Below, one piece after another: positions 1 through 64,000 of a stretch of 64,000 nt of DNA. The stretch's first letter is position 1. Each line of letters begins with the position of its first letter. The notes beneath the pieces were generated by a model that was given only the letters and a program-made list of their open reading frames with translations, searched no databases and was not told where the DNA came from. Made by a program: the position numbers and the translations under genes. This DNA comes from Salinirubellus salinus (lineage in GTDB: Archaea; Halobacteriota; Halobacteria; Halobacteriales; Haloarculaceae), in NCBI RefSeq assembly GCF_025231485.1, contig NZ_CP104003.1, positions 2,914,001 to 2,978,000 on the forward strand, written 5' to 3'.

Positions 1-215
1 GGCCGCGCGCCGAGCTGTTTCAGCCGCTGGCCCAGCCGTTCGGCGTGCATCAGCTCCTCCTGGATGTCGGCCTGCAGGCTCTCTTTGATCTCCTGGGCGC
101 GCACCCCGTCGAGGACGATGGCGTTCGTCTGGTAGTTCATCACCGTCTCCATCTCGTCGAGGTAGGCTCGCTTCAGCGTCTCCACGACCGCCTCGGCTGC
201 GTCGCTGTCTGACAT
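1..215 (-). CDS. Ferritin-like domain protein, C-terminal part beyond window
   Basis: The first 71 codons read leftward from an ATG at 213-215 and the gene runs off the left edge. The visible part is one long acidic helix pair with the motif EELMHAERL (Glu-x-x-His), the usual metal-ligand pattern of ferritin-like/rubrerythrin four-helix bundles, and an upstream Glu in DEMETVMNY that fits the other helix. Short haloarchaeal proteins of this kind are thought to bind iron or act in oxidative-stress defence. The second half, with the remaining ligands, is not visible, so the subfamily (Dps, bacterioferritin, rubrerythrin) is undecided. Confidence 0.75.
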   Translation of the reverse strand, partial: MSDSDAAEAVVETLKRAYLDEMETVMNYQTNAIVLDGVRAQEIKESLQADIQEELMHAERLGQRLKQLGAR

Positions 216-347
216 CGGCGGGTGTAGGACCGCCGACGACTTCAGTCGTGTGTCGCCGCAGTCCAACCCCGACCGGGTGACACCCGACGGCCGCGTTCGT
301 CGCCGTCCAACCGGGGGGCTACGTCGCTCCGGCCCCACCGTCCGAGC

Positions 348-527
348 ATGGAGACACGACACGCGGTGCTGGCGCTGGTGCTGGTCGTGACGACCGTGAT
401 GGCGGTCCGGGGCGCGGTCGCGGTCGGGAACGGCGAGTTCGGGACCGTCGCGCGACAGGGAGCCGTGGGCGCCATCGTCCTCGCGTTCGGCGTGGCGCTC
501 TACCGCCGGTGGGACACGCTCGGCTGA
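348..527 (+). CDS. Small two-helix membrane protein
   Basis: A 59-residue reading frame from ATG 348 to TGA 525-527. It begins with a short charged head (METRH), then a hydrophobic stretch at residues 6-25, a short polar loop and a second hydrophobic stretch at about 36-51, ending with RRWDTLG. This is the shape of a small two-span membrane protein. It sits alone ahead of the cytochrome bd operon on the same strand. No family is recognised and no function is assigned. Confidence 0.5.
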   Translation: METRHAVLALVLVVTTVMAVRGAVAVGNGEFGTVARQGAVGAIVLAFGVALYRRWDTLG

Positions 528-641
528 GCGGGCGACCGACAGCCGGGTTGGACTGGTACAAGCGTGGGCTTACCGCCGGAAGGTCCCGACCATCGAGCAT
601 GCATTGGCTGCGTACCAGGCGCGGTGACGGTGGTGGTCGGC

Positions 642-2078
642 GTGGTTGACCCGGTCATCGCCAGTCGACTCCAGTTCGCGGTGACGACCATCGTGCACAT
701 CATCTTCCCCGTGATGAGCATGGGGCTCGCGCCGTTCCTCGTCTACTTCACGTGGAAGGACATCCGGACCGACGAGCCGCGCTACGAGCAGCTGCGCCGG
801 TTCTGGACGAAGATATTCGCCGTCTCGTTCGTCGTCGGGACGGTGACCGGCATCGTGCTCGAGTTCGAGTTCGGGACGAACTTCGCGGCGTTCTCGACGA
901 CCGCCGGCGAACTGTTCGGCGGCCCGCTGGCCATCGAGGGGATGATGGCGTTCATGCTCGAGGCGACGTTCCTCGGCGTGTTCGTCTTCGGGCGCGAGCG
1001 GGTCTCCGACGCGCTCTACTTCGTCTCCAGCGTCGCCGTCGGGCTGGGGACGTGGCTCTCGGCGGTCTGGATCCTCATCGCGAACTCGTGGATGCAGACG
1101 CCCCGGGGCTACGAGCTCGCCACAGAGAACGGCCAGCCCATCGTCCACCTCGTCGACCCGGTGGCGGCGTACTTCACCCCGCGGTTCACGTACATGTACG
1201 TCCACATGCAGAACTCGGCGGTGCTGTCGGTCTCGCTGTTCATGGCCGGCGTCGCCGCCTACTACGTCTTCCGCCACCACGTCTGGGGCTACTCCGTCGC
1301 GAACGTGGGGTTCTGGGAGGCGACCCTGAAGATCGCGCTCGTCGCGCTGCTCGTCACCGCGCCGCTGCAGGTCGTCCACGGCGACCAGTACGCCCAGCAC
1401 GTCTACGAGACCCAGCCCCAGAAGTTCGCCGCGATGGAGGCCGTCTGGGACACCGAGCGGTACGTCCCCGAGTACATCGTGGCGTTCCCGACCAGCCCGG
1501 ACCAGTTGACGGACCCACGCGCGAAGGAGCTGTTCGGGCTGGGTATCCCCGGCGGGGCCTCGTGGCTCGCCAGCGGGGGTGACCCGAACGCGGAGATACG
1601 CGGGTTGAACGAGTTCGATACCGAGCCCCCGCCGGTCGCCATCGTCTTCTGGTCGTTCCGCGCGATGGTGGGCCTCGGGTTCTGGTTCATCCTGCTCGCG
1701 TTCTGGGGCGGCTACCGCTGGTGGCGGGGGCAGTTGCTCGAGGACGACCTGCTGCACAAGGCGCTGATGGGCTCCTCGCTGCTCGGCATCGTCGCCGTCG
1801 AACTCGGCTGGATCGTCACCGAGGTCGGCCGCCAGCCGTGGGTCATCCAGGGGGTGATGAAGACCAGCGAGGGGGTCTCACCGGGCCTCACCGGGGCCGA
1901 GGCGACGGTCACGCTCGCCGGGTTCGTCCTCGTCTACACCACCCTGCTCGGGCTCTACACCTACGTCGTCGCCCGGATCATCCGGGCCGGCCCGCCCGGT
2001 GGCGAGGACCTCCGGACGGTGCCGGACGACCGGCCGGACCCGTCGACGCCGCCCGCCGAGGTGCCCGCCGATGACTGA
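642..2078 (+). CDS. cydA: Cytochrome bd quinol oxidase subunit I
   Basis: Membrane quinol oxidase subunit that carries the haems and reduces O2 to water with electrons from quinol. The GTG at 642 is chosen because it gives 478 residues and puts the conserved axial histidine at residue 19 (TTIVHIIFP), as in characterised CydA; earlier in-frame starts add a non-conserved leader. Visible family signatures are the Q-loop start TQPQKFAAME with its Lys and Glu, and EVGRQPW near the C-terminus. About nine hydrophobic segments are present and the C-terminal tail is acidic and proline-rich. The last codons overlap cydB by 8 bases, so the two are translated as one operon. Confidence 0.95.
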   Translation: MVDPVIASRLQFAVTTIVHIIFPVMSMGLAPFLVYFTWKDIRTDEPRYEQLRRFWTKIFAVSFVVGTVTGIVLEFEFGTNFAAFSTTAGELFGGPLAIEGMMAFMLEATFLGVFVFGRERVSDALYFVSSVAVGLGTWLSAVWILIANSWMQTPRGYELATENGQPIVHLVDPVAAYFTPRFTYMYVHMQNSAVLSVSLFMAGVAAYYVFRHHVWGYSVANVGFWEATLKIALVALLVTAPLQVVHGDQYAQHVYETQPQKFAAMEAVWDTERYVPEYIVAFPTSPDQLTDPRAKELFGLGIPGGASWLASGGDPNAEIRGLNEFDTEPPPVAIVFWSFRAMVGLGFWFILLAFWGGYRWWRGQLLEDDLLHKALMGSSLLGIVAVELGWIVTEVGRQPWVIQGVMKTSEGVSPGLTGAEATVTLAGFVLVYTTLLGLYTYVVARIIRAGPPGGEDLRTVPDDRPDPSTPPAEVPADD

Positions 2079-3072
2079 CCTCGGCACGCTGGCGACGGAG
2101 CCACTGTTCGGGCTGCCACTCCCGGCGCTGTGGTTCGCGCTCCTGTTCGCGATGCTGGGGACGTTCCTGTTCCTCGACGGCTTCGACTTCGGGGCGGGCG
2201 CGCTGTTCGGCGTCCGTGAGGACGAGACGGAGCGCGAGACCGTCCTCGCGGCCATCGGGCCGTTCTGGGACGGCAACGAGGTGTGGCTCGTCGTCTTCGG
2301 CGGGGCACTGTTCGCCGCGTTCCCGTCGGTGTACGCCGACCTGTTCAGCCGCCACTACCTGCTCATGTTCGGCATCCTCGGGGCGCTCATCCTGCGTGGG
2401 CTGGCGCCCGAGATGTACGAACAGCGCCACGACGCGGCGTGGCAGCGCTGGTGGGGCCGTGCGTTCGTCGCCGGCAGCGTCCTCGCGCCGTTCCTGCTCG
2501 GCGCGTTCGTCGGCAACTGGCTAGCGGGCACCGAGCGCTCGTTCACGCTCGTCGGTATCGTCGTCGGCCTCGCGGTCACCGCGCTCACCGTCGTCTCGGG
2601 GACGGCGTTCCTCCGCGTGAAGACGACCGGCGAGTTCCACGACGCGCTCGGCGCGTACGGCCTGCCGGCCGTCGTCGGCTACCTGCTCGCGGTGGTCGCC
2701 TCGCTCGGGGCGCTCTGGGTCACGGTGCCCGGCCTCCGGGCCGCGCTCGTCTCGGTGCCCGTCCTCGCGCTCGTCGGACTGTCGGTCCTGCTCGCGGCGG
2801 GCTACGTGCTGGCGCTCCGGCGCGACCACGACCTGCTCGCGCTGGTCGCGAGCGCCGCCCTCACCTACGGGCTGGTGGCGGTCGTCGCGCTCGCGCTCTA
2901 CCCCGCGGTCGACCCGGTGACGGGCGCGACGGTGCAGAGCGCCATCGTCTCGACGCTCCCGCTCAACCTGATGTCGGTCGGGGCGGCGCTGCTGTTGCCC
3001 CTCATCGCGTCGTACTTCGTCGTCCTCTACTCGGCGTTCAGTGGCCCTGCCCAACCCACGGAGGGGTACTGA
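2071..3072 (+). CDS. cydB: Cytochrome bd quinol oxidase subunit II
   Basis: Second subunit of the cytochrome bd oxidase, 333 residues with about eight or nine membrane spans; in the family it stabilises the haem-bearing subunit I. Typical N-terminal motifs are visible: LFLDGFDFGAG in the first helix and IGPFWDGNEVWLV in the first loop, which is the strongest CydB signature. The ATG at 2071 starts inside the end of cydA. Its TGA overlaps the ATG of the next small gene by one base, so all three form one operon. Confidence 0.95.
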   Translation: MTDLGTLATEPLFGLPLPALWFALLFAMLGTFLFLDGFDFGAGALFGVREDETERETVLAAIGPFWDGNEVWLVVFGGALFAAFPSVYADLFSRHYLLMFGILGALILRGLAPEMYEQRHDAAWQRWWGRAFVAGSVLAPFLLGAFVGNWLAGTERSFTLVGIVVGLAVTALTVVSGTAFLRVKTTGEFHDALGAYGLPAVVGYLLAVVASLGALWVTVPGLRAALVSVPVLALVGLSVLLAAGYVLALRRDHDLLALVASAALTYGLVAVVALALYPAVDPVTGATVQSAIVSTLPLNLMSVGAALLLPLIASYFVVLYSAFSGPAQPTEGY

Positions 3073-3317
3073 TGGCGGGCGAGGAACCTGCGGGGACCGA
3101 GGCCGAGCGGATAACCGCGAACGGCCTCGACACGGCGCTGCTCTCGCGCATCCTCGTCACGTGGTTCGGGCTGGTGGCCGTCGGGTTCACCGGTGCGCTC
3201 GTCGGTGGGAACACGAGCGGCCCGCCGCAGTTCGTCGCCTACCTCGTGACGACGCTGCTCTCGGTGGCGGTGTTGCTCTACAACGTCGACCGGCTGGTCG
3301 CCGCCCGGACCGGGTGA
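3072..3317 (+). CDS. Small membrane protein of the cyd operon
   Basis: An 81-residue protein whose ATG (3072-3074) shares its A with the cydB stop codon, so it is almost certainly cotranslated with the oxidase. An acidic head of about 25 residues is followed by two hydrophobic segments (about 27-48 and 56-72) and a short basic tail. Bacterial cytochrome bd operons often contain a tiny third subunit (CydX/CydS type) but those have a single span; this protein is longer, has two spans and shows no similarity I can recognise. A role as accessory subunit is inferred from position only. Confidence 0.7.
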   Translation: MAGEEPAGTEAERITANGLDTALLSRILVTWFGLVAVGFTGALVGGNTSGPPQFVAYLVTTLLSVAVLLYNVDRLVAARTG

Positions 3318-3360
3318 GCGCGGCCGACGGCTCCCGACGCCAGGGCGAGTGCTCGGTCGC

Positions 3361-4080
3361 TCAGCCGGGTCCCTCGAAGTGGTCGCGGACGAGCTGTGCC
3401 TCGGCCCGTCGCAGGCGGTAGGAGAGCGTCGACCGTGGCACGCCGAGTTCCTCGGCGATGTCGTCGAGCGACGCGTCGCTGGGCGTCTCGTAGTAGCCGA
3501 GCTCCCACGCCGTCCGGAGCGCGACCCGCTGTTCGCCGGGGAGCGACGGCTCGTTCAGCAGTGCGGGGTTCCACCCATCGACCTCGCGGAGGTGGCCCGT
3601 CTCGAAGGCGAGCCCGTCGCGGAGCCGGCCGGTGAGGGTGTCGTAGAGCTGGCCCACGTTCCGGTCGGTGCGCAGCAGGACGCGCCACTCGTGGCGGCCC
3701 TCGTGCCGGCGCGTCTCGAACAGCGCCCCCTCGTCGAGGATGCGCCCGGCGATGGAGTGGACCGAGTCGCCACCGTGGATGTCGGAGACGTAGGAGTAGA
3801 GCAGCAGCCGGTCGCCGTCGCGTTCGACCGTCTCGTGGTAGCGCACAGCCTCGACGGGCGTCTCCGTGACTCCCTCGTCGTCGTAGTCCTCGTCGCGGCG
3901 GACGCGCTCGACCCGGTCGAGTGCCTCTGGCGGGCCCGTGAACCGCTCGAGACGCCAGAACCGGTCGCCGAGGACGCACCCGTCGAAGGAGACGGCGGTC
4001 AGTGCCGGGGTCTCGAGGAACACGTCCATCAGGGGGTCGACACCGCGGTCGTAGACCACGGTGAACGTGAACTCCCGCAT
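3361..4080 (-). CDS. Bacterioopsin-activator-type HTH regulator
   Basis: A 239-residue regulator of the haloarchaeal Bat-like/HTH_10 type. The first ~150 residues form the variable, probably ligand-sensing part. The last ~60 carry the helix-turn-helix, seen in TAWELGYYETPSDASLDDIAEELGVPRSTLSYRLRRAE, split here as TAWELGYYETP and SLDDIAEELGVPRSTLSYRL. The start at 4080 (MREFTFTVVYD) is typical; an upstream in-frame extension is basic, proline-rich and unlike the protein. It is transcribed convergently with the cyd operon and divergently from thioredoxin, sharing a short AT-richer promoter region. Confidence 0.85.
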   Translation of the reverse strand: MREFTFTVVYDRGVDPLMDVFLETPALTAVSFDGCVLGDRFWRLERFTGPPEALDRVERVRRDEDYDDEGVTETPVEAVRYHETVERDGDRLLLYSYVSDIHGGDSVHSIAGRILDEGALFETRRHEGRHEWRVLLRTDRNVGQLYDTLTGRLRDGLAFETGHLREVDGWNPALLNEPSLPGEQRVALRTAWELGYYETPSDASLDDIAEELGVPRSTLSYRLRRAEAQLVRDHFEGPG

Positions 4081-4170
4081 CGCCCGACGGTACGCGGTCG
4101 GCGGTCTTGGCGGTAGCGAACGCGGCGATGCCGACGGTGACGGCCGGGCGCGTTTCGGACCCGAGTATTG

Positions 4171-4212
4171 CACATTACTTGCACAACATACTTGTACGAC
4201 CGTCGCGTACCG
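4171..4212 (+). promoter_or_regulatory. Promoter region of thioredoxin gene
   Basis: An A+T-richer island in very GC-rich surroundings, with two similar words, ATTACTTGCA and ATACTTGTA, spaced 15 bases apart. The second is centred about 24 bases before ATG 4213, fitting the TATA position of a short-leader haloarchaeal transcript. The doubled word could also be an operator for the divergent regulator. Confidence 0.4.
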
Positions 4213-4221
4213 ATGGCTGTC

Positions 4222-4656
4222 ATGAGCGAATCAGACGATCTGGATCGGCTCCGCGAACAGCGACGACAGGAACTCACCGACGGCGCGGACGGGGAAGGTG
4301 CGGACGGGGAGGCCGACGCCGGTGGGGCCGGTGTCGGGCCGTCCGAGCCCGTCCACGTCGACGGAGCGGCCGCTCTCGAGGAGACCGTGAACGAGTACGA
4401 CGTCGTGCTCGTGGACTTCTACGCCGACTGGTGTGGGCCGTGTAAGATGCTGGAGCCCATCGTGAAGGAGCTGGCCGCGGAGACCGACGTCGCCGTCGCG
4501 AAGGTCGACGTCGACCGGAACCAGCAGCTCGCCGGCCAGTACCAGGTGCAGGGCGTCCCGACGATGATGTTCTTCGCCGACGGCCAGCCCGTCGAGCGCA
4601 TCGTCGGCGTCCGCGGCAAGGAGGACCTGGCCGGGCTCATCTCCAAGCTCGGCTGA
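4222..4656 (+). CDS. Thioredoxin
   Basis: A thiol-disulfide oxidoreductase of 144 residues with the active site WCGPCK at residues 70-75 and the cis-proline motif GVPTMM. The first ~45 residues are an acidic, Gly/Glu/Asp-rich halophilic extension not found in ordinary thioredoxins, and the conserved fold starts at about residue 50. An alternative ATG three codons earlier at 4213 is equally possible. Nothing in the sequence singles out its electron donor; with no thioredoxin reductase nearby, its partners are unknown. Confidence 0.9.
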   Translation: MSESDDLDRLREQRRQELTDGADGEGADGEADAGGAGVGPSEPVHVDGAAALEETVNEYDVVLVDFYADWCGPCKMLEPIVKELAAETDVAVAKVDVDRNQQLAGQYQVQGVPTMMFFADGQPVERIVGVRGKEDLAGLISKLG

Positions 4657-4736
4657 CGCTAGAGATGGTCCCACCGACGGGTACAGTTGTTCACCTAACG
4701 CGCAAGACTTTTGCGGCGTCGGTCCCTGGTGCAGGT

Positions 4737-5156
4737 ATGCCCAAGCCGATGCGCGAGTACCTCGAGGAGGACATCGAGTGCGAGGGGTTGCTGGAGTGTT
4801 TCCACGGACTGGGAGGCCTCGACCGCGAGGTGTTCGGGGTCCTCACGGCGGCGGACGAACCACTCACCGTCGACGAGGTGGCCGAGGCCGTCGACCGGGA
4901 GCGCTCGACCGCCTACCGCTCGGTCCAGCGACTCGTCGAGGCCGGGTTCTGCCGCAAGGAGCAGGTGAACGACGCCGGCGGCGGCTACCACCACGTGTTC
5001 GAGCCCGCGCCGGCCGACGAGGTCGCCCGCGACCTCCAGCGGTTGCTCAACGACTGGTACGCCACGATGGGCCAGCTCGTCGGCGAGTTCGAGACGAAGT
5101 ACGGCGGGGAGCGAGAGTCCGTCTCCGAGGCCGACGGGCCGGCCCTCTCCCGCTGA
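4737..5156 (+). CDS. TrmB-like winged-helix regulator
   Basis: A 139-residue DNA-binding protein with a winged helix at residues 28-75: DREVFGVLTAADEPLTVDEV, then RSTAYRSVQRLVEAGF as the recognition helix, then a wing with GGGYHHVF. A C-terminal helix (LNDWYATMGQLVGEFETKY) probably forms the dimer. This is a common haloarchaeal stand-alone TrmB/MarR-like family whose targets are mostly unknown. The start at 4737 follows a TATA-like ACTTTTGC 27 bases upstream. That box lies within a small inverted repeat (CGCAA-5-TTGCG, 4701-4715) that could be its own operator. Confidence 0.8.
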   Translation: MPKPMREYLEEDIECEGLLECFHGLGGLDREVFGVLTAADEPLTVDEVAEAVDRERSTAYRSVQRLVEAGFCRKEQVNDAGGGYHHVFEPAPADEVARDLQRLLNDWYATMGQLVGEFETKYGGERESVSEADGPALSR

Positions 5157-5251
5157 GCGGCGCACCACCACTCCCGCATCGATACCCGGTCTCGTGAGTG
5201 TCCGGCTCGGGGCGAAAAACGGCTAAACGGTAGCGTGCCTCACGGCCGACC

Positions 5252-5416
5252 ATGGGCGACACACGCGAGGGGCGCGACGAGCAGGGACTCGACGAGGAGC
5301 GACGGCAGCGCGAGCACGAGGTAGAGGAGGAACTGGCGGAGAGGGAGGCCGCCGAGAGGCGCCGCGAGGAACACGAGGAGGAGCTCGCGGAGGAGGAACT
5401 GGCCGAGGACGAGTGA
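5252..5416 (+). CDS. Small highly charged coiled-coil protein
   Basis: A 54-residue frame from ATG 5252 to TGA 5414-5416. The composition is almost entirely Glu, Arg, Ala, Leu, Asp and Gln with heptad-like spacing (EEELAEREAAERRREEHEEE), so it is predicted to be one continuous charged helix or coiled coil. An A-rich stretch (AAAAACGGCTAAACGG, 5215-5230) lies at the right distance for a promoter of a leaderless transcript. No family is recognised. Charged low-complexity frames can be spurious in GC-rich DNA, so confidence is moderate. Confidence 0.45.
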   Translation: MGDTREGRDEQGLDEERRQREHEVEEELAEREAAERRREEHEEELAEEELAEDE

Positions 5417-5493
5417 CCGCGGCGGCGGTTCCGGGCGGGACCGTCCGGAAACCTTCACCTAACGATTTCTCCGGCTGCGACGGAGCGTGAGCC

Positions 5494-5628
5494 ATGGCTC
5501 GACGTGAGGAGGTCACGGAGGAACGGCCGTTCGAGTGCGAGCTGTGTGACGACCGGTTCGCGACGCGCGAGGAACTGCAGGACCACGTCTGGGAGTACCA
5601 CGAGATGGACGGGGACGTGCCGCCGTAG
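5494..5628 (+). CDS. Small C2H2 zinc-finger protein
   Basis: A 44-residue protein consisting of a single C2H2 finger: CELC at residues 16-19, a 12-residue finger loop containing the usual Phe and Leu (RFATREEL), then HVWEYH. Tiny single-finger proteins of this kind are common in haloarchaea and some act as regulators of metabolism or biofilm formation. A TATA-like CGATTTC lies 28 bases before the ATG. The specific role is unknown. Confidence 0.75.
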   Translation: MARREEVTEERPFECELCDDRFATREELQDHVWEYHEMDGDVPP

Positions 5629-5630
5629 AG

Positions 5631-6380
5631 TCAGACCAGTCGCGTCAGGAAGTACGCGCTCCCGAAGATGAGCGCGTTGTAGCCGCCGTGCGCCACCATC
5701 GGGGCGAGGACGGAGCCAGTCCGTTCGTAGAGCCACCCCATCGCCAGCCCGACGACGAGGATGACACCCAGCGAGACGGCGGCGCTGGCGGGACTCGCGA
5801 CGATCAGCGCGAACACGTGGATGGCCGCGAACAGCACGCCCGCGCCGACGATGGCCGCGTTCGGTGAGAACCGCTCGCGCAGGTACGGCTGGACCGTCCC
5901 GCGAAAGAGGAGTTCCTCGGCGGGGCCGACGACGAGCAGCGACGCCGGGACCAGCACCGCGAGCATCGTCTCGAGGGGCAGGTCGACACCGGTGATGGAG
6001 GGCGGTGACGGCTCGACACCCACCACGACGGCGCCGACCACCACGGCGGTCCGGAACACGAAGACGCCCACGGTCACCAGCGCGACCAGCCCCCACGAGG
6101 GTGGCAGGCCGAGGCCGAACGACGACAGCCCTCGGCCGGTGAGGACGACGAACGCGACGGCGACGAGCGCGTAGCCAGCCTCTCCGAGGACGATAGAGAG
6201 CGTGAACCCGACGAGCGTGTCGATACCCACGAAGAACGCGGGGACGGAGAGCAGTATCGAGGCGACGATACCGGCGACCGTGAGGGCGAACGCGCCGGCC
6301 ACGTACCAGGGAGCGGACCGTTCGCGCCTGGGGGACCCTTCCGAGCGGGTCGTGTCGTGGGTCGGGCGGTCACTCGACAT
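5631..6380 (-). CDS. CPBP family intramembrane metalloprotease
   Basis: A 249-residue polytopic membrane protein with about seven or eight hydrophobic segments. It carries the CPBP/Abi (CAAX-protease-like) motifs: EELLFRG, with the paired glutamates and Arg, then FAAIHVFAL, then a later conserved polar site in APMVAHGGYNAL. These residues bind the catalytic metal in RCE1-type proteases. Substrates of haloarchaeal members are unknown. The start at 6380 (MSSDRP) is preferred over an earlier Met nine codons upstream. It ends two bases from the zinc-finger gene, which faces it. Confidence 0.85.
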   Translation of the reverse strand: MSSDRPTHDTTRSEGSPRRERSAPWYVAGAFALTVAGIVASILLSVPAFFVGIDTLVGFTLSIVLGEAGYALVAVAFVVLTGRGLSSFGLGLPPSWGLVALVTVGVFVFRTAVVVGAVVVGVEPSPPSITGVDLPLETMLAVLVPASLLVVGPAEELLFRGTVQPYLRERFSPNAAIVGAGVLFAAIHVFALIVASPASAAVSLGVILVVGLAMGWLYERTGSVLAPMVAHGGYNALIFGSAYFLTRLV

Positions 6381-6452
6381 CGCGTCCTGTTCCGCGGCCG
6401 ACAGCAAATAGCCGTCGGCCGGGCCGGCTGGTGGCCGCGCCGGCGGGCGGAC

Positions 6453-6887
6453 TCAGTCCGACGCGAACTGTGTCTGCAGATTCTCCAGCGTCGTCCGCAG
6501 CTCCCGCTCGTTGTACCGTTCGGCGAACCGCCGGACCACCGACTCCAGCACCTTCGACGGGAGGTCGTAGGCCGCACCGTAGGTGACCCGGGTCCGGCCG
6601 TCGTCGAGCGCCTCGAACGTCCACGTGATGGTCCCCGAGAGCGGCCCCTCGAGGTCGAAGACGACCCGTTCCTCGGGGTCGTAGGTGGAGGTCGACATCG
6701 ACCCGTCGATGGGGACGCCCGCCATCCGGTAGGTGTACGACAGCGACTTGCCGGTCGCGTCCTGTTCGACGTCCCGGACGTCGGTGATGGAGGGCGATAT
6801 CTCGGGCTGGTTGTGGGGGTCGTCCATGAACGCCCACACCGCGGCGAGCGGCGCGTCGACCACGGCGGACTCGCTGACTTCGATCAC
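6453..6887 (-). CDS. SRPBCC (START-like) family protein
   Basis: A 144-residue single-domain protein of the polyketide cyclase/START-like superfamily. The N-terminal strand-helix pattern IEVSESAVVDAPLAAVWAFM with DDPHNQPE after it, the central strands ERVVFDLEG and TITWTFEAL, and the long C-terminal helix ending in LRTTLENLQ are typical. Such domains hold hydrophobic ligands in a deep pocket, and the ligand here cannot be told from sequence. It is monocistronic and divergent from the membrane protein gene at 7025. Confidence 0.8.
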   Translation of the reverse strand: MIEVSESAVVDAPLAAVWAFMDDPHNQPEISPSITDVRDVEQDATGKSLSYTYRMAGVPIDGSMSTSTYDPEERVVFDLEGPLSGTITWTFEALDDGRTRVTYGAAYDLPSKVLESVVRRFAERYNERELRTTLENLQTQFASD

Positions 6888-7024
6888 ACCCCCACGGAGG
6901 GGCCGCGCGAGGATAATCCGTCCGGACGCGCTCCATCCGGGCGAATCGGAGGGCTCACCGTCGGCTTTCGCTCGCCGAGTCGGGTGGAGGAGTTATCTCG
7001 TCCGACCGGTGAAACCGTTACATC

Positions 7025-8122
7025 GTGCGGACAGTCATCGTCGCCGTCGGGGTCGCGCTCGTCGCAGCCGTACTCTTCGGGGGGACGCTCGCGGCCCACC
7101 CGGGCGGGCCGAGTGACACCACCCCGGCGGGTGACCGACTCCTGACCCCCGTCGGCGGGGAGAGCGAGAGCCGCCTGTGGCCCTACACCAGCCGCAGTCC
7201 GTCGGTCGAGGGGCGGACGCTCGCGCTGAACGTCCTCGTCCGCGGGTCGCCCGAACGCGTCAGGGCGGCGCTCACCGACGCCGACTCGCGCTGGCGACCC
7301 GCCCACGGCTCGGTCAGGTACACCTACGTCGTCGGCCCGGACGGGACCGGCGAGTGGCGCCCGTCGGACTATCAGGTCGAGGTCGGCACCTACCTCGGGT
7401 CGCGGACCCACGCCAGGGCCTACGGGCCACCCAGCGGCGACTGGACCGCGCTCCAGCTCCACACCGAGTACTGGGACTGGTTCCGGCTCCGCCACACCGT
7501 CACCGGCGTCCCGTCGGGCGCACGCTTCCTCGCCTCGGACCTCGTTGACGAGCCGTTCGTCCGGAACGTCTCCGAGGTGCGTCACGGGTTCGTCGGCGGC
7601 GGGAGCCCCGGGCGCTGGACGGTGGTGGAGTTCGTGCCGGCGGCGCTCCTCGGGGCGGGCGTCGGCCTCCCCGTCGCGCTGGTCGGTGGATGGGGGAGGA
7701 CGAGGGTCCATCGAGAGCTCGGCCTCGCGCTCGCGCTCGCCGGCCTCGTCGTGGGCGTCCGGGTGGGTGGACTCGCGGCCGAGCTCGCGCTGGGCGGCCT
7801 GCCCCCGAAGCTCGCCGTCGCCGTGGGCTACCCCCTGCTCGTAGCCGGGCCGCCGTTACTGGTCCACCGTCTCGCCCCCGACCGCCCGACCGGTCGGGTG
7901 GCCGTCCTCGCGACCGGCGGCCTGCTCGCGGGGCTGGCCCTCGACGCGCTGGTCGTCGGCGTCCACCGGTATCCGGCGTCGCTCGTCGGCCACCGCCTCG
8001 CGCTGGCCGCCACGCTCGGCCTGCTGGCCGCCGGCGTCGCTCGCGGCGACCGCCGGGTCCGCGCGCTCGCCCTCGGCGGCTGGCTGGTCGCGCTCGTCGT
8101 CCCGCTCGCGGACCTCATCTAG
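7025..8122 (+). CDS. LssY C-terminal-like membrane protein
   Basis: A 365-residue protein starting at GTG 7025. A signal-like N-terminal helix is followed by an external domain of about 150 residues whose motifs (VGTYLGSRTHARAYGP, WTALQLHTEYWDWF, LRHTVTG) resemble the LssY C-terminal domain found in PAP2-type membrane proteins. The remaining ~170 residues form about five or six membrane helices. A TATA-like GTTATC lies 30 bases before the start. The last 267 bases are antisense to the end of the next gene on the opposite strand. The function is unknown; an envelope role is inferred. Confidence 0.75.
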   Translation: MRTVIVAVGVALVAAVLFGGTLAAHPGGPSDTTPAGDRLLTPVGGESESRLWPYTSRSPSVEGRTLALNVLVRGSPERVRAALTDADSRWRPAHGSVRYTYVVGPDGTGEWRPSDYQVEVGTYLGSRTHARAYGPPSGDWTALQLHTEYWDWFRLRHTVTGVPSGARFLASDLVDEPFVRNVSEVRHGFVGGGSPGRWTVVEFVPAALLGAGVGLPVALVGGWGRTRVHRELGLALALAGLVVGVRVGGLAAELALGGLPPKLAVAVGYPLLVAGPPLLVHRLAPDRPTGRVAVLATGGLLAGLALDALVVGVHRYPASLVGHRLALAATLGLLAAGVARGDRRVRALALGGWLVALVVPLADLI

Positions 8123-9682
8123 CCACGGGCCGAGCGACCCCGGCGACCCGGGGCGGTCCCGCCCGACCGCGCGGTAGACGACGACCCCGTGGTTCGCGTA
8201 GGCCCGGTCCCAGGCCGGCGAGACGGCGAACGACCGCTCCAGCGTCCCGAACGCGACGTGCTGGTGGCCACGGACGGTGTAGCCCCCGCGCGGGACGTAG
8301 ACGTACGTCGGCGACCGGTCGGCCGGGAACCACCGCTCGACGCAGTCGGCGGTCGCACACGCCGAGACCTGCCGGTAGGCCCGGAGCTGTCGCTCGTAGG
8401 CCGTCGGCCCCCGCCACTCGACCCCCCACGGCCCGACGAGTATCGTCCGGTCGGCCAGCAGTGGGAACCACTCGGCCGCGTCGCCGAGGACGACGAACGT
8501 CGCGTCGGGGGCCGTCTCAGCCTGCACCCACGCCATCGCCGCGACGCTCTCGTCGTCGAGGAACTCGGGGGTCGAGGGGTCGCCGTCGAGCGTCGCCTCG
8601 TGGGCGAAGTAGCCCGCGCCCGCGACGGTCCCGAGGAGGAGGCAGGCGGCCGCCAGCGCCGACCGGCGGTCCACGCCCGCGACCGTGCCCTCGAGCGTGT
8701 CGAACGCCAGTCGACCCGAGAGGTCGGCCGCGACGGCCGCGAGGACGACGCTCCCCACCGCGAAGACGAACCGGGCCTGCGCGAACAGCACGAGGGCGAC
8801 CGCCGCCCACGCGAGGAGGAAGCGGTCGCCACGCCAGCGCAGGTAGAGTCCCCCGACAACCGGGAGCAGCGCCAGCGAGAGCCCCGCGTCGAGCGTGTCG
8901 GTCCCCCCACCGAGCCCACCGTGGGTCCCCGCGGCCCCCAGTAGCACGTCCGGCCCGTGCGTGGCGACCACCCAGCCCAGCCACGGGGCCGCGAGCGCCA
9001 CCCCACCGACCGCGATGGCCGTGCCACGGGCGAACCCCGCTGTGCTCCGGTCGCGGACCAGCCAGAGCAGCAGGACGCTCGTGCCCGCGAACACCGTGTA
9101 CGTCGGGTGTGAGAGGAGCGTCGCTCCGAACGCGAGCGCCCCGAGCGCCACGGCGCCGAGTGCCCCGCGGCGCGAGTCCGCCTCGAACGCGCGGTAACCG
9201 GCGTAGACGGCGAGGAGCGCGTAGCAGAACGCGAACGCCCGGACGACGCCGCCGGCCGAGACGTGCCACTGGAGCAACTGGGGGTTCAGCGCGGTGGCGG
9301 CGGCGGCGAGCGCACCGGCCGGCCGCGAGCCCGTGTAGTCACGCGCCAGCAGGTACGTCGGGACGAGCGCGGCGAGGACCCCCACGCCGGGGAGCAGGCG
9401 GGCGATCGTCACCGGGTCGACACCGAGGTCGAGCAGCCCCGCCAGCACGTAGAACTGCAGCGGCGGGTAGGCGAACGGCACGCCGGCGGCGGTGTAGCCC
9501 GAGACGTTCGGGGGTGGGACGTAGCCGTTCGCGACGAGCGCCTCGGCCAGTCGGAGGTAGAGGCCCGCGCCGTACGCCGGGTACGGGTTCGTGACGAGGT
9601 AGACGGCGACGGCGAGGACGCCGGCGGCGAGTCCGGCCCCCAGCCACGGCCCGTCGCGTCGGTCGAGGAGACCCGGCGTCAT
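7856..9682 (-). CDS. ArnT/PMT-like polytopic membrane protein (GT-C fold)
   Basis: A 608-residue protein beginning with ATG 9680-9682, which overlaps the stop of the upstream sulfotransferase-like gene (ATGA). A GT-C-like layout is visible: a first helix followed by an external loop with acidic and aromatic residues (YPAYGAGLYLRLAEALVANG), PLQFY, then about ten spans and a soluble C-terminal domain (DATFVVLGDAAEWFPLL). Such proteins transfer sugars from lipid carriers, but the substrate is unknown. No stop occurs until 7856, so the last ~88 residues are a charged low-complexity tail read antisense to the neighbouring gene. Confidence 0.75.
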   Translation of the reverse strand: MTPGLLDRRDGPWLGAGLAAGVLAVAVYLVTNPYPAYGAGLYLRLAEALVANGYVPPPNVSGYTAAGVPFAYPPLQFYVLAGLLDLGVDPVTIARLLPGVGVLAALVPTYLLARDYTGSRPAGALAAAATALNPQLLQWHVSAGGVVRAFAFCYALLAVYAGYRAFEADSRRGALGAVALGALAFGATLLSHPTYTVFAGTSVLLLWLVRDRSTAGFARGTAIAVGGVALAAPWLGWVVATHGPDVLLGAAGTHGGLGGGTDTLDAGLSLALLPVVGGLYLRWRGDRFLLAWAAVALVLFAQARFVFAVGSVVLAAVAADLSGRLAFDTLEGTVAGVDRRSALAAACLLLGTVAGAGYFAHEATLDGDPSTPEFLDDESVAAMAWVQAETAPDATFVVLGDAAEWFPLLADRTILVGPWGVEWRGPTAYERQLRAYRQVSACATADCVERWFPADRSPTYVYVPRGGYTVRGHQHVAFGTLERSFAVSPAWDRAYANHGVVVYRAVGRDRPGSPGSLGPWLDEVRERDDERDQPAAEGERADPAVAASDAGGQQAERGGQREAVADERRRIPVDADDQRVEGQPREQAAGREDGHPTGRAVGGETVDQ

Positions 9683-11070
9683 CGGCGCTCCAGCCGGAAC
9701 GGCCACCGGGGGCGGAGCCGTCGGTCGGCCCGTCGGTACTCGAAGGTGACCCAGCCGAGCGTCCCGCCCACCAGGCCGAGGACGGCGAGCGCCTCGCTCG
9801 GCCCGACCCAGCGCGGGAACAGGTACGAGACGGCGTTGACGATGGGCCCGGGGAGCGTCGCCTCGACGCGGGCCCGGACCGACGCCGAGGGCGGCGGCGG
9901 GTGCCGGTCCGGGAGCCCGAGGGCGGCTGCACTCTCGCCACCGGTGCTCTCGTCGCCGGTGCCCAGTCGCTCGGCCTCGTAGGGGAACCCGACCGACGCG
10001 GTCCAGACGACCGTGCCGTTCCGGGCCACCTCGAGCACGCGGTCGCCGTTGGAGTCCGTCACGAGCGTGTGTCCGTTCGGGAGGCGGTCGGCGTCGCGCG
10101 GCCACTGGAGGCGGGCGTCGGCCCACGTCCACGACTGGACCCACCGGCCGTCCTCGCGCTGGTACTCCACGACCCGGCCGTTCTCGCTGTCGGCGACGAG
10201 CAGCGCCGGCCCACCCCGCTCGGCCGGGACGAAATCGGGGTTGTGCTGTTCGTACAGCGTGTCGTGCTCGTCGTCGGTCCCGAGCGTCCACTCGTCGAGG
10301 AGTCCCCGCTCGAAGTCGACGAAGACGACCTGGTCCTGGTTGCGCAGGCTCACCATCACCACCTCGCGCCCGTCGAGTTCGACGACCTCCACGTCGTTGA
10401 GGTGCGTCCAGTCCTCGGGGTAGGGTCCGCCACTCGAGACGTCGAAGTCGGACTGGGCGTCCCACGACCACTCCACGAGGCCCGTGGTCGTGTTCGCGAC
10501 GAACACGCGGTCGGCGTAGATGTCGGCGACGAGCAGGCGCTCGGGTCCGAGGCGGTCGACATCGTGCCACCGGGTCGAGTGCTTGCCGGGCGTGATACGG
10601 CTGTAGACGGCGGTCCGCTCGCCGGTCGTGAGATTCACCCGCTCGACCCCGTTGCGGGTGCAGACCGTCCCGTCGCAGGCCGCCGGAGGGAGGTGGTCGG
10701 CGTAGACGAATTCGACGGTGGCGGCGGTCCCCTCGACGGGGTCCACGTCCCAGTAGCGGGTGTGGTCGTTCTCGTAGTAGTAGACGGTCCCGTCTGGCGC
10801 GAACGCGACGAGCTCGGCCATCGCACGGGGCGCGTCGTCCTCGTCGCTGACGAACGCGTTCGAGTCGGTGGCGACGACGGTGATGGCGGAGCGGGACCCG
10901 ACGACCGGCCCACGCTCGCCGGTCCGGAACGCCTGCTCGACGGCCGGGTCGCCCGTGACCCGGTCGCCAGCGCGGTCGGCGGCGACGTAGCCGGCGCCGA
11001 GCGTCGCAGCTGAGAGGAGGACGAGGGCCGCGAACGCGGCCCGGATGGCGCGGACTCCGGCGTGCATCAT
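9679..11070 (-). CDS. Arylsulfotransferase-like beta-propeller protein
   Basis: A 463-residue protein with an N-terminal membrane helix (residues ~8-30), a long beta-propeller region and a C-terminal membrane helix near residue 425. Repeated blades are visible (VYYYENDHTRYWDVDP, HSTRWHDVDRLGPERLLVAD, WTHLNDVEVV, LPNGHTLVTDSNGDRVLEV). This is the pattern of the arylsulfotransferase (ASST) family widespread in haloarchaea. Most archaeal members have not been shown to transfer sulfate, so the activity is uncertain. The propeller probably lies outside the cell. It is first in a two-gene operon with the GT-C protein, suggesting joint action on surface glycans. Confidence 0.75.
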   Translation of the reverse strand: MMHAGVRAIRAAFAALVLLSAATLGAGYVAADRAGDRVTGDPAVEQAFRTGERGPVVGSRSAITVVATDSNAFVSDEDDAPRAMAELVAFAPDGTVYYYENDHTRYWDVDPVEGTAATVEFVYADHLPPAACDGTVCTRNGVERVNLTTGERTAVYSRITPGKHSTRWHDVDRLGPERLLVADIYADRVFVANTTTGLVEWSWDAQSDFDVSSGGPYPEDWTHLNDVEVVELDGREVVMVSLRNQDQVVFVDFERGLLDEWTLGTDDEHDTLYEQHNPDFVPAERGGPALLVADSENGRVVEYQREDGRWVQSWTWADARLQWPRDADRLPNGHTLVTDSNGDRVLEVARNGTVVWTASVGFPYEAERLGTGDESTGGESAAALGLPDRHPPPPSASVRARVEATLPGPIVNAVSYLFPRWVGPSEALAVLGLVGGTLGWVTFEYRRADRRLRPRWPFRLERR

Positions 11071-11186
11071 CCGGACGTGTCCTTCGTCGGTCAAAACCTT
11101 CTGGGTAGTCTCATCGAAGAGAGACCATCAGCCCACAGAGAGCCTCACGAGGTCGTAAACGGGATTTCGGAGGTGACCAGACACAA

Positions 11187-11197
11187 CACATATATCC
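11187..11197 (+). promoter_or_regulatory. TATA-like box of solute-binding protein gene
   Basis: The word ACATATATCC is centred about 30 bases before ATG 11222, with an A/C-rich stretch just upstream where a BRE would sit. This fits a leaderless or near-leaderless transcript. Confidence 0.55.
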
Positions 11198-11221
11198 GCC
11201 CGCGACCCACCCTCATGACCG

Positions 11222-13072
11222 ATGTGCGACAGGTCTCGACCGGTCGGTCGACGGGCCGCACTCGCCGGTATCGCCGGCGGCGCCACCGTGCTCTCGGGAG
11301 GGTGTCTCCAGCGGCTCCGGAGCGTCGCCGGCTGGCGCTCACCCGAGCAGGTCCGCCTCCGCATCGAGACCCTCCCGGCCGACGCCGACCCGTACGCGCT
11401 CGAGCTCGCGCGGACCGTCGCGGAGTGGTTCCGCACCGCCGGGCTCGACGCGCAGGTCCTCCCGATGTCCGAGCAGGAACTCTCCCGGCAGACGCTGTTG
11501 CGCGGCGCGTTCGACCTGTTCGTCACCCGCCTCCCCGCGTGGGTCCGGGACCCCGACGGGCTCTACCCGCTGTTGCACTCGCAGTACGCCGACGCCCCCG
11601 GCTGGCAGAACCCGTTCGGTTACGCCGACCTCGAGGTGGACGACCTGCTCGAAGCCCAGCGCCGGGTCGCGGGCGGGCGTCGATACGACACCCTCGACCA
11701 GCTCCAGCGCCGTCTCGCCCGGAGCCAGCCGTTCACCGTCCTCGGGTTCGCCGACGACGTGCGGGCGGCCGACCGGCACCGTGCCGACTGGGGGGCGGCC
11801 GACCTCGACACGGCGCAGGGGTACCTCTCGCTCCCGATCGCGGACGTGGCACCGTCGGTCGGGGGAGCCGAGGGTGTCGGAAGGCGAGGCGACGGGAGGC
11901 GAGGCGACGACGGCGAACCCACCACCCTCCGACTGGCCTCCACCGACCACCGCGCGACGACGAACCTGAACCCGCTCTCCGTGGAGTTCCGGCGGAACGG
12001 CGTGCTCACGGGGCTGCTCTACGACTCGCTTGGCCGCGAGGCCGACGGTCGCCTCCAGCCGTGGCTGGCCGAGCGCTGGGAGTTCCCCCGGACCGACCCG
12101 GCGGTCGCCGAGGTCCACCTCCGAGAGGACGCCGAGTGGCACGACGGCGTCGCACTCACCGCCGAGGACGTGGCGTTCACCTACGACCTGCTCGCGGACA
12201 CGTCGCTTGGGGGGACGGTCCCCGACGGCACCGAGACGACGACGCAGGCGAGTGCGCCGGTCCCCGCCCCACGGTTCCGCGGCCGAAGCGGGCTGGTGGA
12301 GACGGTCACCGCGCTCGACAGCGCCACCGTCGAGTTCCGGTTCGGCGGCGTCCACCCCACGGTCGCCGTCCGCGCGTTCACCGTCCCGGTGCTCCCGGCA
12401 CACGTCTGGCGCGAGCGGACCGGCCCCGCCACCTTCGGCGGCATCGACGTCGGCCCGGTGACCGACGCACTCGTCACGAATAACATCCCGCCGGTGGGGA
12501 GCGGTCCGCTCCGGTTCGTCCGGAACACGCCCCGCGAGTCGCTCGTCCTCGAGCGGTTCGACGGCCACTTCTCGGTCGGAGCACTCGACCTCGGCGGCCC
12601 CGCGTTCGACCGCCTCGTGGTCCTGATCGCCGGCTCCGACGTGAGCTGTGTCGAGCGCGTCGCGAGCGGCGACGCCGACGTGACCGCGACCCCCGTCGGG
12701 GCGGAGACGGTCCCCCGTATCGGCCGGAGAGCCGGGCTGGAACTGCTCGTCGAGCGGTCGGCCACGCCGTACGTGCTCGGGTACAACGTCCGGCGTCCCC
12801 ACCTCAACAACCCGCGATTCCGGAACACGCTGGCCGGCCTCGTCGACGGTACTCACCTCGTCGAGACGGTGTTCGACGGCTACGGCCACCCCGCGGTCGG
12901 CCCGCTCTGGGACACCCGGTGGTACCCGGCGGCACTGGAGTGGGACGACGGGAACCCGGTCACCCCGTTCCTCGGACGCAGGGGCGACCTCGACGAGGAA
13001 CGGGTCCGCGAGGCGTTCCGCGAGGCCGGCTACCGTTACGACGACGGCCGACTCGTCGGGGGGCGGACGTGA
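11222..13072 (+). CDS. ABC transporter solute-binding lipoprotein, family 5
   Basis: A 616-residue extracytoplasmic substrate-binding protein of the oligopeptide/dipeptide type (SBP_bac_5). The N-terminus has twin arginines (GRRAALAGIAGG) and a lipobox-like LSGGC at about residues 24-28, so Tat export and lipid anchoring are expected. The core contains NLNPLSVEFRRNGVL, WHDGVALTAEDVAFTYDLL and a later YNVRRPHLNNPRFRNTLAGLV, split as YNVRRPHLNNP and RNTLAGLV, all typical. Residues ~45-185 look like a partial duplicate of the peptide-binding lobe. No permease or ATPase gene is adjacent, so its transporter partner is not in this window. Confidence 0.85.
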   Translation: MCDRSRPVGRRAALAGIAGGATVLSGGCLQRLRSVAGWRSPEQVRLRIETLPADADPYALELARTVAEWFRTAGLDAQVLPMSEQELSRQTLLRGAFDLFVTRLPAWVRDPDGLYPLLHSQYADAPGWQNPFGYADLEVDDLLEAQRRVAGGRRYDTLDQLQRRLARSQPFTVLGFADDVRAADRHRADWGAADLDTAQGYLSLPIADVAPSVGGAEGVGRRGDGRRGDDGEPTTLRLASTDHRATTNLNPLSVEFRRNGVLTGLLYDSLGREADGRLQPWLAERWEFPRTDPAVAEVHLREDAEWHDGVALTAEDVAFTYDLLADTSLGGTVPDGTETTTQASAPVPAPRFRGRSGLVETVTALDSATVEFRFGGVHPTVAVRAFTVPVLPAHVWRERTGPATFGGIDVGPVTDALVTNNIPPVGSGPLRFVRNTPRESLVLERFDGHFSVGALDLGGPAFDRLVVLIAGSDVSCVERVASGDADVTATPVGAETVPRIGRRAGLELLVERSATPYVLGYNVRRPHLNNPRFRNTLAGLVDGTHLVETVFDGYGHPAVGPLWDTRWYPAALEWDDGNPVTPFLGRRGDLDEERVREAFREAGYRYDDGRLVGGRT

Positions 13073-13929
13073 CGCTGCTCGCGCTCCTCGCACAGGTGGT
13101 CGGCGTCGTCCTCGCGCTCCACGTGGTCTCGCTCGCCGTCGTCGGCGTCGGCGAGCCACGCGCCGCGCTCGGGGCCGCCCGCCGGACCGCACGCCGGGTC
13201 GCCCCGGCCGGTGCGGTGCTCGCCGGGGTGCTCCTCGTCAACGGTGTCGTCCGCGACGCGGGCGTCGAACTCTCGTGGCTCGTCGGGGTGAACGTCACGG
13301 CGCGCATCCACGCCCTCGAGGGGGGACTGGTCGCCGACCTCCAGTCGTTCGCCGGCCCCCCGCTGACGGCGTACTTCGGGTTCGTCTACGTGTTCGGCTA
13401 CGTCTTCTTGCTCACGTTCCCGCTCGTGCTCTACGCGCTCCGCGGGGCGCCCCGGCCGCTGTACGCGACGCTCGTCGCCTACGGCCTGAACTACGGCGTC
13501 GGCCTGGTCTGTTACGTCCTGTTCGTCGCCTACGGCCCGCGGAACTTCATGCCCGAACTCGTCGACTCGCTGCTCTACACGAGCTGGCCGGGCGTCCAGC
13601 GCCTGACCAGCGCCGTCAACGTCAACACGAACGTGTTCCCGTCGCTCCACGCCTCGCTGTCGGTGACGGCGGCGGTGCTGGCCTACCGCTTCCGGGCCGT
13701 CGCCCCCCGCTGGACGCCCATCGCCGCCTCGCTCGCGCTCTCGGTCGCCGTCGCCACGATGTACCTCGGCATCCACTGGCTGACCGACGTGCTCGGTGGG
13801 CTGGTGCTGGCCGGCGCCTGCGTCCACGTCGCGCTCGGCCTCTCGGCCGACGTCGGCGACGACCGGGGCGAGTGTCCCGAGCGCGCCGAGTGCGGCGAAC
13901 GCGGGGAGCGCAGCGAGCGAACCGCCTGA
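13069..13929 (+). CDS. PAP2-family membrane phosphatase
   Basis: A 286-residue protein starting at GTG 13069, whose TG overlaps the TGA of the binding protein (GTGA). Six or so membrane helices surround the PAP2 motifs: FPSLHASLSV (second motif, catalytic His) and GIHWLTDVLGG (third motif, His/Asp). The first motif is weak, as in the AUR1-like inositol-phosphorylceramide-synthase-type branch. Members hydrolyse or transfer phosphate from lipid phosphates. The C-terminus ends in a Glu/Arg/Cys-rich tail with the repeated pattern ERxECGERGERSER, which looks like low-complexity repeat DNA read in frame. Confidence 0.8.
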   Translation: MTLLALLAQVVGVVLALHVVSLAVVGVGEPRAALGAARRTARRVAPAGAVLAGVLLVNGVVRDAGVELSWLVGVNVTARIHALEGGLVADLQSFAGPPLTAYFGFVYVFGYVFLLTFPLVLYALRGAPRPLYATLVAYGLNYGVGLVCYVLFVAYGPRNFMPELVDSLLYTSWPGVQRLTSAVNVNTNVFPSLHASLSVTAAVLAYRFRAVAPRWTPIAASLALSVAVATMYLGIHWLTDVLGGLVLAGACVHVALGLSADVGDDRGECPERAECGERGERSERTA

Positions 13930-14018
13930 CCGGCGTGGGTCGGCGGTCGGCACCCGGCGGCGGGCAGTGGCGCTCGGCACCCCACGGCGGCGGTCGCCCC
14001 TCGTCGGGGGCCTCGCGG

Positions 14019-15017
14019 TCACCCCTCGTCGACGTCGAGCACCAGCGCGTCGCCGTCCCGCTCGAACGTCGTCCCGAACGGGGCCGACCGTTCGCGCAGC
14101 CGCTCGCGGGACCACGCGGCCACGTCGGGGGGCGCCCGGTGGACCGCACAGTCGCTGATCTCCGTCGGCTCCAGTCGGAGTCGGGTGGGCCGCCCCTCCT
14201 CGGTCACGGTCAGGTCGAACAGGAAGCTCCGGTCGTTGCGGAGGCGCCCGTCGACGGCGTAGTCGTCGACGAAGTCGCCGGTGTCGTAGAGCACCGGCCG
14301 TCCACGGTACACCTCGACGCCGTGGAAGACGTGGGCGCTGTGGCCGTGGACCACGTCGACCCCGGCGTCGACCAGCCAGCGCGCGAACCGCCGGAACCGG
14401 CCCGGCGGCGCCACGGTCATGTTCGGCCCCCAGTGCAGCGACGCGACGAGCAGGTCGGGGTCGTGTGCCCGCGCCCGGTGGAGACACTCGCGGACGGTCG
14501 CCCGCGTCGCCGGGTCTTCGACGTCGATGTCGACGTACGCGGTCCCCGGCCGGTCGGCCGTGGCGGCGTACTCGACGGTGTTGTCGGTGAGCGAGACGAC
14601 CGCCACGGTCAGCGGCCCGACGGGGACGACGGCGGGGTCGAGCGCCGCCGACCGGTCCGGCCCGGCCCCGCTGTTGGCGATGCCGGCCGAATCGAGCGCC
14701 GCGAGCGTGTCGGCCAGCGCCTCGGTCTCGAAGTCGAGGACGTGGTTGTTCGCGAGCGCGCAGCAGTCGACGCCCGCCCGCTCCAGCGCCGGGACCGCCC
14801 AGTCCGGGTCGGCCCGGAAGTGGAACGCTCGCGCCGTGCGTCGCCACGGCTCGCCGCGGGTCGACAGACAGCACTCGAGGTTGACGAGCAGTCCGTCGAA
14901 CCCCCGGAGCCGGTCGAGGCGGTCACCCTAGACGGCCGTCACGGGACGCCGCCGCTGGCGCTCGTCGACGACCCGGCCGAGCATCACGTCGCCGGTGAGT
15001 CCGACGTGGAACGGCAT
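14019..15017 (-). pseudogene. CapA-like metallophosphoesterase gene with internal amber stop
   Basis: Read leftward from ATG 15017, the frame encodes [21 protein letters not shown], then PVTAV and a TAG at 14928-14930. It then continues in the same frame for about 300 more codons (GDRLDRLRGFDGLLVNLECC, LANNHVLDFE, VASLHWGPN, GHSAHVFHGVEVYRG, LYDTGDFVDDY) to the stop at 14019. These are all hallmarks of CapA-type (poly-gamma-glutamate synthesis) phosphoesterases. The amber lies where relatives, as I recall them, have Trp in AVWGD, so a single TGG-to-TAG change explains it. I see no frameshift. A downstream start inside the frame could still yield a partial protein. Confidence 0.8.
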
Positions 15018-15168
15018 GGCGTGCCGTCGGCAGACGACGGACGGACAAAACGTCGCGGTCGGCGAGCGACCGGTTCGGTCTCGCCGACTCGAAGGGCAGG
15101 ACAGGACAGGAGGGGGCGGCGCACCCGGAGTCGGTAGAGCCACGTACCCCGCTCCGCAACCCACCCCC

Positions 15169-15753
15169 ATGTACGTCGGCCGCTTCGTCGTCGTCGGACC
15201 CGGTATCGCCGCCTACCGCGTCTCCTCGCGCTCGTTCCCCGACCGCCGCGTCGTTGATCGCGACGGCACCCTCACCGTCGGTCCCACCGCGGACGCTCCG
15301 GAGACGGACAACCCCTACGTCTCGTACAACTGCCTGCGCCCGGCCGAGCGGGCCGGCGAGGACCTCGTCGTCGTCGGCAACGGGTCGCACGTCGACCCCG
15401 TCACGGAGAAGTTGGAGCTGGGCTACCCGCCCCGCGACGCGCTGGCGCTCTCGCTGCTCGCGCTCGACTTCGAGAAGGACGACTACGACACCCCCCGCGT
15501 GGCGGGCGTCGTGAGCGAGGACGAGGCGTTCGTCGCCACCGTCCGCCGGGACGCCCTCGTCGTGGAGGCCGTCGAGGAGCCCACGCTCGTCGCCACCTAC
15601 GAGACGGACTCCCCGGAGCCGTTCGACCTCGGGGCCGAGACGGCGAGCGAGGCGGCCCGCGAACTCTACGACCTCGACCTCGAACACCCGGTCTGTGCGG
15701 CCGCCGCCACGGTCGGCGAGGCGGGCGTCGAGACGGCGTTCCACAACGGCTAG
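15169..15753 (+). CDS. purO: IMP cyclohydrolase, archaeal type
   Basis: Archaeal PurO catalyses the last step of purine synthesis, closing FAICAR to IMP. The protein has 194 residues, close to the normal length. It shows the family pattern [22 protein letters not shown] (the conserved SRSFP stretch), [11 protein letters not shown] and [10 protein letters not shown]. The ATG at 15169 directly precedes the conserved MYVGRF start. It is divergent from the broken capA-like gene. No other purine gene is adjacent. Confidence 0.93.
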
Positions 15754-15886
15754 ACGCCCGTCGCTGGACCCGCCCAGACACCTAGCCTAACGTGAGTGTC
15801 ATCTTCGTGGAGACGAACTGAAGGGGTTCGGGAGACGGTCACACACCGGGGCGGAGAGCTAAACGGGTGGCCCCCCTCTCCCCGCC

Positions 15887-16576
15887 ATGCGCGTCGCCGT
15901 CGTCTCCGACCTCCACAGTAACCGTCCGGCGCTCGAGGCCGTCCTCGAGGACTGTCCCCCGGTCGACGGGTGGCTCTGCGCCGGGGACGTGGTCGGCTAC
16001 GGCCCCCACCCCGGATTCTGCGTGGACGTGATGCGCGAGCGGGCGGTGCCGACGGTGCTCGGGAACCACGACCGGGCGGTGGTGACGGACACCGGCTTCT
16101 CGTTCAACTCCAGCGCCGGCGACGGCGTGGTCTACGCTCGGCGCGAACTGACCGACGACCAGCGAGCGTGGTTGGCGGGGTTGTCGACGACGCTCGCCGC
16201 GTTCGACGGCCGGGTCGCGGTGGTCCACGGCCACCCGGACGACCCGGACCGCTACGTCTACCCGGCGCTGTTCTCCGGCGAGGACATCGAGGCGGCCCGC
16301 CGGGAGGTGTCCGGTGCCGAGGGGTGTGACGTGCTCGTCTGTGGCCACACCCACGTCCAGGGCCACGAGCGGTTCGACGAGGGGCTCGTGCTGAACCCCG
16401 GGAGCGTCGGCCAGCCGCGCGACGGCGACCCGCGGGCGGCCTACGCGATTCTGGATCTCGACAGCCTGACCGTCGAGGAACGCCGGGTCGAGTACGACGT
16501 GGAGGCGATGGTCGACGCGGTTCGGGCGGCGGGCCTGCCGGAGGGGTCGGGGACCCGGTTGCGGAAGGGCCGGTGA
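15887..16576 (+). CDS. Calcineurin-like metallophosphoesterase
   Basis: A 229-residue cytosolic phosphoesterase of the YfcE/MJ0936-like type. The dimetal site is complete: SDLHSN (residues 7-12), AGDVVGYG, GNHDRA, VVHGHP and CGHTHVQG, followed by NPGSVGQPRDGDP, which closes the fold. Family members hydrolyse phosphodiesters; the natural substrate is unknown. It is monocistronic by spacing. Confidence 0.88.
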   Translation: MRVAVVSDLHSNRPALEAVLEDCPPVDGWLCAGDVVGYGPHPGFCVDVMRERAVPTVLGNHDRAVVTDTGFSFNSSAGDGVVYARRELTDDQRAWLAGLSTTLAAFDGRVAVVHGHPDDPDRYVYPALFSGEDIEAARREVSGAEGCDVLVCGHTHVQGHERFDEGLVLNPGSVGQPRDGDPRAAYAILDLDSLTVEERRVEYDVEAMVDAVRAAGLPEGSGTRLRKGR

Positions 16577-16686
16577 GACGGTCGCAGAAGAGCCGACGAC
16601 GGCGGTCGCGGGGGGGGCACGAGCGTGCGACCGGCGAGGCCCCCGCGTTCAGCGGTCGCGGCCCCTCGTGTCGAGCATGGAGTAGA

Positions 16687-16696
16687 GATTTATCCT
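16687..16696 (+). promoter_or_regulatory. TATA-like box of uspA-like gene
   Basis: GATTTATCC centred 27 bases before ATG 16718, the normal spacing for a leaderless haloarchaeal transcript. This spacing supports 16718 rather than the upstream ATG at 16703 as the start. Confidence 0.55.
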
Positions 16697-16717
16697 CGTT
16701 CGATGTCGAGTACTCGT

Positions 16718-17143
16718 ATGGCAGTCCTCGTGGCCTACGACGGGTCCGACCCGGCACAGAAAGCGGTGAAGCGCGCGGTCAGAGCCGTGCGCGAGTGTGG
16801 AGACGAGGAGATCGTCCTCCTTCGCGTCATCGAAGCCGCCGACGGGATGCTCGAAGCCGGCTTCGACATCGTCCAAGACCGGCTCCGGGAGGCACAGGCG
16901 GAGAAGCGCAGCGAGCTGTCCGACGACATCAGGACGCTCCTCGAGGCCGAGGATATCGAGTTCCGTATCGAGACGGTGGCCGGAAAGCCCTCCAGGGAGA
17001 TCGTCGCGTTCGCGGAGGAACACGACGTCTCCGAGATCGTCGTCGGGAGCCACGGTCGAGAGGGCGTCTCCCGGGTGTTACTGGGGAACGTCGCCGAGAA
17101 CGTCGTTCGTCGGGCGCCGACCACGGTCATCGTCGTTCGCTGA
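16718..17143 (+). CDS. Universal stress protein, UspA family
   Basis: A 141-residue single UspA domain. It begins with the nucleotide-fold strand AVLVAYDGSDPAQKAV. The C-terminal ATP-binding type motif is GSHGREGVSRVLLGNVAENV followed by RRAPTTVIVV, matching G-2x-G-9x-G(S/T). Members of this subgroup usually bind ATP. Which stress or partner it serves cannot be told. An alternative start five codons upstream (16703) would add MSSTR. Confidence 0.88.
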   Translation: MAVLVAYDGSDPAQKAVKRAVRAVRECGDEEIVLLRVIEAADGMLEAGFDIVQDRLREAQAEKRSELSDDIRTLLEAEDIEFRIETVAGKPSREIVAFAEEHDVSEIVVGSHGREGVSRVLLGNVAENVVRRAPTTVIVVR

Positions 17144-17254
17144 CGACAGGCTGGTCCGGAGGTCCAGCGGATGGTGCCGAACCCGCTGTGCGTGTGGCGT
17201 GATCCGACTGCTGCGCGCTCGGTCCCCTGCCACGGTCGAGATCGACCGCGACTC

Positions 17255-18634
17255 TCAGGCGGGGACCGACCGCAGCCGGGCGCTGAAGTGGCGTAACTCC
17301 GGCATCGGTGGCTCCGTGACGACCTCGAGGCCCTCGTACTCGCCCGCCCGGTCCGCAACGGCGGCGACGCCGTCGGCGACGTGGTCGAGGTGTTCGCGGG
17401 TGTAGGTCCGCCGCGGGAGCGCGAGGCGGACGAGTTGCGGCCGGCCCGCGCCTGGGAACGCGAACTCGCCGAGTTCCACCGCGCGGACCCCGCTCTCGCG
17501 GTAGAGTTCGCAGACGAACCGCTGGGCCGGGAACCGCTCGGCCGGGATGTCGGTGAGGACGGCGCCGGCGTCGAGGTAGACGGCGTGGCCACCCGTCGGC
17601 TGGAAGACAGGCAGGTCGGCGTCCGCGAGCAGGTCGCCGAGGTACGCGACCTGTCCGACCCGGTCTGCGACGTAGGGAGGTTCGACCGCCTCCCGGAGAC
17701 CGACGGCCATCGCCGCGAGGTCGCGCCCCGCCATCCCGCCGTAGGTGGGGAACCCCTCGTAGAGCGTGGTCCGGGCCTTCACGCGGTCGGCGAGCGACTC
17801 CTCGCGGCACGCGACGAACCCACCGATGTTGACGAGGCCGTCCTTCTTCCCCGAGACGACGACGGCGTCGGCGTCGTCGAACTGGGCGCGGGCGATCTCC
17901 GCGAGCGGACGGTCGTGCTGGCCGGCCTCTCGTTCCCGGCTCGCGGTTTCACCGCTCGCTCGTTCCGAGGCCTCGCTCCGCTCGGCCTCGTGGATGAAGT
18001 AGGCGTTCTCCGCGAACCGGCAGGCGTCGAGCACGAACAGGGCGTCGATATCACGGGCGAACTGGGCCGTCTCGCGGAGGTTCTCGAGGCTCACCGGCTG
18101 GCCGGCAGCGGAGTTGTTCGTGATGGTCGAGACGACGACGGTGACGCGGTCAGCCCCCACCTCGTCGACGACGTCCCAGGCCTTCTCGATGGAGAAGTTC
18201 CCGAGGAACTCGCCCTCGCTGTCGTGGTCCCACGCCCCCTCGACGGGACAGTCGACGGCCTCCGCCCCTTGGTTGGCGACGTGGGCACGGGTGGTGTCGA
18301 AGTGCGTGTTGTTGAGGACCACGTCGCCCTCGGAGAGGAGGGTGCCGTAGAGCGCGTTCTCGGCCCCGCGGCCCTGGTGGGCCGGGATGGTGTGTGGCAG
18401 GCCGGTCACGTCCTCGACGGCCTCGCGGAGGTCGTGGAAGGAGCGGGACCCGGCGTAGGCCTCGTCGCCCTCGAACATCGCGGCCCACTGAGCCGTGCTC
18501 ATCGTGCCGGTGCCAGAATCCGTGAGGAGGTCGACGAAGACGTCCTCGCTGTCGAGGTTGAACACGTTGTGGCCGGCGCGCTCGAGCGCGGCCGAGCGGT
18601 CCGCACGGCTGGGGAGGTGGATGGGTTCGACCAT
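17255..18634 (-). CDS. tnaA: Tryptophanase
   Basis: A PLP-dependent beta-eliminating lyase, 459 residues, that splits tryptophan (or tyrosine in close relatives) to indole, pyruvate and ammonia. The PLP lysine is in VVVSGKKDGLVNIGG. Other matches are GSRSFHDLREAVEDVTG, IPAHQGRGAENALYG, STITNNSAAGQPVS and LDACRFAENAYFI. Between residues ~235 and 262 there is a low-complexity insert (ERSEASERASGETASRERE) that bacterial enzymes lack. Start 18634 (MVEPIHLP) is preferred; 18655 would add seven residues. Tryptophanase versus tyrosine phenol-lyase is not fully decided by sequence alone. Confidence 0.88.
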   Translation of the reverse strand: MVEPIHLPSRADRSAALERAGHNVFNLDSEDVFVDLLTDSGTGTMSTAQWAAMFEGDEAYAGSRSFHDLREAVEDVTGLPHTIPAHQGRGAENALYGTLLSEGDVVLNNTHFDTTRAHVANQGAEAVDCPVEGAWDHDSEGEFLGNFSIEKAWDVVDEVGADRVTVVVSTITNNSAAGQPVSLENLRETAQFARDIDALFVLDACRFAENAYFIHEAERSEASERASGETASREREAGQHDRPLAEIARAQFDDADAVVVSGKKDGLVNIGGFVACREESLADRVKARTTLYEGFPTYGGMAGRDLAAMAVGLREAVEPPYVADRVGQVAYLGDLLADADLPVFQPTGGHAVYLDAGAVLTDIPAERFPAQRFVCELYRESGVRAVELGEFAFPGAGRPQLVRLALPRRTYTREHLDHVADGVAAVADRAGEYEGLEVVTEPPMPELRHFSARLRSVPA

Positions 18635-18788
18635 CCGGACCCGATAGTGAAGCATGCGTGAGGGTCGACGGGAGCCGTGAAGCCGTTTTCCGGACGTTCG
18701 CGGGCGTCGACGGTGGAGAACGGGGCGAGAGGCGACGGGTCGGTCCGTCGGTGTGCAGGTCTGGTGGGCGACGAATCGTCGCGACCGT

Positions 18789-19979
18789 TCAGGAGGCGAA
18801 CTCCTCCTGGATGATACGCAGCGTCTCCTCGCGGTCCGCCCAGTGGACGAAGACGGCGACGCTGGTCGCCGAGGTGATGACGTCCAGCAGCGTGATGTTC
18901 GCGTCCGCGAGCGGGTCGATAATCTGTCGGAGGATCCCCGGCTGGTTCGGGAGTTCACCACCCGTCACCCGGACGACGGCGATGTCGTCCTCGACCGTCA
19001 CGGAGGAGAGCGCGTCGCTCCCGACGACCGTCTCGTGGAGCGCGGCCTCGGTCTCCTCGGCGCGGTCCTGGTCCACGTAGTAGGTGACCGAGTCCAGCCC
19101 GGACGCGACGGCGTCGACGTTGATGTCGGCCTCGGCCATCGCCTTCGAGAGCTCCTCGAGGATGCCCGGCGTGTTCCGGATGGCGCGCCCGGCGACGGTG
19201 AGACAGGCCAGTTTCCCCTCGCGGAGGTCGATGAGGTTCTCGAACTGCCCCTCGATGCTCGTCCCGCCGGTGAGCAGGTCGCCGTGCTGGTAGTGGACGA
19301 CGCGGACGTCGAGGTCCGCCGTCTTGTAAGAGAGCGCGGAGGGCGCGACGACCTCGGCCCCGCGGAACGAGAGGTTCCGGAGTTCGTCGACCGTGATCTT
19401 CCCGACGTTGCGCGCCCCCTCGACGACCCGTGGGTCGCCGGTCATCACGCCCTCCACGTCGGTGACGATGACGACCTCGTCGGCGTCGAGGTACTTCCCG
19501 AGCATCACCGCGCTGGTGTCGGAGCCGCCGCGCCCGAGCGTGGTGATGTTGCCGTCGTGGTCCTGCGCGAGGAACCCGGTGACGACCGGGACGACGCCCT
19601 CGGCGGCCATCCGCGCGGCGAGTCGCTTGCCACGCTCGGCGGTCGCCTCCACGTCCACCTCCCCCTGCGGGTCGGTGATGACCGGCCAGTGCTCGGAGCC
19701 GGGTTCGAGGAACTCCGCGTTCACCCCGCGCGAGGTGAGCGCGGCCTTCAGCATCCGCACCGAGGTCCGCTCGCCCATCGAAACGATCTCGGCCTCCTCA
19801 CGCTCGTCCGCCTCGAACGTGATGGCGTCGAGCAGGAAGTCGGTCGTGCTGCCCATCGCGCTGGCGACGACGGCCACCTCGTGGCCGGCCTCGACCGCCG
19901 CCGCGACGGAGTCCGCCGCGCGATTGACCCGGTCCCCGTTGCCGAGGGAGGTCCCCCCGAACTTGGCGACTACACGCAT
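18789..19979 (-). CDS. lysC: Aspartate kinase
   Basis: Phosphorylates aspartate in the first step to threonine, methionine and, where present, lysine. The 396-residue protein has the amino-acid-kinase domain first: VVAKFGGTSL at residues 3-12, then GRGGSDTSAV and TDVEGVMTGDPR. Two ACT domains form the C-terminal third (GILEELSKAMAEADINVD and GILRQIIDPLADANITLLDV), the place of allosteric end-product control. The start at 19979 (MRVVAKFGG) is the conserved one. The gene stands alone, with a doubled 15-base repeat in its upstream region. Confidence 0.93.
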   Translation of the reverse strand: MRVVAKFGGTSLGNGDRVNRAADSVAAAVEAGHEVAVVASAMGSTTDFLLDAITFEADEREEAEIVSMGERTSVRMLKAALTSRGVNAEFLEPGSEHWPVITDPQGEVDVEATAERGKRLAARMAAEGVVPVVTGFLAQDHDGNITTLGRGGSDTSAVMLGKYLDADEVVIVTDVEGVMTGDPRVVEGARNVGKITVDELRNLSFRGAEVVAPSALSYKTADLDVRVVHYQHGDLLTGGTSIEGQFENLIDLREGKLACLTVAGRAIRNTPGILEELSKAMAEADINVDAVASGLDSVTYYVDQDRAEETEAALHETVVGSDALSSVTVEDDIAVVRVTGGELPNQPGILRQIIDPLADANITLLDVITSATSVAVFVHWADREETLRIIQEEFAS

Positions 19980-19993
19980 CGAACCACCGCCAC

Positions 19994-20026
19994 CTGTCGA
20001 CACACCGTCATCTGTCGACACACCGT
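19994..20026. repeat. Two direct copies of a 15-base word upstream of lysC
   Basis: CTGTCGACACACCGT occurs at 19994-20008 and again at 20012-20026, an 18-base period. Each copy contains the palindrome GTCGAC. It lies 15-47 bases before the lysC start codon, between it and the possible TATA-like GGTTAACCC at 20074-20082, so it would be in the 5' leader. It could be an operator or leader element, or simply a slippage duplication. Confidence 0.6.
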
Positions 20027-20146
20027 GTTCCTGACGTGCTGCTGGCTCATGGCGCGCAGTACCCTTGGGGCCGGGTTAACCCTGTCCCTCTTGCGAACGC
20101 TTGCCGTCGGACACCTGGCACGAGCGGGAAGCGGGGTGGTACCCAC

Positions 20147-21397
20147 TCAGGCTTCGTCGCGACCCGAGGCCGTCGTGTCCGCCGCCTCCGCCGGGCGGGC
20201 GTCCTCGTTTGGGTCATCCGCGTCGGCGGGAGAGTCGGTCCCGTCGCCGTTGGTCGCCGGGTCGGCCGTCGCGGCGTCGGCGTCGGTGTCTGCCGTCTCT
20301 CCCTCCTCGTCCGGGTCGCCGTCTCCGTCCTCGCCCTCCTCGGCGTCGGCCGCGGCTTCCGCCTCCCGGCGCTTGCGCGTCTTCTCCTGCTCCTCCTCGG
20401 GGTCGAACAGCACCATCCCCGTCCCGGAGGTGTACTCGTAGGCGTGCCACTCGGGGATGACGAGGACGCCGTTCAGTTTCCGGATGCGCGCCTGCTTGAT
20501 GAGCGTGTCCGCGATGATCTCCTGGTTCAGGCGCATCTCGACGATACCGTCGACGACGTACTCCAGGTCGTGGGGGAACTCGTCGCGGGCACCCGAGAGG
20601 GTGGCGCCGGCGAAGATGGGGACGAACCGCCCCTTGCAGACGTCGGCACGGAGGTCCTTCACGAAGTTGTACGCCCGGACCGGCTGGACGAGCGTGCCGA
20701 GTTCCGTCAGGGAGTCCACGAGGACCAGCCCGTCGTCGACCATGTCGCGCGCTCGCATCGCGTTGTCCACCTTGTTGTGGAGTTCCCCGAGGTCCGAGGG
20801 GTCACGGACGGTGGTGGTGGCGTCCCGGGCCACGTCGTAGAGGTGCTTGTTCCACTCGTCCATCCGGTCGAACATCCGGTCCCGGTCGCTCAACCGGTAG
20901 GTGAACGCGTCGACGATGTGGAGTTGCCCCCGTTCGAGGTAGGGGAGGACGTTCCACTCGAGCGTGAGGAACTGCTGGACGACGCTTCCCGGTGGCTCCT
21001 GCAGGGAGACGATGACGACCGGCTCGCCGCGCTGGAGTGTCCGCCAGACCAGTTCGGCCTGCACCGCCCGGTCCCGGGTGCCGGCCTCGCCGGACATCAG
21101 CACGAACGCGTTGCGCGGGAACCCCTGCGGGAGCGAGGCGTCGAACGCCGAGACCCCGGGTCGGACCCGGCGGTGGCCGTGGTACTCCGTGAAGGCGAAC
21201 TCGGCGTCCGCGAGAGCGTCCCGACACGCCTCGGAGCAGAAGACGTACTCGTCGGTGTCGGTGTCGCCGTCCCCGTCGACGACGGCCGCCGCCGCGCGGA
21301 CCGGGTCGGTGGGGATGGGCATCCGACAGAAGTCACAGTACGCCGGCGGGTCCTCGGGGGGGTCGTCCGCCGAGCCGTCGGCGAGGTCCTCACTCAT
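20147..21397 (-). CDS. RecA/KaiC-like ATPase-fold protein with N-terminal zinc site
   Basis: A 416-residue haloarchaeal protein. Residues ~20-60 hold a four-cysteine site (CDFC near residue 21, then CSEAC near residue 54). The middle has a RecA/KaiC-like core: FPRNAFVLMSGEAGTRDRA where Walker A should be, VVIVSLQEPPGSVV, and VDDGLVLVDSLTELG as the Walker B strand. Residues ~335-416 are a very acidic, repetitive tail. The phosphate-loop Lys-Thr/Ser is absent, so nucleotide hydrolysis is doubtful. Annotators usually call relatives RecA-like; the real role is unknown. Confidence 0.75.
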   Translation of the reverse strand: MSEDLADGSADDPPEDPPAYCDFCRMPIPTDPVRAAAAVVDGDGDTDTDEYVFCSEACRDALADAEFAFTEYHGHRRVRPGVSAFDASLPQGFPRNAFVLMSGEAGTRDRAVQAELVWRTLQRGEPVVIVSLQEPPGSVVQQFLTLEWNVLPYLERGQLHIVDAFTYRLSDRDRMFDRMDEWNKHLYDVARDATTTVRDPSDLGELHNKVDNAMRARDMVDDGLVLVDSLTELGTLVQPVRAYNFVKDLRADVCKGRFVPIFAGATLSGARDEFPHDLEYVVDGIVEMRLNQEIIADTLIKQARIRKLNGVLVIPEWHAYEYTSGTGMVLFDPEEEQEKTRKRREAEAAADAEEGEDGDGDPDEEGETADTDADAATADPATNGDGTDSPADADDPNEDARPAEAADTTASGRDEA

Positions 21398-21556
21398 CGG
21401 CTACGCTACGGGGCGGACACGCCTACAAGTTGTGGTTCTCGGGCGCGAGCGGGCCAGAGAGCCTCGAATCGGCCGACAGCGCCCGAATTCATCGTCGCCT
21501 GACACTCATCTATCTGGAGTCGAAACCACGGGGGTCGTGGGCGTCCCGGCACGAGG

Positions 21557-21564
21557 ATTTACGC
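21557..21564 (+). promoter_or_regulatory. TATA-like box
   Basis: ATTTACGC centred 27 bases before ATG 21587, as expected for a leaderless transcript. Confidence 0.5.
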
Positions 21565-21586
21565 CCGTCCGGGACCCACCCGAGGT

Positions 21587-22054
21587 ATGGACGTTCGGGA
21601 CGCAGTCGAGGCCGACGCAGAGCGACTCGCCGAGCTCACGGGAGCCCCGACGGACGTGATGCGCAACCTCGTCCACGACCGGACCGTCCGCGTGGCCGTC
21701 GAGCGCGAGGGCGACAGTGCGGCCGACAGCGGCGGTGAGGACGGTGGAGCGGCCGACGAGAACGAGCCGGGTGAGAGGGCGCCCGGCGAGGAACGCGTCG
21801 TCGGGTTCGTCTCGTTCGACGCACAACGGAAGACCGTCCACGTCACGCAGATGGAGGGACCGGAGGCCGCGACCCGGCGACTGCTGGAGGAGCCGCGACG
21901 GTTCGCCGCCAACGAGGGCATGAGCGTGGAGTTGCTCGTCGCCGCCGACGAGGAGAGCCACCGCTCGGTGGCGGAAGCGGTCGGGTTCGCAGAGGAAGGA
22001 CCCGGGCCGCGGTTCGACGGGACCGCGACGGTCAGGTACCGGCTGGACCCGTAA
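21587..22054 (+). CDS. GNAT acetyltransferase-like protein
   Basis: A 155-residue protein whose start (MDVRDAVEADAERLAELTG) and middle (ERVVGFVSFDAQRKTVHVTQ) follow the GNAT beta1-alpha1 and beta4 pattern, ending with a helix and strand (HRSVAEAVGFAEEGPGPRF). An acidic Gly/Glu-rich insertion occupies residues ~43-68. A clear acetyl-CoA-binding (R/Q)xxGx(G/A) loop is not visible, so catalytic activity is uncertain. It faces the oapC gene, which ends 170 bases away. Confidence 0.6.
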   Translation: MDVRDAVEADAERLAELTGAPTDVMRNLVHDRTVRVAVEREGDSAADSGGEDGGAADENEPGERAPGEERVVGFVSFDAQRKTVHVTQMEGPEAATRRLLEEPRRFAANEGMSVELLVAADEESHRSVAEAVGFAEEGPGPRFDGTATVRYRLDP

Positions 22055-22149
22055 GTCTCGGAGGGAACGCGTGTAGACGTCGAAGTCGGGGCGAGAGAGG
22101 AGAGGGGAGGAGAGGGGAAGGTGAGACAGCGGAAGCCGGCCCGGGGCTT

Positions 22150-22222
22150 CCGAGTCCGGACTGCCGGCTCGGAATCACCGAGTCCGGACTGCCGATTCGG
22201 GACTGCCGGCTCTGGACTGCCG
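22150..22222. repeat. Degenerate tandem repeat downstream of oapC
   Basis: CCGAGTCCGGACTGCCG occurs at 22150-22166 and 22179-22195, and shorter GACTGCCG copies follow at 22201 and 22215. The block lies between the converging ends of the GNAT-like gene and oapC. It has no CRISPR-like spacing and looks like local slippage duplication. Confidence 0.6.
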
Positions 22223-22224
22223 AC

Positions 22225-23157
22225 TCAGGACTGCTGGGAGCCCGGCCGGTCACCCAGCCAGTTCTCCGGGACCTGGATGACGTAGCGGCCGTTCTCCTGG
22301 AGCGCGATGATGTACTCCTCGCGGTTGTACAGCTCCATCAGGTTCAGCTCGTACTCGCCGGGCTCGACGATCTTGATGGACTCGAACTGGTCGTTGAGCT
22401 GTTCGCGGAGCTCCTCGATGTCCGGCTGCTCGCCCGTCGGCTCGCTGACGACGCGTCCCTCGCCGCTGGGCGGCCCGTCGGCGCCGGCGGAGGGAGCGTC
22501 CGTGAGAGTGTCCCCCGCGCCAGACGGTGCCACACTTCCACCGGAAGCGGAGGGGTTCGCACCCCCGGACGGCGACTCGGCCTCGGCTGCGGCGGCACCG
22601 TCAGCCACCTCGTCGGGGCTTGCGATCTCGCCGCGGGCGCTCGACTGCGCCCGGTCTTCGGCGGCCTCGCGACGCGCGTCGGCGTCGATGATCTCCGAGT
22701 CGTGGTCGTCCTCGACTGCGGGACCCGCCCCGGCGTCGGCGCTCGTGGCGTCGTCGCCGGCGTCGGGCCACGGGGCCTCAGGATCGGGGGCGCTGGCCTC
22801 GGTCTCAGTCCCGGTCCCAGTGCCAGTGCCAGTGCCAGTCCCAGCGTCGGTGGCCGCGGCCCCGGACTCGGCTCCGGATGCGGCTCCGGACGCGGCGCTC
22901 TCGGACTGGGTCCGTGATTGTTCCTCTGCCGACCCGCTACCGACGAAGTCGCGGACCTTCGTGGCGGCCCGGCCGACGCGGTTGGTCGCGGCGCCGCCCT
23001 CCGGTTCCGGTGGCTCCTCGCTCGGTGGCTCGTCCGGGACGTCCGTGCCGGCGGGGTGGAACTGGAACGTGTTTCCGCCGCACTCCGGACAGCCCGAGAG
23101 CATCTCCTTGGAGCCGTCGGCGAACGTGTGCCCGCACGTGGTACACTGGTGTGGCAT
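22225..23157 (-). CDS. oapC: Origin-associated zinc-ribbon protein OapC
   Basis: A 310-residue protein of the OapC/ArvC family. The N-terminus is a zinc ribbon (CTTCGHTF, then SGCPECGGNTF). The C-terminal ~75 residues form the other conserved part (EQPDIEELREQLNDQFESI, then PGEYELNLMELYNREEYII). Between them lie about 170 residues of Ala/Ser/Gly/Asp-rich linker. The three genes oapA, oapB and oapC next to an orc1 gene are a known arrangement at haloarchaeal origins. Their exact role in replication is not settled. Confidence 0.85.
   Translation of the reverse strand: MPHQCTTCGHTFADGSKEMLSGCPECGGNTFQFHPAGTDVPDEPPSEEPPEPEGGAATNRVGRAATKVRDFVGSGSAEEQSRTQSESAASGAASGAESGAAATDAGTGTGTGTGTGTETEASAPDPEAPWPDAGDDATSADAGAGPAVEDDHDSEIIDADARREAAEDRAQSSARGEIASPDEVADGAAAAEAESPSGGANPSASGGSVAPSGAGDTLTDAPSAGADGPPSGEGRVVSEPTGEQPDIEELREQLNDQFESIKIVEPGEYELNLMELYNREEYIIALQENGRYVIQVPENWLGDRPGSQQS
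22804..22845. repeat. Seven tandem six-base units inside oapC
   Basis: Units CTCAGT, CCCGGT, CCCAGT, GCCAGT (three times) and CCCAGC run head to tail and encode the (Gly-Thr)n stretch of the OapC linker. Unit gain or loss would keep the frame, so length variation between strains is likely. Confidence 0.75.
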
Positions 23158-23190
23158 TCGTTGGTAGGGTGGGGTGCGCGCCGGGCTACC

Positions 23191-23586
23191 TCACTTGCGC
23201 GTGACGAGCGTGCTGATGAAGTTCTCGTCCTTGTGGAGCGTCTTGATGCGGTTCGCCGGGCCGATGACGGTCAGTTTCGAGTCGTCCTTCTTCCCCATGA
23301 TGCGCCCGAGGAAGCCGGAGTCGCTCCCGCCGCTCGGGTAGGTCTCGATCTCGATGCCGGTGAACCCGTCTGGGCTGATCTCGGACATCGTGACCTCGAT
23401 GAGCTTCGACTCCTCGTCGGGCGTGAGCCCGCTCTCGAGGATGACGATGTTGTCGTCGTGCACCCCGTCGAGGATGAGCCGTATCTTCTCCATCGTCCGG
23501 AGGTTCTCCATCCGTTCGGCGCTGATGAGGTCGATCTGGACCCCGTCCCCGTCGTCACCACCGTCGTCGGCTTTGAGTTCTGCCAT
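23191..23586 (-). CDS. oapB: Origin-associated protein OapB (DUF2073)
   Basis: A 131-residue protein matching the DUF2073 family, found beside OapA in haloarchaea and other Euryarchaeota. The conserved run starts at IDLISAERMENLRTMEKIRL and includes GVHDDNIVILESGLTPDEE, a central GFTGIEIET and the C-terminal LTVIGPANRIKTLHKDE. The first ~15 residues are an acidic Asp/Gly stretch. Structural work on a eukaryote-like relative suggests RNA or DNA contact for some members, but I treat the function as unknown. It lies 7 bases after the oapA stop and 33 before oapC. Confidence 0.88.
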   Translation of the reverse strand: MAELKADDGGDDGDGVQIDLISAERMENLRTMEKIRLILDGVHDDNIVILESGLTPDEESKLIEVTMSEISPDGFTGIEIETYPSGGSDSGFLGRIMGKKDDSKLTVIGPANRIKTLHKDENFISTLVTRK

Positions 23587-23593
23587 CTCTATC

Positions 23594-24235
23594 TCACCCG
23601 AAGTACTCCGCGATCTTCTCGTAGACCTCGTCCATGTTGTCACCCTCCAGCGCGGAGAGCGGGATGGTCTCGTGTTGGGGGAACGCGTTGCGGATGCGCG
23701 TCACCGACGAGTCGTCGAGGTCGGTCTTGTTCGCGAGGATGAGGACCGGCAGGTCCTGGCTCTCGATGATGCCGATGAGCATCGTGTTCACCTGCGTGAA
23801 CGGGTCGGTCGTGCTGTCGAGCACGTAGATGACGCCGTCGACGTCCTCCCGGAGCCAGTGCATGGCCTCGGCGACGCCCTCGGTCGCTTCCCTCGACCGA
23901 CGGATGGCGTCGTCCTCCTCCATGTCGTGCTCGAGGAACTCCTTGTAGTCGACCTTCGTGGTCACGCCGGGCGTGTCCACGATGTCGATGGTGACGCTCT
24001 TGCCGTCACGCTGGATCTCGACGTTCTCCTTGCGCCGGGCACGCCGTGTCTCGTGCGGTACGTGGCTCTCGGGCCCGATGGCGTCGCCGGTCCAGTCCCG
24101 TGCGATACGGTTGGCCAGCGTCGTCTTCCCCGCGTTCGGCGGGCCGTAGATACCGATCCGCTTCGGGTCCTGCGCGGAGAACAGACTCCGCGTGACCCGC
24201 CTGATACTGTCTCTGAAGTCGGTAAGCAGTCCCAT
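23594..24235 (-). CDS. oapA: Era-like GTP-binding protein OapA
   Basis: A 213-residue TRAFAC GTPase. The P-loop is GPPNAGKTT (residues 31-39), the Walker B/G3 motif is VDTPG and the G4 motif is NKTD. The start at 24235 (MGLLTDFRD) is the conserved one; an in-frame extension upstream is rejected because it runs back into the origin and is not family-like. It is the first gene of the oapABC operon and is divergent from orc1 across the origin. The GTPase presumably couples some origin or cell-cycle function, but this is inferred from position. Confidence 0.9.
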   Translation of the reverse strand: MGLLTDFRDSIRRVTRSLFSAQDPKRIGIYGPPNAGKTTLANRIARDWTGDAIGPESHVPHETRRARRKENVEIQRDGKSVTIDIVDTPGVTTKVDYKEFLEHDMEEDDAIRRSREATEGVAEAMHWLREDVDGVIYVLDSTTDPFTQVNTMLIGIIESQDLPVLILANKTDLDDSSVTRIRNAFPQHETIPLSALEGDNMDEVYEKIAEYFG

Positions 24236-24830
24236 CCTTTCCTGGTCCTCCCGCGGCCCCGTTTCGTGTCGAAATCGGACCCGCTCTGCCCGTACTACCC
24301 CAGTCCACTCACTTAAGCCTGCGTCAGACACCTATCACGAACTGGACGGGTACGGGGCCGCTCTCTCGCGTCCGCGGACGGAGCGGGAGTATCGGCGTCG
24401 TCGGTCGTACCGGGCTCGTCGCGGGGGAACCGACGGCGAGTGACCGGAACCCGCCCGACGTGAAACGGAGGTCCGACCCGCCAGCGGCGGGAGCGAGAGA
24501 GCCGATACCACGGGACGGCGTGGCGACGACGGCCGTCACGGGCGGAGCCGGTTCCACCCGAAGTGGGGGCCGTCAGGGGGTGGTGACCAGTGGCGGGGGG
24601 CGAGTGGTCGGTGGCGGGAAGCGACGGGTCGACCAGTCCACGCCCACGAGGGACTGGTGGTCCACAGACCGAGCTCACCTGCCGTCTTCCACGAGGGGGA
24701 AGCAGGAGGATGCGTCCGACTGCGGGAGGACGGAGTGGGCGGAGGACGGAGCAGATAGAGGGCGCGGCAGACACTGACGGTCGGCCAGCGAGTGGAGGGA
24801 CGACGACGAGTGAGCGGACGAGCCGGTGGA

Positions 24831-24860
24831 GTGGGAGTCGGATGAGTGGGAGTCGGATGA
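24831..24860. repeat. Two tandem 15-base units left of the origin core
   Basis: GTGGGAGTCGGATGA occurs twice with no spacer (24831-24845, 24846-24860), about 40 bases outside the left origin box. Its meaning is unknown. Confidence 0.7.
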
Positions 24861-24900
24861 GTGTTAGACGGTGTCGTGACCCGTGGTGACACTCGACTGT

Positions 24901-24934
24901 CGAGACCCCCCCCCCACCCCTTCGTTTCGAGTGG
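24901..24934 (-). repeat. Left origin recognition box with G-tract
   Basis: On the minus strand this reads TCCACTCGAAACGAAGGGGT followed by ten G and TCTC. It is identical to the right-hand box except for the G-tract length (10 against 8). The box sequence and its G-string match known haloarchaeal Orc1-binding elements. The two copies face each other around the core. Confidence 0.88.
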
Positions 24935-24982
24935 AGCAGGAAACTGGCGTGAGGACGACGGGCGGGCGCGGCGGTGCCGCTT

Positions 24983-25085
24983 CGAGCTAGACTAGCTGTA
25001 GAACCGTTCTGACCGCTGGAATCGCGACTCTACTAGACTAGAAACAGCAGAACCACCACCAGAAACCCGTCTTCTAGTTCTACGG
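24983..25085. other. Putative DNA unwinding element
   Basis: About half A+T in surroundings near 30%. It holds the palindrome AGCTAG-A-CTAGCT (24985-24997), a second CTAGACTAG-like word (25031-25042), and is bounded by the inverted words GTAGAAC and GTTCTAC (24998 and 25077). Lying midway between the two inverted boxes, it is the likely melting site. Confidence 0.7.
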
Positions 25086-25163
25086 GTGCCGTTGAACGAA
25101 CGGGTACTTAGCCGTTCCGCCTCTAGACGCACGGTCGGTCCCCCCACCTCCCTCGTGTCCCCG

Positions 25164-25196
25164 TTCCACTCGAAACGAAGGGGTGGGGGGGGTCTC
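25164..25196 (+). repeat. Right origin recognition box with G-tract
   Basis: TTCCACTCGAAACGAAGGGG followed by T, eight G and TCTC. It is the inverted partner of the box at 24901-24934 and the G-tract points away from the core, as expected for an Orc1-bound pair. Confidence 0.88.
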
Positions 25197-25390
25197 CCGA
25201 CTCGTGCCTCACCTACCACGACTCGTCGTCTCACGAGCCGTGTTATCTCGCCTCGTACACCGCGTCGAGGTCGGGGGTCCACCAGTCCCGAGTCTCCGCC
25301 CGACCGGTCGAGGCGAGAACCCGACCCACCGAGGGCGACGAGCGATCGGTGTCGAGGCTGACGTCCAGACGAGAGGGGAGGCCGTCCGAC

Positions 25391-25420
25391 CGTCGCCGAC
25401 CGTCGCCGACCGTCGCCGAC
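25391..25420. repeat. Three tandem 10-base units right of the origin core
   Basis: CGTCGCCGAC occurs three times in a row, preceded by a partial copy. It lies about 200 bases outside the right origin box. It is unlike the Orc1 box and its role is unknown. Confidence 0.7.
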
Positions 25421-25620
25421 CACCGGGCTGATCGCTGCCCACGCGGCACCGTGGCTCCGCGTCCGCCCGACTACGGAGCGACGGGTGCCCCACCGTAATC
25501 CTTAATATCTCTACAACCACGGGTTCTCGTGCATCAACTGGACGCGGAGTCACCCCCCGACCGCCGCTCGTGGCGGGGAGAACCGCTCACAACGCGGTTC
25601 TGCGGCCCGGGGGCGACGAC

Positions 25621-25642
25621 TCCAGTCGAAACGGTGGGGTGG
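25621..25642 (+). repeat. Additional origin-box-like site before orc1
   Basis: TCCAGTCGAAACGGTGGGGT then GG matches the main box at 19 of 22 positions. It ends 20 bases before the orc1 start codon, so Orc1 binding here could both mark the origin and repress its own gene. Confidence 0.65.
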
Positions 25643-34435: not shown

Positions 34436-35788
34436 TCACGGCCGCGGGCGGAGGACGCGCCACACCACGCCAGGCCGCAGGAGCGAGGCGGGTTCTCGCT
34501 CCATCATGATGACCCGGAAGAGTGCGTCACTGAGCGCCCCGTCGGTGTGTGCCCGCCGGGTCAGCCGGGAGAGGTACCGGGCGAGGAGGTCGGCACCCCG
34601 TGGTTTCGGGCCGGTCGTCTGGGGGAACTGGAAGTCGGCGCCGACGGCCATCGTCCACGCGACGTCGGTCACTGGCGAGACCCGGTCGAAGAACCGCTCA
34701 CCGAGCGACGCTCGCCCCCCGTCTGCCAGCGCGTGGTGGAGGACGAGCGCCCCGAGCGTGGCCACCGAGATCCCCTGTCCGTATATCGGGTTGTAGCTGG
34801 CGACGGCGTCGCCGACGACGACCAGTCCCTCGGGCACCCGGTCGAGCGACTCGTAGCGGTGTCGCCGGTTCGAGGGGAACGGGTACCGGACGACCTCGTC
34901 GTCGCGTCTGGGATGGTCGGCGAGCAGTCGCTCCACGTCGGGGAACGGGAGGCCCGCGGCGAACGCTTCGAACTCGTCCGGGTCGGACGGTGGACTCGTC
35001 CCGTGGACCCCGTGCAACACCACCTGCCAGCGACCCCCCTCGACGGGCGCCGCCCCTGCCCCTCGGGTGTTCGGTGGGGACGCCGGTCCCCAGATGGCGT
35101 CTCGCTCGTCGGGTGGTCGCTCCACGACGATGGTGCTGTACTCGAGGCCGACGTGGACCTCGTCGACGGGTGGACGCTCGTAGCCGTGCTCGGCCAGCCA
35201 CGCCGGCGTCCGACTCGCTCGCCCGGTCGCGTCCACCACGAGGTCGGCCGACACCGTCTCCCGGTCACCCGTCTCGTTCCTGACGACGGCGCCGGTAACC
35301 CGGCCTGCCGACTCGTCGAAGCGATAGCCGGTCGAGTGGCACTCTCCCCGGAGTTCGACCCCGTCGAGGCTGGCCACGCACTCGCGGAGGACGTGCTCGA
35401 ACAGTGGTCTGCTGGCCGAGTACATCGGCATCCGCCTCGGTCCGTCGGCGAGGAAGCCCCCCTCGTCGTAGAGCCGGAAGTCGCTCGCGGCGTCGATGAC
35501 GAGTCCACCGGCAGCGACGAGGCTCTCACCGTAGCTCGGGAACAGGTCCTCGATCGTCGACCGCCCGGCCTCCAGCAGGGCGTGTGGTTGCGCGGCCTGC
35601 GGGACCCCGTCACGTGGGACGGGGGCGTCGGGCAACGGGTCACGCTCGAGGACGGTGACCGTCCCGTACTCGTCGGCGAGGACGCGTGCGGTACAGAGCC
35701 CGGCGACGCTCCCGCCGAGGACGACCGCGTGGCCGTCACCACGCGAGAGTCGGTCGCCGTCGTAGCGCGGGACGGTCGAGAGCGTCAT
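34436..35788 (-). CDS. FAD-dependent oxidoreductase (geranylgeranyl reductase/monooxygenase type)
   Basis: A 450-residue flavoprotein. The N-terminal dinucleotide fold is HAVVLGGSVAGLCTARVLADE and the second FAD motif is VPEGLVVVGDAVASYNPIYGQGIS. VVDATGRASRTP is the DG-like middle motif. This places it in the para-hydroxybenzoate-hydroxylase/tryptophan-halogenase superfamily. The substrate is unknown. Its ATG overlaps the stop of the acyl-CoA synthetase by one base, so it is the last gene of a three-gene operon. Confidence 0.8.
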   Translation of the reverse strand: MTLSTVPRYDGDRLSRGDGHAVVLGGSVAGLCTARVLADEYGTVTVLERDPLPDAPVPRDGVPQAAQPHALLEAGRSTIEDLFPSYGESLVAAGGLVIDAASDFRLYDEGGFLADGPRRMPMYSASRPLFEHVLRECVASLDGVELRGECHSTGYRFDESAGRVTGAVVRNETGDRETVSADLVVDATGRASRTPAWLAEHGYERPPVDEVHVGLEYSTIVVERPPDERDAIWGPASPPNTRGAGAAPVEGGRWQVVLHGVHGTSPPSDPDEFEAFAAGLPFPDVERLLADHPRRDDEVVRYPFPSNRRHRYESLDRVPEGLVVVGDAVASYNPIYGQGISVATLGALVLHHALADGGRASLGERFFDRVSPVTDVAWTMAVGADFQFPQTTGPKPRGADLLARYLSRLTRRAHTDGALSDALFRVIMMEREPASLLRPGVVWRVLRPRP

Positions 35789-37500
35789 CAGACGCCCTCG
35801 CGCTCCCTGAGCCCCTGCCGGCGAACCTTCCCGGTCGTCGTCCGCGGCAGTGCCTCGACGAACTCGAGTTCACGCGGGTACTCGTACTTCGCCAGTCGGT
35901 GCTTGACGTGGTCCTGTAGCTCCTCGCGCAGCACCTCGTCGGGCGTGTGGCCCTCGCTCGGGACGACGAACGCCTTGGCGACCTCGCCCCGCTCGGCGTG
36001 AGGGACGCCGATGACGCCCGCCACTGCGACGGCCGGGTGTCCCGTCAGGGTCTCCTCGACCTCGTCCGGTCCGACGCGGTAGCCCGAGGTGACGATGACG
36101 TCGTCCTTGCGGCTGTGGAACTCGAACGAGCCGTCGGAGTGGCGGCGTCCGAGGTCGCTCGTCCGGTGCCAGCCGTCGTCGCGCACGGCTGCCGTCTTCT
36201 CGGGCTCGTTCCAGTACTCGAGGAACGCCATCGGGTTCTCCTCGTACCGGACGGCCAGTTCGCCGACCTCGCCGTCGTCGACCCGTTCGGGCCGCTCGGG
36301 GTCGACGACGGCGACCTCGGAGCCGGGGAGTGCCCTCCCCATCCGTCCGGGCTGGTGGCCGATGCCGAGCGCCTCGCAGTCACCGACGAACACGCCCAGC
36401 TCCGTCTGGCCGTAGGCCTCGTGGACCGCCACGTCACCTGCGACCGCCTCGAGCCACTCGACCACGTCCTGGTCCAGCGCCTCGCCACCCTGGACGGCCA
36501 CCGAGAGCGACGAGAGGTCCCACCGGTCGACGTCGTCGACGCCCATCAGCATCCGGTAGACTGTGGTCGGCCCCGCGACGCTCCCCACGTCGAACCGCTC
36601 GACGACGTCGAGGGTCCGCTCGGGGTCGAAATCCGGATTCGCGTCGGCCACGATGGCCCCGCCGTGGTAGAGACTCGACAGCAGGCCGACGTACATCGTC
36701 GCGACCCACGACCACTCCACCGGCGAGTACATCGGCTGGTCGGTCGACGGCTCCATGTTCCACCCCACCGTCAGGTAGACGACGAGCGCCCCCAGCAGGA
36801 ACCGGTGGGCGTGGAGCGTCCCTTTCGGCGGGCCGGTGGTTCCGCTCGTGTAGAGCAGGGCTGCCGGGTCGTCGGCGCCTACTGCTCGCGACTCGAACCG
36901 TCGGGACTCGCCCGCGATGGCGTAGTGAAAGCCCGTCTCGTCGCCCCGCGAGCGCCCGTCGACCGTGAGGACCGTCTCCAGGTCGGGTGCCGCCCCGTCG
37001 TCCCGGACCTCGCGGAGCGCCTCGAGGGCCGCTCGGTCGGCGACGAACGCGCGGGTCCCGCTGTCGCGCAACCGGTAGCCCAGCCCCTCCGGGCCGAACA
37101 GCAGGCTCAGCGGGACCGTCACCGCTCCCAGTTTCCAGGCCGCGAGGTGCGCGGCGACGAACTCGGCCTTCTGGGCGCCGCTGACCGCGACACGATCGCC
37201 CGGACCGATCCCTTCGCCCGCGAGGTAGTTGGCCAGCCGATTCGACAGCGTCTGCAGGTCGCCGTAGGTGTAGGTCCGCGTCGATTCGCCGTCCGCCGCC
37301 AGTGCCACGATGGCGCCCCGGTCCGGGTCGGCCTCGGCCCACCGGTCACAGCAGTAGGTCGCCGCGTCGAACCGCTCCGGTACCTCCCACTCGAACGCCT
37401 CGTACAGCTCCTCGTACCCCTCCCACTCCCGCTCGTGGAAGCGGTAGGTCTCGATGCGTGGGTCGACGTCGGCCCTCGGCCTCGGCTGTTCGGTCGCCAT
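35788..37500 (-). CDS. Acyl-CoA synthetase (AMP-forming)
   Basis: A 570-residue ANL-family enzyme that activates a carboxylic acid to its CoA thioester through an acyl-AMP. Motifs in order are the P-loop-like YTSGTTGPPKGT, AYGQTELG, GWHRTSDLG, RKDDVIVTSGYRVGPDEVEE and the C-terminal PRTTTGKVRRQ with the catalytic Lys. It is most like haloarchaeal acetyl/medium-chain acyl-CoA synthetases, and the exact acid cannot be read from sequence. It follows the SnoaL-like gene by 6 bases and overlaps the flavoprotein gene. Confidence 0.9.
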   Translation of the reverse strand: MATEQPRPRADVDPRIETYRFHEREWEGYEELYEAFEWEVPERFDAATYCCDRWAEADPDRGAIVALAADGESTRTYTYGDLQTLSNRLANYLAGEGIGPGDRVAVSGAQKAEFVAAHLAAWKLGAVTVPLSLLFGPEGLGYRLRDSGTRAFVADRAALEALREVRDDGAAPDLETVLTVDGRSRGDETGFHYAIAGESRRFESRAVGADDPAALLYTSGTTGPPKGTLHAHRFLLGALVVYLTVGWNMEPSTDQPMYSPVEWSWVATMYVGLLSSLYHGGAIVADANPDFDPERTLDVVERFDVGSVAGPTTVYRMLMGVDDVDRWDLSSLSVAVQGGEALDQDVVEWLEAVAGDVAVHEAYGQTELGVFVGDCEALGIGHQPGRMGRALPGSEVAVVDPERPERVDDGEVGELAVRYEENPMAFLEYWNEPEKTAAVRDDGWHRTSDLGRRHSDGSFEFHSRKDDVIVTSGYRVGPDEVEETLTGHPAVAVAGVIGVPHAERGEVAKAFVVPSEGHTPDEVLREELQDHVKHRLAKYEYPRELEFVEALPRTTTGKVRRQGLREREGV

Positions 37501-37506
37501 CAGCGG

Positions 37507-37965
37507 TCACCCGGTCGGGTCCTCGACGAGGCCGAGTTGTTCGAACAGGCCGAGGTCGTCCTGTCGGTAGCGCTTCTCCGTGATCTTCCCGTCCGCGATC
37601 CGGAACAGCGCGACACCCTCCACCGCTATCGACTCGCCGGTCGGCTCGACGCCGAACATCGGGCCCTCGTGGGTGCCGGCGAGGGTCCACCGGGCGGCCA
37701 CCCGGTCGCCCGAGACGAACGTCTCGTGGAGCTCCCCTCGGACGTCCGGGAACGCGCCCAGCAGTTCGCCCGCGTACTCCGCGTAGGCGTCCAGTCCCTC
37801 CACCGGGCCGTCGACACCCAGCAGTCCGTGGGCCACCACGTCATCGGTCATCGTCTCGCGAAGCACCGCGGGGTCCTTCTCGTTGTACCCCTCCTCGACG
37901 TATCGTCGTACCACGGCCGCGTGGTCGCGTTGCGTCGCGTCGTGTCCCGTAGTCTGGTCTGACAT
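37507..37965 (-). CDS. SnoaL-like ester cyclase/isomerase-fold protein
   Basis: A 152-residue alpha+beta-barrel protein of the SnoaL/ester-cyclase type. Visible features are VVRRYVEEGYNEKDPAVL, FPDVRGELHETFVSGDRVAARWTLAG and FRIADGKITEKRY, the usual core of this fold. Members act on polyketide-like or cyclic substrates, or have no known activity. It is the first gene of the three-gene operon (37965 to 34436), divergent from the HTH regulator at 38119. Confidence 0.75.
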   Translation of the reverse strand: MSDQTTGHDATQRDHAAVVRRYVEEGYNEKDPAVLRETMTDDVVAHGLLGVDGPVEGLDAYAEYAGELLGAFPDVRGELHETFVSGDRVAARWTLAGTHEGPMFGVEPTGESIAVEGVALFRIADGKITEKRYRQDDLGLFEQLGLVEDPTG

Positions 37966-38097
37966 GCTCTCTCCACACGGTCGCCCGGGCTCCGGCCGAC
38001 CGCGCGTCACGGAGGTGGGCCGCCAGCCCCATCCCATTACTCGGTGGGGACGGTCCCACGGTGTGAGCGTACACCCACGGTGCGAACATTGATACCA

Positions 38098-38114
38098 CGT
38101 GACACGCGTGTTTC
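38098..38114. promoter_or_regulatory. Palindromic operator candidate
   Basis: CGTGACACGCGTGTTTC contains the perfect palindrome ACACGCGTGT at 38103-38112, immediately before the regulator start (38119) and between two divergent transcription units. It is a plausible binding site for the HTH protein itself. Confidence 0.45.
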
Positions 38115-38118
38115 GGAC

Positions 38119-38943
38119 ATGTGCGCCGAGCGTCACCCCTTGTGCGAACCGGCACTCGAGGACGTGGCGTACCTCTCGCGGTCGGCCAACCGGGTCCGGC
38201 TGCTGCGGGCGCTCACCGACGGCCCGGTGTCCCGTCGCCGTCTCATGGAGTCGACGGGCGTCTCGCGGACCACCCTCGGTCGCATCCTCAACGAACTCAC
38301 CGACCGGGGCTGGGTCGAGCGGGAGACGGACGGTCGGTACGTCGCGACGACGACGGGCGAGCACGTCGTCCGGGCGTTCCTGCCGACGGTGGAGGCGCTG
38401 GAGACGGTCCGGTCGCTGGGTGAGGCCGTCCAGTGGCTCCCGCCGTCGGTCGACGCCGTCGGGCTGGCAGCGTTCCGCGACGCGACGGTCCACCGTCCGG
38501 TGGCCAACGAGCCGCTGTCGTTCGCCCGCGAACTCGTCGACCGCATCGAATCGGCGACGCGGTTCCGAACGCTCACGTATCTCGCCCCACCGATGCACAG
38601 TTTCGCCGTGGTGATGCACGAGCGCATCCGGGACGGCGGGCTGGAGAGCGAGTTCGTCTTCGCCGGCGGCCTGGTCGAGCACCTCGCCGGGGACCCCGAA
38701 CGCCGCCGTCGGTGGCACGAGTCCGTCGCGTTCGGGACCGTCGTCTACCGCTACGACGGCCACATCCCGTGCAACCTGTTCCTGTTCGACCGGACGGTCC
38801 TGATCCCGAACACGGACCCCGACAAGGGGCCGACGGGCGGGTTCCTCGAGTCCGACGACGACGACGTGTACGGCTGGGCGACCGACCTCATCGAACGGTA
38901 CCGGGACGCGGCCGAACGGGTCCCGGCCGAGACGTTCGCGTGA
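38119..38943 (+). CDS. Winged-helix transcriptional regulator, haloarchaeal type
   Basis: A 274-residue regulator. The N-terminal ~90 residues form an ArsR/IclR-like winged helix (RVRLLRALTDGPVSRRRLME, then GVSRTTLGRILNELTDRGWVE as the recognition helix region). The C-terminal part is the ligand-sensing domain common in haloarchaeal proteins of this class (TYLAPPMHSFAVVMHERIRDG, then a conserved HIPCNLFLFDRTVLIP). Located divergently from the SnoaL-ACS-FAD operon, it probably controls that operon. Confidence 0.82.
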   Translation: MCAERHPLCEPALEDVAYLSRSANRVRLLRALTDGPVSRRRLMESTGVSRTTLGRILNELTDRGWVERETDGRYVATTTGEHVVRAFLPTVEALETVRSLGEAVQWLPPSVDAVGLAAFRDATVHRPVANEPLSFARELVDRIESATRFRTLTYLAPPMHSFAVVMHERIRDGGLESEFVFAGGLVEHLAGDPERRRRWHESVAFGTVVYRYDGHIPCNLFLFDRTVLIPNTDPDKGPTGGFLESDDDDVYGWATDLIERYRDAAERVPAETFA

Positions 38944-38958
38944 CCCGGACTGCTGCGC

Positions 38959-40158
38959 TCACCCCTCCCCGCTCCCGAACGCCGCCCGCCCCTCGTCCGG
39001 TTCGAGACCGAGCAACGCCGGCAACAGCGCCACCGCCAGCAGCATCTCCGCCCCGCCGACGACGAGGAAGGCGGCGACGTAGCCGAACTCCTCGGCGAGC
39101 ACGCCGCCGGCGACGATGCCGAGCAGGAAGCCGAGCGAGCCCACGATGTTGAACCCGCCGACGGCGGTCCCCCGGTCGTCGACGCCGGCGAGGTCACCGA
39201 CGAGCGCCAGCGTCGCCGGCGCACAGAGCGCCCCGCCGGCCCCCACGAGGACCATCACGACGGCGGCGACGGTGGCGTTCGGTGAGAGCCCGACGCCCAC
39301 GACCGCGAGGCCGAAGAACAGCGACCCAGCGGCGATGGGCAGCGTCCGACCCACCCGGTCCGAGAGGACGCCGAACGGGTACTGGAGGAGCGCGAACGGG
39401 GCGAAGAACGCCCCCAGCAGCAGGCCGGTCTGTCCGGGGTCGAGGCCGAACTCGGTCTGGAAGAAGAACGTGCCGACGAGCGCGAAGAACCCCGCCGTGG
39501 TCCGGTCGACGAGGCCGAACGCGTAGGGGACGAGCAGGCCGGGCCGTCGCCGGACGCTGGCGAACGTCTCGAGGACGGAGGGGCGAGCGCCACTCGGGGC
39601 ACGGTCGGGCACCCGCAACACGAGGAGGGCGGCGACGGCGAACAGCAGGGCGGTCACGAGCAGCGGGGCACGCACGTCCACGTCGTAGAGCCGCCCGCCG
39701 ACCGGCGCGCCCATCGCCGTCCCGAGGCCGATGGCGATGCCGGCGGCGCCGGTGTTGCGCCCGCGCCCGCCGGGGAGGTCGAGCAACATGGTGACGGCGA
39801 GCGAGAACGCCCCGCCCGTGGCCGCGCCCTGCAGGAACCGGACCGCGAGGACGGCGAGGAACGGCGGGTCGACGGGAAGGAGGGCGACGAGGACGAGGTA
39901 GGCGACGGCGCCCCCGAGCGCCCCGGCGGCGATGAACGGAGTCCGTCGGCCGGTCGAGTCCGAGAGCGCCCCCCAGACGGCGGCGAAGAGCACGACGCCG
40001 GCGAACTCCGCCGCGAGGAAGGGGGTGCCCGCGCCGATGTCGCTCGGCTGGCCGAGCGCCGCCACCAGCTGCGGGACGCCGGGGTAGAGCAGCACCTGCG
40101 CGAACAGGACGACGAACACCACCCCGGCGAGCAGCGCCCGTTCCCGGCGGACGGTCAT
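38959..40158 (-). CDS. MFS transporter
   Basis: A 399-residue major-facilitator protein with twelve hydrophobic segments. The loop 2-3 motif is [13 protein letters not shown] and the equivalent loop 8-9 motif is [13 protein letters not shown], as in drug-efflux-type MFS proteins. A conserved helix-5-like motif is present ([16 protein letters not shown]). The transported compound is unknown. The start at 40158 (MTVRRERAL) is preferred over a Met nine codons earlier. It ends 16 bases from the regulator gene, which converges on it. Confidence 0.85.
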
Positions 40159-40230
40159 CACCCGAGCTAGGACACCCCCGCACAAGAGCGCACCCCTCCG
40201 TACACGACTACTTCCACCGCGACTCCCGCC

Positions 40231-40240
40231 GACTTATACG
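40231..40240 (+). promoter_or_regulatory. TATA-like box of the hjc operon
   Basis: GACTTATACG centred 27 bases before ATG 40263, consistent with a leaderless transcript. Confidence 0.6.
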
Positions 40241-40262
40241 GGCCGGCGCCTCACACGTCGGT

Positions 40263-40787
40263 ATGGCCAACTCGAACGCGAAGGGTGACCGCCGCGAGCG
40301 CGAACTCGTCAACGCCCTCGACGAGCGCGGCTTCGCGGTGATGCGCGCGCCCGCCTCCGGCAGTGCCACCGAACGCGAGTTGCCGGACGTGCTGGCGGGT
40401 GACGGCGAGGTCTTCTACGCCATCGAGGCCAAGTCGTCGTCGGGCCGCCCCATCTACCTCGACGGCGAGGAGGTCGAGGCGCTCGTCTACTTCGCCCGCA
40501 ACTTCGGCGCCAAGCCGCGGGTCGCGGTGCGGTTCGACCGCGAGGACTGGTACTTCTTCCACCCCGCCGACCTCCACGTCACCGACGGCGGGAACTACCG
40601 CGTGAAGAAGGAGACGGCACTCGCCGACGGCGTCGACATGGAGGAGCTCACCGGCGGGTCGAAGAAGGTGACGCTGGACGAACTCGCCGCTGCACGTGAG
40701 GCGGAGTCGCGCGACACGACCGAGATACTCCACGCGGTGGCGTCGGGCGATCTGACCGTCGACGAGGCGGCCCTGATGCTGGAGTGA
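40263..40787 (+). CDS. hjc: Holliday junction resolvase Hjc
   Basis: Archaeal structure-specific nuclease that cuts four-way DNA junctions. The 174-residue protein keeps the catalytic set: Glu in [10 protein letters not shown], Asp in ELPDVLAG and the E-x-K pair in AIEAKSSSG. The last ~45 residues ([19 protein letters not shown] onward) are an extra acidic helical tail. It is the first gene of a three-gene operon whose other members start inside the preceding stop codons. Confidence 0.93.
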
Positions 40788-41428
40788 CCCGGTCCGTCCC
40801 CGCCCGCGCCCTCCTCGCGCTCGGCGTGGGCCTCGTCCTCCTGTCCGCTCCGCTCGCGGCCGGCGGACTCGGACCGCAGACGGTCTACACGTACGAACCT
40901 CGGCCGGTCGACCGCTCGAACGGCGAGACCGTCGAGACCCTCTACGACCTCCCGGGCGTCGCCTACGGCACCGGTGCCCCGCTCCGCCTGACCCGCGAGG
41001 CGGCCGCGAACGGCACCGTCGAACGCGACGCCGAGGCCGTCGCCCCCGCGGTGCGGAACCTCACGCGCTACCGCTTCGTCGCCGACGACTTCGCGGACCG
41101 GTACTACAGTGTCGACGCTCGAACCGATGAGGGCCGGTTCGTCCTGGACGCGGCCCGCGCCGACACCGCGGCCGTCGTCGACGCGTTCGCGGTGGCGCCC
41201 GACGAGGCACCTCGCCCGGTCCGCCGGGCGCTTGAGGACGCCTCCGTCACCTCCCCGCGACGGGTGAACACGACGCTGGTCGGAGGGAGCGGGGACCCCA
41301 CGATCGTCGTCCGGACCGGGAGCGAACGGGCGAGCGACCCGCTCGCGGTGCCGAAGGTGGCCTCGCTCGCGCTCGGTGTCGCGCTCCTGCTCGGCGGCCT
41401 CCTCGGACTTCGAGGTGAGCGCGCGTGA
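40784..41428 (+). CDS. Membrane-anchored protein, paralogue 1
   Basis: A 214-residue protein starting at GTG 40784, overlapping the hjc stop (GTGA). A signal-like helix spans residues 8-27. An external domain (~110 residues) starts with [20 protein letters not shown], and a C-terminal membrane helix lies at about 192-208. The external part shares VYTYE-x-x-PVD, the DLP stretch, the LTRYRFVxxD area and a [11 protein letters not shown]-like motif with the next gene, so the two are tandem duplicates. No known family is recognised. Confidence 0.75.
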
Positions 41429-42153
41429 GTGGGGACGACTCGGACCTGCCGGTCACGCCGGAGGCCCTCGAGGAGGCCGAGGGCGACTCGCTGCTCTCGG
41501 CCCGTACGAAGCGTGTCCTCGCCGTCGCGGTCCTCGTCCTCGGACTGGCGCTGGCCGCCCCACCCGCCTTCGGCGACGGCCCGGACGCCGACACCGTCTA
41601 CACCTACGAGGCGGTCCCCGTCGACCCGGACGGTCGCTCCGTCGGCGTGCTCGTCGACCTGCCCGAGGCGACCTACGTCTACGGCGACGTGGCCGAGGCG
41701 GTCGTCAGCGCGGAGAACGAGACGTACGAGCGGACCACGGCCGAGGCCGGCACGCGCCGGCTCGTGGACACGCTCGAACCGGTCCGGTTCGTCCGCGAGA
41801 GCGGGCAGGGACGGTTCTACCGGGTGGACCTGACTGTCGACGGCCGGACCATCCGGCTCGACAGCGACCGCGTCGACGGGGAGACGCTCGTCTCGGCGCT
41901 CGCGGTGTCGCCGAGCGAGGCGCCCGACCGGGTCCGGTCGCTCTACGAGTCGGCCAGCGCGGGCGGCGACACGCAGTTGGCGACCAAGCGGCCCGTGACG
42001 CCGACGCTGCTGGACACGCCCGAGGGGTACGTCGCCGTCGTCACCGTCGGGCAGGAGACCCGCCCGGACCCGCGGGCGACGGAGAAGGTACTGATGCTGG
42101 CGCTCGGGCTGGTGCTGACGTTCGCGGGTGCGGTGGCCTACACGCGCGTCTGA
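41425..42153 (+). CDS. Membrane-anchored protein, paralogue 2
   Basis: A 242-residue protein starting at GTG 41425, overlapping the preceding stop. It has a cytosolic acidic head of about 28 residues, then a membrane helix (LAVAVLVLGLALAAPPAF). An external domain beginning VYTYEAVPVDPDGRSVGVLV follows, with a C-terminal helix (VLMLALGLVLTFAGAVAY). Shared features with its upstream paralogue include FVRESGQGRFYRVDLTVDG against [20 protein letters not shown] and SPSEAPDRVRSLYESAS. Function is unknown; the tight coupling to hjc is unexplained. Confidence 0.75.
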   Translation: MSGDDSDLPVTPEALEEAEGDSLLSARTKRVLAVAVLVLGLALAAPPAFGDGPDADTVYTYEAVPVDPDGRSVGVLVDLPEATYVYGDVAEAVVSAENETYERTTAEAGTRRLVDTLEPVRFVRESGQGRFYRVDLTVDGRTIRLDSDRVDGETLVSALAVSPSEAPDRVRSLYESASAGGDTQLATKRPVTPTLLDTPEGYVAVVTVGQETRPDPRATEKVLMLALGLVLTFAGAVAYTRV

Positions 42154-42168
42154 GCCGAGTGGGCGTAC

Positions 42169-42891
42169 TCAGCGGGCGTCCACGAGGCGCTCCCCGCGTG
42201 CTTCGAGCCGCGAGAGGGGGAACTGGTACCGTCGGAGGTCCGAGAGCGGGTGGCCCACCCCCTTCGAGAACGGGTAGACCGCCTCCACCACGGGGTCGTC
42301 GCGGGGGTACCCCGCGTTGTTGTGGTAGTCCGCCACCGTCGTCCCGGCGGCCTCGATTGTCGTCTCGTCCGCCCGGTCCCCGGTGACGCGGACGACGGCG
42401 AGCAGGTCGCCCGTCTCGCGGTCCGTGACGAGCGCGCCCGGTTCGGGTCGACAGGCGTCACAGAGGGCCGGGCCGACCTCCGGCAGGTAGCGCGTCTCGC
42501 CACAGACCCGGCAGGTGCCGGCGAGGCGCCCCGGCGGCGGGAGCTCGTGCCGGTTCACCTCGATGGCGACCCGGCGGAGGTGCTTGCACCGTTCGCCGCG
42601 GATACGGTGGTCGGGGCAGCTACAGCGACCGGCGGGCAGGTCGACGACGTGGCCCGTCCCGGAAGCGCTCTCGACGGCGTACTCGCCGCCGCCGAGGGGC
42701 GTCACGGCCATCGGTTCGGTCCACGCCCGGATCGTCCGCTCGTCGGCCCCGCGTAGGTCGGGGGCGAGCGCCCGCTTCGCCGTCGCGTCGTGCGGTCTCC
42801 CGTGTCGTGCGTCACTCGCTGTCGGACCCCCATCGCTTCCGGTGGAGGTGGTCGGGTCGGGTGACGCGGCTGTGTTCTCGAGGTGCGTCAT
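42169..42891 (-). CDS. SWIM zinc-finger protein
   Basis: A 240-residue protein. After a disordered acidic head (~60 residues) comes a SWIM-type site in the order Cys-x-Cys then Cys-x-His: GRCSCPDHRIRGERCKHLRR. A second four-Cys zinc ribbon follows (CRVCGETR, CDACRPEP). The remaining part is unassigned. SWIM domains bind DNA or proteins and haloarchaeal stand-alone members are of unknown role. The ATG at 42889-42891 is preceded by an origin-box-like motif on the plus strand (42914-42930). Confidence 0.78.
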   Translation of the reverse strand: MTHLENTAASPDPTTSTGSDGGPTASDARHGRPHDATAKRALAPDLRGADERTIRAWTEPMAVTPLGGGEYAVESASGTGHVVDLPAGRCSCPDHRIRGERCKHLRRVAIEVNRHELPPPGRLAGTCRVCGETRYLPEVGPALCDACRPEPGALVTDRETGDLLAVVRVTGDRADETTIEAAGTTVADYHNNAGYPRDDPVVEAVYPFSKGVGHPLSDLRRYQFPLSRLEARGERLVDAR

Positions 42892-42913
42892 GGTCGGTTC
42901 GGGAACCGGATGG

Positions 42914-42934
42914 TTCCACGTGAAACGTAGGTTT
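42914..42934 (+). repeat. Origin-box-like motif between SWIM and Nudix genes
   Basis: TTCCACGTGAAACGTAGGTT keeps TTCCAC, GAAACG and AGG of the main origin box but lacks the G-tract. It also contains the imperfect palindrome TTCCACGTGAAA, so it may instead be a promoter-proximal operator for the two divergent genes. Confidence 0.35.
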
Positions 42935-43040
42935 CGAGCGGGTATAGGCTTCCCGGCCGGTCCCACGCCGCCGGAATCGGGGGGCCGCTCGGTGTCCCCC
43001 GCGGCCACGATTTAAGCCGGCAGTCTGACTACCCCCGCGT

Positions 43041-43619
43041 ATGGCTCACGGCGCGCCCGAGCACTGTCCGGCCTGCGGGACGGCCCTCGAGGCGGTCGAC
43101 CCACCCACGGTCAAGCGCTGTTCCACCTGTGAGGAGTACGTGTTCCACAACCCCGTCCCGAACTGCCGGGTGGTCGTGGTGGACGACGACGCCGCGCTCC
43201 TCGTCGAGATACTCGACGCCTACCGGGTCGAGGACCCGCCCTACACCGACGCGAGCGAGTGGATGGTCCCCGGCGGACAACCGAAGGTGGGCGAACAGCC
43301 CGCCGAGACGGCCGCCCGCGAACTCGCAGAGGAGACGAACCTGACCGTCGACCCGACCGACCTCGTCCTGTTCGACGCCGTCTCCCGGCAGGTCGTCGCG
43401 GGGACCCACGCCCTCGTCTGTTGCTTCGCCGTCGAACGCTCGAAGACCGATGGACCCCTCCGGGCCGACTCGGACGCCGGCGACGCCCGGTTCTTCACGC
43501 CCGCCGAGCTGGCTGCGAGCGACCGACGGTTCCGCGAGCTGGCCGTGGAACCCGACCGCTGTCGCTCGTTCGAGTGGTGGACAGAAGCGGCGAGAAGTGC
43601 GGTACCGGGGGCGGACTGA
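43041..43619 (+). CDS. Nudix hydrolase with N-terminal zinc ribbon
   Basis: A 192-residue protein. Residues 9-33 form a zinc ribbon (CPACGTAL, CSTCEEY), as in NADH pyrophosphatase-like enzymes. The Nudix box is GGQPKVGEQPAETAA then RELAEETN, with the catalytic Arg-Glu and paired Glu in place. Nudix enzymes hydrolyse nucleoside diphosphates linked to other groups; the substrate here is unknown. TATA-like ATTTAAG (43010-43016) lies 28 bases before the start. It ends 10 bases from the end of trpS. Confidence 0.85.
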   Translation: MAHGAPEHCPACGTALEAVDPPTVKRCSTCEEYVFHNPVPNCRVVVVDDDAALLVEILDAYRVEDPPYTDASEWMVPGGQPKVGEQPAETAARELAEETNLTVDPTDLVLFDAVSRQVVAGTHALVCCFAVERSKTDGPLRADSDAGDARFFTPAELAASDRRFRELAVEPDRCRSFEWWTEAARSAVPGAD

Positions 43620-43629
43620 CCTCCCGGCG

Positions 43630-45201
43630 CTACGTCCGCGGCGAGTCCAGTTCCACGTCCAGTCCGTCGAGAACCTCTTTCGCCTCCTCCCGTTTCTCCT
43701 GGTGGTCCGCGAGGAACTCGCGCATCAGTTCGGCGGCCTCCTCCTTGCAGCCGCCACAGAGCCGCTCGCCGCCGACGCACTCCTCGTAGACCCGCTTGGT
43801 GTACTCGTCGTCGTCCTGCGCGAGCAGGTAGGCGTACAGTTCGTACACCGGACACTCGTCGGCCTCGCCGCCGAGTTCGCGCTGGAGTTCGGCCGTCTCG
43901 CGCCCGCCCGTCGTCGCGGACTTCACCTTGTCGTAGCCGTCCTCGGGGTCGTCGAGCAGCGAGATGTGGCTCGCGGGCACCGAGGAGGACATCTTCCCGC
44001 CCGTCAGGCCGGTCATGAAGCGGTGGTAGATTGACGACGGGGGGTAGAAGCCGTAGCCGCCGTTGTCGACCTCCACCTCGCGGGCGAGGTCCTCCGCCGC
44101 CTCGGCGGAGAGGTCGAACGAGTCGACGTGGCCCTCGAAGACGCGTTTCTCGCCGTCGATGGCCTCGACGAGCGCCTCGAACGCCTCGTCGGTCGCGTTC
44201 CGGTCGAGGAATCGGACCCGCGGGCGGACCGGCTCCTTCCCGGCGTTCTCCAGTTTCTCGACGGTGGTGGCGACGGGCGTCCCCTCCGGTTCGGCGTGCT
44301 CCGAGAGCCACGCGGCGGCGTCCTCACACCGCACGTCGGCGTCGGCCCCGCCGAGCGCCTGATACGCCTCGGCGACGAGTTCGCGCTCGGCCGGGTCGGC
44401 CTCGAAACTCGCGTACGCCTCGGTCACCTTGAAGAAGCGCATCCGCGCCGCGAGGTCGCGCGCCAGCCGCATGTGCGGGTCCTGGTCCGGCCCGACCGGG
44501 ATGACCGTCGGCCGCGGCTCCTCCAGCTGGGGGTAGAGGATGTCCGCCATCTGGGTGACGACCGACTGCATGTACGAGACGTTCGTCTCGCCGTCGAAGT
44601 CGTAGATGGCCTGCAACTCCGAGAAGTTCGCCTTCGTCCCGAGTTCGAATCCGAGGTCCTGCACGTCGCGGTTGGTGGACTGGCGGTACACCTCGCCGTC
44701 CTCGGGGTCGAACCCGAGCGCGAGCAGCGAGAGGAGGTAGCTCTCGGTGTGCTCGTCGATCTCGTCCCACGAGAGGCCACGGGCGGCGTGGGCCTCGAGG
44801 TCGGCGATGAGGCCGTAGGCGTCCGCGCCGTGCTGCTGGTGCCAGATGATCTCGTCGAACACCATCTTGTGGCCGATGTGCGGGTCGCCGGTCGGCATGA
44901 ACCCGGAGAGGACGGCGGCGTCCTCGCCCTCCCGCATCGCCTCGGCGACGGGCCGGTAGTCACGGTGGCCGAAGATGACGCCGCGACGCATCAGGTAGTG
45001 CGGGTCCGCGACCTCGCTCAACACCTCGTCGAACTCCTCGATGCCGAACTGCTCGAACAGTTTCCGGTAGTCCTCGACGGTGGAGGAGCCCCACGGGTCG
45101 AGCGCGACGTCGTCGGCTCCGGCTGCTCCTCCATCCGCGCGTACCTCCGTGACGCCCGGCGAAGGGTCGCTCCTCGACTCCGAGGTGGGTTCCTCGCTCA
45201 T
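43630..45201 (-). CDS. trpS: Tryptophanyl-tRNA synthetase
   Basis: Charges tRNA-Trp. The 523-residue enzyme has the class I motifs: GDPHIGHK at about residues 106-113 (HIGH) and GGKMSSSVPA near residue 395 (KMSKS). The archaeal/eukaryotic type is clear from the lineup VPFG-like VIPVGPDQDPHMRLARD. The first ~35 residues are an acidic halophilic extension. It is near endA and other RNA-processing genes, as often in haloarchaea. Confidence 0.95.
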   Translation of the reverse strand: MSEEPTSESRSDPSPGVTEVRADGGAAGADDVALDPWGSSTVEDYRKLFEQFGIEEFDEVLSEVADPHYLMRRGVIFGHRDYRPVAEAMREGEDAAVLSGFMPTGDPHIGHKMVFDEIIWHQQHGADAYGLIADLEAHAARGLSWDEIDEHTESYLLSLLALGFDPEDGEVYRQSTNRDVQDLGFELGTKANFSELQAIYDFDGETNVSYMQSVVTQMADILYPQLEEPRPTVIPVGPDQDPHMRLARDLAARMRFFKVTEAYASFEADPAERELVAEAYQALGGADADVRCEDAAAWLSEHAEPEGTPVATTVEKLENAGKEPVRPRVRFLDRNATDEAFEALVEAIDGEKRVFEGHVDSFDLSAEAAEDLAREVEVDNGGYGFYPPSSIYHRFMTGLTGGKMSSSVPASHISLLDDPEDGYDKVKSATTGGRETAELQRELGGEADECPVYELYAYLLAQDDDEYTKRVYEECVGGERLCGGCKEEAAELMREFLADHQEKREEAKEVLDGLDVELDSPRT

Positions 45202-45308
45202 TCGTCCGGAGGTTCCGCCGGTTCGCGGTTAAACCGTTCGGGTGCGTGTGGGTCGCTCCGCACGGTCACGCCGGCAAGACACTTACCGCCCCGCCCGATC
45301 AGTCTCGT

Positions 45309-45734
45309 ATGATTCGCCAGCGGGACGCCCGCGACGATGTCGGACTCGCCGCCGCCGGCGCCGTCCTCGCCGGACTGGCGCTCACCTACACGGGGAGCGA
45401 GGTGGTCATCTTCCTCGCGTGGGCGGGCCTCCTGCTCACGGCTCTCGGCGGCGTCGCTCTCGGGTACGACGTGGTCGCCAAATTCCGTCCGTCGTCCGGG
45501 CGTCTCGCCCGCGCCGAGGGAGCCGTGGTGTTCGGTCTCGGCGGCTACGTCGCTGCAACCGCCGTCTTCGCCGCTGCCACCCCCGCGGACTTCCCGATGC
45601 ACGCGTCGGTGTACCGGCCCGGCGTCGTCCTGAACGTCGTCCTCGTCGCCATCTCCGAGTCGGTGCTCCTCCTCGCCCGAAGCATCGATGCTCGCTGGCC
45701 GGGGAAAGATACAAATACGAGCCGTCCGAAATAG
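45309..45734 (+). CDS. Four-helix membrane protein
   Basis: A 141-residue protein starting at ATG 45309 with about four hydrophobic segments (residues ~10-28, 30-52, 70-88 and 100-125). A short basic N-terminus (MIRQRDARDD) and basic C-terminal tail (DARWPGKDTNTSRPK) suggest both ends lie inside the cell. No conserved motif is recognised. It is separated from trpS by about 100 bases and transcribed away from it. Confidence 0.55.
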   Translation: MIRQRDARDDVGLAAAGAVLAGLALTYTGSEVVIFLAWAGLLLTALGGVALGYDVVAKFRPSSGRLARAEGAVVFGLGGYVAATAVFAAATPADFPMHASVYRPGVVLNVVLVAISESVLLLARSIDARWPGKDTNTSRPK

Positions 45735-45871
45735 TAAGTAAGGAGTAAATTCTCTATAGACGACAAGATTTTTCTACTAGCGGTAGCTACGCCCGAATCC
45801 GGCCGGAGAGGCGCCCTGTGGCCGGACGACCGAGGACGACCCGTGCGACGAACAGCGACGGCTACACCGAC
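45735..45871 (+). promoter_or_regulatory. AT-rich promoter region of Nudix-like/methyltransferase operon
   Basis: The first 50 bases (45735-45785) are markedly A+T-rich (AAGTAAGGAGTAAATTCTCT and GACAAGATTTTTCTACTAG), in sharp contrast to the rest. The rest is a GC-rich leader of ~80 bases before ATG 45872. The GATTTTTC word is a plausible TATA box for a transcript with a leader. Confidence 0.4.
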
Positions 45872-46402
45872 ATGACAGGAGACGAATCTATGGCGACGGA
45901 CAGAATCGACCCCGAACGACTGTACGCCGACGGCGCGGTGACGACGGCCGAGGCGACGTTCGACCACGACGACCCGGACCACTGCGAGGCGGGGACGGAG
46001 GGCCGGGCCATCGTCGGGGTGACCACACCGGAGGGGCGGGTGCTGCTGGTCGCCAATCCGGACATCGAGCACGCACTGTTGCCGAACGCGGTGGTCGACC
46101 CGGACGAGGACTGGGCCGAGGCCGCCCGCGAGCACCTCCGGGCGTCGGCCGGTATCGACGTGGCACTGGACGGCGTGCGACTGGTGCGTCGCGTCGACCA
46201 CACCGTCGACGGCGAGGTGGTCGAGACGACCCACCACGTCGTGTTCGCGGCCAGCGCACCGAGCGACGAGGTCCCCGACGGACTCTGTGCCGACAACGAC
46301 TGTGAACTCGGGTGGTTCGACACCCACCCGTACCCCGACGACGAAGTCGGGGACGGGCACTCGAGGCGGGACACAGCGCGGTTCCTCGGGGGGGAGGCGT
46401 GA
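45872..46402 (+). CDS. Nudix-fold protein with degenerate Nudix box
   Basis: A 176-residue protein (start 45872; a Met six codons later at 45890 is the alternative). The fold is recognisable from RAIVGVTTPEGRVLLVAN and the Nudix helix position LPNAVVDPDEDWAEAAREHL then RASAG. The catalytic REUxEExGU motif is reduced to REHLRASAG: the metal-binding Glu pair is missing, so hydrolase activity is doubtful. A similar loss is seen in Nudix proteins that became sensors. Its end overlaps the methyltransferase start. Confidence 0.7.
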   Translation: MTGDESMATDRIDPERLYADGAVTTAEATFDHDDPDHCEAGTEGRAIVGVTTPEGRVLLVANPDIEHALLPNAVVDPDEDWAEAAREHLRASAGIDVALDGVRLVRRVDHTVDGEVVETTHHVVFAASAPSDEVPDGLCADNDCELGWFDTHPYPDDEVGDGHSRRDTARFLGGEA

Positions 46403-47094
46403 CCGGCTACGACGCCACCATCGACTGGGACGACTACTGGGCCGACGCCGACGAGGCGGCCACCGAACGGGCCAGTCCGGGGAGCCACCACGCCGACGAC
46501 GTGCTCTCGGCCTTCGTCGCCGAGACGGGTGCCGAGTCGGTCGCGGACGTCGGCTGTGGCGCCGGCGCGGCGACGGTCCCCGTCGCGGGGGCGCACCCGG
46601 CCGTCGACGTGGTCGGCTACGACGCGGCCGCGCCCGTGGTCGAGCGGAACGAGTCCCGCACCGACCTGCCGAACCTCGGGTTCGAGGTCGGGCGACTCCC
46701 CGACTTCGACCCGGGCCGCCAGTTCGACGTGGTGTTCTGCTACTTCACGCTCCCGTACGTCCGCGACGTGGACCGGGCGCTCGCGGCGCTCTTCGACGCC
46801 GTCGCGCCCGGTGGGTCGCTGGTGTGTAACTACACCACCCCCGCGGCCCGCGAGTTCCTGCAGGTCGCGGCCGACGACCCGCACGCGCACGCCGAACGGC
46901 CGCTCGTGTTCGACCCCGACTCGTACACCGAGCGGTGGGCGGCGGTCCTCGACGGCGACAGCGTGTGCTCGGCCGAGCGAATCGAGTCGGTCCTCGGCGT
47001 CGCCCCCGAGTCGGCCTTCGAGACCGTCGAGCGCCCCGACATCGAGTGGGCGTGGCACCACTTCCCGCTGGTGCGGGTCCCGAAGCCGCGCTAG
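46399..47094 (+). CDS. SAM-dependent methyltransferase
   Basis: A 231-residue class I methyltransferase that starts at GTG 46399, overlapping the preceding TGA. The SAM loop is SVADVGCGAGAATVPVAGA (motif I), followed by VDVVGYDAAAPVVERNE, and PGGSLVCNY appears in the motif III area. DVVFCYFTLPYVRDVDRAL is motif II. The methyl acceptor is unknown. The tight overlap suggests it acts with the upstream Nudix-like protein. Confidence 0.85.
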   Translation: MTGYDATIDWDDYWADADEAATERASPGSHHADDVLSAFVAETGAESVADVGCGAGAATVPVAGAHPAVDVVGYDAAAPVVERNESRTDLPNLGFEVGRLPDFDPGRQFDVVFCYFTLPYVRDVDRALAALFDAVAPGGSLVCNYTTPAAREFLQVAADDPHAHAERPLVFDPDSYTERWAAVLDGDSVCSAERIESVLGVAPESAFETVERPDIEWAWHHFPLVRVPKPR

Positions 47095-48089
47095 GGGGTG
47101 AGTCGCTTCACGGCGACCCACTCGACCTCGTCACCGGCGACGGCGTACACCATCGTCTTGCGGACGCCGTGGGCGAGGCGCACGTCGAGCGCGAGGTCGC
47201 GCGGTGCGAACACGTGGTCGACGGGGAGCACCCGCACGAGCAGTTCGGAGTGGCCGAGGTCGTCGACGCTCTCGACGTCGGCGTAGGTCCGGAAGTCCGC
47301 GCCGAACTTGAAGCCGGTCTTGGGGACCACACCGCGTTCACGGAGCGCCCGATAGACCCGCAGGCGGCGGTCGAACCGCTCGCCCTCGACCTCGTGGCCC
47401 TTCTCGAGGACGGCCGAGCGGTCGAGCGCGAGCACGTCGCCGGCGAGGTGGGCGGCCTCCACGAGCGAGAGCTGGAGGTCGCCGCCGTCGTTGCGGTCCA
47501 GCGGCTGGCCGTAGAACGCCCGCTCGTACAGTTCGTCGGGGGCGTCCGGGACGGCGACGCGGTCGCCCAGCAAGGTCGCCGGGACACCGGTCGGGAGAGC
47601 GGCCGTACTGGTGCCGGTCACCTCCTCGTGGTCGGTCCCGAGGTACGTGATCTCGCTCTCCTCGTCGACGACGGCCAGCGTGGCGTCCCCGAGCGCCGAG
47701 ACGGGCACGTCGTCGCGTTCGCCGACCACGCGGACCCGGTACTCGACCGCGTCGCCCCACGGCCCCTCCCCGCGGGGGAAGACGGCGAAGTCGATGCCGG
47801 CGGGCGGGTCGTCGAACCACCGCTCGGCCGGGGCGAGGTAGAACCCGCGGTCACGCAGGTCCTTGTAGACGAGGAACCGGACGGCGAGGCCGGGTTCGCT
47901 GGCGAGGTACGCCTGCAGGTCCTGGCCGTCTACCCCCTCGATGTCCTCGCGCCAGAGCAGGTGTGCGGCCTCGACGGGCGCGAGCTCGAGCGCCGCCCCG
48001 TCCGGGACGCCGTAGCCACGCGAGTCGTAGAACCGCTCGCGGGCGTTCCCCTCGAGGCGGACCGTCTCGCCGCTCGTCCGGCCGTGCAT
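47091..48089 (-). CDS. endA: tRNA-splicing endonuclease EndA
   Basis: Cuts the bulge-helix-bulge at tRNA intron boundaries. This is the long euryarchaeal form, with two catalytic-type repeats in one chain. One unit has LAVRFLVYKDLRDRGF and the second VYRALRERGVVPKTGFKFGA with DFRTY. The catalytic Tyr, His and Lys are visible in DFRTYADVES, GHSELLVRVLP and AHGVRKTMV. The start at 48089 (MHGRTSGE) is used; nine more residues from 48116 are possible. It overlaps the end of the methyltransferase gene by 4 bases, on opposite strands. Confidence 0.93.
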   Translation of the reverse strand: MHGRTSGETVRLEGNARERFYDSRGYGVPDGAALELAPVEAAHLLWREDIEGVDGQDLQAYLASEPGLAVRFLVYKDLRDRGFYLAPAERWFDDPPAGIDFAVFPRGEGPWGDAVEYRVRVVGERDDVPVSALGDATLAVVDEESEITYLGTDHEEVTGTSTAALPTGVPATLLGDRVAVPDAPDELYERAFYGQPLDRNDGGDLQLSLVEAAHLAGDVLALDRSAVLEKGHEVEGERFDRRLRVYRALRERGVVPKTGFKFGADFRTYADVESVDDLGHSELLVRVLPVDHVFAPRDLALDVRLAHGVRKTMVYAVAGDEVEWVAVKRLTP

Positions 48090-48155
48090 ACCGCGGTGTC
48101 GCGGTTCGGCCGACATAGCCGCTACGGTACCGCGACGGGTGTGTGAGACTCCGTC

Positions 48156-48965
48156 TCAGGCCGGCACCTCCGCCTCACACCGGCCGTCCAGACACCGCTC
48201 GCCGCGCCCCGTCTCGAAGGTGGGGAGGCCACACGCACAGGTCCCGACGGCCAGTCCGGTCGGGAACGAGTAGGTCGTGTCGCACTCGGGGTAGGCGTCA
48301 CAGCCGACGAGGATGCCGCCCTTCTCGACGACGCGGAGGTCGCCGCCACACCCCGGGCAGTCCCACGCCCGGTCGAACGCCTCGCGGACCGCGTCGGCGA
48401 GCGACTCACAGGTCCGGTCGAGGCAGACCTCGAACTCGCGGCCGCGGTTCACCCGACACCGTGGCAGTCCACACGCGCAGGTCGAGTCGTCCACGGACGC
48501 GCCCGCCGGCAGCCCGTGGCGCCGGTCGCAGTCGGTGCAGTGGACCGCGCCGCGGGCTCGGACGAGGACGCCGTCACACTCGCCACCCGCGTCGCAGTCG
48601 TCGGTGCCGTCGCCCGGACTCTCGACGCCCGGACAGGTCCCCACCGGGACACCGACGGGCGAGACGGGCACCTCGCGGTCGACCGCCGCGTCGTGGACGG
48701 TCACCCGGACGTACTGCTTTCCGTCCGTGGCGGTGAGGACGGTGGGGTCCTCGGCGACGTGGAGGGCGTCGGGGCGGGTGAGCCACGCCGCGGGCTGGTA
48801 GCCATCTTCGTCGTGGACGAGGACGGTGCGATCGGGCTTCACGACGACGACACTCCGGCCGCGCTGGCGGGTCTCGTCGCTCGCGTCGACGAACGTGGTC
48901 GTACAGTCACCCGCGAGGACGCGGGTGTGGGATGGGTCGCTCACGCGACGGGGTGGTCCCGGCAT
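48156..48965 (-). CDS. NucS N-domain-like protein with topoisomerase-type zinc ribbons
   Basis: A 269-residue protein. The first ~70 residues (RVLAGDCTTTFV, RSVVVVKPDRTVLVHDEDGYQPAAW) resemble the N-terminal, DNA-binding domain of the NucS/EndoMS endonuclease. The NucS nuclease domain is absent. The C-terminal half carries several Cys4 zinc ribbons of the type that ends type IA topoisomerases (CPGVES, CDGVLVRARGAVHCTDC, CPGCGGDLRVVEKGGILVGC with CDAYPECDTTY). It therefore appears to bind DNA without cutting it. The function is unknown. Confidence 0.72.
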   Translation of the reverse strand: MPGPPRRVSDPSHTRVLAGDCTTTFVDASDETRQRGRSVVVVKPDRTVLVHDEDGYQPAAWLTRPDALHVAEDPTVLTATDGKQYVRVTVHDAAVDREVPVSPVGVPVGTCPGVESPGDGTDDCDAGGECDGVLVRARGAVHCTDCDRRHGLPAGASVDDSTCACGLPRCRVNRGREFEVCLDRTCESLADAVREAFDRAWDCPGCGGDLRVVEKGGILVGCDAYPECDTTYSFPTGLAVGTCACGLPTFETGRGERCLDGRCEAEVPA

Positions 48966-49037
48966 CGGACTTGAACGTTCGTGCGCGCCGACTCGCAATT
49001 CCTGCCCCTTTTTCACCTCCGCGGCTCAGCCCCACCT

Positions 49038-50462
49038 ATGGTAGTCGGAGACATCTCCACCGGGACCGACGTCCTCGTCGTCGGTGCCGGGCCGGGCGGC
49101 TACACCGCCGCCATCCGAGCCTCACAACTGGGGCTCGACACCACGCTCGTCGAGAAGGACGCCTACGGTGGGACCTGTCTGAACGTCGGCTGTATCCCCT
49201 CGAAGGCACTCATCACCGCCGCGGACCTCGCGTACACCGCGGGTCACGCCGAGGAGATGGGTATCCACGCCGACCCCGCCGTCGACATGATGGGCCTCCA
49301 GTCGTGGAAGGGCGACGTGGTCGACCAGCTCACGGGTGGCGTCGAGAAACTCTGCAAGGCCAACGGCGTCAACCTCGTGGAGGGCACCGCCGAGTTCGAC
49401 GGCCCGAACAAGGTCCGCGTCGCCCACGGTGGCGAGGGCCAGGGCAGCGAGTCCATCGAGTTCGAGCGGTGTATCGTCAGCACCGGGTCACGCCCGATGC
49501 AGATCCCGAACTTCGAGTTCGACGAGGAGACCATCCTCTCCTCGACGGGCGCGCTCGCGCTCGAGTCGCTCCCCGACTCGCTGCTCGTCGTCGGCGCGGG
49601 CTACATCGGGATGGAACTCTCCACCGTCTTCGCCAAACTCGGGACGGACGTGACCGTCGTGGAGATGCTGGACGACGTGCTGCCGGGCTACGAGGCGGAC
49701 GTGGCCCGTGCGGTCCGCAAGCGCGCCGAGGACATCGGCATCGAGTTCCACTTCAGCGAGGGCGCCAGCGACTGGGAGCCAGTCGGTGACATCGCCCGCG
49801 TCACCACCGAGACCGAGGACGGCGAGACCAGCGAGTACGACGCCGAGAAGGTGCTCGTCGCCGTCGGCCGCTCGCCCGTCTCCGACACGCTCGACCTCGA
49901 AGCCGCGGGCGTCGAGACGGACGAGAAGGGGTTCGTCCCGACCGACGACCGCGCCCGCACGAACGTCGAGCACATCTTCGCCGTCGGCGACGTCGCCGGC
50001 GAACCGATGCTCGCGCACAAGGCCATGAAGGAGGGCGAGGTCGCCGCCGAGGTCTGTGCCGGTGAGCCCTCGGCCCTCGACTATCAGGCCATCCCCGCCG
50101 CCGTGTTCACGGACCCCGAGGTCGCCACGGTCGGGATGACCCAGGCCGAGGCCGAGGACGCCGGCTTCGACCCGCTGGTCGGGAAGTTCCCGATGCGCGC
50201 GTCGGGCCGTGCCCTGACGCTCGCCGAGCACGAGGGGTTCGTCCGCGTCGTCGCCGACGCCGACTCGGAGTTCGTCCTCGGCGCCCAGATCGTCGGGCCG
50301 GAGGCCTCCGAACTCGTCGCGGAGTTCACCCTCGCCATCGAGATGGGCGCGCAACTGGCGGACGTGGTCTCGACCATCCACACCCACCCGACGCTCGGGG
50401 AGGCGGTGATGGAGTCGGCCGCGAACGCTCGGGGCGAGGCGATTCACACGCTGAACCGATAG
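49038..50462 (+). CDS. lpdA: Dihydrolipoyl dehydrogenase (E3)
   Basis: Reoxidises dihydrolipoyl groups of 2-oxoacid dehydrogenase complexes with FAD and NAD+. The 474-residue enzyme has the FAD fold VLVVGAGPGGYTAAI, the redox cysteines GGTCLNVGCIPSK, the NAD-binding VVGAGYIGMELSTVFAKLG and the C-terminal His-Glu base in HTHPTLGEAV. TATA-like CTTTTTC lies about 28 bases before ATG 49038. It faces pdhABC across a 0.5-kb gap. Confidence 0.95.
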   Translation: MVVGDISTGTDVLVVGAGPGGYTAAIRASQLGLDTTLVEKDAYGGTCLNVGCIPSKALITAADLAYTAGHAEEMGIHADPAVDMMGLQSWKGDVVDQLTGGVEKLCKANGVNLVEGTAEFDGPNKVRVAHGGEGQGSESIEFERCIVSTGSRPMQIPNFEFDEETILSSTGALALESLPDSLLVVGAGYIGMELSTVFAKLGTDVTVVEMLDDVLPGYEADVARAVRKRAEDIGIEFHFSEGASDWEPVGDIARVTTETEDGETSEYDAEKVLVAVGRSPVSDTLDLEAAGVETDEKGFVPTDDRARTNVEHIFAVGDVAGEPMLAHKAMKEGEVAAEVCAGEPSALDYQAIPAAVFTDPEVATVGMTQAEAEDAGFDPLVGKFPMRASGRALTLAEHEGFVRVVADADSEFVLGAQIVGPEASELVAEFTLAIEMGAQLADVVSTIHTHPTLGEAVMESAANARGEAIHTLNR

Positions 50463-50562
50463 ACCGAGCCGATTCCCCGTCTTCTCTCGTCTCGGCCGCT
50501 GTGCACGTGTTCTGTGGTTTCACGCGAGATGGCGGGCTCTGCCGAGCCGAGCGTGAGTGCTA

Positions 50563-50664
50563 GCGCGGTACATCTGAACCGCCCCCGCACCGCAGGGTCC
50601 CCAACCCTCCCCGCGCGCTCGCGGACGGGCGCTCGGCCCGCTCGCTTCGCTCGCAGCCTCGCGC
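50563..50664 (+). repeat. 3' element after lpdA (left arm of inverted pair)
   Basis: Reads GCGGTACATCTGAACCGCCC, CCGCACCGCAGG, CCAACCCTCCCC and GCTCGCTTCGCTCG in order. The same blocks in the same order occur on the opposite strand at 50912-50792, so the two are diverged inverted copies. Confidence 0.55.
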
Positions 50665-50791
50665 GAAGGGCGAGCGCGCGCTTCCACTCGATCCGACCAG
50701 TCGAGCGACGAACAGCGGTGGGTCCTCTCACATCCACGGACCCCCGTGAATCCGTGACGGCCGTCGGTTCGTCCAACCGAACCACGTGGCC

Positions 50792-50912
50792 TGCGCGAGC
50801 CACGAGCGAAGCGAGTGTGCTCGAGCAACGGGGGAGGGCAGGGCTGGCCGTGCCGACCCGCAGGGTCGGTCGGCCCGACTGCTGTGCGGTGCGGGCTAGG
50901 TTGTACCGCGAC
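50792..50912 (-). repeat. 3' element after pdhC (right arm of inverted pair)
   Basis: On the minus strand: CGCGGTACAACCTAGCCCGC, ACCGCACAG, CCCTGCCCTCCCCC and CTCGCTTCGCTCGTGGCTCG. Matches the left arm at 50563-50664 block by block but with insertions. Confidence 0.55.
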
Positions 50913-50985
50913 TCGCGCGTCTGCTCGCGACCACGGAGGACGAGAACGACGCTCCCTGAAAGATAGACGGGTCGTCCTCGGAACC

Positions 50986-52572
50986 CTACTCCAAGAGGAG
51001 CAGTTCCGGATTCCCGAGGTACTCCATCAGCGTGTTCGCGAACTGCGCCGCGTCGGCCCCGTCGATGACGCGGTGGTCGATGGAGAGCGAGATGGGGATG
51101 GTCCACCGCGCCACGACCTCGCCGTCCTCGACGACGGGCCGCTGTTTCAGCTCGCCCAGCCCGAGGATGGCCGTCTCGGGGTAGTTGATGATGGGCGTGG
51201 CGTACTCGCCGCCGATAGCGCCGAAGTTGGTGATGGAGAAGGTGCCGCCCTGCATCTCCGAGCGGGAGATGGAGCGGTCACGCGCCTTGCTCGCCAGCTC
51301 GTTCACGTCGCTGGCGATGGTGAGCATGTCCTTCTGCCCGGCGTCCTTCACGACCGGGACCATCAGGCCCGCGTCGGTCGCGACGGCGATGCCGATGTTG
51401 TGGTAGTGCTTGACGAGGATCTCCTCGTCGTCCTCGTTCAGCTGGGAGTTGAGGACGGGGTACTCCTTCAGCGCCGCGACGATGGCCTTCACGACGAACG
51501 GCATGTAGGTCAACTTGATACCGCGTTCCTCGGCCTTCGGCTTGAGGCGGGCGCGCACGTCGACGAGGTCGTCGACCACGACGGTGTCGTGGTGGGTGAC
51601 GTGCGGTGCCGTGTACTTCGAGTTCTCCATCGCCTTCCCGATGGTCCGGCGGATGCCGCGGTACGGGACCCGTTCGACCTCGCCCTCGGGGGTGGTCTCG
51701 GTGTCGGCGGCCGGGGCGCTCGCCGCCTCCTGCTGGACTGCCTGCGCGTCGGCCGCCTGTGCGGCCTGCTGGGCCGCGGCGTACTGCTGGACGTGCTCGG
51801 GCGTGACGAACGCCTGCCCGTCGCGCTCCGCGTCGGTGGGGACGTCGTTCAGGTCGACGCCCTCCTCCTCGGCCAGTCTGCGGGTCGCGGGCGCGGCGAG
51901 GGTCTGTTCGCGGCCGGCGGGTTCCGGGCCGCCGGCGGGAGCGGTCGTCGCGGGCTCGGCCGACCCGTCGCCCTTCGAGTCGAGCTTCGACTCCGGCGCG
52001 TCGCTCACGCGCTTGACGGCCGACTTCGGGGCCTCGGCTGCCTCGGCCGCCCCCTCGTCACCACCGCTCTCGGCGGCGGCCCGGACGTCGGCCTCGCTCA
52101 CGCGCCCGCCGGGCCCGGATCCGGCGACGGTGGTGATGTCCACGTCGAGTTCGCGGGCGAGTCGGCGGGCGGACGGGGCGGCGAACACGCGGCCGCCTCT
52201 GGCGCTCGGTTCCGCCTCCGCGGTGGCGCCGTTGCCCGCTTCGGCACCCGCGTCGGCCTCGTCGCCGATGGGTTCGACGGCGGACTCGGCGTCGCTCTCG
52301 TCGGCCGACTCCTCGACGGGCTCGCTCTCCTCGCCCTCCACGTCGAACGTGATGATGACGTCCCCGACGGGGACCATCTCGCCCGCTTCGGCCAGGATTT
52401 CGCGGACCGTCCCGTTCACCGGCGACGGGACCTCCACGACCGCCTTGTCCGTCTCCACCTCGGCGACCGGCTGGTCCTCGGACACCGTATCGCCCACCTC
52501 GACCAGCCAGTCGACGATCTCGGCCTCCGTCAGCCCTTCGCCCACGTCCGGGAGTTTGAACTCTCGCACCAT
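50986..52572 (-). CDS. pdhC: 2-oxoacid dehydrogenase E2 (dihydrolipoyl acyltransferase)
   Basis: Core acyltransferase of the complex, 528 residues. The N-terminal lipoyl domain carries the modified Lys in VETDKAVVEV (residue ~43). After an acidic linker come two peripheral-subunit-binding-like segments (FAAPSARRLARELDVD and LAAPATRRLAEEEGVD) and an Ala/Gln-rich linker. The catalytic domain ends with SIDHRVIDGADAAQF, which holds the His-Asp pair. A second binding segment is unusual but seen in halophile E2 proteins. It is the last gene of pdhABC and starts 2 bases after the pdhB stop codon. Confidence 0.93.
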   Translation of the reverse strand: MVREFKLPDVGEGLTEAEIVDWLVEVGDTVSEDQPVAEVETDKAVVEVPSPVNGTVREILAEAGEMVPVGDVIITFDVEGEESEPVEESADESDAESAVEPIGDEADAGAEAGNGATAEAEPSARGGRVFAAPSARRLARELDVDITTVAGSGPGGRVSEADVRAAAESGGDEGAAEAAEAPKSAVKRVSDAPESKLDSKGDGSAEPATTAPAGGPEPAGREQTLAAPATRRLAEEEGVDLNDVPTDAERDGQAFVTPEHVQQYAAAQQAAQAADAQAVQQEAASAPAADTETTPEGEVERVPYRGIRRTIGKAMENSKYTAPHVTHHDTVVVDDLVDVRARLKPKAEERGIKLTYMPFVVKAIVAALKEYPVLNSQLNEDDEEILVKHYHNIGIAVATDAGLMVPVVKDAGQKDMLTIASDVNELASKARDRSISRSEMQGGTFSITNFGAIGGEYATPIINYPETAILGLGELKQRPVVEDGEVVARWTIPISLSIDHRVIDGADAAQFANTLMEYLGNPELLLLE

Positions 52573-52574
52573 GC

Positions 52575-53579
52575 TCAGAACTCGTAGGTCTCCCGGATAC
52601 CGTCGGCGATGCGGGCCGCCTCGGGCAGGTAGTAGTCCTCCAGCGCGTACAGCGGGAACGGGGTGTCGAACCCGGTCACGCGCTTGACGGGGGCCTCCTG
52701 GTACAGCAGGGCCTCCTCCTGTATCGTCGCGGTGATCTCGCCCGCGAGGCCGCCCGTCTTGGGCGCCTCGTGGACCACGACGGCCCGGCCGGTCTTCTTG
52801 AACGACTCGAGGATGGCCTCGTCGTCGAGCGGCGAGAGCGTGCGCAGGTCGACCACGTCACACTCGATGCCCTCGTTCTCGGCCAGTTGCTCGGCCGCCT
52901 CCATCGTCGGCCGGGTCATCGCGCCCCACGTGAACACGCTCACGTCGTCGCCCTCGCGGCGGGTCGCGGCCTCGCCGATGGGGACGGTGTACGTCTCGTC
53001 GGGCACCTCCTCGCGGAAGGCGCGGTAGATGAGCTTCGGCTCGAGGAAGATGACCGGGTCGGGGTCCCGGATCGCGGAGGCGAGCAGACCCTTCGTGTCG
53101 TACGGGGTGGAGGGGATGACCACCTTCAGGCCGGGTTCGTGCGCGAAGAACGCCTCCTTGGACTCGGAGTGGTGCTCGGGCGCGCGGATGCCGCCGCCGT
53201 AGGGGGCACGCACGACGAGCGGGCAGGAGAACCGGCCCCGCGAGCGGGTACGGAGGCGAGCGGCGTGTGAGATGATCTGGTCGAACGCGGGGTAGATGAA
53301 CCCCATGAACTGCATCTCGGCGACCGGCTTCAGGCCGTAGGCGGCCATCCCGACGCTGGTGCCGACGATGCCGGACTCGGCGAGCGGGGTGTCGATGACG
53401 CGCTTCTCGCCGAACTCGTCGTAGAGGCCCTGCGTGGCCCGGAAGACGCCGCCGTTCTTCCCGACGTCCTCGCCGAGGACGATGACGTCGTCGTCGCGTT
53501 CCATCTCGCCGTACAGGCCGTCTCGCACGGCCTGCACGAGGGTGAGGTTCTGGGTCGACTGCTGCTGTTGTTGGCTCAT
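52575..53579 (-). CDS. pdhB: 2-oxoacid dehydrogenase E1 beta subunit
   Basis: Beta half of the thiamine-diphosphate-dependent E1 decarboxylase, 334 residues. Typical motifs are VIVLGEDVGKNGGVFRAT, DTPLAESGIVGTSVGMA, EMQFMGFIYPAFDQI, RAPYGGGIRAPEHHSES and the C-terminal DTPFPLYALEDYYLP. An initial QQQQQ run is present. Its start overlaps the end of pdhA by 4 bases (ATGA), so the subunits are translationally coupled. Confidence 0.93.
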   Translation of the reverse strand: MSQQQQQSTQNLTLVQAVRDGLYGEMERDDDVIVLGEDVGKNGGVFRATQGLYDEFGEKRVIDTPLAESGIVGTSVGMAAYGLKPVAEMQFMGFIYPAFDQIISHAARLRTRSRGRFSCPLVVRAPYGGGIRAPEHHSESKEAFFAHEPGLKVVIPSTPYDTKGLLASAIRDPDPVIFLEPKLIYRAFREEVPDETYTVPIGEAATRREGDDVSVFTWGAMTRPTMEAAEQLAENEGIECDVVDLRTLSPLDDEAILESFKKTGRAVVVHEAPKTGGLAGEITATIQEEALLYQEAPVKRVTGFDTPFPLYALEDYYLPEAARIADGIRETYEF

Positions 53580-54679
53580 TCGAGGAGTTCCTCGTCTCCG
53601 TGACGTTCGCGTAGCTGTTCGAGGTACTGGCGCTGCTGTTGTAACCGCTTGGGCATCCCCTCGTAGACGTGCTCGAAGATGGCCGCGGGTTCGGGCCGCT
53701 CCAGACTCTCCGCGGTCTCGATGGCGTCGGCCACCTCCTCCTCGACGGACTGCTGGACCGCGTCGATGCGCTCCTGGTCGAGGACGCCCTGTTCGTAGAG
53801 GTACGACTCCAGCCGGGGGATGGGGTCTTTCGCCTTCCAGCGCTCGACTTCGTCGTCGTCGCGGTAGACGGAGGGGTCGTCGGCGGTGGTGTGGGCGCCG
53901 AAGCGGTACTGGACCGCCTCGATGAGCGTCGGCCGGAGGTCCTCGGGGTCGTCGGCCTTCGCCTTCTCGACGGCTTCCCGAGCCACCTTGTACACCGCGA
54001 GGGGGTCCATCCCGTCGACCTGGACGCCCTCGAAGCCGTAGGCGACGGCCTTCTGCGCGATGGTCTCGCTCGCGGTCTGTCGCTCGCGCGGGACGGAGAT
54101 GGCCCACTGGTTGTTGTTACAGAAGAAGACGGCGGGCACGTCGAAGACACCGGCGAAGTTCAACCCCTCGTGGAAGTCACCCTCCGAGGTGGCGCCGTCG
54201 CCGAAGTAACACATGAACGCCTTCCGGTCGCCCTTGAGTTTCGCCCCCCACGCCAGTCCCGAGGCGTGGAGCACCTGCGTGGCGATGGGCACCGCGACGG
54301 GGAAGATGTTGAGGTCGCGCAGTTCGTTCCCGCGCTCGTCACCCATCCAGTACCGCAGCGTCTGGTGGAGTTTCAGCCCGCGGGCGTACGCGGCACCGTG
54401 CTCGCGGTAGGAGGGGACCATCCAGTCCTCCTCGTCGAGCGCCATCGCGCTCCCGATCTGTGCGCCCTCCTGACCGGACAGCGGCGGGTAGGTGCCCATC
54501 CGTCCCTGCCGCTGCAGGGAGACGGCCCGCTGGTCGAAGTGCCGTGCAAGCTTCATGTTCCGGTACATCTCGACCATCTGGTCGTCGTCGAGGTCCGGTA
54601 CCGTCGCGCCGTCGACGACGCGGCCGTCCTCGTCGAGGACGCGGACCTGCTCTCGCGGGTCGCGCTGTAGCGTACTCAT
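53576..54679 (-). CDS. pdhA: 2-oxoacid dehydrogenase E1 alpha subunit
   Basis: Alpha half of E1, 367 residues, binding thiamine diphosphate and Mg. The ThDP motif is GDGATSEGDFHEGLNFAG with NNNQWAIS following. SYREHGAAYARG and the phosphorylation-loop-like YRFGAHTTADDPSVYR are also typical. In haloarchaea these complexes have been hard to assign a substrate; pyruvate or branched-chain 2-oxoacids are both possible. A Shine-Dalgarno-like GGAGGGAG lies just before the ATG and a TATA-like/palindromic site about 50 bases up. Confidence 0.92.
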   Translation of the reverse strand: MSTLQRDPREQVRVLDEDGRVVDGATVPDLDDDQMVEMYRNMKLARHFDQRAVSLQRQGRMGTYPPLSGQEGAQIGSAMALDEEDWMVPSYREHGAAYARGLKLHQTLRYWMGDERGNELRDLNIFPVAVPIATQVLHASGLAWGAKLKGDRKAFMCYFGDGATSEGDFHEGLNFAGVFDVPAVFFCNNNQWAISVPRERQTASETIAQKAVAYGFEGVQVDGMDPLAVYKVAREAVEKAKADDPEDLRPTLIEAVQYRFGAHTTADDPSVYRDDDEVERWKAKDPIPRLESYLYEQGVLDQERIDAVQQSVEEEVADAIETAESLERPEPAAIFEHVYEGMPKRLQQQRQYLEQLRERHGDEELLE

Positions 54680-54680
54680 A

Positions 54681-54690
54681 GCTCCCTCCG
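54681..54690 (-). promoter_or_regulatory. Shine-Dalgarno site of pdhA
   Basis: The minus strand reads CGGAGGGAGC one base before the ATG. Strong GGAGG sites are not usual here, where most genes look leaderless, so pdhA is probably translated from a leadered mRNA. Confidence 0.5.
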
Positions 54691-54724
54691 ATACATACGC
54701 GGGAGTGCCGCGCCCGCCGGCATA

Positions 54725-54745
54725 GTGTTTACGTAAAATTTGCCC
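54725..54745 (-). promoter_or_regulatory. pdhABC promoter with TTTACGTAAA palindrome
   Basis: AAATTTTACGTAAACACTAT on the minus strand is the only A+T-rich word in this region and includes the palindrome TTTACGTAAA (54728-54737). It lies about 50-65 bases before pdhA, giving a leader of ~25-35 bases that would hold the Shine-Dalgarno site. Confidence 0.55.
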
Positions 54746-55016
54746 CGTTCGCCCGAGCGGCGCTCTGCCGGACGTTCGTCCACTTTCCCCGCTGCCACCG
54801 TGCGTCCGTCACGCCCGCTCCGCGAACGACGGCCGCTCCCGTGACACGTGTCCGGTCGAGCCCGCCGCCCGTGAGAGGTGTTCGCGTGTGTGGCGCCGAC
54901 ACGCCGACGGCGGCCCCGTCGCACGGCTCACTGCGTTCGGCGGTCGACCGTACCGTGGCCGTCACTGCGTTCGGGCCACGCGCCGCGGACTCGCGGGTCG
55001 CTTCGCTCCCCGCTCG
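54746..55016. other. Non-coding gap between lipA end and pdhA promoter
   Basis: GC-rich with no credible gene. TCACTGCGTTCGG occurs twice (about 54928 and 54962), and hairpin-forming words like those inside the lipA 3' end continue into it. No terminator of the U-tract type is visible. Confidence 0.4.
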
Positions 55017-56012
55017 TCAGTCCGAGGCTTCGCTCGCGGCTTCGCCGCTCGCTTTCGAGGGCTCACTTCGTTCGCCCTCGCTCTCGCTCCCCGCGGTCGC
55101 TGCAGCCTCGCGTGCCTCCTCGACGCTCTTGCCGTCCCGGACCAGCGCCTCCACGAAGAACTCGCCCGCCTTGAACGAGGAGCGGACCATCGGCCCCGAC
55201 GCGCAGTAGAGGAACCCGAACTCGTCCTCGGCGACCCGCCCCCACGTGTCGAACTTGTCCGGGTGGACGTAGTCGAACACCTCGAGGTGCGAGCGCGAGG
55301 GCTGGAGGTACTGGCCGAAGGTGACGATGTCCGTACCCACCTCGCGCAGGTCCGAGAGTGCCTGGTACACCTCGTGGTCGTACTCGCCGACCCCGAGCAT
55401 GAGCGAGGTCTTCGCGTACGCGTCGGACTCGGCGTACCGCTCCAGCACCTTCAGACTCTGCTCGTAGCCCGCCCGGCGGTCACGGACGGGCCACTGCAAT
55501 CGCTCGACGGTCTCCACGTTGTGCGCCAGCACGTCCGCCCCCGCCTCCGCGACGGTATCGACGAGAGCCATCTCCCCCTGGAAGTCGGGGGTCAGGGCCT
55601 CGACGAGGACGCTCGAGTCGCGGCGTTTTATCTCGCGGATGGTCTCGGCGAAGTGCTCGGCACCCTGGTCGTCGAGGTCGTCGCGGTCGACCGAGGTGAG
55701 GACGACGTAGTCCAGCCCGATCTCGGCGACGGCGTCGGCGACGTTCCCCGGCTCGGCCGGGTCCAGCGGCTCCATCCCGCCGGTCTGGACGTCGCAGAAG
55801 TTACAGCCGCGAGAGCAGTGCTCGCCCATCAGCATGAACGTGGCCGTCCCCGGCCCGTTGCGCCCGGACCAGCAGTCACCGAGGTTCGGGCAGGAGGCCT
55901 CCTCGCAGACCGTGGTCAGGTCGTGGTCACGAAGCGTGTCGCGTATCTCCGTGAACCGGCGACCCGACGGGGGGCGCATCTTCAGCCACTCCGGCTTGCG
56001 GACGCCGCTCAT
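55017..56012 (-). CDS. lipA: Lipoyl synthase
   Basis: Radical-SAM enzyme inserting sulfur into octanoyl groups to make lipoyl, the cofactor of the adjacent dehydrogenase complex. The auxiliary cluster cysteines are in CEEASCPNLGDCW and the radical-SAM site is CSRGCNFC. The protein is 331 residues. Its last ~30 residues (ESEGERSEPSKASGEAASEA) are a low-complexity tail encoded by repeat-like DNA. Start 56012 (MSGVRKPEWLKMRPPSG) is the conserved one; a longer frame upstream is not family-like. LipB is not visible in the window. Confidence 0.94.
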   Translation of the reverse strand: MSGVRKPEWLKMRPPSGRRFTEIRDTLRDHDLTTVCEEASCPNLGDCWSGRNGPGTATFMLMGEHCSRGCNFCDVQTGGMEPLDPAEPGNVADAVAEIGLDYVVLTSVDRDDLDDQGAEHFAETIREIKRRDSSVLVEALTPDFQGEMALVDTVAEAGADVLAHNVETVERLQWPVRDRRAGYEQSLKVLERYAESDAYAKTSLMLGVGEYDHEVYQALSDLREVGTDIVTFGQYLQPSRSHLEVFDYVHPDKFDTWGRVAEDEFGFLYCASGPMVRSSFKAGEFFVEALVRDGKSVEEAREAAATAGSESEGERSEPSKASGEAASEASD

Positions 56013-56149
56013 CGAGCCTGCGTACGTGTCGCCGGGTGAAAGCCCTGTGGTTCCCACGCCGACCTCCCCCCGGCGTCGACGCTGGGGCCCCGTTCCTTTC
56101 ACGGAACTAACGGTAGATTCATGTGCAATAGCGTTGACACTGGTTCCCA

Positions 56150-57565
56150 GTGTTCGAACTCTCGACCGAGGACATCACCGAGGGGTCGCTGTTGCGTGCC
56201 CTGCTCCTCCTCGCCGCGCCCCTGCTGGTCCAGCAACTCGCGCTGGTCGCCAACCAGGTCGCGGACCTCGTGTTCCTCGGGCGGTTCTCCGGTGCGGCCG
56301 TCGCGGGTGTCTCGCTCGCGTTCCCCGCCGTCGTCCTCCTGTTCGCCGTCGTCGCCGTCGGTCCGTTCGTCGGGACGCAGGTCCTCGTCAGTCAGCGCGT
56401 CGGTGCCGACGACCGGGCGGGCGCTCGCCGGGCGCTCGGCACCGGGCTGGCGACGGCCGTCGCGCTCGCGCTCGCCGTCGGTGCTGTCGCCTACCTCGCG
56501 GCCCCGGCGCTCGTCGACCTGCTCACCGCCGTCCGGCCCGCGGGGACCGACCCCGCCGTCGAACGGGCCGCCGTCGACTACCTCCGCGTCGTCGGCCTCG
56601 GGCTGGTCGCCATCGGCCTCGGCGACACCCTCGAGGCCGGCTTCGTCGGCTGGGGCGACTCGCGGGCCTCGCTGTACATCAACCTCGCCACCGTCGGCAC
56701 GAACGTCGTCCTCGACCCGCTCCTCATCTTCGGCTTCGCACCGCTGGGCGTCCCCTCGCTGGGGGTGACCGGTGCCGGCCTCGCGCTCGTCTGCGGGTCG
56801 CTCGCCGCCTTCGTCCTCGGCGCCGCGATGCTCGCGGCCGGCCGCGCGAAGGGGCTGGTCGGGAGCGAGACGTTCGCCCCCGACCTCGAGGAGGTGCGCG
56901 AACTGCTCGACATCGGTGGCCCGAGCGCCGCCCAGCAGGTGGCCCGCCAGAGTGTCAGGCTGGTCGTCGTCGTGGTCGTGTTCGCCGCCGCCGGGGGGGC
57001 CGGGCTCGCCGCGTACTTCGTCGGCGCCCGGGTCGCCGCCGTCGCGTTCGTCCCCGCCATCGGCCTCCAGCAGGCGGCCCAGAGCGTCGTCGGGCAGAAC
57101 CTCGGCGCCGAGCGGCCGGACCGGGCGGGCCGCACGACGTGGCTCGGCGTCGGTATCGCGGCCGGTGGGCTCGCGGTGGTCGGGGCCGCCCAGTGGTTCG
57201 TCCCCGGTGACCTCGCCGTCCTGCTCGTCCCCGAACTCTCGGGCGAGGCGCTCGCGCTCGCCGAGCAGTACCTCCGTATCCTCGCGTACGGCTACCCGGC
57301 CATCGGTGCGGCCTACCTCCTCGAAGGGGGGTTCAACGCCGCCCGCCGGACCCGGACGAGTTTCGTCGCCACGCTCTGTCAGTTCTGGGCGATTCGCCTC
57401 CCCATCGCCGCCGCCGGCGTGTTCCTGCTCGGCTACGGCGTGCAGTCGGTGTTCTGGGCCGTGACGATATCGAACGTCGTCGTCGCCGTCGGCCTCGCCG
57501 TCTACTACCACCGGGAGGTCGACCGGGGGATGCTCGGGCGGGCCGCGGAGACGGCGAGCGGCTAG
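56150..57565 (+). CDS. MATE family efflux transporter
   Basis: A 471-residue protein starting at GTG 56150 with twelve hydrophobic segments. It fits the MATE/NorM pattern in QLALVANQVADLVFLGRFS, GFVGWGDSRASLYINL and the second-half repeat GLQQAAQSVVGQNLGAERPD. These transporters export drugs or metabolites in exchange for Na+ or H+. The exported compound is not known. TATA-like TGCAATAG (56123-56130) lies about 23-27 bases upstream. Confidence 0.88.
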   Translation: MFELSTEDITEGSLLRALLLLAAPLLVQQLALVANQVADLVFLGRFSGAAVAGVSLAFPAVVLLFAVVAVGPFVGTQVLVSQRVGADDRAGARRALGTGLATAVALALAVGAVAYLAAPALVDLLTAVRPAGTDPAVERAAVDYLRVVGLGLVAIGLGDTLEAGFVGWGDSRASLYINLATVGTNVVLDPLLIFGFAPLGVPSLGVTGAGLALVCGSLAAFVLGAAMLAAGRAKGLVGSETFAPDLEEVRELLDIGGPSAAQQVARQSVRLVVVVVVFAAAGGAGLAAYFVGARVAAVAFVPAIGLQQAAQSVVGQNLGAERPDRAGRTTWLGVGIAAGGLAVVGAAQWFVPGDLAVLLVPELSGEALALAEQYLRILAYGYPAIGAAYLLEGGFNAARRTRTSFVATLCQFWAIRLPIAAAGVFLLGYGVQSVFWAVTISNVVVAVGLAVYYHREVDRGMLGRAAETASG

Positions 57566-57608
57566 CGGCCGGCACGAGGGTTCCGTGCGACGCGCCCGAC
57601 GGGCCGGC

Positions 57609-57878
57609 ATGGTCCGCTCCACCGAGCCCAGCCGGGACGAGTTCGTCCACGAGGGCCCGATACGGCTGCTCGGGAACGGCTGGGTGGAACTCCCAAGCGG
57701 TCGCCTGCTCTCGCCGGAGGCGGTCCACCACGTGGACCCGGCGTACTGTCGTCGCGGTTCGGTGCGGAACCCACCAGTACGCTCACCTGCCGTGAGGCGC
57801 GGCGCGCGAACCCGACAGCAAAAGTCCGGTGTCGGAACGTTCTTCCCCGATGGGTCCTCCACTCTCTCCCGTGACTGA
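57609..57878 (+). CDS. Hypothetical small protein before the helicase gene
   Basis: An 89-residue frame from ATG 57609. The first half (DEFVHEGPIRLLGNGWVELP, SGRLLSPEAVHHVDP) looks like a real small beta-rich protein. The second half (RRGSVRNPPVRSPAVRRGAR) is basic, unlike halophile proteins, and may be out-of-context reading. The true gene may end early or be a damaged copy. It is on the same strand as the helicase, 8 bases ahead. Confidence 0.4.
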   Translation: MVRSTEPSRDEFVHEGPIRLLGNGWVELPSGRLLSPEAVHHVDPAYCRRGSVRNPPVRSPAVRRGARTRQQKSGVGTFFPDGSSTLSRD

Positions 57879-57886
57879 GGGCTCCG

Positions 57887-60259
57887 ATGCAGGTCAGTGA
57901 GGCCGTCCCGGCGTTCGCCGACGCGTTCCCGTTCGAGTCGTTCAACCGGATGCAACGGGAGGCCATGCCCGCTATCCTCGAGAGCGACGCGAACGTGGTC
58001 GTCAGCGCGCCGACCGCCTCGGGGAAGACCGCGCTCGCGGAGCTGGCCATCTGCCGGACACTCGAACGCGAGGGGACCGCGCTCTTCCTCGCGCCGCTGC
58101 GCGCGCTGACCAACGAGAAGGAGGCCGAGTGGGAGCGCTTCGAGGAGATGGGCTACTCGGTGTACGTCGTCACGGGCGAACGGGACCTGAACCCGCGGCG
58201 CGCCGAGCGCGCCGACATCCTCGTGATGACGCCGGAGAAGGCCGACTCCGCGACGCGCAAGCACGACACGCCGCGCTACGAGTTCATCACCGACGTCGAC
58301 TGCTGTGTCATCGACGAGGTCCACCTGCTCGACTCGGACCGTCGCGGCGCGGTGCTGGAGGTGACGCTCTCGCGGCTCCGGCGGCTCTGTGACCCCCGCG
58401 TCGTGGCGCTCTCGGCGACGATGCCGAACGTCGACGACGTGGCCGAGTGGCTCGACGCCCCCGACTCGAACACGTTCCGCTTCGGCGACGAGTACCGTCC
58501 GGTGCCGCTGCACGCCACCGTCGAGACGTACGCCCACGGCGAGAACTCCTTCGCCGACAAGTACCGCCGACTCTATCGGGCCCTCGACCTCGCCCAGCCA
58601 CACGTCGAGGACGGCGGCCAGGCGCTCGTGTTCGTCTCCTCCCGACAGGACACGGTGCGTGCGGCCGAGAAGGCACGTGACGTCGTCGCCGAACGCGACA
58701 TCGAGATGGGCGCCCGCGGCGACTACGACTTCCACGTCGACGCCGAGGACCTCCGGAACGACACGCTCCGCCAGTCCGTCGTCGACGGGGTGGGGTTCCA
58801 CCACGCCGGCCTCTCCCGTGAGGACAAGAACGCCGTCGAGGCGTGGTTCAAGGCGGGGAAGATACAGCTCCTGTTCTCCACCTCGACGCTCGCGTGGGGC
58901 GTGAACCTCCCCGCACGGTGTGTCGTCATCCGTGACACGAAGCTCCACGACCCGCTGGAGGGCGAGGTGGACATGAGTCCGCTCGACGTGCTCCAGATGC
59001 TCGGGCGGGCGGGCCGGCCGGGCTACGACGACGCGGGCTACGCACACGTGGTCTGCGACGGCGCGGACGCCGCGAAGTACCGCACACTCCTGCAGGAGGG
59101 CAAGGAGATCGAGTCCCGGCTCGCGGGGGAACTCGACGCCCACCTCAACGCCGAGATCGCGCTGGGTACCATCGGCGACGTGGACGACGTGATGGACTGG
59201 CTGGAGACCACCTTCTACTACGTCCGGGCGAACTCGGCGCCCGACCGGTACTCCTCGGGTGACTCCCTGCGCGAGCGGGTCCGTGACACCCTCCGCTCGC
59301 TCGTCGACGACGGGTTCGTCGTCACCGAGGAGGGGAACCTCGGCCTCGAAGCGACCGCGCTCGGTCGTCTCGCCTCGAAGTTCTACATGCGACTCGACAC
59401 GGCACGGGAGTTCGCCGACCTCGCCGAACGGGCCGCAGACGAGGACCGCCCCACGGTCGGCGAGGCCGACATCCTCCACGCCGTCGCCGCGGCCGGCGAG
59501 TTCGACTCCGTCTCCGCTCGCCGTGACGAACGCGAGGCCGTCCGCGCGGTGCTGGGTGCCGAAGGCGACGACCTCGACCCCGGCAACCGGAAGGTGCTCG
59601 CCATCATCCGCGCGTCGATGGACGGCACGACCCCGAGCGAACTCCGAAGCGACGCGTGGGTCATCCGGCAGAACGTGCTCCGCCTGCTCGCGGCCCAGCG
59701 CGCGTTCCTGCGGGAACTCGGCTCCCCGGCCGCCGCCAACCTCGCCTGCCGCGTGGAGGCCCGCGTCGAACACGGCGTCGGGAGCGACGCGGTCGGTCTC
59801 ACGGCCGTCGAGGGCGTCGGCTCCGGCCGCGCCCGGAAACTCGCCGCCGAGGGGTTCCAGACCCCCGAGGACCTCCGCGCCGCCGGTGTCTCGGGGCTGG
59901 TCGACGCCGGCATGAGCGAGGGCGTCGCCGAGCGCCTGCTGGAGAACGCGAGTGGCCTCCCCGACCCCGCCTTCGACTGGGGCGCGTTCCCCGACGAGAT
60001 CCGACAGGGCGAGAACGAGATGTGCGACGTGACGGTCTCGAACGCGGGCGACGGGGCTGTCGCCCACCTCGCGGCCAGCGTCGAGGGGCGGGAGATGACC
60101 AGCACCCGCTGTTACCTCGGCGAGCGGTCGCTCCCGCTGGGCGTGTTCGGCGCCGACCCCGACGACCACGAGACGCTCACCTACACCGTGACCGTGACGT
60201 TCCCGGAGCTGCCCCTGCCGCCCGTCTCGGAGTCGCGGACGGTGCGGGTCGTCGAGTGA
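57887..60259 (+). CDS. Ski2-like superfamily 2 DNA/RNA helicase
   Basis: A 790-residue helicase. Motifs in order are APTASGKT (I), LFLAPLRAL (Ia), VIDEVHLLD (II, DEVH), ALSATMPN (III), LVFVSSRQD (IV), FHHAGLSREDK (V area) and QMLGRAGRPGYD (VI). After a winged helix and ratchet come a helix-hairpin-helix (LTAVEGVGSGRARKLAAEG) and a C-terminal beta domain (YTVTVTFPELPLPPV) as in Sec63-containing Hel308/Brr2 relatives. It probably acts in DNA repair or RNA remodelling; the substrate is not decided. Confidence 0.88.
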   Translation: MQVSEAVPAFADAFPFESFNRMQREAMPAILESDANVVVSAPTASGKTALAELAICRTLEREGTALFLAPLRALTNEKEAEWERFEEMGYSVYVVTGERDLNPRRAERADILVMTPEKADSATRKHDTPRYEFITDVDCCVIDEVHLLDSDRRGAVLEVTLSRLRRLCDPRVVALSATMPNVDDVAEWLDAPDSNTFRFGDEYRPVPLHATVETYAHGENSFADKYRRLYRALDLAQPHVEDGGQALVFVSSRQDTVRAAEKARDVVAERDIEMGARGDYDFHVDAEDLRNDTLRQSVVDGVGFHHAGLSREDKNAVEAWFKAGKIQLLFSTSTLAWGVNLPARCVVIRDTKLHDPLEGEVDMSPLDVLQMLGRAGRPGYDDAGYAHVVCDGADAAKYRTLLQEGKEIESRLAGELDAHLNAEIALGTIGDVDDVMDWLETTFYYVRANSAPDRYSSGDSLRERVRDTLRSLVDDGFVVTEEGNLGLEATALGRLASKFYMRLDTAREFADLAERAADEDRPTVGEADILHAVAAAGEFDSVSARRDEREAVRAVLGAEGDDLDPGNRKVLAIIRASMDGTTPSELRSDAWVIRQNVLRLLAAQRAFLRELGSPAAANLACRVEARVEHGVGSDAVGLTAVEGVGSGRARKLAAEGFQTPEDLRAAGVSGLVDAGMSEGVAERLLENASGLPDPAFDWGAFPDEIRQGENEMCDVTVSNAGDGAVAHLAASVEGREMTSTRCYLGERSLPLGVFGADPDDHETLTYTVTVTFPELPLPPVSESRTVRVVE

Positions 60260-60316
60260 GGTGAGCGAGCGCCGGCCAGACGCACCGTTATCGCCTCCTG
60301 CGACCCGTGAGGTGGT

Positions 60317-61225
60317 ATGTCACGAGCGACGAGCGACGGGAGCACTGGGGAGACTGCCCACGAGGCCGACCGTCCGGGTGCCACGCTCGAAGCCGGCTAC
60401 GTCGAGACGAACGGCATCAGGACCTACTACGAGCGCCGCGGGAACGGCCCGCCGGTCGTCTTCGTCCACGGTGTGGTCATGAGCACGACGATGTGGGCGC
60501 GCCAGCTGGCGACCCTGAGCGACGAGTTCACCACCGTCGCCTACGACGTCCGCGGCCACGGCCGGACCGGCGGGTCGCCCGTCGAGCCCTACTCGATAGC
60601 CCTGTTCGCCGAGGACCTCGACGCGTTGCTGACGGCACTCGACATCGAGCGGCCGGTCCTCTGTGGGCTCTCGATGGGCGGGGCCGTCGTCCAGACCTAC
60701 GCCGCGAGGCACCCGGAGAGGGTGGCCGGCCTCGTCCTGGCCGACACGTTCACGCCCGGCCCGCTCCCGCTCGCCGGTCGACTGGCGTTCGCGAACATCC
60801 GGTTCCTCGGGTTCCTCGGGCGGTACGTCGACTACAAGCGACTCAACCGACTCCAGATGTGGGTCGGTAACCGCCTCGCGTCGGGGTGGGCCGGTGACGA
60901 GGTGACCGTCCAGACCCTCGTCGACTCGGACCCGCGCCTCCCCAGCCACGAGTTCAGCAAGGTCACCCGCGCCACCGCCGCCTTCCCGGCCACCGACCTC
61001 GATTGCTCGGGGATCACCGCGCCGGTGCTGGTGCTCTACGCGGCGCACGCCCCGGCCGGGGCGCGTGAGATGGCCGTGGCCGTCGCAGACGCCTTCCCGA
61101 ACGCTCCAGTCGAGTGTGTGGCCGTCCCCGACGCCGGGCACGCCGTGAATCTCGACAACCCCTCGTTCTTCGACCGGACGGTGCGAGCGTTCTGCCGACG
61201 GGTCGCCGGACGGGTCGACGCCTGA
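60317..61225 (+). CDS. Alpha/beta hydrolase
   Basis: A 302-residue hydrolase with a 20-residue acidic head. The oxyanion region is VVFVHGVVMSTTMW. The nucleophile elbow GLSMGGAVVQ supplies the Ser, and the catalytic Asp and His appear at DAFPNAPVE and VPDAGHAVNLDNP. Residues 150-205 form the lid. Members cleave esters, lactones or haloalkanes; the substrate cannot be predicted. It follows the helicase by 57 bases on the same strand. Confidence 0.85.
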   Translation: MSRATSDGSTGETAHEADRPGATLEAGYVETNGIRTYYERRGNGPPVVFVHGVVMSTTMWARQLATLSDEFTTVAYDVRGHGRTGGSPVEPYSIALFAEDLDALLTALDIERPVLCGLSMGGAVVQTYAARHPERVAGLVLADTFTPGPLPLAGRLAFANIRFLGFLGRYVDYKRLNRLQMWVGNRLASGWAGDEVTVQTLVDSDPRLPSHEFSKVTRATAAFPATDLDCSGITAPVLVLYAAHAPAGAREMAVAVADAFPNAPVECVAVPDAGHAVNLDNPSFFDRTVRAFCRRVAGRVDA

Positions 61226-61244
61226 CCGGTCTCGCCCCCGACGC

Positions 61245-61253
61245 TCTTTTACC
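61245..61253 (+). promoter_or_regulatory. TATA-like box of pheA
   Basis: CTTTTACC centred 27 bases before ATG 61276, the normal spacing for a leaderless transcript. Confidence 0.55.
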
Positions 61254-61275
61254 GGGGACCGGAGTACCCCGTCCC

Positions 61276-62082
61276 ATGCGAGCGCTCACCCTCGGCCCCG
61301 AGGGCACGTACTCACACCGGGCGACCCGCGCCGTGGCCGACGACATCGACTTCACCGAGTCGGTCACGGGCATCGTCGACGGCGTCGCGTCCGGCGAGTA
61401 CGAACGCGGGGTCGTCCCCATCGAGAACAGCATCGAGGGTTCGGTCACCGAGTCGCTGGACGCGTTGGCCGACCGGAACGTCGCCGTCGTCCAGGAGATC
61501 ATCACGCCCATCCGCCACGCGCTGATGGCCCAGCACGGCGAGTTCGACCTCGTCGCCAGCCACGCGCAGGCGCTGGCGCAGTGTCGGGCCTACCTCGACG
61601 CCGAGTACCCCAACGCCACGATGGAGGCCGTCGCCTCCACCGCCCGCGGCGTCGAGCGCGCCCGCGAGGACGACCGCGTCGCCGCCATCGGGCACCCCGA
61701 CACCGCCGGCGACGACCTCCGCGTCCTCGCCGAGGACATCCAGGACCGCACGTCCAACGCCACGCGGTTCCTCGTCCTCGCCCCCGAGTCGGAGCGCAGC
61801 GAGGCGGGCGGCAAGACCAGCCTCGTCGTCTACCCGAACACGAACTACCCCGGCCTGCTGCTCGAGATGCTCGAACCGTTCGCCGACCGCGACATCAACC
61901 TCTCGCGCGTGGAGTCCCGCCCCTCGGGCGAGCGACTCGGCGACTACGTGTTCCACCTCGACTTCGCCGCCGGCATGTACGAGGAACGCGCGAAGGAGGC
62001 GGTCGCGGAGCTGGAGCAGCTGGGCGAGGAGGGCTGGGTGCGGGTGCTGGGGAGTTACGACAGCAAGACCGTCCTCTACTAG
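61276..62082 (+). CDS. pheA: Prephenate dehydratase
   Basis: Converts prephenate to phenylpyruvate for phenylalanine synthesis. The 268-residue stand-alone enzyme starts with LTLGPEGTYSHRATRAVADD. It carries VVPIENSIEGSVTESLD, the catalytic-site stretch RTSNATRFLVL (conserved Thr-Arg-Phe) and the C-terminal ACT regulatory domain (YPNTNYPGLLLEMLEPFADR, then NLSRVESRPSG, the ESRP motif). No chorismate mutase domain is fused, as is usual in archaea. An insert SERSEAGG sits between the catalytic and ACT domains. Confidence 0.93.
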   Translation: MRALTLGPEGTYSHRATRAVADDIDFTESVTGIVDGVASGEYERGVVPIENSIEGSVTESLDALADRNVAVVQEIITPIRHALMAQHGEFDLVASHAQALAQCRAYLDAEYPNATMEAVASTARGVERAREDDRVAAIGHPDTAGDDLRVLAEDIQDRTSNATRFLVLAPESERSEAGGKTSLVVYPNTNYPGLLLEMLEPFADRDINLSRVESRPSGERLGDYVFHLDFAAGMYEERAKEAVAELEQLGEEGWVRVLGSYDSKTVLY

Positions 62083-62194
62083 AACCCACTTTGTACTCGT
62101 CGGGTTCGCTCGCTGCGCTCGCGAACCACTCCTCGCAAAAACTTGGGGAAAAAGTGCGCTCCTCGCTTCGCTCGGAGCGGGTGGGTGTGCTGGT
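62079..62194 (+). repeat. Structured 3' element downstream of pheA (copy B)
   Basis: Starts at the pheA stop codon with CTAGAACCCACT. It has a hairpin GTTCGC/GCGAAC (62104-62109 with 62121-62126), the conserved ACTTGGGGAAAAAGTGCG, a second stem GCTCC/GGAGC (62158-62162 with 62174-62178) and GGGTGGGTGTGCTGG. Blocks and order match copy A after orc1; the second stem differs in sequence but pairs in both. Confidence 0.65.
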
Positions 62195-62263
62195 GACTAC
62201 AGCACAGCACCGCCTCCGCACCCCGACAGCTACCGCCTCCGCGCCGCACGGCACCGCCCGCCA

Positions 62264-62274
62264 CGCCTATACCG
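62264..62274 (+). promoter_or_regulatory. TATA-like box of ferredoxin gene
   Basis: GCCTATACCG centred about 26 bases before ATG 62295, as expected for a leaderless transcript. Confidence 0.5.
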
Positions 62275-62294
62275 CCGTCCGGCGAACGCGAGGT

Positions 62295-62540
62295 ATGCGA
62301 ATCGAGTACGACCGGGACACCTGTATCGGGATGTTCCAGTGCGTGGCGGAGTGGGACGCGTTCGAGCGGGACGAGTCGGCCGGGAAGGCCGTGCTCGCCG
62401 ACAGCGAGGAACGCGAGGAGGACGTGTTCGTCCGCGAGATCCCCGAGGACGCGGAGTTCGACGCGAAGTTCGCGGCCAGAGTGTGCCCCGTCGACGCCAT
62501 CCGGGTGTTCGACGACGACGGCGAGCAGATAATCCCCTGA
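62295..62540 (+). CDS. Ferredoxin, 3Fe-4S/single-cluster type
   Basis: An 81-residue acidic ferredoxin. The cluster ligands are CIGMFQC (residues 10-16) and CPVDAI near residue 65, giving three cysteines in the pattern Cys-x5-Cys...Cys-Pro, as in 3Fe-4S ferredoxins that serve cytochrome P450 enzymes. The second half of the protein has a 20-residue acidic insertion. Its redox partner is not in the window. It follows the pheA 3' element. Confidence 0.83.
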   Translation: MRIEYDRDTCIGMFQCVAEWDAFERDESAGKAVLADSEEREEDVFVREIPEDAEFDAKFAARVCPVDAIRVFDDDGEQIIP

Positions 62541-62700
62541 ACGCACGTTCGATACGGGCGAACGTCTTTCGTATAAAAGTGCTGTGGCAGCTCCTTCCAG
62601 ACGTCGCCGTATCTGCCGTCGGGGCACCGCTAGCGGCGGGGCTGGTCGGGACTCGGTGGCGTGAAAGAAGTGAGGACGTCCGGGTTCGGGCCGCGTCCGC
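62541..62700. other. Non-coding gap with an orphan TATA-like word
   Basis: Between the converging ferredoxin and mdh genes there is CGTATAAAAGTG at about 62570-62581, the clearest TATA-like word on the plus strand of this region. No gene follows it in the right direction. A palindrome CCGCTAGCGG (62627-62636) comes after. A short RNA is possible but unsupported. Confidence 0.35.
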
Positions 62701-63615
62701 TTACGCGATCTTGTCGTACTGGTCGGCGAGCTTCTCGGCGGCCTCGTCCATCAGCTCGGACTCGTAGTCGTCGAGGTCCCACTCGACGACCTCCTCGACG
62801 CCGTTCGAGCCGAGCTTGACCGGGACACCGAAGGCGGTGTCCTCGTAGCCGAACTCGCCCTCGAGCTTCACGGAGCCGGGCAGCACCTCGCCGGTGTCGT
62901 GGAGGATGGCCTCGACCATGTGGGCGACGCCCGTCGCCGGGCCCCACTGGGTCGCGCCCTTGCGCTCGATGACGTCCATCGCGGACTGCTGGAGGTCACC
63001 GAGGATCTCCTCCTTCTCGTCGGCGCTGAACTCGGGGTCGGTGCCGTCGACACGGACCTTGGAGAACATGGGGACCTGCGCGTCGCCGTGCTCGCCGAGG
63101 ATGGTCGCCTCCACGTTCTTGACCGGCGCGTCGAAGCGCTCGGAGAGGACGTAGCGGAACCGGGCGGAGTCCAGACGGCCACCGAAGCCGATCACCTTCT
63201 GGCGTGCGCGGTCACCCGCCTCGTACAGGTGGCGGTTGAGCAGGTCCACCGGGTTCGAGGTGGTGACGGAGACGAAGTCGTCGTTGTACTCGGCGAGCGA
63301 CGAGCCGATGTCCTCCATGATGGGGGCGTTGTCGCCCGCGAGGTCGATGCGGGTCTGGCCCGGCTGTCGCGGGATGCCGGCCGTGATGACGACGACGTCC
63401 GAGCCGGCGGTGTCCTCGTACCCGCCCTGGACGACCGTGGTGTTCGAGTCGTAGGCGATGCCGTGGTTCGTGTCGGCGGCCTGCCCGACCGTCTTCTCCT
63501 CCATGTCGGGGATGTCCACGAACACGAGTTCGTCGACGATGTCACGAAGTGCGAGGTTGTACCCCGCCGCGGCACCCACCGTGCCAGCGGCACCGATGAC
63601 GCTCACTTTCGTCAT
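62701..63615 (-). CDS. mdh: Malate dehydrogenase
   Basis: Interconverts malate and oxaloacetate in the citric acid cycle. The 304-residue enzyme has the NAD fold [20 protein letters not shown] with an Asp at FVDIPD (NAD preference), substrate Arg in [13 protein letters not shown] and catalytic His in [13 protein letters not shown]. It is of the lactate-dehydrogenase-like type typical of haloarchaea. Start 63615 (MTKVSVIG) is preferred over 63627. It follows the second orc1-like gene by 75 bases on the same strand. Confidence 0.94.
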
Positions 63616-63690
63616 ACTGGAGGGCACGACCTAGCCCGTAATAGGTCCCTGTGATTCGTCCTCGCGGGTGGGCTTCCCCCGGCCGACGGC

Positions 63691-64000
63691 TCACCCGAGT
63701 CGCTCCAGCACCGCGTCCGCGTCGTACGCGAGCGACAGCTCGCGCGAGCGCCCCCGACCCTCAACGTTCGTGTACTCGGCGTCGATGACCCCGAGCTGGT
63801 CGAGCTTGTTGATGATCTCGGAGTAGCGGGTGTAGCCCAGCCCGGTGTCCTCGGTGAACGCCTCGAACACGTCGCCCGCGCGCGAGCCGTCGTGCTGGGC
63901 GAGGGTCCGGAGGAACGCCCGCTCCGAGTCCGCCAGCGACCGGAGGTGCCGCGAGAGGTGGACGTACTTCGCCTTCTCGTAGGCCTCGTCCACGTCCTCC
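63691..64000 (-). CDS. Orc1/Cdc6-type protein, C-terminal part only
   Basis: The last ~102 codons of a leftward gene that begins beyond the right edge. The visible part is a helix (VDEAYEKAKYVHLSRHLRSL) then a winged helix (SERAFLRTLAQHDGSRAGDV, YTRYSEIINKLDQLGVIDAE, NVEGRGRSRELSLAY). It lines up well with the C-terminal winged helix of the Orc1 in this window (TGEVFNIYKRL, RRVTDLISELDMLGIV, GRYGRTKEISL). The AAA+ part is not visible. It is the window's second initiator-like gene. Confidence 0.75.
   Translation of the reverse strand, partial: EDVDEAYEKAKYVHLSRHLRSLADSERAFLRTLAQHDGSRAGDVFEAFTEDTGLGYTRYSEIINKLDQLGVIDAEYTNVEGRGRSRELSLAYDADAVLERLG

Follow-up and report, generated by a model that had tools for sequence, protein, structure and literature searches.

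Comparison with described repeat elements

The closest described kind of sequence is formed by the PATE and SMR elements of Haloquadratum. PATEs (palindrome-associated transposable elements), which total about 180-190 copies in a genome, are like the element described here in being transposase-free, palindromic and haloarchaeal, but the palindromes of PATEs are related to the ends of IS605, and their insertion duplicates no target sequence (PMC3119063). The present element, in contrast, has long duplications of gene ends at its antisense copies, and no relation to IS605 was found for it in the genome of Salinirubellus salinus. SMR-A of Haloquadratum, the mobilisation of which is unexplained, is likewise non-coding and about 110 bp long, with as many as 54 copies in a single family, but it has terminal inverted repeats, targets the palindromes of IS605 and PATEs, and also makes no target duplication (PMC3119063).

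The REP, REPIN and BIME sequences of bacteria are extragenic hairpins too, present in many copies and often near gene ends. REPs, however, are 20-40 bp long and mostly tagged GTAG or CGTC (PMC3733652), whereas the present element measures 110-170 bp, has several different hairpins and conserved T and A tracts, and starts a few bases from a stop codon. The terminators of Haloferax volcanii resemble it in their T stretch ending in C and in the hairpins sometimes found near the site (PMC7237163). Those terminators are individual sites, whereas the element here is a repeated mobile module with T-tracts on both strands. No described equivalent was found in the literature, in a search for which subscription papers were mostly out of reach.

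The two copies in the window

The window, that is, the whole 64-kb stretch of DNA that was analysed (G000:C1:2914001-2978000), belongs to the 4.38-Mb S. salinus genome (G000) and holds two copies, A and B. An earlier note had them start at the stop codons of orc1 and pheA, and they do, at the TAG of the Orc1/Cdc6 gene (27319-27321) for copy A and at that of pheA (62080-62082) for copy B. The text said to be common to both (TAGAAxCCACT, TGGGGAAAA, TGCG, a stem, and GGGTGGGxGTGCTGG) was also found as described, as was the exchange of stem sequence between CCCGC/GCGGG in copy A (27396-27417) and GCTCC/GGAGC in copy B (62158-62178). Beyond this, the element includes, 5' of the described stem, a longer hairpin region (62084-62151) with a second A-run behind it. 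The features are as follows, in window coordinates, R1 being a covariance model and A2 an alignment of 89 copies from the S. salinus genome.

25570-27321, plus strand: host gene before copy A, Orc1/Cdc6 (Pfam PF09079, PF22703)
27319-27429, plus strand: copy A of the element, from the orc1/cdc6 TAG, the more diverged copy; 71.5 bits with R1, which has both copies in its training set
27396-27417, plus strand: stem 2 of copy A, CCCGC...GCGGG, from the sequence
61285-62082, plus strand: host gene before copy B, prephenate dehydratase (pheA; Pfam PF00800, E=5e-48)
62080-62193, plus strand: copy B of the element, covariance-model span from the pheA TAG; 107.9 bits with R1, trained on this copy as well
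62084-62151, plus strand: stem 1 region of copy B, CCAC-TTTGT-aCTCG-TCGGGT / ACCACTC-CTCGC-AAAAA-cTTGG; covarying helices 1-3 in A2
62105-62125, plus strand: variable hairpin 1, inside the stem 1 region of copy B
62137-62153, minus strand: AAAAACTTGGGGAAAAA in copy B, two minus-strand T5 tracts 7 nt apart
62158-62178, plus strand: stem 2 of copy B, GCTCCTCGCTTCGCTCGGAGC, with a conserved TC/TC internal mismatch; covarying helices 4-6 in A2
62179-62193, plus strand: right-end motif GGGTGGGTGTGCTGG of copy B
62194-62262, plus strand: low-complexity CACCGC/CAGC-rich tail behind copy B, from the sequence

On the gene strand the stop codon is followed, after 0-5 nt, by CCAC, a T-run, an arm with CTCG or GCGC, TCGGG, the variable hairpin 1, CCNCTC, the returning arm, an A-run, GTGG, GGAAAAA and stem 2, behind which the S. 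salinus copies have the motif GGGTGGGTGTGCTGG. In many relatives, and in a few of the S. salinus copies, the right end consists instead of GTGAA, a third hairpin (stem 3) and GTATGC, a form that is frequent among the relatives. The TC/TC mismatch of stem 2 is constant, reading GA/GA on the opposite strand, and the two ends of the element look unlike each other, with CCACC on the left and GTATGC or GTGTGCTGG on the right. The CACCGC/CAGC-rich tail trails many copies in the S. salinus genome, and may or may not be part of the element. Two further copies in this genome (G000:C1:304188-304347 and 3569760-3569928) contain two additional hairpins, inserted between stems 1 and 2; the insert is possibly a second small element within the first.

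Family size and distribution

With the pheA copy as query, blastn gave 42 matching places in the S. salinus genome, the weakest at E=2e-5; copy A is too diverged to be among them. An alignment of 26 copies (A1) was used to build R1, which in turn finds 93 copies in the S. salinus genome at E<=1e-3; with 42 blastn places and 93 model matches, the two window copies are not due to chance. Four copies (G000:C1:38093/4100254 and 51652/4113809) fall within near-identical segments near both contig ends, which suggests a large duplication or inverted repeat in the chromosome.

Further copies in related genomes, on which the earlier note had made its claim depend, are plentiful. The first relatives scanned with R1 gave matches in 22 of 22 genomes from the same family and in 9 of 16 from other families of the order, and over the whole family the count is 137 of 146 genomes, or 95 of 96 among those of good quality. 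A core pattern of 17-18 bases, which also matches unrelated bacteria by chance, points to Haloarcula, Halorientalis, Halomicrobium, Halosimplex, Halovenus, Halorhabdus, Natronomonas, Salinibaculum and Halorubellus as hosts, and R1 gives good scores on loci from Halovenus, Halorubellus, Halorhabdus and Haloarcula. Matches also occur in five haloarchaeal plasmids, in three of which they span only half of the query. Twelve IMG/VR contigs contain the short core pattern, but none has a covariance-model match, and no phage record matches the element; a viral vector was rejected on these grounds.

The window has no Rfam match at the gathering level, in agreement with the earlier view that the element belongs to no named family; at a relaxed threshold there were only chance-level matches, except for the tRNA adjoining the element in locus L047.

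Position behind genes

The proposed location at gene 3' ends was borne out genome-wide. In S. salinus, 81 of the 93 copies have a sense gene before them whose stop lies between -15 and +12 nt relative to the start of the model, the stop codons being TAG in 35 cases, TAA in 23 and TGA in 23. Co-directional neighbours are rarely close: the residual distance, which is what remains after subtracting the element, falls short of 50 nt for 5% of the pairs with an element (n=39) vs. 36% of those without (n=132; p=9e-5). Convergent neighbours are enriched (41/80 with an element vs. 41/173 without, p=2e-5). For both comparisons genes were called with a simple codon-position scorer, by the same procedure for loci with and without the element.

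Ten of the host genes were looked up, and the nine with Pfam matches are mutually unrelated and mostly of housekeeping type. They include genes for prolyl-tRNA synthetase, an EF-G-type factor, an ATP synthase subunit, a chaperonin, NurA and PhoU. In two genera, copies stand behind genes with a GGMM-type tail (G000:C1:2223620 and 3532940, and L159 in G019); one of these genes encodes a chaperonin (Cpn60/TCP1).

Mobility and duplicated gene ends

The copies are mobile insertions and not two conserved relics, which the earlier note had missed. Orthologues of pheA were found in 27 of the 28 relatives searched, and the element follows pheA at none of the 25 relative loci (in 23 genomes) whose gene end was readable, so that copy B was most simply gained in the S. 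salinus lineage. The closest relative (G008, L219) has a two-copy short tandem repeat (CCAGGACTCCACCGCGACGTTCACGTTT) behind its pheA orthologue, and no element. In another genome, G014, three copies at unrelated places are essentially identical over about 170 bp, while a fourth differs from them mainly in hairpin 1, which appears to have been swapped as a module. The left flank of the three is itself partly conserved, which leaves the exact borders of the element uncertain. Six loci of this genome (L380-L383, L385 and L387) have the common left flank TGCTCACTAxxCCTGCG, with no stop codon adjoining. Between the congeneric genomes G001 and G020, about 3 of 13-14 G001 loci have a flank-similar counterpart among the strong matches listed. 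The element is thus multi-copy, lacks coding capacity and stands at differing locations among relatives, and we file it as a transposase-free mobile element and as neither a PATE nor an RNA family.

Many copies in the relatives are antisense to the gene that they follow, and it is their right end that lies close to the stop codon. Of these antisense copies, 29 of 38 have the 3' end of the gene directly repeated on their flanks; of the sense copies that follow coding genes, 0 of 28 do (p=4e-11). Shuffled pairings reach the threshold for a repeat in 3 of 313 cases. All of these repeats are between 18 and 134 bp long, mostly 33-86, with one constant junction, a few bases before CCACC, and the other at a variable point within the gene. 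At tRNA genes sense copies can have the duplication too (L050, L052). Around the S. salinus copies no direct repeats above the control were found, save at one pair of adjacent copies. At L075 (G014:C1:2703783-2705433) ten apparently identical units of 171 bp, each consisting of a gene 3'-end fragment and one copy, stand in tandem. A purely tandem-slippage origin of the duplications accounts for such arrays but not for L103, L133 and L151, where the stop codon is not the same at the two gene ends, and it was rejected; the differing stop codons argue for insertion and duplication in one event. We know of no transposition mechanism that would give long duplications varying in length but keeping one junction fixed. 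As a tentative suggestion, possible at best, the insertion process may recognise gene ends (stop codons and tRNA 3' ends) either way round and rebuild the end, duplicating 18-134 bp of it if the element is antisense, with the terminator of the host gene replaced by that of the element.

A different mode of movement would be that of a single-stranded DNA substrate in the sense of REPs and REPINs or of PATEs, mobilised in trans by an IS200/IS605-type (HUH, Y1) transposase. The element is transposase-free and palindromic, occurs in tens of copies, has Watson-Crick pairing with conserved mismatches and is located at gene ends as REPs are, and PATEs of such a kind have been described in haloarchaea (PMC3119063). 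PATEs and IS605, however, make no target duplication (PMC3119063), and here the antisense copies are accompanied by duplications of 18-134 bp. Moreover, the S. salinus genome has only one Y1 (IS200-type) transposase gene, and there is no R1 match within its 3.3-kb locus, even at E=5. We regard this as unlikely; it competes over the mode of movement only, and an element moved in this way could carry a terminator too.

Palindromes in DNA or a fold in RNA

Covariation was analysed in A2 and in A3, an alignment of 118 copies from relatives. In A2 the cells that pair make up 89.1% vs. 71.6% after shuffling, the covariation score is 0.366 vs. 0.103, and double changes occur in all 27 pairs; for A3 the score is 0.481 vs. 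0.109, with 551 vs. 158 double-changed cells. Both scores lie above all 500 shuffles and all slid controls, which collapse, so the covarying pairs that the earlier note had called for do exist.

Covariation of this strength, together with the 81 sense copies directly behind stop codons in S. salinus and the transcription expected to pass through the site, would suit a cis-acting RNA in the 3' UTR, with the transcribed fold under selection for stability, processing or regulation. The kinds of pair involved argue otherwise. An RNA fold is expected to tolerate several percent of G-U pairs, but in the well-paired columns of the element G-U (57) is almost as rare as A-C (50), and in the best-paired rows of the two sets the figures are 6 vs. 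8 and 17 vs. 7 (23 vs. 15 in total), while in tRNA stems from these loci G-U accounts for 29 of 459 pairs and A-C for none (p=4e-7); with the alignments fitted to the model and some copies decayed, this evidence is good but not final. There is possibly a small G-U excess in the relatives' copies. Pairs swap among G-C, U-A, C-G and A-U with G-U intermediates hardly seen. With G-U hardly commoner than A-C, unlike in tRNA, it looks as if the palindromes are preserved at the level of the DNA and not as a fold of the RNA, be it through selection, through a protein that binds the DNA or through correction by template switching. Further points against RNA are that many copies in relatives are antisense to the gene, that the occupied loci vary between genomes and that the host genes are unrelated housekeeping genes, and we hold a functional RNA to be quite improbable. 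What stands of the earlier reading is a conserved, covarying structured element; the RNA fold as the thing selected is unsupported. Strong covariation can arise from DNA palindromes and does not imply a functional RNA, and the count of G-U vs. A-C is a cheap control for claims based on covariation.

Terminator reading

A terminator was among the functions that the earlier note had offered, and it remains one supported option, given the conserved T-tracts. Runs of T5 or A5 are scarce in the GC-rich DNA of the window, with five on both strands, and two of these lie within copy B; the minus-strand T5 pair of AAAAACTTGGGGAAAAA is a candidate terminator for transcription arriving from the right. 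In the relatives a T5 is present on the left side of 98 of 105 copies and a T5C in 90, which places a stretch of the archaeal oligo-T terminator type (T5C) 3' of the stop codon, and two or more U4 tracts (A4 runs) are found on the other strand in 104 of the 105. The columns of these T and A tracts are about 95-100% conserved in the relatives, with almost no covariation, while the neighbouring pairs vary freely. In Haloferax volcanii the intergenic termination motif consists of T stretches, and a T5C insert gave 95% termination in vivo (PMC7237163); in Methanococcus, efficient binding by aCPSF1 needs two U4 tracts (PMC8716108). The oligo-T tracts, conserved on either strand, correspond to the T-stretch terminator of Haloferax, and the element is therefore best read as a portable, probably two-way terminator, at the T-tracts of which transcription would end in vivo.

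Some points tell against this. The avoidance of operon interiors, which like the enrichment of convergent neighbours counts in favour, could reflect the purging of any disruptive insertion, and base pairing between the T and A runs means that structure could add to their conservation. In S. salinus itself the tracts have eroded in part, with T4 in 59 of the 93 copies, T5 in 31, T5C in 17 and two reverse-strand U4 tracts in 46, so that whatever selection there is for termination is relaxed in this genome; the erosion speaks for many old copies or for a relaxed need.

The copies might alternatively be native terminators that are not mobile and have their sequence in common through recombination or convergent evolution. 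Their location at the ends of transcription units, their T-tracts and the loci common to different genera (L131 with L166, L112 with L161) would agree with this. About 93 copies, however, have non-T sequence in common (TCGGG, CCNCTC and the right-end motif), the readable relatives have no copy behind pheA, near-identical copies stand in unrelated spots and long duplications flank the copies, all of which makes native terminators very improbable. An integron-like attC site, with circles of gene end and element inserted by site-specific recombination, is hardly credible: attC sites also stand directly behind stop codons and fold as single-stranded DNA, and the 10 x 171 bp array in G014 is made of units of gene end plus element, but the integron-type core site, RYYYAAC ... 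GTTRRRY, is not visible as a conserved motif at the element ends, and the copies are dispersed as single units behind mutually unrelated genes of the chromosome.

Overall interpretation

On balance we lean towards a non-autonomous mobile DNA element that settles at gene ends and persists most likely through its own terminator. Such an element would be non-coding and about 110-170 bp long, and would combine two or three palindromes with oligo-T and oligo-A tracts that are conserved. It would settle directly at the functional end of a gene, be it a stop codon or a tRNA 3' end, and would most likely persist by bringing its own transcription terminator. A sense insertion would place one gene-strand T-tract just behind the stop codon and an antisense insertion two T-tracts on the gene strand, and the gene would keep its transcript end whichever orientation the element has.

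The precision with which stop codons are approached and the duplication of gene ends point to an insertion or duplication process behind them. If the terminator reading is true, a mobile element would be rewriting the ends of transcription units across a whole archaeal family.
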